From NCBI GenBank assembly GCA_003645255.1, contig QNES01000025.1, forward strand, positions 1 through 35,132: a stretch of 35,132 bases of DNA. The letters run 5' to 3'. The notes below the pieces were generated by a model, which was not told where the DNA came from, did no database searches, and worked only from the letters and a program-made list of their open reading frames with translations. This document shows, piece by piece, positions 1 to 35,132 of the stretch; the first letter of the stretch is position 1, and each line of letters starts with the position of its first letter. The position numbers and the translations under genes are program-made. This DNA comes from Gammaproteobacteria bacterium. GTDB taxonomy: Bacteria > Pseudomonadota > Gammaproteobacteria > Beggiatoales > Beggiatoaceae.

Positions 1-1807
1 AGACTTGGGTAACATCGGCGTGGTGTATAAAAACCTTGGCAAATATCAAAAAGCCAAAAAAGCTTTTCAAGACAGTCTGGCAATTAATATTGCTATAGGC
101 TCAGGAGAAACTTGGCGTTCACAATGTGGTTTAGCTTCCATCGAAGCCAAACTTAATCAGCCCGAACCTGCCATTCAACACTATGAGCAAGCACTTGATA
201 ATATTGAGAAAATCCGTAATTTGCTGCTCAAAGAACATAAAACCTTTTTAACCTCTTTCATGCAAAACAAATTATTTGTCTATGATGAACTGATTGCCCT
301 ATTGCAATCCCTACACGCTATCCAACCGAACCAAGACTATGATCGCAAAGCCTTTGAAACCTTTGAGCGTAAACAAGGGCGCTTGTTTTTGGAAGAAATG
401 GGGCAAAGTGGGGCGCGGCGGTTTGCCGGCTTGAATCCAGAAATTATTGAAGCAGAACAAGCACTTGCCGTTAAAAGGCAACAGGCTCAATCGCCACAAG
501 AACAAACTGCCCTTGAACAAGCAGAAATCCAGTTAAAAGCGCGTATCAAAGCAGAATCTCCCAAATACTATGTCCTGAAATACCCGCAACCGGTTGATTT
601 AACAACGCTACAAAATCAAGTCTTACAACAGGGTGAGATGATGTTGGTTTATGGGGTTTTAAGTGGTGATAAAGAGGAAGGGATAGAAAGCACAACCATC
701 CTATGGGTTATCGGCAAACAACATTTTCAAATGTTCACCCTGCCAGTCGATGAAGACACCTTAAAGCAGGAAGTCGCTCAATTGCGGGGCTATCTTTCTA
801 ACGCCAGTTTTAATAGCGAATTTCTGCCTGCCAGTCTGCACCTATATCAAACCTTGCTGCCAAAAGCAGTACAACAATTGATAAAAGAAGCGAAATTGCT
901 CTATATTGTTCCCACGGGACCTTTATATGGATTACCCTTTGGCTCGCTGGTAACATCCTACAACGCAAAACAAGGTAAGCTTCACTACTTTATCGAAGAC
1001 TATCCGATAAGCTATCTCTCCTCAGCATCGCTGCTCAAAATCATCCGCGACGAAGAAAGCAAGACTGATGCCCAGGAACCGCTATTGGCATTTGCTGATC
1101 CTGAATATCCGCCCTGTGGTGTAGGTGACAAAAAGGGAGCAGAAACCCTTGCCCAACTACGCACCGAATCCTACCTTAAATCAGTTAAGGATGGTTGTTT
1201 TGACCGTTTAGCCGCTACTGCGGATGAAGTACGTAAGATTGCGGATTTATTCAATGCCGATTATAGTAAAGCACTCTATTTAGGAGCCAGAGCCAGTCGT
1301 AGCACCGTATTTGCCCTTAATGACAAACAAGAATTGGATGATTATCGCTATATCATGTTTTCGGTGCATGGCGTTATTCCTAATAAAATCAATAAGATAG
1401 AACAACCCGCCCTGGTTTTATCAAATCCCTTGACCGAAGGCTATTTAACAATGGCAGACGCATTCGCCCTCACACTCAACGCCGATTTTGTGAATTTATC
1501 AGCCTGTAATACCGGCTGTTCTGGAAACAGTTGTAGCGAAAATGTGCGTGGTGCCGGGATTATGGGATTAACCCGCGCCTTTATGTATGCTGGTACCCCC
1601 CGCGTTGCTGTGACTTTATGGTCGGTCGATTTATATTCGGCTAAAGATTTGAGTGTCGGATTATTTACTAATCTCAAAGCAGGGAAAAAAATGGCGCAAG
1701 CCCTACGTGAAATTAAGCTGAAAATGATTCAAGGCAAGGCAAGTAAACAGGTGTATGAGAATCCATATCATTGGGCAGCGTTTGTGGTGTATGGGGATGG
1801 GCAATAA
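1..1807 (+). CDS. TPR-CHAT domain protease-like protein, 5' truncated by window edge
   Basis: Caspase-like CHAT (caspase HetF-associated with TPRs) protein. The reading frame is open to the window edge and the first residues (GNIGVVYKNLGKYQKAKKAF) already lie inside a tetratricopeptide repeat, so the true start is upstream. About 600 residues are visible: one or two TPRs (about 1-80), a helical linker rich in Gln and Glu (about 80-200), then the CHAT domain to the C-terminus. The catalytic dyad is present: His in FSVHG (about residue 455) and Cys in NLSACNTG (about 501). The ending WAAFVVYGDGQ is typical of the family. The portion seen has no membrane segment. Known CHAT proteins are cysteine peptidases or regulators switched on by partners; the substrate here is unknown. 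The next genes encode a nuclease, a FecR-like exported protein and a CHASE2 protein. Confidence 0.9.
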   Translation, partial: DLGNIGVVYKNLGKYQKAKKAFQDSLAINIAIGSGETWRSQCGLASIEAKLNQPEPAIQHYEQALDNIEKIRNLLLKEHKTFLTSFMQNKLFVYDELIALLQSLHAIQPNQDYDRKAFETFERKQGRLFLEEMGQSGARRFAGLNPEIIEAEQALAVKRQQAQSPQEQTALEQAEIQLKARIKAESPKYYVLKYPQPVDLTTLQNQVLQQGEMMLVYGVLSGDKEEGIESTTILWVIGKQHFQMFTLPVDEDTLKQEVAQLRGYLSNASFNSEFLPASLHLYQTLLPKAVQQLIKEAKLLYIVPTGPLYGLPFGSLVTSYNAKQGKLHYFIEDYPISYLSSASLLKIIRDEESKTDAQEPLLAFADPEYPPCGVGDKKGAETLAQLRTESYLKSVKDGCFDRLAATADEVRKIADLFNADYSKALYLGARASRSTVFALNDKQELDDYRYIMFSVHGVIPNKINKIEQPALVLSNPLTEGYLTMADAFALTLNADFVNLSACNTGCSGNSCSENVRGAGIMGLTRAFMYAGTPRVAVTLWSVDLYSAKDLSVGLFTNLKAGKKMAQALREIKLKMIQGKASKQVYENPYHWAAFVVYGDGQ

Positions 1808-1903
1808 GGGCATCTTCGGGCGGTGTTGCAAACGTTGTCCAGTAAAAGTTATAATGACAATGTTTGCAATGCCATACCTTTATTAATAATCAATAACCTT
1901 ATT

Positions 1904-2740
1904 ATGAAAAATACTCCAAAGACTTCCAAAACCCGATGGCATCGCTTGCTAGGAACCTTGTTGAGGACTTTACTTTCACCTGTCGGTATTTTGGTACAAT
2001 TCGATTTTAAGGTGATGACTGAACCGCCCGAAGCGGATATTTTATTACTTCGACGAGAGGGACAAAAATGGACCGCAGAACAGCTATCGCGCCTACCCGA
2101 TGGTATCCGAGATAGCACAGCTCGTCAAATTTTGATCGAATTCAAATATACTGAATCGATTAATGAAGTGGCTTTTCGACAGACGCTAGGATATGATACA
2201 TTTTATAAACGTGCCAATGAATTGAGTGATGTTGAGGTGCAAACGGTTTTAATGAGTGCTAAAACACCCTGCTCTGAAACGCTCACCAAATTTGGTTACG
2301 AGCAGACTGTACATGATGGCGTGTATCGCAGCCAGAACCCATTATTAAAGACGATACCTTTAATTTCTTTGAATGAATTATCCAATGAACCTCACAATGC
2401 GTTTGTGAAATGTTTTGCCAGTCGAAAAAAGGAAAAACAAAAAGCATTTCAACTTTTAAAGGAAGCCCGTTCTTTGATGACGCATCAATTAGAATGGTTT
2501 CTAAGCGGCTTGTGGAAATATTGGTTTTCTAAAAAATTAGGAGAAGATGAGATGGCTGTTGAACTTACCCCAGATGAAGTTTTTGAAATGGGCAAAATGT
2601 GGGGAAGTACGTATTTATCCACTTTAAAAGTGGAAGACGTGTTGCCCTATTTCAAACTGCAAGACATTTTGGCTCAGTTTCAGCTTGATGAAATTGAGAA
2701 GTATGTTAATCATGAAAAAATGAAACCGAAATCGGATTAA
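1904..2740 (+). CDS. Rpn-like PD-(D/E)XK nuclease family protein
   Basis: Probable nuclease of the Rpn / 'putative transposase' PD-(D/E)XK class, common as multicopy accessory genes in filamentous sulfur bacteria. From the ATG at 1904 (278 aa) the fold signature is visible: Asp45 in EADILLL, Glu79-x-Lys81 in LIEFKYT, then Gln93 and Tyr97 in RQTLGY. The C-terminal third is charged and helical. An in-frame GTG at 1823 would add 27 residues, but that extension looks like translated intergenic sequence, so ATG 1904 is preferred; neither start has a clear Shine-Dalgarno. Rpn proteins are linked to recombination, but no activity can be assigned here. The gene separates the CHAT gene from the FecR-like gene and may be an insertion. 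Confidence 0.65.
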   Translation: MKNTPKTSKTRWHRLLGTLLRTLLSPVGILVQFDFKVMTEPPEADILLLRREGQKWTAEQLSRLPDGIRDSTARQILIEFKYTESINEVAFRQTLGYDTFYKRANELSDVEVQTVLMSAKTPCSETLTKFGYEQTVHDGVYRSQNPLLKTIPLISLNELSNEPHNAFVKCFASRKKEKQKAFQLLKEARSLMTHQLEWFLSGLWKYWFSKKLGEDEMAVELTPDEVFEMGKMWGSTYLSTLKVEDVLPYFKLQDILAQFQLDEIEKYVNHEKMKPKSD

Positions 2741-2789
2741 TAGCCAGGGCGAACACGCCACCATTAAGTGTCTGCCCTTAACTTAATGG
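2741..2789. repeat. Repeat fragment plus hairpin after the nuclease gene
   Basis: TAGCCAGGGCGAAC starts directly after the stop codon and matches the start of the palindromic repeat at 18871. It is followed by a 9-bp hairpin CCATTAAGT (2761-2769) / ACTTAATGG (2781-2789). There is no U-tract, so a terminator role is uncertain. Confidence 0.45.
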
Positions 2790-2837
2790 CATTGACCTTA
2801 ACATATACTTTAATTCTGACAAATGAGGATAATTAGT

Positions 2838-3698
2838 ATGAAAAACAAACTACACCTAAGCCTCATCCTAGCGGCTTGCTCATTCAATGCGTTTGCGACT
2901 TCATCGGCAGGCAACATTGATGATTTTGACGGCGAATTCACAGATTATACCATCCAGCGCGGGACTGAAACCATCCCAATGCAGGTATATGCTTCACTTT
3001 ATCCTGGTGATCGCATTGAAATCAGCGGAAATCATTACGTTGACATAATACAATGCGGCGAAATCCATAAAATCACTCACAAAGATTCCCCCTATCCGGT
3101 GCAATCGAAAGAATGCAAAGTGATTGGACTCACCGATAATATCTGGTTGGCGCTCAAAGATTTTGCCAAATATGTGCTAACTATCGCACACAATCCTTCT
3201 GTCGGTGTCCATTTACCGAAATCAGAAGAAGAATCGCTCGCTATGCCCATACTGGACAGGACTTTCCGCGTCATCCCCAGCATAAAAGCAGGGGAACGCG
3301 CTTTAGCCCTTCAATGGTCCGGTGGAAAATCTCCCTACCAAGTCAAAATCACCACAGCCGAAAAAGAGGTATTATGGCAAACTGAGGCAAAAGTCCCCTC
3401 GGTAAAAACGGAAAAGATTCATTTCAAAGCCGAACACACCTATTGGATCATCATCACCGCAGCCAATTCTGCCAAATATCCGCTAAAACGGGAATTTGAA
3501 GCTGTGGCAAAACTGCCCAATTACCCTGCACAGTTGCAAGACAATGCCCTACCTGAAAACATGCGTCGCACCTTACAAGCGGCGTGGCTGGCAGAACCCA
3601 ATCGTGTTAAATGGTCATTTGAAGCCTATCAACAAGTCTTTGATATTGCAGACAATTATGGACCGGCGCGGGAATTGCGGGAAGCGTTAGGGTATTAA
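2838..3698 (+). CDS. Exported FecR-like protein
   Basis: Probably periplasmic or outer-envelope protein of 286 aa. The ATG at 2838 is chosen because GAGGA lies 8 nt upstream and a signal peptide follows directly; an earlier in-frame ATG at 2823 gives a poor N-terminus. The leader MKNKLHLSLILAAC could be a lipobox (LAAC, lipidated Cys14) or be cut by signal peptidase I after FNAFA. Residues about 25-90 (YASLYPGDRIEISGNHYVDI) resemble the FecR beta fold. The rest contains an LQWSGGKSPYQV strand pattern of the kind seen in proteins beside CHAT/CHASE2 genes, then a short helical tail. Role unknown; the context (CHAT upstream, CHASE2 downstream) suggests envelope sensing. The FecR relation is by pattern only. 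Confidence 0.65.
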   Translation: MKNKLHLSLILAACSFNAFATSSAGNIDDFDGEFTDYTIQRGTETIPMQVYASLYPGDRIEISGNHYVDIIQCGEIHKITHKDSPYPVQSKECKVIGLTDNIWLALKDFAKYVLTIAHNPSVGVHLPKSEEESLAMPILDRTFRVIPSIKAGERALALQWSGGKSPYQVKITTAEKEVLWQTEAKVPSVKTEKIHFKAEHTYWIIITAANSAKYPLKREFEAVAKLPNYPAQLQDNALPENMRRTLQAAWLAEPNRVKWSFEAYQQVFDIADNYGPARELREALGY

Positions 3699-3716
3699 GA
3701 TATACGCCGGAGAATT

Positions 3717-3798
3717 GTAGGGTGGGTAGGAATTTCATTACAACCTGCCCCATTTTTCAACGGAACGGTGGGTTTCGCTCTCGCTCTACCCACCCTAC
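3717..3798. repeat. Palindromic REP/MITE-like element
   Basis: 82-bp element bounded by a perfect 13-bp inverted repeat, GTAGGGTGGGTAG (3717-3729) and CTACCCACCCTAC (3786-3798). It sits 18 bp after the FecR-like gene. The GTAGGGTG core is shared with the elements at 16761, 17778 and 18975. Confidence 0.8.
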
Positions 3799-3847
3799 TG
3801 CCACTCTATTTGATTATCTATGACATCGAAAAACAGGTAATTGTAAA

Positions 3848-4180
3848 ATGGAAACCGTAGAAAAATACAGAGTTCACGTTCAGAAACTCCTTGAAAAATA
3901 CGGACATTTTTCATCTAATGATGAGATTGAAACACAAATCATCAGCGATGAAAAACATGATCACTATCAATTAGTTCATGTTGGTTGGTGTAATAATCGG
4001 CGTACTTATGGGTGCGTATTGCATATAGACATCAAAAACGACAAGATATGGATTCAGCATGATGGTACGGAAATCGGAATGGCAAATGAATTTGTGGCAT
4101 TAGGTGTTCCCAAGGAAGACATCGTATTAGCATTTCACGCGCCCTATAAAAGACAATATACTGAATTTGCTATTGGTTAA
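3848..4180 (+). CDS. XisI family protein
   Basis: Full-length (110 aa) member of the XisI family (fdxN element excision controlling factor). Recognised by the conserved C-terminal half: CVLHIDIKNDKIWIQ, HDGTEIGMANEFVALGVPKE, DIVLAFHAPYKRQYTEFA. In Anabaena XisI works with XisH to control DNA excision in heterocysts, but most homologues are in organisms without heterocysts and have no proven function; many are thought to be toxin-antitoxin-like or mobile. The usual partner xisH, an endonuclease-like gene normally just upstream, is absent; what lies upstream is a palindromic repeat. A weak AGGT lies about 10 nt before the ATG. This is therefore an orphan XisI. Confidence 0.85.
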   Translation: METVEKYRVHVQKLLEKYGHFSSNDEIETQIISDEKHDHYQLVHVGWCNNRRTYGCVLHIDIKNDKIWIQHDGTEIGMANEFVALGVPKEDIVLAFHAPYKRQYTEFAIG

Positions 4181-4202
4181 TGATGTATAAATGTCCAACC
4201 GA

Positions 4203-4237
4203 GACCTGACAGGTTTCCAAAACCTGTCAGGTCTTTT
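4203..4237 (+). terminator. Strong hairpin followed by T-run (AACCTGTCAGGTT family)
   Basis: Perfect 14-bp stem GACCTGACAGGTTT (4203-4216) / AAACCTGTCAGGTC (4220-4233), 3-nt loop, then TTTT. It can terminate transcription after xisI. It is also one copy of a palindrome dispersed through the window (6852, 8523, 24075, 31148, 33940). Confidence 0.7.
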
Positions 4238-4279
4238 GGAAGCCAACTACAAACTCCATCAACTTAAAAAGCTCAAAAC

Positions 4280-5734
4280 ATGAAAAAATTACTCCAATGG
4301 CTTATTTTGCTACCATTATTAAAAAAACTCGCGAGAGGGTTAGGGCAAATTTTTCAATTGCCCCTATTTTCTTCTATCAAGAAATCATGGCAACAGTTAT
4401 CGCCCTTTTCTAAAAACGTCGTTTTTGGATTGTTAATTACCGTACTATTGATTGGATTACGTCATGGGCAATGGGTAGCGGAAATTGAAGATTTAAGTGT
4501 CGATTGGATGATGACGCTTTATCGCGGTGACTTGGTTAAAGAAAATACGCCGCCCTTTGTCATATTGGATATTGATGATGACACTTATCAAGCCTGGGGT
4601 GAACCTTTTTTCACACCACGCGATAAGTTATTGAAATTATTACAATTTTCTGTTCAAGCACAACCAAAATTGATTATTGTGGATATTGCTATCGATAAGC
4701 AACCCTATAAAGAGGAAGAGTTGCACCCTGATGATTTAGCCATCCAGCAATATTTGGCTGAATATGAAAAGACGCATTGTAGTCAATCGGATTGCCCTGC
4801 GATTTTATTGGCGCGGACTTTTCGTCTTCCAAAGGGCGTGAAAGCATTTTATCCAAACAGCCCACCCTATTATTTGGCGCAACGCCCCACTTTTTTAGAT
4901 AATATCGTCATGCGCTCCCCCCATATTTATTGGGCAACCACACAATTTGAGCGAGAACATGATCGCCTATTGCGCCGCTGGGATTTATGGACACCGACTT
5001 GCACTCAAAATGTCCCCGATATAATTCCCTCAATGCCCTTATTAGCAGCAGCACTATTAGCTGAAGAAGACGAATCCGATATAGTACTCCCCTGTGCTTG
5101 TCGGTTGCGCCACCACTTGAGTTATTTTCTGCCCAACTGTAATCAAGCACCAAGAGAATGGACAAGCGAAGAGTTAAGGAATAAACCGACAGAATTTAAG
5201 GTTTCTAAAGATTTGGTATTCGACTTGCGCCCAACACGCCTCAGTCGCCGTATTCTATATACGATTCCTTGGTATTTAAGCACTGGCACAAAGCTACCCC
5301 CAGTTGCCGACGGGCGAGATTTACTCACCATTATGTCTGCCGACAAAATCCTGAACAAAAATCCCACTGGTGAAGAATTGCGCGACAGCGTCACCATTAT
5401 AGGTGGCAGTTATATAGAAGGGCGAGATTGGCACGCGACACCGTTAGGCTGGATGCCCGGTATGTTAGTCTTAGTCAATAGCATCCAATCACTACTACAA
5501 TACGGTGTCTTGCACCCGCCTTCCAATTGGTGGATATTATTATTTGCCACACTACTGATTGTGCTAACCAGTTGGCTACTCATCCAATACGGGCAACTAT
5601 GGGGTGCTATTTATTCCGCTTTTTTGATAATCGCACTGATTCCATTGAGTTTTGTGCTATTCAAATATGGTATCTGGCTGAGTTTTGCGATTCCTTGGGC
5701 GGCGGTGCAACTACGGCAACTGATTGATTTTTAA
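4280..5734 (+). CDS. CHASE2 domain membrane protein without output domain
   Basis: 484-aa membrane sensor. After a basic N-terminal segment comes one membrane helix (about 47-64, FGLLITVLLIGLRHG), then an extracytoplasmic CHASE2 domain (about 65-410) recognised by DLSVDWMMTLYRGD, FVILDIDDDTYQAWGEP and the family's closing ATPLGWMPGMLVLVNSIQSL. Three C-terminal membrane helices follow (about 415-480) and the protein ends at once. CHASE2 normally feeds a cyclase, kinase or GGDEF module; none is fused here, so the signal must pass through the helices or a partner, possibly the CHAT protein at the window start. The ligand is unknown. The TAA stop overlaps the convergent nadA stop by 3 nt. No clear Shine-Dalgarno. 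Confidence 0.85.
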   Translation: MKKLLQWLILLPLLKKLARGLGQIFQLPLFSSIKKSWQQLSPFSKNVVFGLLITVLLIGLRHGQWVAEIEDLSVDWMMTLYRGDLVKENTPPFVILDIDDDTYQAWGEPFFTPRDKLLKLLQFSVQAQPKLIIVDIAIDKQPYKEEELHPDDLAIQQYLAEYEKTHCSQSDCPAILLARTFRLPKGVKAFYPNSPPYYLAQRPTFLDNIVMRSPHIYWATTQFEREHDRLLRRWDLWTPTCTQNVPDIIPSMPLLAAALLAEEDESDIVLPCACRLRHHLSYFLPNCNQAPREWTSEELRNKPTEFKVSKDLVFDLRPTRLSRRILYTIPWYLSTGTKLPPVADGRDLLTIMSADKILNKNPTGEELRDSVTIIGGSYIEGRDWHATPLGWMPGMLVLVNSIQSLLQYGVLHPPSNWWILLFATLLIVLTSWLLIQYGQLWGAIYSAFLIIALIPLSFVLFKYGIWLSFAIPWAAVQLRQLIDF

Positions 5735-6828
5735 GGTGACGAAACTTCCAACATCCGTTCTAAAGCTAAACGGGCAGGCGCGGCTATTTTTGGTAACACC
5801 TTGATTTGATTCACAATTTTTCCTTCAACTAAATTTTCCAGCACCCATAATAAATGGTGCGGATCAATACGATACATTGTTGAACACATGCAAACAACGG
5901 GTGCCATGTAGTGAACAAATTTATCCTCTAGCAAACTTTCTTGCGCGAGGCGATTGACTAAATTCACTTCGGTGCCGACGAGCCAACGGGTGCCAGGGGG
6001 TGAAGCTTTGACGGTTTTGATGATCGTTTCTGTTGAGCCAATTTCGTCGGATTTTTGACAAACTTCATAAGGGCATTCGGGGTGTGAAATGACTTTGCCT
6101 TCGGGGTAAGTGGTTCGGTATTGCTCAATATGTTCTGGCTGAAATTGTTGATGCACCGAGCAAAAGCCATCCCATAAAATGATTTTAGCAGCCTGAATTT
6201 GTACTTGAGTTAAACCGCCTTGGGGTTTGTCAAAATCCCAGACGACCATTTGTTCCAGGGGGATACCCATTCTAGCACCGGTGTTACGCCCTAAATGTTG
6301 ATCTGGAAAAAATAGCACTTTTTCGCGTTGGCTAAATGCCCATTTTAAAACGCGCTCGGCATTGGATGAGGTGCAAACGATGCCACCATGATGACCGCAA
6401 AAGGCTTTTAAATCTGCCGCAGAATTAATATAGGTGATGGGGGTGATATATTCATCAGCCTTACGTATTACCGATAAATCATGCCAGGCTTGTTCAACGT
6501 TTTTAAGGTTCGCCATGTCTGCCATTGAACAGCCGGCAGCTAAGTCAGGTAAAATCGCTGTTTGTTGGAATCCTGATAAAATATCGGCTACTTCAGCCAT
6601 AAAATGCACCCCACAAAATACGATATATTCTGCACCTGATTGTGCTGCTTGACGCGAGAGTTTTAAAGAATCCCCTGTATAATCAGCGTGTTTAAACACT
6701 TCTTCACGTTGATAATGATGCCCTAAAATCACTAGGCGTGTACCGAGTGCTTTTTTAGCAGCTATAATACGCTCATCACATTGAGCATCATCTAGGGATA
6801 AAAAAGAGTTTATAGGAATAGTATCCAT
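5731..6828 (-). CDS. nadA: Quinolinate synthase NadA
   Basis: Condenses iminoaspartate with dihydroxyacetone phosphate to quinolinate in NAD biosynthesis, using a [4Fe-4S] cluster. The 365-aa length fits the longer NadA type (Bacillus-like). Family motifs: LGHHYQREEVFKHADYTGDS near residue 35, FCGVHFMAE (Cys72), CTSSNA, GFCSVHQ (Cys223), SHPECP and CMCSTMYRID (Cys313/315). Cys72, Cys223 and one of the last pair are the expected cluster ligands. AAGGA lies upstream of the ATG with TAACTA directly before the start. It is transcribed alone; no nadB or nadC is in the window. Confidence 0.96.
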   Translation of the reverse strand: MDTIPINSFLSLDDAQCDERIIAAKKALGTRLVILGHHYQREEVFKHADYTGDSLKLSRQAAQSGAEYIVFCGVHFMAEVADILSGFQQTAILPDLAAGCSMADMANLKNVEQAWHDLSVIRKADEYITPITYINSAADLKAFCGHHGGIVCTSSNAERVLKWAFSQREKVLFFPDQHLGRNTGARMGIPLEQMVVWDFDKPQGGLTQVQIQAAKIILWDGFCSVHQQFQPEHIEQYRTTYPEGKVISHPECPYEVCQKSDEIGSTETIIKTVKASPPGTRWLVGTEVNLVNRLAQESLLEDKFVHYMAPVVCMCSTMYRIDPHHLLWVLENLVEGKIVNQIKVLPKIAAPARLALERMLEVSSP

Positions 6829-6851
6829 TAGTTATCCTTATGATTGTGAAC

Positions 6852-6863
6852 CATAAACCTGTC
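6852..6863. repeat. Half-copy of AACCTGTCAGGT palindrome
   Basis: TAAACCTGTCAGGTAA lies in the nadA upstream region. It is a single arm of the dispersed palindrome family. Confidence 0.5.
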
Positions 6864-6911
6864 AGGTAATGTAAAATTATTTATTTGAAAAACTATAGCT
6901 TCAAATTTGTT

Positions 6912-6944
6912 AGAAACCAAGTTTCTTCAATAAACTTGGTTTCT
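6912..6944. repeat. Palindromic hairpin of the AGAAACCAAGTTT family
   Basis: Perfect 13-bp inverted repeat AGAAACCAAGTTT (6912-6924) / AAACTTGGTTTCT (6932-6944), 7-nt loop. It lies between the 290-aa gene's stop and nadA and may end the upstream transcript on the minus strand, though no T-run follows on that strand. Degenerate relatives occur near 21969 and 24003. Confidence 0.65.
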
Positions 6945-6996
6945 TTATGAAAAACTATAATCCAATTACATTGCGTTTTTCAATTCCTCACTCGTT

Positions 6997-7869
6997 TTAC
7001 CACTGATTACCACTGATATTATCATGGGTATCTTCATCTATTGATTCTTGTGACTCTTGATATTTATCAGGGGAATTATCAAAGTAGGGAATCGGTAAAT
7101 CACCCCATGAAATCTCTTCACCTTCTTGAGCAATGGATATATCTTTAGCCTCAACACGAAGCGTTTTACCGTCGCTGGAAAAATGTGCCATTCCTGACAC
7201 TAAAACGGTTTGGTTTAAAAGTGCTTGAACTTCCTTAGGTGCAAAATGTTTAGCTATCCCTTTCACAACACGCTCACTTCTTGCTGTGATAAGTCTAAAA
7301 GTTTGATCGTAACTTCTGATGGTATCCATTTTGCCAACGACTTTCACCGGACACGGAGATGGAATGTCTGCTAGTCGTTCTTTGAAATTGACGACGCTTT
7401 CCTGCGTGATTTCAAGATCATGTCCATTGACAAAATGAATTTTTTCAGCACCTTGATTCATAACATGGCGAAAGCCTAAAAACACTTCTAATAAGGCTTT
7501 ATCATAAAGTGGATCTAACCTTTCATTGGTTAATGCGCTTGTCAGGCTATCAATAAGGTAATCCAAGCTAGTGCGTTCAGAAATTAATTCTGGAAATCCA
7601 TCATTGGGCTGAAATAGCTCCGGTACGGTATCGTAAAGTGTAGGCGACTCAATATGTAATCTATTTTCTTGTAATTCCATAGAAAACTGAGTAGCGGTTT
7701 TAATCCACTCAGGAGGGGCACCACGTACTGCACTCCGCCCTTCAGCACGTAAACGTATAGCACCTTTGCTGCCTTCAATAAGAACCGATAATAAAGCTTG
7801 TAACAGTGTGACTGAAACCTTGCTATTGTTCGTTTTCTGACTGTCAATAAGGATTTGATAGCTGGGCAT
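6997..7869 (-). CDS. Conserved-looking protein of unknown function
   Basis: 290-aa soluble protein that I do not recognise. No signal peptide or membrane segment. The N-terminal half (about 1-130) begins with a strand-helix pattern (SYQILIDSQK, VSVTLLQALLSVLIEGSKGAIRLRAEG). The middle contains KVVGKMDTIRSYDQTFRLIT and GHDLEITQESV. A last strand-rich part (GMAHFSSDGKTLRVEAKDI) is followed by a polar, acidic tail. The general look resembles cyanobacterial and sulfur-bacterial accessory proteins. The start is well supported: GGAGGT lies 9 nt before the ATG, the best ribosome site in the window. It stands alone, with a heptamer-repeat region upstream and a palindrome downstream. Confidence 0.7.
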   Translation of the reverse strand: MPSYQILIDSQKTNNSKVSVTLLQALLSVLIEGSKGAIRLRAEGRSAVRGAPPEWIKTATQFSMELQENRLHIESPTLYDTVPELFQPNDGFPELISERTSLDYLIDSLTSALTNERLDPLYDKALLEVFLGFRHVMNQGAEKIHFVNGHDLEITQESVVNFKERLADIPSPCPVKVVGKMDTIRSYDQTFRLITARSERVVKGIAKHFAPKEVQALLNQTVLVSGMAHFSSDGKTLRVEAKDISIAQEGEEISWGDLPIPYFDNSPDKYQESQESIDEDTHDNISGNQW

Positions 7870-8117
7870 TAATTTAGTACCTCCAAAAATTGGACTAATG
7901 TGATATTGTCAAATAAATAAAAAATTAGAAAACCTTAATTCTTAATTCAAAATCAATTATTAAAATAGGTATATTGTAATAGAAAATCAAGATAAAAATC
8001 AATAAACCTGATGGGGAATGGGGCAATTTCGTACCGAGTTTAGCGAGATCAATTTCATTATCCATTATGTTCATTGAAAATTGATAATGATGAATAATGA
8101 ATTAATAACAATTTATT

Positions 8118-8159
8118 CCCAATCCCCAATTCCCAATCCCCAATTCCCAATTCCCAATA
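8118..8159 (+). repeat. Six tandem CCCAATY heptamers
   Basis: Six consecutive 7-bp units (CCCAATC, CCCAATT, CCCAATC, CCCAATT, CCCAATT, CCCAATA) end 4 nt before the ATG of the hyuAB pseudogene. Short heptamer arrays of this sort are familiar in cyanobacteria and large sulfur bacteria. The rest of the 294-bp gap upstream (7870-8117) is AT-rich, with no gene. Confidence 0.85.
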
Positions 8160-8163
8160 AATT

Positions 8164-9863
8164 ATGAAATGGCAATTTTGGATAGATCGAGGGGGAACAT
8201 TTACCGATATTGTTGCCCTTCATCCTAACGGATATTTATTAACCCATAAATTATTATCTGATAATCCTCAACATTATCAAGATGCAGCCGTACAGGGCAT
8301 TCGCGATATTTTAGGACTCGCAAAAAATGAGCCCTTACCTACTCATCAAATAGCTGCCGTTAAAATATTAGTCGATTTTGCGCCCTGTGATGACATGAAA
8401 AGGGCATTCGCCACCGCTCATCAGCAACGATTTGGATTTATACGTTTTGATAAATCATTGATTGTCGAGGCTGTATCGGTCGAAGTGATTGGTCAAGTAG
8501 GGAAATGGGAAACGACCGAAACGAAACCTGTCAGGTTTTGCTTTGTTAAAATGGTAACACACGCTCAAACTTACGACACCCCCGTTTATTCGCGTGACGA
8601 TTGTTCCAGTGGTCAAAAAATAACCGGTCCCGCCATTATCATTGAACAAACCGGCACCACCCTCATTGAACCCGGTTGGCAAGCTGAAATCACCCCGCGT
8701 TATGATATTGTTTTAACTCGCCACAAAGATGATATTTTTACCCAAGACAAGATTTCTACCCATGTCGATCCAATCCGGCTAGAAATTTTTAACAATCTCT
8801 TTATGTCAATCGCTTCACAAATGGGCGCAACTTTAGCCAATACCGCCTACTCTGTCAATATCAAAGAACGCCTAGATTTTTCCTGCGCCGTCTTTGATCA
8901 AAAAGGACAATTAATCGCTAACGCCCCGCATATTACCATCCATTTAGGCTCCATGTCTGACAGCGTACAAACGGTTATTCAGACACAGGCGATACAACCG
9001 GGGGATGTTTTTGTCTTAAACAATCCTTATCATGGTGGCACACATTTACCGGATGTAACGGTGATAACACCTGTTTTTGCTGAAAAAACCGAAAAAGTGT
9101 TATTTTACGTCGCCTCACGGGGACACCATGCCGATATTGGGGGTATAACACCCGGCTCAATGCCACCCCATAGCCATACCCTGCATGAAGAAGGCATAAT
9201 CATTGATGTTTTCAAATTAGTAGAACAAGGGCAATTGCGTGAAACGGAAATGCGCGAATTGCTAAGTACCGGTCCCTATCCTACCCGTAATGTGGAACAA
9301 AACTTAGCCGACTTACGCGCCAAAATCGCAGCCAATGCGACAGGCGTACAAGAATTGCATAACATGGTGCAACATTTTAGTTTAGAAATTGTACAAGCCT
9401 ACATGCAGCATGTGCAAGATAATGCAGAAGCCGCAGTGCGTCAACTACTAGGCATCTTAAAAGAAGGCGTTTTTCGTTATGAATTAGATAACGGTGCTGC
9501 TATTCAAGTTAAAATCACGATTGATAAACAACAACGTAGCGCAATCATTGACTTCAATGGCACCTCAAAACAGCAAAAAAGCAATTTCAATGCCCCCGTT
9601 TCCGTTTGTAAAGCAGCCGTACTCTATGTCTTTCGTACCCTGGTAGAAGATGATATTCCTATGAATGCCGGTTGTTTAAAACCCTTGCAGATCATCATTA
9701 TGGCATGGCAGGTGGACAAGCCGGACAAATAGGGCATAATTGGGTGCAACGTATTGATAATAAACAAGAAAATGTAGCAGCGACGGCGACTGTCGAAATG
9801 CAAACGGGAGATGTGTTTGTGATTGAAACGCCGGGCGGAGGTGGATATGGTATAGTTTATTAA
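8164..9863 (+). pseudogene. Decayed hydantoinase/5-oxoprolinase (fused HyuA-HyuB)
   Basis: Remnant of an ATP-dependent N-methylhydantoinase / 5-oxoprolinase, normally about 1200 aa. Residues 1-70 are the HyuA start (FWIDRGGTFTDIVA, phosphate-binding). Sequence then jumps to the HyuA C-terminus (VDFAPCDDMKRAFATAHQQR, GPAIIIEQTGTTLIEPGW), so most of the HyuA ATPase core is missing, in frame. HyuB follows (NIKERLDFSCAVFD, VLNNPYHGGTHLPDVTVITP, SRGHHADIGGITPG) up to MNAGCLKPLQ near 9690. A second deletion there removes the HyuB core and shifts frame; the true C-terminus (GMAGGQAGQIGHNWVQR to TPGGGGYG) is read in another frame, ending at 9863. The main frame stops at 9732. An AAACCTGTCAGGTTT palindrome at 8523-8537 sits inside the HyuA part. 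Non-functional, unless the deletions are assembly errors. Confidence 0.85.
8523..8537. repeat. AAACCTGTCAGGTTT palindrome inside a pseudogene
   Basis: Same core as the intergenic palindromes, here within the HyuA remnant, where it encodes KPVRF in a stretch that does not look like the family. Confidence 0.7.
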
Positions 9864-9868
9864 CCTTT

Positions 9869-10303
9869 TTGGTAGCTGCCCACCTTTACGGACACCAATT
9901 GATTTTCCTCAATCCGAATTTCAAGAGTGACGACACGCCCCATAATCTCAAAGACTGGTTCGATTTAATCAAAGAATCAATTGATAACCCAGAACACCCT
10001 AAAGTGAATCTGAAAAACCGAGTGATCAAAAAAGTGGTGAAGCTGATAGAAGATGATAACCTCACGCCTGAAGAGAGAAGGGCAGCCAAAATCGCTGTCG
10101 CAACCGAAAAAACACGCCTGTTAGTGGAAAGAAAGGCTGAAGCAAGGGGAGAAAAGATTGCAAATCTAAAAACCGCTCAAAAAATGATAGCTGAAGGTTT
10201 TGAAGTCGAAATGATTTCTGAAATGACAGGGCTTGATGTTGACACGCTCAATCAACTTGAAAAGGAATCATACGGGGGAGAGTTGGGTAATTTAAGCCAT
10301 TAA
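9869..10303 (+). pseudogene. 3' remnant of an Rpn-type nuclease/transposase gene
   Basis: 144-codon open frame whose sequence is the C-terminal part of Rpn family recombination-promoting nuclease / putative transposase proteins. It shows the NLKDWFDLIKESIDNPEHP segment, VIKKVVKLIEDDNLTPEERR, a Lys/Glu/Ala-rich helix, and the closing AEGFEVEMISEMTGLDVDTL helix-turn-helix-like tail. The N-terminal nuclease core (D...ExK) is absent: the fragment begins 6 bp after the hyuB remnant's stop and its only start is a TTG without a Shine-Dalgarno. It is therefore a broken gene left by a deletion or rearrangement that probably also cut the hyuAB gene. Unlike the nuclease gene at 1904, no catalytic motif remains. 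Confidence 0.75.
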
Positions 10304-10311
10304 AATGGCAC

Positions 10312-10333
10312 GGAACGGGGTTTTCCTCGTTCC
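10312..10333 (+). terminator. Hairpin after the nuclease remnant
   Basis: GGAACGGGG (10312-10320), TTTT loop, CCTCGTTCC (10325-10333): 9-bp stem with one wobble pair. No good T-run follows, so the terminator call is tentative. The rest of the 140-bp gap to tsaB shows nothing else. Confidence 0.4.
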
Positions 10334-10443
10334 AAATGTCATTTGAGTAGATGTTGTGATGGAGTCATCAGCTTAAGCTTCCAAACCCCACCGACATAAA
10401 TTTTTTCTGAAAAGCTATAGAAACCAATTAACATTCCTCGAAA

Positions 10444-11157
10444 TCAACTTTTTTGAGATTTTGGTTTCTGAATAACCAAATTTCGCAAATAAACTGGCAA
10501 AGCATTTTCTGCACTGACAATTTTTCCCTGGGTAAAAGCCGCTAATGCTAATGGAATCATAGCGTGAGCTTTGGGTTCTTTTTCACTTTGATAATCTTGT
10601 AGTTTTTTTCCTAATCTGGTGGTTAATATATCTGTATAAATCGCCCAGCCGTTACCGACACCATACCAATGTTCCCCATTCGGTAAATTCACCGCCGTCG
10701 GTGAACAGACATTTTCTTCACCGCACATAATACCTTGTTTGTCAATGCGGTATGTTCCCCAATAGACTTCATTCATTCTGGCATCAATCGCCGCTAATAC
10801 GCTTGATGCGCCGTATTCAATGTAAGCTGTTTGAGCCAAAGTGGCTAATGAAGATATCGGGGCAACGGGAATATCGGCAGCAAAGGCAATACCTTGTGCC
10901 ACACTACAGGCAATGCGTAAACCTGTAAAACTGCCAGGTCCTTGTCCAAAAGCAACGCCATCTAATTGGATGGGTTTTAAGCCTGCTTCTGCTAGAAGTT
11001 CATCAGCCATCGGTAAAATCAAATTAGCGTGTTGACGGGGTGCTATTTTGCTTCGCTGAAGTATTTCACCTTCTGAATATAAAGCACAGGAACAGGCTTG
11101 AGTAGAAGTTTCAAAAGCGAGTAGTTTCATCATATTATAGCTGTTCTGGAGAATCAT
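10444..11157 (-). CDS. tsaB: tRNA threonylcarbamoyladenosine biosynthesis protein TsaB
   Basis: TsaB (YeaZ), partner of TsaD and TsaE in making t6A at position 37 of ANN-decoding tRNAs. It is a catalytically inactive ASKHA-fold protein that scaffolds TsaD. Motifs: KLLAFETSTQACSCALY, RQHANLILPMADELL, GVAFGQGPGSFTGLRIACS and AQGIAFAADIPVAPISSL. Homologues start at MKLLAFETS, which would be the ATG at 11130. The ATG at 11157 adds nine residues but has a proper ribosome site (GAGGGG, 5 nt spacing), while nothing precedes 11130; I keep 11157 with that doubt. It is separated from pepA by 271 bp with two hairpins. Confidence 0.93.
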   Translation of the reverse strand: MILQNSYNMMKLLAFETSTQACSCALYSEGEILQRSKIAPRQHANLILPMADELLAEAGLKPIQLDGVAFGQGPGSFTGLRIACSVAQGIAFAADIPVAPISSLATLAQTAYIEYGASSVLAAIDARMNEVYWGTYRIDKQGIMCGEENVCSPTAVNLPNGEHWYGVGNGWAIYTDILTTRLGKKLQDYQSEKEPKAHAMIPLALAAFTQGKIVSAENALPVYLRNLVIQKPKSQKS

Positions 11158-11296
11158 GAAAGCCCCTCTATAAGGCGCATTACAAGAGCATCAGATGATT
11201 CTCGATGTCGAAAATTAGGCTCAAAAATATCATTAGCAAACCGCATAATTTTATCGACTAAAATTGGGACATATTTATCTGAGTCAAATCAAAATC

Positions 11297-11366
11297 GGTT
11301 AGAAAATACACCTATCGTTTTTCTAACCAGTTCAAGAAATCCGATTTTTGGAAAAATCGGATTTCT
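11297..11366. repeat. Two adjacent hairpins between pepA and tsaB
   Basis: First hairpin: GGTTAGAAAA (11297-11306) / TTTTTCTAACC (11318-11328). Second: near-perfect palindrome AGAAATCCGATTTTT (11335-11349) / AAAAATCGGATTTCT (11352-11366). They may attenuate or end the pepA transcript. The AATCCGATTTTTGG motif recurs in part near 28835. Confidence 0.6.
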
Positions 11367-11428
11367 ACTGTTTTTCTTCAAAAAACTGAAACCTCGTTAC
11401 CTACTTATAAACCTTTAAAGAAATCACC

Positions 11429-12955
11429 TTAGTCTTCTCCGTTTTTCTCCACCGCGATCTCGTGATGACTGCGATTAATCAGATATTGTGTTAATAGAGG
11501 TACTGGTCGTCCGGTAGCCCCTTTTTCTTTCTCCTGATTCAAATAGGCTGTACCTGCAATATCTAAATGTGCCCAATGATACTTTTTAGTAAAGCGTGAT
11601 AAAAAGCAAGCGGCGGTAATGCTTCCTGCATCACGACCCCCAACATTAGCAACATCAGCAAAATGGCTATCAAGTTGTATTTGATAATCCTCCCACAATG
11701 GTAATTCCCATGCCCTATCACCACTGAATTTACCTGCTTTGAGTAGTTCAGTGGTTAATGGATGATAATTACTCATTAAACCATGCGCATGTTTACCTAA
11801 AGCCACTATACAGGCACCTGTCAATGTAGCCACATCAATAACGATTTCTGGTTTGTAGCGTTCAGCATAAGTCAGGGCATCACATAAAATAAGCCTACCT
11901 TCAGCATCGGTATTGATAATTTCAATGGTTTGTCCCGATAGGCTGGTAATAATATCGCCCGGTTTGACCGCCTTACCACTGGGTAGATTTTCGACAGCGG
12001 GTACAATCGCAATGATATTTAAAGGAAGTTGTAATTCCGCAGCGGCTGATATTGTCCCTAGCACTGCCGCAGCACCACACATGTCAAATTTCATTTCTTC
12101 CATCTGCTTTGCGGGTTTGATAGAAATACCGCCTGAGTCAAAAGTCACGCCTTTGCCCACTAAAACAATAGGTGCTGCGTCCTGTTTACCATTGAGATAT
12201 TTTAAAATAATTAATTTCGGTGGTTGTTCACTCCCGCTTGAAACGGCTAGTAAAGCATTCAAGCCTTCTTTTTCCAAGTCGCTTTGTGTTAGGATTTCAC
12301 AAGAAAAGTGGTCATATAAAAGACATAAGTCTTTTGCTTTATCGGCTAAGTAGGAAGGCGTACAATAATTACTTGGCAAATTGCATAAATCTTTTGCAAA
12401 TTTAACGCTATCTGCAATTTTTCTGGCTTCATAACTGGCTTGTTCAGCGATGGGTAATTCACGGCGCAAAGCGACATTAAAAACGATTTTACGCAAGGGC
12501 CGTCGCATACTTTCTTTTTGAGTTTTCAATTGATCAAAAATGTACATGGCAGAATTTGCCGTTTCAATGGCTTGACGAATACGCCATGCAATGTTATGGC
12601 CATGTACATTCAAATCGCTCAGATAACACACAGCTTCCATAGAGCCTGTTTCATGTAGTGTGCGTATAGCTTCAGTAATAATTTTACGATACTGGTTATC
12701 GTCTAAGTCACGTTCATGTCCACAACCCACCAGTAAAATACGATCCGCCACAGTACCGGGAACATTATATAATAATAAGGTTTGACCCGGTTTACCTTCT
12801 AAATCCCCTCTGCGCAAAATAGAAGACAGGTGCCTTTGACTAACCTTATCAATTCGTTTTGCCGCTTCAGATAAACGGCGTGGTTCATAAACACCGACAA
12901 CAACACAGGCAGAACGCTGTTTTTCGGGAAGACCACTTTTTAAGTTAAATTCCAT
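11429..12955 (-). CDS. pepA: Leucyl aminopeptidase PepA
   Basis: Cytosolic M17 leucine aminopeptidase (508 aa, normal length), a hexameric two-metal enzyme removing N-terminal residues from peptides; in some gammaproteobacteria it also binds DNA (XerA role). The C-terminal catalytic half shows VGKGVTFDSGGISIKPAK (metal-ligand Lys and Asp), KFDMCGAAAVLG, the signature NTDAEGRL, and VATLTGACIVALG. It is divergent from lptF, as is usual in gammaproteobacteria. No Shine-Dalgarno precedes the ATG; instead three tandem TAACTGA-type heptamers end 2 nt before it. Confidence 0.97.
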   Translation of the reverse strand: MEFNLKSGLPEKQRSACVVVGVYEPRRLSEAAKRIDKVSQRHLSSILRRGDLEGKPGQTLLLYNVPGTVADRILLVGCGHERDLDDNQYRKIITEAIRTLHETGSMEAVCYLSDLNVHGHNIAWRIRQAIETANSAMYIFDQLKTQKESMRRPLRKIVFNVALRRELPIAEQASYEARKIADSVKFAKDLCNLPSNYCTPSYLADKAKDLCLLYDHFSCEILTQSDLEKEGLNALLAVSSGSEQPPKLIILKYLNGKQDAAPIVLVGKGVTFDSGGISIKPAKQMEEMKFDMCGAAAVLGTISAAAELQLPLNIIAIVPAVENLPSGKAVKPGDIITSLSGQTIEIINTDAEGRLILCDALTYAERYKPEIVIDVATLTGACIVALGKHAHGLMSNYHPLTTELLKAGKFSGDRAWELPLWEDYQIQLDSHFADVANVGGRDAGSITAACFLSRFTKKYHWAHLDIAGTAYLNQEKEKGATGRPVPLLTQYLINRSHHEIAVEKNGED

Positions 12956-12957
12956 AT

Positions 12958-12978
12958 TCAGTTATCAGTTATTAGTTA
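12958..12978 (-). promoter_or_regulatory. TAACTGA heptamer array at the pepA start
   Basis: Read on the minus strand: TAACTAA, TAACTGA, TAACTGA, then AT and the pepA ATG. Placed where a ribosome binding site should be. See the matching arrays before lptF, the AAA+ gene and ubiX. Confidence 0.7.
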
Positions 12979-13269
12979 GTATGGCATCAAATATCAATTT
13001 TTTGATAAAATTCAAAACCTTGCAGTACCTTTTTTGCACTTTAAGTTCTATTACTGAAAAATTGATTATAATAAATAAGTTTATAAATTAAAAATATTAT
13101 TTATAGATGTTCAGAAAAATAAATTCCGCCCCTGTCTTGAAAAAAACAGGAGTTATTATTAGTGAAACACAAACTAACCGTTAGATTCAATATTTATCTA
13201 AGAAACTATAGTATTTTAAATAAATTTTCATGACTTAGATACAATAAAGAACTTTACCATAACCATAAA

Positions 13270-13283
13270 TAACTGATAACTGA
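13270..13283 (+). promoter_or_regulatory. Two TAACTGA heptamers at the lptF start
   Basis: TAACTGATAACTGA ends 2 nt before the TTG start of lptF, with no Shine-Dalgarno. The remaining pepA-lptF gap (12979-13269, about 290 bp) is AT-rich and must hold divergent promoters. A TATAAT hexamer occurs near 13067 but without a well spaced -35 box, so none is called. Confidence 0.7.
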
Positions 13284-13285
13284 TT

Positions 13286-14422
13286 TTGATTATTAGCCGT
13301 TACTTATTTCGTGAAATATTACACACTTTATTAGCCTTAACCGCACTATTATTACTGATTTATATCAGTCACCGGTTTATGGCTTATTTAGTTCAAGCCT
13401 CAATAGGTAATTTACCCGCAGAGTTCATTTTTCAATTATTAGCTTTGCGATTATTAACAGATTTAATGCTCATTTTGCCCCTATGTTTTTTTTTAGCACT
13501 TTTGTTAGCCCTGGGGCGACTATATAAGGATAATGAAATCACAGCAATGGCAGCCTGTGGTATTCCGGTACCAACAACCACTATTATTGGTTTCGGTGTC
13601 ATGTTTGCCATTATTATTGGCTTATTTTCCTTATTGTTAGCACCCTGGGCTGAAAGTCAAAGGAGCATTTTACAAGTCCAATTAAACACCATAGCTGAAG
13701 TGGGCGGTATTGCCGCAGGACGATTTAAAGAATTTCGTCATGGTAATGGCATTTTCTATGTAGAAAAGATTGACTCTGACAACAATATTATGCATTCCCT
13801 ATTTGTGCAAGTTAATTTACCCAATAAGCGCGTTGTTATGGTTGCCAAACGAGGTTATCAAACAGTAGAAGCAAGTGAATTATATCTGGTACTCGTTGAG
13901 GGTCATCGTTATGAAAGTCAACCAGGGCGCTTAAATTATGTCATTACCCAATTTGCCGAACACCGTATTAGAATCCCAAAACGCCTAGATGCCCCCCAGG
14001 GTGAACAACGCGATGCGATTTCTACCCTAACACTATGGTCCGCAAAAGAGCCCTCACTACAGGCAGAGTTACAATGGCGTTTATCATTGCCGCTATCAGT
14101 CATTTTACTGGCAGCACTGGCAGTGCCACTGTCTCGCACTACCCCACGCCAAGGACAATATGCCAAAATCTTTTTTGGTATCTTAATTTATTTAATCTAT
14201 AATAATTTGCTTAATGTCGCCAAAAAATGGGTAGAACGTGGTGACATTGCACCTATTATAGGTGTATGGTGGGTGCATATTATTTTGCTATTAATTATAT
14301 TATTTTTATATAATTTATCTTTTTTCAAAATGGTCTTTCAGCAATTATGGGGGGCATTTTATTCAATCATTATAAGGTTTTTCTTATTTTTACGCCGATT
14401 GAAAGGTACAACATCGGTTTGA
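13286..14422 (+). CDS. lptF: LPS export permease LptF
   Basis: Inner-membrane subunit of the LptB2FG transporter that extracts lipopolysaccharide for export. 378 aa, with the usual plan: three N-terminal helices (about 10-30, 52-75, 98-122), a periplasmic jellyroll (about 125-265) and three C-terminal helices (about 270-360). The N-terminal motif IISRYLFREILHTLLALTALL and the TAMAACGIP coupling-helix region identify it. The start is TTG at 13286, since homologues begin MII.RYL; no ATG fits. Normally lptG follows directly; here an AAA+ ATPase gene follows after 25 nt and lptG is absent from the window. LptF needs LptG, so lptG is presumably elsewhere. Confidence 0.93.
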   Translation: MIISRYLFREILHTLLALTALLLLIYISHRFMAYLVQASIGNLPAEFIFQLLALRLLTDLMLILPLCFFLALLLALGRLYKDNEITAMAACGIPVPTTTIIGFGVMFAIIIGLFSLLLAPWAESQRSILQVQLNTIAEVGGIAAGRFKEFRHGNGIFYVEKIDSDNNIMHSLFVQVNLPNKRVVMVAKRGYQTVEASELYLVLVEGHRYESQPGRLNYVITQFAEHRIRIPKRLDAPQGEQRDAISTLTLWSAKEPSLQAELQWRLSLPLSVILLAALAVPLSRTTPRQGQYAKIFFGILIYLIYNNLLNVAKKWVERGDIAPIIGVWWVHIILLLIILFLYNLSFFKMVFQQLWGAFYSIIIRFFLFLRRLKGTTSV

Positions 14423-14438
14423 AGGCTAACAATTAAAA

Positions 14439-14445
14439 TAACTGA
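14439..14445 (+). promoter_or_regulatory. TAACTGA at the start of the AAA+ gene
   Basis: Single TAACTGA followed by CA and the ATG at 14448: the same 2-nt offset as in pepA, lptF and ubiX. Confidence 0.6.
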
Positions 14446-14447
14446 CA

Positions 14448-16709
14448 ATGGAACTCTTTCGCTATCCCCTACTTTGTTGGCAACTGACACCTGATACCAT
14501 CTGTGCCCATTTAGTCAGTACAGAATATGAACTAGCCGGTACCCAGTTATCTAAATTACAGAGCCATCTTGCAGAACACTTGCAACGCGACTATATCCAA
14601 AATAATTTTCTGCCGGATTCCATGCCTGATGCTCGGCTGAAAAAGATCAATGTCAAAATTCGCCCTGCTTATCAAGAAGAAAACGGTGTTTTTCCAGTAG
14701 GGCATACCCTCAGTATTCCCATTGCAGCCGTTTATGGTTCGACTGAGGAGGGTTACTCTGAATGCTATCTGCCCTTATTAGAACAGCACTTTTATTATTA
14801 TAAACCTGATCAATTACGTGCCCTGATTGAATACTTTTCCCGTGATTATTTTAATAATATGACACCGGAAATGTTACATCGTTATATTATGCTGGGTGAG
14901 CCTTGGCTGGAAGAAGTCACAGTGCGTGTTAAAGCGCGTGAGTTGCGTCGGATTCATGATGATAAAAACCATTTAGAAATCAATACGTTACAAAAAGTAG
15001 CCGATAAATTTCCACGTAAAACGAAGGGGAGCGGAATTGCGCCGGAAACCGCATGGGAACGTAGCGAGTTAGTCGCTGGCTTGGTTGAAAAATTGCAAAA
15101 AGAACGCGCCAGTGTACTGCTTATCGGTGAGCAAGGGAGTGGTAAAACCGCTATTTTGTTAGAAGCCGCTCGTAAGTTTTTTAGTTTAACCAAAGAACGA
15201 TCAGAAGGCGTTAATTATTTTTGGCGAACGACTCCGCAACGTATGATTGCCGGAGCGCGTTACCTGGGAGAGTGGCAGGAAACTTCTGAAGAACTGATGG
15301 AAGAATTAGAGCGTACAGGCGATATTTTATGGATCAATGATTTTGTGTACCTCTTATCAGTGGGCGGAGAAGGACCAGAAGATTCTGTCGCTGCATTTAT
15401 GTTGCCTAATCTTCGTCAAGGACGCTTGCAAATAGTTGGCGAGTTGACACAACAAGCATGGGAAAAAATACGCCAGCGTTTGCCCGGTTTTGCGGCGCAT
15501 TTTCATGTCATTACTATTCCTAAATTGTCCAAAAAACAAATTGTCAAGATTATGGCTATGTTTGCGGATTATGTCCATAAACAATTACATATTACCATAG
15601 AAAAATCGGCACTCAATTTAGCTTATCGTTTATTAGATCGTTATTTACGCTATGAAGCTTTTCCTGGGAAAATTATTAAATTTATGACCAGTTGTGTTAA
15701 TGAGGCACTAGTACAAAACCAAAAAAGCATTGATGATGAAAAAGTGCTGACACAATTTGTCCAAAAAACCGGCTTACCGCCTTTTTTATTGCGTGATGAT
15801 ATGCTTTTAGACACCGTCGCCTTACATGATTATTTTAATAAGCGTATCATAGGTCAAACCCAGGCAATTGAGCGTGTTTGTCAAATTGTCATGATTTTCA
15901 AAGCTGGGCTGAATGATCCTAATAAGCCAATTGCGACTCTACTATTTGCCGGTCCGACGGGGGTAGGCAAAACTGCTTGTGCGACAGCATTAGCAGCCTA
16001 TTTTTTTGGACAAGGACAAACTTTAAATCCATTAATTCGTTTAGATATGAGCGAATTTCAGCATCCAGTACAGGTAGATCGTTTACTGGGCAGTGGTGAT
16101 AAGCCTGGTAAATTGATTGCGTTAGTCAGAGAACGACCATTTAGTGTCGTTTTACTGGATGAAATTGAAAAGGCGCACCCCATTTTTTTTGATGTGCTAC
16201 TGAATGTCATGGACGAAGGGATACTTGTAGATGGTAATGGGCGAGTGACAGATTTTCGCAATGTCATTTTAATTATGACAAGTAATCTTGGCGCGAAACA
16301 AAGTAAACGGATTAGTTTTGTTAATCAAAGCGATGATAATGATATTAGTAGCGCAGTGCGTCAATTTTTTCGCCCAGAATTTTATAACCGCATTGATCAA
16401 GTTATTACCTTCCAAGCTTTAAGCGCAGCGACAGTGGCAGATATTACTCGCAAAGAATTAATGGCACTTAATAAACGAGAAGGATTTCAAGAACGGCACC
16501 TTAAATTAACATTCACTCCCCAACTGGTTAAACATTTAGCAAAAGTGGGTTTTGATCCAAAATACGGTGCCCGCCCATTACAACGTACCATTGAAAGGTT
16601 AGTGATCTCAAAATTAGCCGAATTTCTTTTGCAACACGTTGAAATGAAGGGGGTTGATTTATTAATTGATTGGGTGGATAAAGAAGTTAAGGTATGTACG
16701 AAAAAGTAA
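14448..16709 (+). CDS. Divergent two-domain Clp/HSP100-like AAA+ ATPase
   Basis: 753-aa ClpA/ClpB-type unfoldase relative. The N-terminal 200 residues are unlike Clp N-repeats and are unrecognised. D1 has Walker A GEQGSGKT (227-234) and pore-loop-like GARYLGEW, but its Walker B reads ILWINDF (Asn297-Asp298) where Asp-Glu is expected, so D1 may bind but hydrolyse ATP poorly. D2 has Walker A GPTGVGKT (502-509), Walker B VVLLDEIEKAHP (Asp571-Glu572), sensor-1-like IMTSNLGA and sensor-2 GARPLQRTIERL. The usual D2 pore loop (GYVGYEEGG) is missing; the region is shortened to RLLGSGDKPGKLI. There is no evident middle coiled coil as in ClpB. It lies 25 nt after lptF, probably co-transcribed. Not clearly ClpA, ClpB or ClpV. 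Confidence 0.85.
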   Translation: MELFRYPLLCWQLTPDTICAHLVSTEYELAGTQLSKLQSHLAEHLQRDYIQNNFLPDSMPDARLKKINVKIRPAYQEENGVFPVGHTLSIPIAAVYGSTEEGYSECYLPLLEQHFYYYKPDQLRALIEYFSRDYFNNMTPEMLHRYIMLGEPWLEEVTVRVKARELRRIHDDKNHLEINTLQKVADKFPRKTKGSGIAPETAWERSELVAGLVEKLQKERASVLLIGEQGSGKTAILLEAARKFFSLTKERSEGVNYFWRTTPQRMIAGARYLGEWQETSEELMEELERTGDILWINDFVYLLSVGGEGPEDSVAAFMLPNLRQGRLQIVGELTQQAWEKIRQRLPGFAAHFHVITIPKLSKKQIVKIMAMFADYVHKQLHITIEKSALNLAYRLLDRYLRYEAFPGKIIKFMTSCVNEALVQNQKSIDDEKVLTQFVQKTGLPPFLLRDDMLLDTVALHDYFNKRIIGQTQAIERVCQIVMIFKAGLNDPNKPIATLLFAGPTGVGKTACATALAAYFFGQGQTLNPLIRLDMSEFQHPVQVDRLLGSGDKPGKLIALVRERPFSVVLLDEIEKAHPIFFDVLLNVMDEGILVDGNGRVTDFRNVILIMTSNLGAKQSKRISFVNQSDDNDISSAVRQFFRPEFYNRIDQVITFQALSAATVADITRKELMALNKREGFQERHLKLTFTPQLVKHLAKVGFDPKYGARPLQRTIERLVISKLAEFLLQHVEMKGVDLLIDWVDKEVKVCTKK

Positions 16710-16760
16710 CATTTTAGAACCCCCGTTTTTTGGAAAAGCTTGGTTTATTAAAGCTCGTGT

Positions 16761-16894
16761 AGCTCGTGTAGGGTGTATCGCTGCGCGTCATACACCAAAA
16801 AAATCGTGGTAAACATAAAAATGGTGCATGACGCTATCGCTTATGCACCCTACAAATGACAATTTATCAATCAAACCTGTACGGCTTACGAGTT
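16761..16894. repeat. 134-bp MITE-like palindromic element, copy 1
   Basis: Near-identical to 17778-17911. The ends AGCTCGT / ACGAGTT form a short terminal inverted repeat. Inside, GTAGGGTGTATCGCTGCGCG and its imperfect complement ending GCACCCTAC form a large hairpin. Its first nine bases are tandemly duplicated just upstream (16752-16760). It codes for nothing. Confidence 0.85.
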
Positions 16895-16935
16895 ACAGCC
16901 ATATGCGGGTATTATAATTTTTGAACACTGTAACA

Positions 16936-17010
16936 ACAAGGATTGTATATAAAAAAAGATTGGATCGAGGTGATGCCCGGTTTTAATTTATTATTATAAA
17001 CAATCCTTGT
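16936..17010. repeat. Inverted repeat upstream of the VapBC-like pair
   Basis: ACAAGGATTGT (16936-16946) and ACAATCCTTGT (17000-17010) with AT-rich extensions, 54 bp before the antitoxin gene. Could be an operator or another small palindromic insertion. Confidence 0.5.
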
Positions 17011-17064
17011 CGTTGTAGTCAGAACACGATGATTAATTTTGATTCAATTAGATTAGGATAAAAC

Positions 17065-17328
17065 ATGAAACTGATTGCAAAAGCGATTGAAACAACCGGT
17101 ATTATAGAGACACAGCGTCGATTATTATTAGATGAGTCGTTGCCAATCGCTGATAAAAGTTGTGTGCGCGTGATAGTGCTGGTGACAAAAGAGATGAAAA
17201 ATGATAAGACGACAGTATTGCCTCAACCGGTAGATTATGTGAGTCAATTAGCTGGACTTCATAAAGAAGTTTGGCAAGGTATAGATACAGACGCTTACTT
17301 AAAACAAGAACGTGAGGCTTGGGAGTAA
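17065..17328 (+). CDS. Antitoxin-like protein of a PIN toxin pair
   Basis: 87-aa small protein directly before a PIN-domain gene, so probably the antitoxin. The N-terminal pattern KAIETTGIIETQRRLLLDES and the strand RVIVLV match a family of short VapB-like proteins common next to PIN toxins in cyanobacteria and sulfur bacteria. The C-terminal tail (YVSQLAGLHKEVWQGIDTDA, then YLKQEREAWE) is the probable toxin-binding part. AGGAT lies 6 nt before the ATG, a good ribosome site. It ends 10 nt before the toxin's ATG, so translation is likely coupled. Such antitoxins usually repress their own promoter; the inverted repeat at 16936-17010 is a possible operator. Confidence 0.75.
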   Translation: MKLIAKAIETTGIIETQRRLLLDESLPIADKSCVRVIVLVTKEMKNDKTTVLPQPVDYVSQLAGLHKEVWQGIDTDAYLKQEREAWE

Positions 17329-17338
17329 AAGTTATCTT

Positions 17339-17788
17339 ATGGATATTTTAACCGATCATGACTTAATTGCCCTAGATACTTGTCTATGGATTTATCATTT
17401 GGAAGATCATCCCATTTACCGAAAATGGACAAAACAAATATTACAAGCCGTCAATTCTGGACAATGTTGTGGTGTGACTTCTGAAATGAGTTTATTGGAA
17501 ATCTTGGTGCAACCATTAAGCTTAGGCTTAGAAAAAGTGGTTGATGACTACACACATAAGTTGGATAACTTTCCAAATATGACATTGTATCCAGTGAATC
17601 GTGATGTGACATTACAAGCTGCAACATTACGCGCTAAATATAAATTACGCACTCCAGATGCTCTCATTCTGGCGACTGCTATTGTCCAAGGTGCAAGCCT
17701 GATGCTGACAAATGATGTCCAGTGGAAGCAAGTGTCAGAAATATCTGTTATTTGTTTAAGTGATTTATCTAAGGATGAGCTCGTGTAG
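17339..17788 (+). CDS. PIN domain ribonuclease toxin (VapC-like)
   Basis: 149-aa PIN-domain protein, predicted Mg-dependent RNase toxin. The acidic active site is complete: Asp13 (ALDTC), Glu49/Glu54 (TSEMSLLEIL), Asp107 (RTPDALILATA) and Asp126 (LTNDVQW). ATG 17339 is chosen because it lies just after the antitoxin stop and gives a PIN-typical N-terminus; a GTG at 17312 would overlap the antitoxin. The last three codons (Glu-Leu-Val) and the TAG stop lie inside the second copy of the 134-bp element, so its insertion probably replaced the original C-terminus. Gene and antitoxin lie between two direct copies of that element. Confidence 0.85.
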   Translation: MDILTDHDLIALDTCLWIYHLEDHPIYRKWTKQILQAVNSGQCCGVTSEMSLLEILVQPLSLGLEKVVDDYTHKLDNFPNMTLYPVNRDVTLQAATLRAKYKLRTPDALILATAIVQGASLMLTNDVQWKQVSEISVICLSDLSKDELV

Positions 17789-17911
17789 GGTGTATCGCTG
17801 CGCGTCATACACAAAAAAAATCGTGGTAAACATAAGAATGGTGCATGACGCTATCGCTTATGCACCCTACAAATGACAATTTATCAATCAAACCTGTACG
17901 GCTTACGAGTT
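17778..17911. repeat. 134-bp MITE-like palindromic element, copy 2
   Basis: Direct repeat of 16761-16894 with only a few mismatches. Overlaps the end of the PIN toxin gene and supplies its stop codon. No clear target-site duplication at either copy. Confidence 0.85.
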
Positions 17912-18016
17912 TTGGTTTTTATCCTGTTAATTCTTAAATCTGGCAATCCTAATTCAGGCAATTAAAAATTAGTATGGTAAAATGTTTTTTCACTTCTCAA
18001 AGAGTGGTTTATTCCA

Positions 18017-18433
18017 ATGAATCGAAATGACTTTCAACAACTGGCTGATATTCGAGCGAAAGAAGCCAAAGTTCTCTTGGATAATCAGTGTTTTGACGGA
18101 GCCTATTACCTGCTTGGTTATGCGGTAGAATGCGCCCTAAAAAGCTGTATCTCGAAACAGTTTAAGGAACATGATTTTCCAGAACTGCAAACGGTAAGGG
18201 ATAGCTACACCCATAGCCTTGACAAATTATTAGTGGTAGCAGGTTTAAAACAACATCTGTACAACCAGTGGCAAACAATGCCAAAATTAAGAACCAATTG
18301 GTTAATTGTAACTACATGGTCAGAGCAAGCTCGTTATCAACATCATTTTACTCAACTCACCACACAAGATTTTTATAATGCAGTGACTGAAAATCAAACC
18401 GGGGTACTCTCATGGCTAAAGAACTTTATGTAG
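18017..18433 (+). CDS. HEPN domain protein, likely RNase toxin
   Basis: 138-aa all-helical HEPN protein. The N-terminal helices (FQQLADIRAKEAKVLLDN, FDGAYYLLGYAVECALK) are typical, and the RNase motif Rx4H is present as Arg61-DSYT-His66 (RDSYTHSL). HEPN proteins with this motif are metal-independent RNases in toxin-antitoxin and defence systems. The usual partner, an MNT nucleotidyltransferase, is not present. Instead the reading frame overlaps by 22 nt the start of an unknown 153-aa gene, which is the likely partner. The Shine-Dalgarno is weak. A degenerate copy of the 'AATTCAGGCAATTAAA' repeat lies upstream (near 17950). Confidence 0.82.
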   Translation: MNRNDFQQLADIRAKEAKVLLDNQCFDGAYYLLGYAVECALKSCISKQFKEHDFPELQTVRDSYTHSLDKLLVVAGLKQHLYNQWQTMPKLRTNWLIVTTWSEQARYQHHFTQLTTQDFYNAVTENQTGVLSWLKNFM

Positions 18434-18873
18434 GTGAAATCCTTACCGATGAAATGATTATTGCTGGGAAGCAGTTTCTTCAGCAAATTGAAGATGTTAT
18501 GCCAATCACGGCTTCTTTTTGGTTATATACTCAGGAAGCCGAAGTTTGGCGTTTGTATATTGCAACTTCCCTTGTTGCAACCGAAGGGCCTAGAAAAGTG
18601 TATGACAAACTTCTTAATGTCCTTGATGCTAATCAAAAACACGAATATGTTATACCAGCGGTTTGTCTATACGCTGCGGACGACAACAACCATTATGTAT
18701 CATTGCTACATAATGTGCGTCTCAGCGATAAACTCGTTGATACCAGATTAAGCGGGGTTGGCATCAATGGTTCCGGTTATATTGAAGATGCCTACATTTA
18801 TCGTTTATACGAAGCGAAAGAATCTTCGCATTTATCATCAACAGCATTCAATGAAAAACCAGCGGTGGCTTAG
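18412..18873 (+). CDS. Unknown partner of the HEPN protein
   Basis: 153-aa protein of unrecognised family. It starts inside the HEPN gene (22-nt overlap, no Shine-Dalgarno of its own), implying translational coupling and a shared function. Sequence: MAKELYVGEILTDEMIIAGK, then EDVMPITASFWLYTQEAEVW and LYIATSLVATEGPRKVYDKL, then a strand-rich part (EYVIPAVCLYAADD, GSGYIEDAYIYRLYE). Alternating strands and helices suggest an alpha/beta fold; it has no nucleotidyltransferase motif (GS...DxD) and no DNA-binding motif I can see. An antitoxin role is inferred from position only. The TAG stop coincides with the first bases of the palindromic repeat starting at 18871. Confidence 0.7.
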   Translation: MAKELYVGEILTDEMIIAGKQFLQQIEDVMPITASFWLYTQEAEVWRLYIATSLVATEGPRKVYDKLLNVLDANQKHEYVIPAVCLYAADDNNHYVSLLHNVRLSDKLVDTRLSGVGINGSGYIEDAYIYRLYEAKESSHLSSTAFNEKPAVA

Positions 18874-19027
18874 CCAGGGTGGGCAAACGTGTTTTTGTGT
18901 GCATCGACATTTATTTCATAAGGCATTTGTGAATCATTTTCGGTTTTAATGAAATGGTGGGCAATAAAAACACCTTGCCCACCCTACCTGGCTGTAGGGG
19001 CGAACCTTTGTTATCGCCCTGGCTATT
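18872..19027. repeat. Composite palindromic repeat after the HEPN pair
   Basis: AGCCAGGGTGGGCAA (18872-18886) pairs with TTGCCCACCCTACCTGGCT (18975-18993), apart from 4 extra bases. A second small hairpin, GGGGCGA...TATCGCCC (about 18997-19019), follows. This fills most of the first half of the 395-bp gap before the minus-strand CHAT gene. Confidence 0.7.
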
Positions 19028-19159
19028 GAATATCAACATTTGTCTAAGTCAGAAATTTCGGTTCAAAATAACGCGAGCTCATTGACGGAATGATCGAATT
19101 TTTCAGCAAGTTGCTTTATTGATGTTTTATTCTGAATAATTCTAAAATTCTGTCAATTC

Positions 19160-19203
19160 TGATTCAAACAATTAAAGATTATATTAATCAACAAGTTAAA
19201 TAA
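19160..19203 (+). repeat. 44-bp repeat, orphan copy of the pdxJ leader
   Basis: Matches 23153-23196 with two mismatches over 44 bp (TGATTCA(A/G)ACAATTAAAG, then TATATTAATCAACAAG and TTAAATAA). In the second copy it runs into the pdxJ start codon; here no gene follows. It is preceded by CTAAAATTCTGTCAATTC, a motif repeated in the trpD-trpC gap. Confidence 0.75.
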
Positions 19204-19268
19204 AAATATCCGCTACCAAGAAATTCCCAACCTGTTTATAAATTCTTAGCCAAAAACAACTTTTAACA

Positions 19269-21725
19269 TTACAACCAATTCCCGATCAACAAAAACGCTG
19301 ACCAAAAATAAGGATGTCGATAGCGTTCATATAATTTATCAGTTAGTATCATTTTTTGAGCTTTTTGCAAAGCTTCCGCTTTGGATATATTCGGGTTTTG
19401 TAATTGCCGATAAAATTCAATAACAACTGCTGGGGTTGCTTCATCATCCACTTTCCATAAACTCGCCAAAGCGCTTTGAACTCCAGCTTTTAAAGCGACA
19501 CCGGCTAATCCTAACGCAGCACGATCATCTCCCACCGCCGTTTCACAAGCACTCAAAGTTAATAAATCGACTGGATCATTTTTAAGAATAGTGAGATTCA
19601 TTAAGTCTTCTAGTTTATCCATGCTCAGTTTATCGTTATAAGTTAAAACAAACGTGTTTTTTAAATTTGCACTGAACTGACCATGAGAAGCAATATGTAC
19701 TATAGAATAGGCATTTTCATTCATTTCGGTATGGACTTGAGAAATCGTAAATGCACTATTTAATAAGGGTTGACTAGGTAAATGAAATAACCCTTGTAAA
19801 GTATCTAACTCATATTCGGCACAGGGTAAAGAAGAAAAACCTTGCACCGCATCAGATAAGCCAATTAACAAAATTTTAGCTCGTTTCTGACGAAGCTGGC
19901 TTTTTGGAAAACGGTAACACAAACCTGGACTCAAAACTAACGCATATTTTTCAATGAGGAATTCTTCACCATCATGCAAAGCAGCAAAGGGTATAGTGCG
20001 TAATGCCCCATCGGAGACAATAACTAATGTTTTGATATCATGTAATTGCGGAATAAGTGGTTTAATTAATAAACTATAGAGCGTCTTAGCAGGCTCTAAA
20101 AAGCGATTATTAGTCAATGTGTCCAGCATTTGAACGGTGCTAGCCCGCCATGAGGGTTTACAAGTATCAGCCAATTGATCAGGCATTTGAACCTTTGCCA
20201 GTTGCTCAGGGTTGGGATGGTGGCGCAATGGCGATAAAAAAGAGGCAATAGTATCGCGCAATTTGACTTTAGAGATAGGCACAGTGGTTTGTACCAGCCC
20301 ATCGGATCGTTGGAGTAACAATTCCAAACGTCCAGACAATACAATGGGATAAAGTACTGCCGTTTGTGCATCAAGCATTTGTTCTACATGGGAACATTTA
20401 TTTTTAATAGCAAGGCACTCACTTTGAAAGTAATCTTGCAATTCGGCAGCTTTAAAAGCTTCCATGAGATTTCTAGCTTGCAGCAGCAAGCGATCACGGG
20501 TTGAATTGTTCTGAGCAAAACGAGCTTGCTGTAATAATAAATCCACTAATTCAAAATAGACAGGCATGACTTGTTCTTGAAAATTTTTCGTGATATTGAA
20601 ATAACCCATGTTGGCAACTTGGGTGCGAACTGAACCCAAGTTTTTTATGGCTTCTTGATAAGCCCTGATAGCACCCTGATATTTACCTTGCGCTTTGAGA
20701 ATACGTCCTAGTTGCCACTGCCATAAATATAACTGCAGTTGGGAGCGAGTTTGCCCTGCAAAAAACTGCGCCTGTCGAGTTAATGATAAGGCATCATCAT
20801 AACGTTTAGCTTGTTCATACAATTGCCCTAAATAACCGTTAGCATAAGCTTTTGCTGCGCTATTATCCAAACTAACAGCCACAGCCCGTGCAGCTGTTAA
20901 AGCTTGATAGGCTAGAGAGGTCAATTTTTCAGCCGGTGTACTTAACTGGCTTTGAATTTTTCGGCTCAGTTGACTGATAGCGATTAATCCAAATACTTGG
21001 CTATAGGTTTCTTGTCTGTTTTGGGTAACCGGTAAAGCTTGTTCCAAAGCCGCTATGCTGGCTTTAAAAGCTTGTGCTTTATCATCATGTTGATAAGCCA
21101 TTTCAGTTTCTAAAGAAAAAACCATAAATGCTTGATTAATAAGCACTTTGCTGTACAAAGCCTCAATGTCCTCGTTTGAAAAATGGGAAGCACTTTTTGT
21201 CGAGGATTTGATATATAGTAGGGCTTTTTCATAAGCTTCCTTTGCTCCCTCATAGTCATCCACGGTACTCAAGAAATTACCCTGGTGATTTAAGACTTCA
21301 GCCAATAGTATTGGATTATTGATTTGACGCGCTAACTTAAATGCGGTTTTAAGCTGTCGCAGTGCTTCTTTACGCCAGTTTTCTCCCTGGGATAAACGCA
21401 ATTTACTCAATTCATTGTGCAGAAGAGCATAGTCAATTGGCTCATGTTGTAGAGCAATCGGTAATGCGATATTGATTGTTTTGAGTGCGTTATCATAAGC
21501 ACCCAAGCGTCGATAAGTAGACGCTATACCTAACAACGCCTCTAAACGTTCATTGATTTTCTGGGTTGTAGCGAGTATAGTTTGCCATTGCTCAATAGCT
21601 TGTTCAAAATAGCCGTTTTGGAAAGTCTGTTTAGCTACTAAAAGTGATTGGGCTTGTAGCATATTGATTTTGCCTAAGCACAACATCATAATAAATAAAC
21701 AAAGGTATGAATGGAAACGAATCAT
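19269..21725 (-). CDS. Exported TPR-CHAT domain protein
   Basis: 818-aa CHAT protein with a signal peptide (FHSYLCLFIMMLCLGKINML, cleavage near QAQS), so predicted periplasmic or outer-membrane facing. Residues about 27-420 carry at least five TPRs (for example GYFEQAIEQWQTIL, GAYDNALKTINIALPIAL, DYEGAKEAYEKALLYI, KRYDDALSLTRQAQ, GKYQGAIRAYQEAI). The CHAT domain occupies about 540-818, with the catalytic pair His681 (HIASHGQF) and Cys727 (TLSACETAVGDDRA) and the ending YFWSAFLLIGNWL. His-Cys spacing is 46 residues, the same as in the CHAT protein at the window start. GAGGT lies 7 nt before the ATG. Monocistronic. Target unknown. Confidence 0.92.
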   Translation of the reverse strand: MIRFHSYLCLFIMMLCLGKINMLQAQSLLVAKQTFQNGYFEQAIEQWQTILATTQKINERLEALLGIASTYRRLGAYDNALKTINIALPIALQHEPIDYALLHNELSKLRLSQGENWRKEALRQLKTAFKLARQINNPILLAEVLNHQGNFLSTVDDYEGAKEAYEKALLYIKSSTKSASHFSNEDIEALYSKVLINQAFMVFSLETEMAYQHDDKAQAFKASIAALEQALPVTQNRQETYSQVFGLIAISQLSRKIQSQLSTPAEKLTSLAYQALTAARAVAVSLDNSAAKAYANGYLGQLYEQAKRYDDALSLTRQAQFFAGQTRSQLQLYLWQWQLGRILKAQGKYQGAIRAYQEAIKNLGSVRTQVANMGYFNITKNFQEQVMPVYFELVDLLLQQARFAQNNSTRDRLLLQARNLMEAFKAAELQDYFQSECLAIKNKCSHVEQMLDAQTAVLYPIVLSGRLELLLQRSDGLVQTTVPISKVKLRDTIASFLSPLRHHPNPEQLAKVQMPDQLADTCKPSWRASTVQMLDTLTNNRFLEPAKTLYSLLIKPLIPQLHDIKTLVIVSDGALRTIPFAALHDGEEFLIEKYALVLSPGLCYRFPKSQLRQKRAKILLIGLSDAVQGFSSLPCAEYELDTLQGLFHLPSQPLLNSAFTISQVHTEMNENAYSIVHIASHGQFSANLKNTFVLTYNDKLSMDKLEDLMNLTILKNDPVDLLTLSACETAVGDDRAALGLAGVALKAGVQSALASLWKVDDEATPAVVIEFYRQLQNPNISKAEALQKAQKMILTDKLYERYRHPYFWSAFLLIGNWL

Positions 21726-21750
21726 AATTATGACCTCATATTTTAGTTAA

Positions 21751-21859
21751 TGTCCATCCGGGAACAGCCGTAAAAATCCCGTAGCCAAAGCTTTTGATTC
21801 CAAACAATGGGCATCTTGGAGTTCAAAGTTTTAGCTTTGGGCGTGTTTCGGAATGGACA
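21751..21859. repeat. Nested palindromic element upstream of arsM
   Basis: Outer arms TGTCCATCCGGGAAC / GTTTCGGAATGGACA (imperfect) enclose inner arms around CCAAAGCTTTT and TTTTAGCTTTGG. A degenerate AGAAACTAAGTTT hairpin follows near 21970. Together they fill most of the 344-bp gap between the CHAT gene and arsM. Confidence 0.6.
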
Positions 21860-22069
21860 CTCGTTAGATTGCTCATATTTTTTATGCAAAATTTTTGCCT
21901 ATGAGCATTTTGACTTAAATAACGATGCTCAATATTTATTGATAGGCTTTCAGTCCAAAGCTTAATTATTAGAAACTAAGTTTATTGAAGAAACTTGCTT
22001 GGATTGAAGTAAAATTATTTATCTGAACAAGTATATCAGGCTTGAACTCCGAAAAATGAGAGAAAATAT

Positions 22070-23149
22070 ATGAAAAAGACTGTATTAATACAACCGATTA
22101 AAGAATATAATGTCGTCAAAGAATATTATGGTAAGACTTTACAAAGTTCGCAAGATTTAAAAACGGATGCTTGCTGCACCGATACTCAAGTTCCGCACTA
22201 TATCAAAAACGCACTAGCTGATGTCCATGACGAAGTTTTGGCGCGTTATTATGGTTGCGGATTGATCGTACCGGAACAGTTGGAAGGGATGCGTGTCTTA
22301 GATCTAGGCTGCGGTGCGGGGCGTGACTGTTATGTATTATCACGGTTAGTGGGTGAAAACGGCTATGTTGTTGGGGTTGATATGACTGAAGAACAATTGG
22401 AAGTCGCTAATCAATATGTCGATTATCACACCCAAAAATATGGCTATAGCCAGCCTAATGTTGAATTTAAGCAGGGCTATATTGAACGCTTGGATGAGTT
22501 GGGTTTAGATGACGATAGTTTCGATATAATTGTCTCTAATTGTGTGATTAATCTATCGCCCGATAAAGAGGCGGTATTGCGTGAAGCTTATCGGGTGTTG
22601 AAACCGGGCGGAGAAGTTTATTTTTCGGATGTCTACGCGGATCGTCGCGTGTCTGAAACTTTAGTCAAGGATCCTGTTTTATATGGTGAATGTTTAAGCG
22701 GTGCTTTGTATTGGAACGATTTTCTAAGAATGGCTAAAACCAATGGATTTCTTGATCCTCGTTTAGTAGAGGATAGGCAAATTAGCTATGATAATGCAGA
22801 AATTGCTAAGTTAATGGGGGATATTCGTTGTTTCTCTGCTACTTATCGCCTGTTTAAATTGCCCAATTTGGAGAGTGCTAATGAAGACTATGGGCAAGTC
22901 GTGATTTATCAAGGCACAATTCCGTACCATGAAAAGGTGTTTAAATTGGATAAACATCATCTGATTGAAATAGATAAAGTGTTTCCTGTGTGTGGTAATA
23001 CTTATCGTATGCTACATGACACGCGTTTTGCGCCTCATTTTGAATTTGGGGGGCAATGGGAAAACCATTGTGGTATTTTTGAGGGGGGCAGCATACCCTT
23101 TGATGATAATCAGCAAGAGGTGAAAAAGGCGACTTGTGGCTGCTGTTAA
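22070..23149 (+). CDS. arsM: Arsenite S-adenosylmethionine methyltransferase ArsM
   Basis: Methylates As(III) to volatile or less retained methylarsenicals using SAM. 359 aa. SAM-binding motif I is MRVLDLGCGAGRDCYVLS (75-91), motif II acidic VVGVDMTEEQL, and YRVLKPGGEVYFSDVY follows. The four cysteines known from algal and fungal-type ArsM are all present: Cys35/36 (DACCTD), Cys63 (YYGCG), Cys158 (SNCVINLSPDK) and Cys208 (GECLSGALYW). The C-terminal extension (about 250-359) ends in CGCC, which may bind As(III). GAGA lies about 9 nt before the ATG. No arsR or other ars gene is adjacent; pdxJ follows 46 nt downstream. Confidence 0.95.
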   Translation: MKKTVLIQPIKEYNVVKEYYGKTLQSSQDLKTDACCTDTQVPHYIKNALADVHDEVLARYYGCGLIVPEQLEGMRVLDLGCGAGRDCYVLSRLVGENGYVVGVDMTEEQLEVANQYVDYHTQKYGYSQPNVEFKQGYIERLDELGLDDDSFDIIVSNCVINLSPDKEAVLREAYRVLKPGGEVYFSDVYADRRVSETLVKDPVLYGECLSGALYWNDFLRMAKTNGFLDPRLVEDRQISYDNAEIAKLMGDIRCFSATYRLFKLPNLESANEDYGQVVIYQGTIPYHEKVFKLDKHHLIEIDKVFPVCGNTYRMLHDTRFAPHFEFGGQWENHCGIFEGGSIPFDDNQQEVKKATCGCC

Positions 23150-23152
23150 ATT

Positions 23153-23195
23153 TGATTCAGACAATTAAAGTTTATATTAATCAACAAGTTAAATA
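23153..23195 (+). repeat. 44-bp repeat as the pdxJ leader
   Basis: Second copy of 19160-19203. It fills nearly the whole arsM-pdxJ gap and ends at the pdxJ ATG. No Shine-Dalgarno within it. Confidence 0.75.
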
Positions 23196-23939
23196 ATGGA
23201 AATCACACACAATATACCTTTATATTTAGGTGTCAACATTGATCATATTGCCACCATCAGACAAGCGCGTGGCACTCGTTACCCTGATCCCATACAAGCC
23301 GCTATTGTGGCGGAGCAAGCGGGAGCGGATTTGATTACTTTACATTTACGTGAAGATCGTCGGCATATTCAAGAGCGCGATGTTTTATTAATTAAAGATG
23401 TCTTACTCACCCGTATGAATTTGGAAATGGCAGTGACGGAAGACATGTTAGCGTTTGCAGAACGCCTTCGCCCTCATGATGTTTGCTTAGTGTCTGAACG
23501 GCGCGAAGAGTTGACGACTGAAGGCGGATTGGATGTGTTAAAGCAAATAGCTCGTATTACCGAAGCCTGTCAACGATTAGCGGCAGTGGGAACACGGGTT
23601 TCTTTATTTATAGACGCGGATTTGGCACAAATTGATGCAGCAGTGCGTGTCGGTGCGCCGGTGATAGAAATTCATACGGGGCATTTTGCTGATGCGACCG
23701 ATGAACAACTTCGTCAACAGGAATATCAACGTATTTTTGCCGCTGTTAAACAGGGTGCCGCTGCCGGTTTACAAGTCAATGCAGGGCATGGTCTTAATTA
23801 CCATAATGTTGCTGAAATTGCGGGGATGAAAGAGGTGCGTGAGTTAAATATTGGTCATGCGATAGTAGCCCGTGCTTTGTTCAGTGGTTTACCAGAAGCA
23901 GTGCGTGAAATGAAACGTTTGATGGTTGAAGCACGATAA
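23196..23939 (+). CDS. pdxJ: Pyridoxine 5'-phosphate synthase PdxJ
   Basis: Last step of DXP-dependent vitamin B6 synthesis: condenses 3-amino-1-hydroxyacetone phosphate with deoxyxylulose 5-phosphate. 247 aa, normal length. Motifs: [20 protein letters not shown] near the N-terminus, [19 protein letters not shown] (catalytic His), [10 protein letters not shown] (Glu), [19 protein letters not shown] and [14 protein letters not shown] (His). In many gammaproteobacteria pdxJ follows recO; here it follows arsM. There is no Shine-Dalgarno and the leader is a repeat. A good terminator lies 2 nt after the stop. Confidence 0.97.
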
Positions 23940-23940
23940 A

Positions 23941-23972
23941 GGGCAACCACAAGGGGTTGCCCCTATATTTTT
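23941..23972 (+). terminator. Intrinsic terminator after pdxJ
   Basis: 8-bp stem GGGCAACC (23941-23948) / GGTTGCCC (23955-23962), 6-nt loop, followed by an AT-rich run CCTATATTTTT. Confidence 0.7.
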
Positions 23973-24074
23973 GAAGGGAGCCCTTTTCAACGTCATAAAC
24001 TCTGAAAAACCAAGTTTTTTCAAGAAAGTGTGTTTCTTTTCAACGATATAGTTTCTCACATAAATAACTTCACA

Positions 24075-24107
24075 AAACCTGCCATGTTTCCAAAACATGG
24101 CAGGTTT
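24075..24107. repeat. Perfect 15-bp palindrome AAACCTGCCATGTTT
   Basis: AAACCTGCCATGTTT (24075-24089) / AAACATGGCAGGTTT (24093-24107), 3-nt loop. Variant of the AACCTGTCAGGTT family, between the 3' ends of convergent pdxJ and the cyclase gene; could serve as a two-way terminator. Confidence 0.7.
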
Positions 24108-24145
24108 GATCAAAAAATTATTTTTATGAACATCTATAGAAAAAA

Positions 24146-26389
24146 CTATTTAGTCGTAAAAGTGTACACGCCATCCCAGTCTTCACCAGGTGGCTGTTTC
24201 ATAAAGTACTCTATCCTTTGTATATAAAGTCGATATAACGGACATTGAGAATATTGTTTACACAGTGCAATCAATTCGTCTCTCGCCTCTTCCCAGCGTT
24301 GTTGTCGATAATGTGTTAGAGCTTGCTTATAGCGAGCGACTTCTGCCATTAGTGACAGCGCAACTTTGCCATGCAGCCCGATAGGTTGAAAAATGGCAAC
24401 AGGCTGCTCCTTTCCTTTGACTCTAACACAATCTAATTCACGATAAAGATATTCTGGGACTGCCGCCTGAGTCGCTTCACTCACGATAATTTGTACACCA
24501 TATTCTTTCGTAGCCCCCTCTAAGCGTGAGCCTAAATTAACCGCGTCACCTAATACAGTATAAGCCATCCTAAATTGCGAACCCATATTACCAACATTCA
24601 TAATGCCTGTGTTTAAACCAATCCCAATATTAATTTCTGGCCAACCCTTGGCTTTGAATAGCGATTGTATTTCTTTTAGACGTTCTAGCATTTCTAGCGC
24701 GGTATCGATAGCTTGACGTGCATGTTGTGGATCATGTAAGGGGGCTCCCCAAAATGCCATAATGGCATCTCCCATGTATTTGTCAATGGTACCACGATGT
24801 TCGTGAATGGTGCGAGTCATGGGAGTGAGGTATTCATTCATTAATTGAGACAATTCTTTAGGAACTAAGCCCTCAGAAATGTTAGTAAAATTACGCACAT
24901 CTGAAAATAATACCGTCATTTCCCGAGTTTGTCCTTCCATAGAAAATTCACTACCTGGATTTTTACTCATTTCGTCAACCAATTCCGGTGGTACATATTG
25001 TCCAAACAAGCCTGTTAAATGACGTTTATTGCTGGATTCAACGAAATAGCCATAAGACATGTTAAAAATAAATAGGGTTAACATTAATAAAAACGTGGTC
25101 GCTATTGGTAAAACCAGTTGCGAATGCTGCCAAATGTTCACATCAAGCCAAAAAACAAATCCAAAAACGATTATCGTGCCAAGGGTTGCTAACAATGGAC
25201 TCAATAAGGGCAAGACAATAATCATAACCAATCCAATCAAGATTAACAGTGAAACTTCCATCGGAACGAGATATTCAGGATTTTCCATGATTTTATTATC
25301 TAATATACCGGAAATGATGTTGGCATGAATTTCAACTCCTGGATGAAGTTTTTCGACCGGGGTAGCCCGTGAATCCCACAAACCTTCAGCTGTGGTACCC
25401 AGCAATACGATTTTATCCTTAAGTATCTCAGGGTTTTTCACTTGTCCAAATAAGACATCACTGGCTGATACATAAGGAAAACTACCCCGTAAGCCTCGAA
25501 AAGGTATTAAGGTTTGAATATTTTCCGCGACAGGAATCTTTCGATTGCCTACTTGCAAAAATTCTAAACTAGAATAACCGCTTTGCTTCTTAACTAAGCC
25601 TAAGTTAATCTTAGGATTGCCAAGTGCAACGCGAGCAATGGCTAATGAAAGTGATTCATACAACTGCCCTTTGTAACCGTAAAGTATTGGGATACGTCGT
25701 GTAATACCATCTGGTTCTGGAAGGAAATTAAAATAACCTGCTGTCATGGTGCTATTCTGAAACTGTGCTAAATTGGCAGCAAAACCTTTAGCATTGATAT
25801 AACTTAAACGATAATCTTGTATTTCTTGACGAGTCAAAACGGGGGAAGGTAATTGACCGGCTTCAACATTTTGCATACCTTCTTGAGCGATAGTAAAAGC
25901 ATAGCCTAGTATGATTCGACGATTTTGCAGACTTTGGACTAATAGGGCATCATAATCCAGTGTTTCTTCAAGTGTTTTTAAGGTTTTTAAAAAAATTGAC
26001 GCTTCTTTTAAAGGACCTTGCGCCAGTGTTCGTAGTTTTTTTAAGCCTGAACTATCATCAGGTTCAACAAATACGACATCCATACCAAGAATATTAATAT
26101 GGTAAGTGTCAAATAATTGCTCAACCAGTTGAGCTATCACGGAACGATTCCATGGCCAACGACCGATTTCGCTCAAACTTTGTTCATCAATATCGACAAT
26201 AACAATACGAGGATCAATGGTGTTAGGCATGGTCAGTTCTACCCGAACATCATAAGCCTTATATTCTAAAGCATTAATAAAATCCCATTGGAGCATTTTG
26301 CTCGCATGTAAAATAAAAAAGACTAAAATAGTTAAGCTGAACAATAACCGTAAGGCATGGCGTTTGATAACAGCATAAAGTATAGGCAT
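24146..26389 (-). CDS. CHASE2 domain adenylate cyclase
   Basis: 747-aa class III cyclase with a large extracytoplasmic sensor. A membrane helix at about 13-30 (LRLLFSLTILVFFILH) is followed by CHASE2 (about 35-370; RIVIVDIDEQSLSEIGRWPW, DILGMDVVFVEP-like strand, PGVEIHANIISGIL), then three helices (about 375-450), a linker (GLFGQYVPPELVDEM) and the cyclase domain (about 490-680). Metal-binding aspartates are in TVLFSDVRNFT and YMGDAIMAFWG. DKYMGD Lys and VLGDAVN Asp favour ATP over GTP. A C-terminal helical tail (about 680-747) is TPR-like. It probably makes cAMP in response to an unknown envelope signal. No Shine-Dalgarno seen; trpC lies 26 bp upstream on the same strand. Confidence 0.93.
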   Translation of the reverse strand: MPILYAVIKRHALRLLFSLTILVFFILHASKMLQWDFINALEYKAYDVRVELTMPNTIDPRIVIVDIDEQSLSEIGRWPWNRSVIAQLVEQLFDTYHINILGMDVVFVEPDDSSGLKKLRTLAQGPLKEASIFLKTLKTLEETLDYDALLVQSLQNRRIILGYAFTIAQEGMQNVEAGQLPSPVLTRQEIQDYRLSYINAKGFAANLAQFQNSTMTAGYFNFLPEPDGITRRIPILYGYKGQLYESLSLAIARVALGNPKINLGLVKKQSGYSSLEFLQVGNRKIPVAENIQTLIPFRGLRGSFPYVSASDVLFGQVKNPEILKDKIVLLGTTAEGLWDSRATPVEKLHPGVEIHANIISGILDNKIMENPEYLVPMEVSLLILIGLVMIIVLPLLSPLLATLGTIIVFGFVFWLDVNIWQHSQLVLPIATTFLLMLTLFIFNMSYGYFVESSNKRHLTGLFGQYVPPELVDEMSKNPGSEFSMEGQTREMTVLFSDVRNFTNISEGLVPKELSQLMNEYLTPMTRTIHEHRGTIDKYMGDAIMAFWGAPLHDPQHARQAIDTALEMLERLKEIQSLFKAKGWPEINIGIGLNTGIMNVGNMGSQFRMAYTVLGDAVNLGSRLEGATKEYGVQIIVSEATQAAVPEYLYRELDCVRVKGKEQPVAIFQPIGLHGKVALSLMAEVARYKQALTHYRQQRWEEARDELIALCKQYSQCPLYRLYIQRIEYFMKQPPGEDWDGVYTFTTK

Positions 26390-26415
26390 AATGCATTAAC
26401 CGGCATTTTTTCAAA

Positions 26416-27264
26416 TTAATTAAATAAATCAAGTAATGCTTTTCCCGGATCTGTCGCTTTCATAAACGCTTCACCCACCAAGAACGTATTAACCCCAGCA
26501 TCACGCAATAAAGCAACATCATTAGCACTCTGAATTCCACTTTCACTGACAACAATGTGTTTTTTAGGAATCCACTGCAATAATTCCAAAGTCGTTTTTA
26601 AGTGCGTTTTAAAAGTTCGCAAATTACGATTATTAATACCTATCAGGCGTGTATTCAGGGGCAATGCCCGTTCTAATTCTTCACTGTCATGCACTTCAAT
26701 GAGTACGTTCATTCCCAAATGGGTTGCTAAAGCGGTTAAATCGTGTAATTGGGTATCACCTAATATTGATACGATAAGCAAAATACAATCCGCACCGATA
26801 GCGCGTGCTTCATAAACTTGATAAGCGTCAATAATAAAGTCTTTACGTAATATGGGGAGCCTGCAAATTTCATGGACTTGCTGTAGATATTCGTCTGCCC
26901 CTTGAAAAAAATCTTTATCTGTCAAAACGGATAAACAGGCTGCACCGTTTTCTTCATAGCTTTTTGCAATAGTTTTTGGATCAAAATTGGCTCGTAAGAC
27001 ACCTTTGCTAGGTGAAGCTTTTTTTATTTCGGCGATGACAGCCGGTTGTTGTAGTTGTAGTCGTGCATCAATCGCTTCAACAAATCCACGTGGTGGCGGA
27101 CTAGTAGCGGCAAGGTGGCTTAAACGACGTAAAGAAATTTTTTGAGAGCGTGTTTCAATTTCTTCCTTTTTACGTTTTAAAATCTGTTTCAAAATATCTG
27201 GCGTTTTATTCATAGTTGATTTACGCTTAAAAAGCGTTTTTAAAATGTTGGGTGTACGATTCAT
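26416..27264 (-). CDS. trpC: Indole-3-glycerol phosphate synthase TrpC
   Basis: Converts CdRP to indole-3-glycerol phosphate in tryptophan synthesis. TIM-barrel motifs: [20 protein letters not shown] (catalytic Lys), [56 protein letters not shown] and [17 protein letters not shown]. The N-terminus is duplicated: [17 protein letters not shown] is followed by [18 protein letters not shown]. Homologues start at the second copy, so the ATG at 27213 may be the ancestral start and the first 17 codons an added tandem copy. Neither ATG has a strong Shine-Dalgarno. trpD lies 182 bp upstream. Confidence 0.96.
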
Positions 27265-27310
27265 CTTTTTCTATATTTCTATCTTAAAGTAATGGTTTTT
27301 TTTCACTGGG

Positions 27311-27438
27311 TTGTCTGAATCAGAATTCACAGAATTTTAGAATTTTCAAAATACTGAATGATTTAATCATTTTTTTGTTACCGAAGTAAAATTCTGATTC
27401 AAATAAATTTTAAAATTCTGTCAATTTTAATTCAGACA
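27311..27438. repeat. Inverted repeats in the trpD-trpC gap
   Basis: TTGTCTGAATCAGAATTC with extension (27311-27346) is the reverse complement, imperfectly, of the segment at 27410-27438 (AAAATTCTGTCAATTTTAAT, then TCAGACAG). The same sequence family appears at 19141-19170, 23153-23165 and near 17950. Confidence 0.65.
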
Positions 27439-27446
27439 GATTCAAT

Positions 27447-28463
27447 TTAAAAACTTTGGCTTAAATTAACCCATGCTGTTAATTTTTCACGTGCAACGCC
27501 ATTGCTCAAAACATTTTGTGCTTTAGTAATGCCCTGAGCAAAATCGTCGGTTAAACCAGCCGCATAAATAGCTGCCCCCGCATTCAACACCACAATATCT
27601 CTCGCAGGGCTTGCTTCATTATCCAATACACTGCGTACCATAGTGGCACTTTCATCAACGGAATGAACTTGAATTTCACTTAAATCGGATGTTTTTAAAC
27701 CAAATTCTGCCGGTGTCACTGTATAGGTTGTGATACTCCCATGATGTAATTCCGAAATAACCGTCGGTGCCGCAATACTGATTTCATCAAGTCCATCTTC
27801 AGAATGTACTACTAATACATGCTGGCTACCTAAACGTTGTAATACTTGTGCGACTGGCTGGACCCAAGCTTGACTAAATACACCAACCAATTGGTTAGGC
27901 ACATTGGCAGGATTGGTTAAAGGCCCTAACAAATTAAAAATGGTACGCACACCCATTTCACGGCGTGGTCCAATTGCATGTTTCATGGCACTATGATGTC
28001 GCGGCGCAAACATAAAACCAATACCCACTTTTTCAACACATTTAGCGACTTGCTCTGGCGTGAGATCGATTTTCACCCCCAGGGCTTCCAATACATCAGC
28101 ACTGCCAGATTGACTGGAAACGGAACGGTTACCATGTTTTGCCACTGCCCCACCTGCGGCGGCTACGACCAAGGCACTGGTGGTGGAAATATTAAAGGTA
28201 TTCATACCATCGCCGCCGGTACCAACGATATCAATGGCATATTGATTATCAACTGATACCGAGGTGACTAACTCACGCATGATTTTTACACCCGCTGCGA
28301 TTTCTTCAACCGTTTCACCTTTCATACGCAAACCAATTAAAAAACCGCCAATTTGAGCAGGTGTCGCTTCGCCGGTCATAATACGACGCATGACGGATGA
28401 CATTTCATCCATACTTAAGTCACGATTTTCAGTGACCGCCTTTAATGCTGATTTAATATCCAT
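27447..28463 (-). CDS. trpD: Anthranilate phosphoribosyltransferase TrpD
   Basis: Second step of tryptophan synthesis: transfers phosphoribose from PRPP to anthranilate. 338 aa, normal length. Signatures: [20 protein letters not shown], the PRPP loop [57 protein letters not shown] and [14 protein letters not shown]. Together with downstream trpC it is part of the classical trpGDC order; trpG/trpE are not in the window (upstream is the repeat-rich gap). Start ATG 28463 has no clear Shine-Dalgarno. Confidence 0.97.
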
Positions 28464-28675
28464 TATTTTTGCTTAACTTCATTTATAACTGAAAATTAAA
28501 TGTCCATTTTTCCCAAACAAACTAAGAAAGCCGTAATATTTAAATAATCATTATAATCCAAATTAAGTGATTTTCGATTATTCAATTAAAATTGTAACTA
28601 CTCAGGACTTGCTCAAGGGATTGCCTCTACAAACCATTGATGACTGGGCAATTTTTTATGGTTATTCTAAAAAGG

Positions 28676-29536
28676 CTTTGTACAGGACAAAAATGGATGT
28701 ATATTTATAACCATAAGATTTTACATAAGTTTTTATTTAGCAGTTGACCAAAAATCACTGATTGACAACTTTTTGTCCTGTACAAAACTAAACCTGGCTT
28801 GTTGGAGCAGATTTTTGAATATAAGAAATCCTATTTTTTGGAAAAATCGGTTCTAGCCTCGATTTTTAATTTTGCTATTTTTGACAAACTTTTTTTTAGG
28901 AATACAGGCATTTTTTGAACAAAAAAAATCTCTTTAATAATCAATAGGTTAATTAACTTCTGTGCCCGGGCTGGATACCACTGATTTTGGCACAAATTTA
29001 AACCCGATAATTGTAAAAAAATACCATATTTGCAAAATTTTCATCCAAAAGCTTCAAAAAGATAAGAAACGTTTTTCAAAATAGCCACTTTTTTGAATTT
29101 TTTACCCCATTTTTTTTGAAATCGCAAAAAAAATAAAGTGATAAAAAACAAGAACTTAGTTAACTTCTCTCACGGGGAATATAAAACCGATTTGGGCGGA
29201 TTTTAGGCAACCGCTTTTGAGTAGAAAAAGGCTTCAAAAAAACAATTTTTGCTGAAACGACAACGGGCACATTCCCATTTTCCGGGTAGTACAACGGATT
29301 TAGGAAATTAACGGATTTTTTTATAGTGAAGTAACGAAGTGAATGAACAAATGATAGTTTGCTTTGCAAAACGGCTTTGCGTAGCAAAGCTTGAGTCATG
29401 AATATCTGGAATTTTTTCACGATGAAAAATTTCCGACAGGTATAAAATCCGTTAATTTCTTAAATCAGTTGTACTCAACCCGGAAAATGGGAATGCACTT
29501 AAATCAATCGGTTACCCATTTTTGTCCTGTACAAAG
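28676..29536. repeat. Segment bounded by exact 21-bp inverted repeats
   Basis: CTTTGTACAGGACAAAAATG plus one G at 28676-28696 is the exact reverse complement of 29516-29536. A third, internal copy of the right-arm type (TTTTTGTCCTGTACAAA) is at 28770-28786, making a smaller 28676-28786 hairpin unit. Looks like the ends of a non-autonomous mobile element with no coding content. Confidence 0.75.
29267..29498. repeat. About 230-bp element with 53-bp imperfect inverted arms
   Basis: Left arm 29267-29319 (contains CATTCCCATTTTCCGGGT, then TACAACGGATTTAGGAAATT) and right arm 29444-29498 (contains AACCCGGAAAATGGGAATG) are imperfect reverse complements over their full length. The interior carries further small hairpins (GCTTTGCAAAACGGC, TTTGCGTAGCAAAGC). 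Confidence 0.8.
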
Positions 29537-29754
29537 ATAAGAAGGGATTAAAATTTGAGGGCCTCTTCAATTTGAAGTTGACCCAAGGTACGCCACGGCA
29601 GGTTCCAAAATTTCTAAACTTTTAGGTGGAGTACAAAAACCGTAAAGCGTTTCCAAAACATTGAAGGTTTGTTATGTTGTTTATTCAAACGGGAAATGCT
29701 ATATGTTATTTAGTACTTTCGTTCAAAAAGTTTTGTTATCTTTAGCATCATTGT

Positions 29755-31119
29755 CTATTCGCAGCTGGTTTTATCTTGCTTTTCCTCTGTACAGGCAGAC
29801 ACGAGTACACCCTCCTTAACAAGTTTACCGTTTTTAAATTCTAATTCTTGGAGAATATAGCGATTTTGATTAAATTCGACCGTTTGAGGAGAACCACTAG
29901 CTGAAATGAGAACACCTTTCCCGGTACGTTTACCATTTTCAAAATTGCCCTCATAACGATCTCCGCCGCTGGAAATATAAACGCCTTTTCCAGTTCGTTC
30001 TCCTTTAACAAAGTCGCCTTCATAAATTTCTCCTTCTGCCCAGGTCAATTTACCTTTACCATTACGCTGACCATTCACAAACTCCCCTTCATAATGATCT
30101 CCATTAGCCCAAAGACATAAGCCCTGACCATGACGCTTATCATTAACATATTTACCTTCGTAGCGATCCGCATTTGTCCAAGTATAGATACCTTTTCCAT
30201 GACGTTTACTATCAACAAATCCGCCTTCATAGCGATTACCATTCGCCCAAATATATTTACCTTGGCCGGTGCGTTTCCCGTTTTGATATTCACCTTCATA
30301 GATATCGCCATTAGGCCATTTGACCTTCACAAAACCATTCAGTACTATTGTATTGCTGGGTGTAATATCTTTTAGGCTGGTTGGTGCTGCGGTCGTTTTA
30401 TCAGCCGCTAGGGTTTCTGGTGAGATTGTCTTAGGTTCACTGTCATCAGTACTGGTTGCTGCTTTTTCTGTATCATTATTATCAATATCGGCTAGTGTGA
30501 TTTTATCTTTGGCACTTTCTAAATCGTCGTTTTCAGTAATGGTTGTTTTTTCATCATCAGATTCATCCATTTCTGCTAGCATCGTCTTTTTATTAGTATT
30601 GCTACTTTCAGCAATATCTGCTGGAGTTGGTTTATCAGGCGCACGATTGGATTTACCTCTAGCAGTTAATTTAATGGCTGGCGGTTTTTGTATGAATTGT
30701 GAATTTTTTGAGGCGACAGAAATGATTTTACCTTGTTCTTTATCATGTTTACCGTCAGCAAAATCGCCCTTAAACTGGTCACCATTGGACCAGGTGTATG
30801 TTCCTTCACCATCGCGCTTGTTATCCATATAATCGCCTTTATAGCGATCACCATTGTTCCAAATATAGACACCACGTCCATCACGCTTGCCCTCAAAAAA
30901 TTCACCTTTATAGCGATCCCCATTCGCCCAGATATAAATTCCTTTTCCCATACGCTGATTAGCTTCATAATCACCGTAGTAATGATCTCCATTAGGCCAA
31001 TGGACATATTTTTTGACGGTAGGAGCAGCCTCTTCATCATAATCATCATCATCATAAGCTGCATATAATGGCATAGAAAAAATAAATATTAGCCAGATAA
31101 TAAATAGGTTTTGGTTCAT
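29755..31119 (-). CDS. Exported MORN-repeat protein
   Basis: 454-aa protein with a signal peptide (FIIWLIFIFSMPLYAA, cleavage near residue 21) and an acidic stretch (YDDDDYDEEAAP). Ten MORN repeats of 23 residues lie in two blocks: four at about 42-135 (WANGDRYKGEFFEGKRDGRG) and six at about 275-412 (WPNGDIYEGEYQNGKRTGQG). They are separated by a low-complexity Ser/Thr/Asp/Glu/Lys linker of about 140 residues. The repeats read [W]-x-NGD-x-Y-x-G-x-[FY]-x-[ND]-G-[KR]-R-x-G-[KR]-G. The protein ends SACTEEKQDKTSCE, with two cysteines able to form a disulfide. MORN sheets act as scaffolds or lipid-binding surfaces; the role here is unknown, presumably in the periplasm or on the cell surface. GAGGA lies 8 nt before the ATG. 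Confidence 0.92.
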   Translation of the reverse strand: MNQNLFIIWLIFIFSMPLYAAYDDDDYDEEAAPTVKKYVHWPNGDHYYGDYEANQRMGKGIYIWANGDRYKGEFFEGKRDGRGVYIWNNGDRYKGDYMDNKRDGEGTYTWSNGDQFKGDFADGKHDKEQGKIISVASKNSQFIQKPPAIKLTARGKSNRAPDKPTPADIAESSNTNKKTMLAEMDESDDEKTTITENDDLESAKDKITLADIDNNDTEKAATSTDDSEPKTISPETLAADKTTAAPTSLKDITPSNTIVLNGFVKVKWPNGDIYEGEYQNGKRTGQGKYIWANGNRYEGGFVDSKRHGKGIYTWTNADRYEGKYVNDKRHGQGLCLWANGDHYEGEFVNGQRNGKGKLTWAEGEIYEGDFVKGERTGKGVYISSGGDRYEGNFENGKRTGKGVLISASGSPQTVEFNQNRYILQELEFKNGKLVKEGVLVSACTEEKQDKTSCE

Positions 31120-31147
31120 TTAAGAAATCCTCAAAAATTTCAAACAA

Positions 31148-31180
31148 AAACCTGTCAGGTTTTGAATACTTGACAGGTTT
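31148..31180. repeat. AAACCTGTCA...TGACAGGTTT palindrome
   Basis: Arms at 31148-31157 and 31171-31180 in the gap between ubiX and the MORN gene. Member of the dispersed AACCTGTCAGGTT family and a possible ubiX terminator. Confidence 0.65.
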
Positions 31181-31191
31181 ATCGTCTAAAA

Positions 31192-31827
31192 TTATTTTTC
31201 AGCAACGTCTTTATTTGAAAGTTTTTTTTTGTCGCCCCAAGGCGGTAATAAATGATGGGCTATAGCCAAATGGTCAAGCACTCGCGCCACAATGAAATCA
31301 ACTATATCATTAACACTCTGGGGGTGGTGATAAAAACCGGGACTGGCGGGTAAAATTAAAGCACCCATTTTTGCTAAACGCAACATATTTTCCAAATGAA
31401 TGACAGATAAGGGCGTTTCTCGATGGACTAAAATAAGTTTACGTTGTTCTTTTAATATGACATCCGCTGCCCTTTCAATCAAACTGCGACTTAAGCCATT
31501 GGCGATGGCAGCGAGGGTACCACTACTACAGGGACAGATCACCATTGCTTGCGGAACGGCACTACCACTGGCAATGGGTGCCATCCATTGTTCACGTCCC
31601 AATACGTGTAATTGTCCAGGCGCGGCGTGATAACGTTCACTCAAGATGGTTTGCATTGTGGCTGGGTGTGAAGATAATTTTAAATTAGTTTCCATACTGA
31701 TTACGATTTGCGCTGGGGCAGACACCAATAAATACACGGTTTGTTTTGCCATGAGCAATTGTTCTAATAAGCGCAAACCATACGCCGCCCCTGAAGCTCC
31801 CGTGATAGCCAAAGTAATAGTCGCCAT
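31192..31827 (-). CDS. ubiX: Flavin prenyltransferase UbiX
   Basis: Makes prenylated FMN, the cofactor of UbiD decarboxylase in ubiquinone synthesis, from FMN and dimethylallyl phosphate. 211 aa. The N-terminal FMN loop ITGASGAAYGLRLLEQLL, then MVICPCSSGTLAAIANGLS, LILVHRETPLSVIHLENMLR and GALILPASPGFYHHPQSVND are diagnostic. It is the last gene of the orf-mpl-ubiX group, 42 nt after mpl. There is no Shine-Dalgarno: three TAACTGA-type heptamers end 2 nt before the ATG. ubiD is not in the window. Confidence 0.96.
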   Translation of the reverse strand: MATITLAITGASGAAYGLRLLEQLLMAKQTVYLLVSAPAQIVISMETNLKLSSHPATMQTILSERYHAAPGQLHVLGREQWMAPIASGSAVPQAMVICPCSSGTLAAIANGLSRSLIERAADVILKEQRKLILVHRETPLSVIHLENMLRLAKMGALILPASPGFYHHPQSVNDIVDFIVARVLDHLAIAHHLLPPWGDKKKLSNKDVAEK

Positions 31828-31829
31828 AT

Positions 31830-31850
31830 TCAGTTATCAGTTGTCAGTTA
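31830..31850 (-). promoter_or_regulatory. TAACTGA heptamer array at the ubiX start
   Basis: On the minus strand TAACTGA-CAACTGA-TAACTGA, then AT and the ubiX ATG. The last 12 bases (TAACTGAATATG) are identical to those at pepA. The array lies in the mpl-ubiX gap, so it is within the presumed transcript. Confidence 0.7.
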
Positions 31851-31869
31851 TCAATTCCCAATTTCCAAA

Positions 31870-33219
31870 TTAGATAGCCGTTAATAAACGCTGATGAATA
31901 TTCTCAAAACGACCATTACTCATGATTAAAATATGATCGCCACTTTGCGCAATGCTTATCAAATACTCAATTAAAGCACCGACTTGTTCAAATACCTGCG
32001 CCTTTTCCAAAGATTTTGCTGTTTGGAACAAGGACCAACCCAGATTTTTGGGTTGATATAATGCGACTACATTCGCGCCTTGCAAAGCAGGCATTAACTC
32101 ATTTTTATGAATACCCATACGCATCGTATTGGAACGCGGTTCTAGCACTGCAATAATTCTTTGCTCTCCCACTCGTTGTCGTAACGCTTCAATGGTAGCC
32201 GCAATAGCCGTAGGATGATGCGCGAAATCATCATATACGCTGATACCCTTCTTTACTCCCCGTAATTCTAAGCGCCGCTTGACACTTTTAAATTGTTCTA
32301 ATGCCTCACACGCTACTGCAATCGGTACCCCGGCATGATGGGCAGCACTCATTGCGGCTAACGCATTATGAACATTGTATTGCCCTATTAAATCCCACTT
32401 TATTTCACTCACAGGCTGATTTTTATGCCAGATTTCAAAATTACGATGATCTTGAGTTAAAGACTTGGCGTACCAATCGCTGTCGCTATTGCCTATCGTT
32501 TCCAGGGGAGTCCAACATCCCTGTTTTAGCACCTCATCAATTGCAACCTCTTGATTTTTATAAATAATTAAACCATTGCCTGGCACGGTGCGTATGAGAT
32601 GATGAAACTGGCGCTGAATCGCCGCTAAATCTGGAAAAATATCGGCATGATCAAATTCTAAATTATTTAAAACTAAAGTGTTCGGGTGATAGTGTACAAA
32701 TTTGGAACGCTTATCAAAAAAGGCGGTATCATATTCATCAGCCTCTACCACAAAAAAGGGACTGGCTTCTACTAAACGCGCCGATACCCCAAAATTTTCC
32801 GGCACACCTCCTATTAAAAAACTCGGTGATAAGTTAGCTTCTTCTAAAATCCAAGCTAACATACTAGAAGTAGTCGTTTTGCCATGGGTCCCCGCGACTG
32901 CTAATACCCAGCGTTTAGCTAATATCTGTTCAGATAGCCATTGGGGACCAGAAATATAGGGCAATCCTTGATTAAATACTGCTTCAACTTCTGGATTACC
33001 GCGTGATAAGGCATTACCAATTATGACAATCTCTGGTTGAGGGGATAAATTTTTTGGTGAATAGCCGCTATGACATTCAATCCCTAAAGATTCTAATTGT
33101 ATACTCATAGGAGGATAAGTGGCAGTATCCGAGCCTGTCACGGTATAACCTTGCTGCTTGGCAAGAAGCGCAATACCCGCCATAAAAGTACCGCAAATGC
33201 CTAAAATATGTATATGCAT
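31870..33219 (-). CDS. mpl: UDP-N-acetylmuramate:L-Ala-gamma-D-Glu-mesoDAP ligase Mpl
   Basis: Recycles murein tripeptide by attaching it to UDP-MurNAc. 449 aa, Mur ligase fold. N-terminal Rossmann start MHIHILGICGTFMAGIALLA, then ATP loop AVAGTHGKTTTSSMLAWIL, VVEADEYDTAFFDKRSKF (VEADEYD is typical of Mpl against MurC), NNLEFDHADIFPDL, YDDFAHHPTAIAATIEALR and the LEPRSNTMRMG motif. Begins 1 nt after the stop of the upstream membrane-protein gene, so translation is probably coupled; ubiX follows. Implies a cell wall with meso-diaminopimelate and active recycling. Confidence 0.96.
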   Translation of the reverse strand: MHIHILGICGTFMAGIALLAKQQGYTVTGSDTATYPPMSIQLESLGIECHSGYSPKNLSPQPEIVIIGNALSRGNPEVEAVFNQGLPYISGPQWLSEQILAKRWVLAVAGTHGKTTTSSMLAWILEEANLSPSFLIGGVPENFGVSARLVEASPFFVVEADEYDTAFFDKRSKFVHYHPNTLVLNNLEFDHADIFPDLAAIQRQFHHLIRTVPGNGLIIYKNQEVAIDEVLKQGCWTPLETIGNSDSDWYAKSLTQDHRNFEIWHKNQPVSEIKWDLIGQYNVHNALAAMSAAHHAGVPIAVACEALEQFKSVKRRLELRGVKKGISVYDDFAHHPTAIAATIEALRQRVGEQRIIAVLEPRSNTMRMGIHKNELMPALQGANVVALYQPKNLGWSLFQTAKSLEKAQVFEQVGALIEYLISIAQSGDHILIMSNGRFENIHQRLLTAI

Positions 33220-33220
33220 A

Positions 33221-33736
33221 TTAATTGATTAGTGGAACGAATTGACTTAAAACACTAAATGTCAATAGGTATATTATTACCGTTAAAATGGAAGCTAAGA
33301 AAAAATGTATTTCCAAGGCATGGTGCAAAATATGAGTATAAACGACAAAATTCCAGACGATGATGCTTATTAATAATAACACCGGCAGACTCACATCGCC
33401 TTCATAAAATTCTATCCAAAATACCCAGGGCAGACTTAGTATTCCGAACACACAACCGGTACCTGCAACGGCAATCAGCGTCTGCGTAATCCGCGTTGGA
33501 TAATGGGCAGTATACAATAAACTGCTCGTTAAAATTACCAGCAAACCTGTATCACCAATAGTCAATAAAATAGCGTCTTTCACTGAAAATTGCATCAATG
33601 ATAATACCCCACTTATCGTTGTATAAAATAGTAAAGTCAGGGCTAAAAAAATACTTGATGTTGGTAGATCCTGTGGACCTGAACGCAAGCGACAAAGGTT
33701 AAAAAAGGATAGCCAAATGGTATGTAGTGGATGCAT
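33221..33736 (-). CDS. Small polytopic membrane protein of unknown function
   Basis: 171-aa inner-membrane protein from the ATG at 33736; a TTG nine codons earlier is possible but less likely. After a short polar N-terminus (MHPLHTIWLSFFNLCRLRSG, then PQDLPTS) come about five membrane helices: IFLALTLLFYTTISGVLSL, AILLTIGDTGLLVILTSSLL, TLIAVAGTGCVFGILSLPWV, LPVLLLISIIVWNFVVYTHI and FFLASILTVIIYLLTFSVL. There are few conserved polar residues (HILHHALE near residue 140). Reminiscent of small Yip1-like membrane proteins, but I cannot assign it. Coupled to mpl (1-nt gap), which hints at an envelope role. No clear Shine-Dalgarno. Confidence 0.75.
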   Translation of the reverse strand: MHPLHTIWLSFFNLCRLRSGPQDLPTSSIFLALTLLFYTTISGVLSLMQFSVKDAILLTIGDTGLLVILTSSLLYTAHYPTRITQTLIAVAGTGCVFGILSLPWVFWIEFYEGDVSLPVLLLISIIVWNFVVYTHILHHALEIHFFLASILTVIIYLLTFSVLSQFVPLIN

Positions 33737-33939
33737 ATAGTTGATAAAAATATCAATAGACAATAATTTATAAGTTTTAAAAAGGTTTATAATATACTAG
33801 TATGAAAAAGTATTCAAACATTTTAGAAAAAAATTTGCTGCATTTCTGCCAAGATAGCGTTGAGAGATATAGCTTTGCCTTATTGAACAGTTATTAGATA
33901 TGTCCCTTAATAATAATTTTTGAACTATTTTCAAGTTTC

Positions 33940-33955
33940 AAATCTGTCAGGTTTT
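33940..33955. repeat. Degenerate AATCTGTCAGGTTTTT copy
   Basis: Single-arm relative of the AACCTGTCAGGTT family in the 255-bp gap (33737-33991) downstream of the FGE-domain gene. The gap otherwise shows only AT-rich sequence. Confidence 0.45.
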
Positions 33956-33991
33956 TGTAGCGAGTTTTATAAATTATTTTGTACACGTTCC

Positions 33992-35122
33992 TTACATTCT
34001 AACCAGGCGAAAACCAAATCCATAAAAACGAACATCAGCTTTCATCCAATTGCGGTTTGCGCTACGCACATTCCCTGGTTTGTCATACCAAGAACCGCCA
34101 CGGATGGTACGATAATTTTGACTATTTTCATGACTGATACATTGTTGTTCTTTGCCAGTATATTGACTTTCATATTCTGAACAAGTCCACTCCCAAACAT
34201 TTCCGGCTGTATCATAGAGTCCAAAGGCATTGGCAGTAAAAGAACCCACTGGTGCTGTTTGTTTATTATCCCATTGACTGTTACATCCATCACAGACACT
34301 TTGATTAGAACCTATTTCATTGCCCCACCAATATTGACTGTTTGTTTCTGCTCGTGCTGCATATTCCCATTCCGTTTCGGTGGGTAAACGATATTGTTGC
34401 CCTGTTTGTTCACTCAACCAGGTAGCATAAGCCGTTGCGTCTTGCCAGGAAATATTAATGACCGGTCGTAGTGAACGTCCCCACCCTTCATCATTCGGTT
34501 TTTCCCATCCCGTCGCTTCGGCAAAGCGGTCATATTCTTCAAATGTTATTTCATAGCGTCCCATAGCAAAATGATTGAGCGAGAACCAATGCACCGGTTG
34601 CTCATCTTTATATCCCTTATTTTGAATATCGCCCATCTGAAATCGACCCGCTGGTATCACCACCATTTCTGGTCCTAAACGACCATCTTGTAAGCTATCA
34701 CGGATAATATTGCCAGGAATTTTAGCACCTGCTTCTTGTATAGCGGTTTGAAGTTGACTCAAGCGCAACATTTGAGTGGCTATCTGTTGTTTTAATTCAT
34801 TTAAGCGTTCTTCTTCTATTCCTTTGTTTTTTGATATATCTTCAAGTTGCGACTGGGATTTTTCAATAGCTTGCACTAGGGCAGTTTGTTCCAATTTTAA
34901 ATGTGTTAAACGTGCCGTTTCAGCCGCTGTTTCATCTTGTATTCTTTGTATTTTCTGTGAGTGCTGTGCCTGTAATTGTGCCATTATGTGTTGAGCATAA
35001 AAAAAATACCCCACATTTAATATGGTGGCTATAATGACACCTGTTAAAATCCATCTATTGAAATGTTTTTTGACGGGAGTGTGCGTGCCTAAATTGAGCA
35101 AATGATAGGATTTAGGCAACAT
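33992..35122 (-). CDS. Membrane-anchored FGE/SUMF1-domain protein
   Basis: 376-aa protein: a membrane anchor at about 25-44 (WILTGVIIATILNVGYFFYA), a long coiled coil (about 48-130, Gln/Glu/Leu-rich) and a formylglycine-generating-enzyme-type (SUMF1) domain (about 150-376). The domain shows MVVIPAGRFQMGD, DEQPVHWFSLNHFAMGRYEI, RLPTETEWEYAARA, NAFGLYDTAGNVWEWTCSEY and IRGGSWYDKPGNVRSANR. True FGE uses an active-site Cys pair in the RGGSW-distal region; here no cysteine follows RGGSW, so it is probably a non-catalytic, ligand-binding member like many found beside kinases and caspases. The ATG at 35122 is the first in the window, but the frame is open to the edge, so the start could be further upstream. 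Confidence 0.85.
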   Translation of the reverse strand: MLPKSYHLLNLGTHTPVKKHFNRWILTGVIIATILNVGYFFYAQHIMAQLQAQHSQKIQRIQDETAAETARLTHLKLEQTALVQAIEKSQSQLEDISKNKGIEEERLNELKQQIATQMLRLSQLQTAIQEAGAKIPGNIIRDSLQDGRLGPEMVVIPAGRFQMGDIQNKGYKDEQPVHWFSLNHFAMGRYEITFEEYDRFAEATGWEKPNDEGWGRSLRPVINISWQDATAYATWLSEQTGQQYRLPTETEWEYAARAETNSQYWWGNEIGSNQSVCDGCNSQWDNKQTAPVGSFTANAFGLYDTAGNVWEWTCSEYESQYTGKEQQCISHENSQNYRTIRGGSWYDKPGNVRSANRNWMKADVRFYGFGFRLVRM

Positions 35123-35132
35123 TGCTTCAGCC

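Follow-up and report, generated by a model that had tools for sequence, protein, structure and literature searches.

A recurrent trio of CHAT protease, FecR-like and output-less CHASE2 genes in sulfur bacteria as a candidate extracytoplasmic protease pathway

We analysed a window of 35,132 nt, one entire contig of a 4.4-Mb draft genome, whose first 5.7 kb encode a TPR-CHAT protease, an exported FecR-like protein and a CHASE2 membrane protein devoid of a signalling output. That these three genes belong together is well supported by comparisons of gene neighbourhoods. The trio recurs across sulfur bacteria and in two other proteobacteria and therefore probably constitutes one protein-cutting envelope response system. 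Judging from their sequences, the three genes may well encode a single extracytoplasmic protease pathway, a reading to which we assign a probability of roughly 0.55. Caspase-like genes reach record numbers in large sulfur bacteria, and output-less CHASE2 proteins resemble sensors that serve no purpose; if the proposed reading is true, the module would explain both the abundance of the former and the existence of the latter.

Layout of the region and its inserted genes

The nearest named relatives of the source genome are metagenome genomes of Thioploca and Thiomargarita. The initial annotation had placed the TPR-CHAT, FecR-like and CHASE2 genes on one strand and, indeed, all five genes of the region were found where it had put them, on the forward strand (Table 1). 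Because the window is a whole contig whose edge falls inside the TPR-CHAT gene, the 5' end of this gene is cut. At 5731, a gene of the opposite strand, quinolinate synthase-like by eye, converges head-on on the CHASE2 gene.

Table 1. Features of the first 5.7 kb of the window.
Feature	Position	Strand	Basis
TPR-CHAT protein with clan CD protease domain, truncated 5' by the contig edge	2..1807	+	Pfam CHAT 3.1e-51, TPR
Catalytic His codon of CHAT (SVHG), H456	1367..1369	+	Alignment of module CHATs
Catalytic Cys codon of CHAT (SACNTG), C502	1505..1507	+	Alignment of module CHATs
Rpn/PD-(D/E)XK-like gene of a multicopy family, an insert outside the ancestral module	1907..2740	+	Absent in Thioploca L020
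Small inverted repeat, 9-nt arms	2761..2789	.	
FecR-like protein, exported (signal peptide); N-terminal domain related to FecR, then Ig/FN3-like sandwich and helical C-terminal tail	2838..3698	+	
GTAGGGTGGGTAG inverted repeat with dispersed genome copies	3717..3798	.	
xisI, left over from an xisH-xisI insertion common to the genus	3848..4180	+	Pfam XisI 4.2e-46
AGACCTGACAGGTTT palindrome, one of 12 genome copies	4202..4234	.	
Output-less CHASE2 membrane protein of 484 aa	4280..5734	+	Pfam CHASE2 2.9e-23

A Thioploca locus (L020) presents the TPR-CHAT, FecR-like and CHASE2 genes contiguously, in the same order as the window and with no genes between them. The proteins of the two loci share 45-68% identity overall (63% for TPR-CHAT, about 46-48% for the FecR-like protein and 68% for CHASE2). 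Because nothing separates the genes of the Thioploca trio, the Rpn-like gene and xisI are later insertions, as the initial annotation had proposed, with the Thioploca locus as their common empty site. The Rpn-like gene is a member of a dispersed multicopy family with five matches in its own genome and up to 24 in relatives. Its status as an insert stands, but its designation as a nuclease was a motif call by eye, and we found no usable match for it in Pfam, NCBIfam or the PDB. Copies of XisI that are 93-95% identical occupy the same place in two congeners, one of which (L088) keeps XisH beside XisI, and no XisH adjoins xisI in the window. Since the congener copies are co-located and one of them retains XisH, the genus must have acquired an xisHI pair, of which the window has lost xisH. 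The gene had been described as an orphan, which is accurate for the window but not for this congener. Elsewhere the module is interrupted by different genes, for example BrnA, PIN-like or PDDEXK_2 genes.

The initial annotation had also suggested that palindromes flank the inserted genes. All three inverted repeats exist; however, those at 3717 and 4203 are dispersed genome repeats, and the congeners hold different palindromes in the same gaps. These two palindromes are therefore not the borders of the xisI insertion, and we rejected this role. In one of the congeners (G032), two contig ends carry tandem repeats of about 29 bp (AAGCGTTGGACTCCATTATTCCAAAGCTG; L063 1-227 and L109 1-184), and these ends probably join FecR-like-xisI to CHASE2.

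Recurrence of the trio

Our survey of the order covered 42 genomes, and a family search detected the FecR-like protein in 24 of them. CHASE2 genes were listed independently across the order, and the neighbourhoods of the output-less ones were compared to those of a sample of output-bearing CHASE2 genes after labelling the neighbouring genes with profiles built for this analysis. The counts include only those output-less CHASE2 genes that have 2 kb or more of sequence on each flank (n = 28). A FecR-like gene was found within 1.5 kb and on the same strand for 25 of the 28 output-less genes and for none of the 13 output-bearing genes (Fisher p = 3e-8), although the former count carries some selection because some loci came from the FecR-like search. 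A CHAT or caspase gene was found within 5 kb of 21 of the 28 output-less genes against one of the 13 output-bearing genes, the latter being the second CHASE2 gene of this window. Proteases played no part in the choice of loci, and this count is free of selection. Based on whole-genome counts, a CHAT or caspase gene is expected near a locus by chance in 4-18% of cases; at 18%, the observed 21 of 28 has a binomial p of 7e-11. The initial annotation had proposed the three genes as a single module and had set a gene-neighbourhood comparison beforehand as the check; we ran it and found the module to recur in many genomes, including that of an alphaproteobacterium.

The association is not uniform. 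The protease gene lies on the opposite strand in 10 of 26 loci, so that it is not always co-transcribed with its neighbours. Some FecR-like copies lack CHASE2 and stand alone or beside a response-regulator/kinase gene, and neither partner accompanies some of the output-less CHASE2 genes. A second FecR-like type adjoins a response-regulator/histidine-kinase protein in several loci (L023 8330-14342, on contig C6 of the source genome, and L065-L070), and in the source genome it also lies near an exported TPR-CHAT. A gene for a peptidyl-arginine deiminase is located near the module in one locus (L105). Finally, the window itself holds a second exported TPR-CHAT gene (19269-21725, reverse strand) and a gene for a 747-aa CHASE2 protein whose C-terminus is class III cyclase-like by eye (24146-26389, reverse strand). 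Both were rejected as parts of the module: this CHAT falls in a non-module CHAT clade, and this CHASE2 protein lacks a FecR-like neighbour and ends in a C-terminus of the size of an output domain.

We extended the search beyond the order. With the window CHASE2 protein as query, a single plasmid record was matched, that of the alphaproteobacterium Azospirillum sp. B510, in which CHAT, CHASE2 and FecR-like genes are contiguous, the CHAT protein is a lipoprotein and the FecR-like protein matches our profile at 3e-21. Plasmid searches with the Azospirillum proteins yielded no further record than Azospirillum itself. A class-wide search added one gammaproteobacterial family, represented by genome G177, which has genes for CHASE2 and the FecR-like protein together with a divergent caspase; a sigma factor (a sigma-70 region 2 protein) and a single-pass membrane protein are encoded directly before the CHASE2 and FecR-like genes (L164 9181-12626). 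Two weak matches at the phylum level were FecR-type proteins without CHASE2. The trio is therefore widespread but patchy. Apart from the G177 copy, neither the window module nor any other copy that we examined had a sigma factor gene nearby.

Properties of the three proteins

The CHAT domain of the window protein (PF12770) scored 175 bits against a curated Pfam cut-off of 24, and the catalytic His-Cys pair is kept in all 22 aligned module CHATs. The window CHAT is placed within a supported clade of mostly module CHATs (support 100/99); other module CHATs are spread over further groups of the tree, and the place of the protease is occupied in other loci by caspases or by fused caspase-CHAT proteins. 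At the level of sequence, the protease type is exchangeable, being drawn from several CHAT lineages, caspases and caspase-CHAT fusions. Using signal-peptide and lipobox calls made by a crude script, we identified a hydrophobic signal or a lipobox in 28 of 35 module proteases of relatives versus 134 of 314 other proteins (43%). Most of the module proteases without an export signal are fragments, split genes or proteins with doubtful starts and, in one split CHAT (L063), the signal peptide sits on the upstream fragment. Module proteases of relatives in which the N-terminus is intact are thus predicted to be mostly exported. Because the N-terminus of the window CHAT is missing, we infer its export from the Thioploca protein and from this split copy. 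One Thiomargarita cluster (L022 1223-14932) encodes four exported caspases, CHASE2, the FecR-like protein, an OmpA-like protein, an outer-membrane-like protein and a lipoprotein serpin, thereby bringing proteases and a protease inhibitor together.

The window FecR-like protein has no match to Pfam FecR (PF04773), FecR is absent from the families listed for 42 FecR-like members at E<=1, and the window locus is not among the FecR matches of its own genome. A relationship was detected at the profile level: the N-terminal domain aligned to the FecR profile with hhalign scores of 33.5-34.6, against 13.8 at most in 40 column shuffles, and the profile of the FecR-like family also picks up FecR-type proteins in two other genomes (G584 and G691). 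The label given by the initial annotation holds in this sense only, and the protein is best called FecR-related, a supported remote relative rather than a member of the FecR family. FecR anti-sigma regulators possess a cytoplasmic N-terminal sigma-binding part before a transmembrane segment; this part is absent from the window protein, which begins with a signal peptide instead. The C-terminal half consists of an Ig/FN3-like sandwich followed by a helical tail with a W-x-x-EAYQ motif, which is kept from Thioploca to Azospirillum. Structure prediction from the single sequence gave a pLDDT of 33, and prediction from four sequences was reliable for residues 144-286 only. These residues match Ig/FN3-like structures with Z up to 8.8, a common fold that says nothing of function. 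Sequence searches of the PDB with the FecR-like and CHASE2 profiles returned nothing useful.

The CHASE2 domain (PF05226) scored 83 bits against a curated Pfam cut-off of 26.3. Hydropathy places transmembrane segments at residues 42-60, 417-435 and 443-461, with the large CHASE2 domain between the first and the C-terminal segments and almost nothing left for the cytoplasm; Pfam detected no C-terminal cytoplasmic enzyme or kinase domain. The subgroup as a whole has 0-39 residues after the CHASE2 domain versus 243-468 in output-bearing relatives, which bears out the earlier description of a CHASE2 protein without signalling output. Very long CHASE2 proteins (1045-1942 aa), some with two CHASE2 matches, are encoded near output-less CHASE2 genes or alone in three loci (L108, L111 and L113).

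Proposed pathway, alternatives and known systems

With most of the proteases bearing a signal peptide or a lipoprotein signal, the pathway is probably extracytoplasmic, and no output on the cytoplasmic side is then required of CHASE2. The CHASE2 domain may sense a periplasmic condition such as a ligand or damage to the wall or membrane, and the exported FecR-like/Ig-like protein would be its partner, as ligand, adaptor or inhibitor. A changed state of CHASE2 and the FecR-like protein would then release or activate the TPR-CHAT protease (the caspase in other copies), which would then cut proteins of the envelope. The sigma factor and the single-pass membrane protein encoded beside the module may relay this cut inward in one relative at least. 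The initial reading of a sensor, an exported partner and a protease fits this scheme, but the missing output is not a gap given that the protease of relatives is mostly exported. Envelope stress may be the signal, for which the sigma factor gene beside the G177 copy is the only direct hint. More tentatively, it is possible that the module represents a complete pathway from sensing to cutting, based on caspase-like proteases and located entirely outside the cytoplasm, in which interchangeable proteases are attached to a conserved CHASE2 and FecR-like core; it would be present in at least two bacterial classes and have undergone expansion in the giant and filamentous sulfur bacteria. The proposed pathway would put sensor domain, FecR-like protein and protease together in the periplasm, predicting three partners and a compartment, and Azospirillum sp. 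B510 is a cultivable carrier of the trio.

Alternatively, the module might serve envelope maturation, with the exported CHAT or caspase processing surface or secreted proteins and with CHASE2 and the FecR-like protein serving it as a chaperone or as a platform in the membrane. An analogy is provided by type IX secretion, in which sortase-like clan CD proteases take part. Two-partner secretion exoproteins (TPS domain) are encoded near the module in three loci (L095, L096 and L101), a subtilase beside another copy (L117) and OmpA-like and possible outer-membrane proteins beside others. However, such neighbours are found in a minority of loci, none adjoins the window module and CHASE2 is otherwise a sensor domain, and we consider this alternative unlikely. 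We hold the same opinion of a cytoplasmic relay, in which a regulated-proteolysis switch would free a sigma factor by analogy with DegS-RseA or Csx29-Csx30. FecR-type proteins do act on sigma factors in other systems, and the gene order of G177 is suggestive, but the window module and the other examined copies lack such a neighbour. It is quite improbable that the module mediates cell suicide or defence, whereby envelope damage or phage adsorption would activate the protease and kill the cell in filament-forming bacteria. Clan CD proteases have been proposed as bacterial conflict effectors (PMC8195603, PMC10907252), giant sulfur bacteria hold record metacaspase numbers (PMC4853749) and the Thiomargarita cluster combines four caspases with a serpin; nevertheless, PADLOC found no defence family, only weak TPR-type matches, and periplasmic export is unusual among known abortive-infection proteases. 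Finally, chance adjacency, in genomes that contain many CHAT, caspase and CHASE2 genes and as many as about 50 members of either protease family, is refuted by the neighbourhood counts, since the association far exceeds the expected frequency, is missing for output-bearing CHASE2 and recurs in another class (Azospirillum).

In the open-licence literature, we found no description of a CHAT/FecR-like/CHASE2 trio, nor of a CHAT domain together with CHASE2 or of FecR, caspase and CHAT together. Type III-E CRISPR systems employ the TPR-CHAT protease Csx29 with Csx30 and CASP-sigma (PMC10028731), and a sigma factor likewise lies beside the related G177 module. Unlike the module, Csx29 is RNA-guided and cytoplasmic, and its partner genes are not among the five genes here: Pfam, NCBIfam and PADLOC detected none of Cas7-11, Csx30 and Csx31 among them, on a contig that ends inside the CHAT gene. 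EACC2-caspase proteins, some with a C-terminal CHASE2 (PMC8195603), also link a caspase to a CHASE2 receptor in multicellular bacteria, but they form adaptor-based conflict systems with variable sensors and no FecR-like protein. A metacaspase-CHASE2 fusion of Trichodesmium (PMC3501461, PMC2853523) similarly joins a clan CD protease to CHASE2; there, a single protein with a predicted cytoplasmic protease and no described FecR-like partner replaces the separate genes and exported protease found here. In Burkholderia and Pseudomonas, an operon encodes a LysM-FecR protein and a CHASE2 histidine kinase with a response regulator (PMC5192318), which resembles the module in that an exported FecR-domain protein is encoded beside a CHASE2 membrane protein. 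The CHASE2 protein of that operon carries a histidine kinase, whereas here it is output-less and accompanied by an exported protease gene; the window CHASE2 protein has no kinase domain and no response regulator is found among the five genes. The module combines features of this FecR/CHASE2-kinase operon and of the metacaspase-CHASE2 fusion and differs from each.
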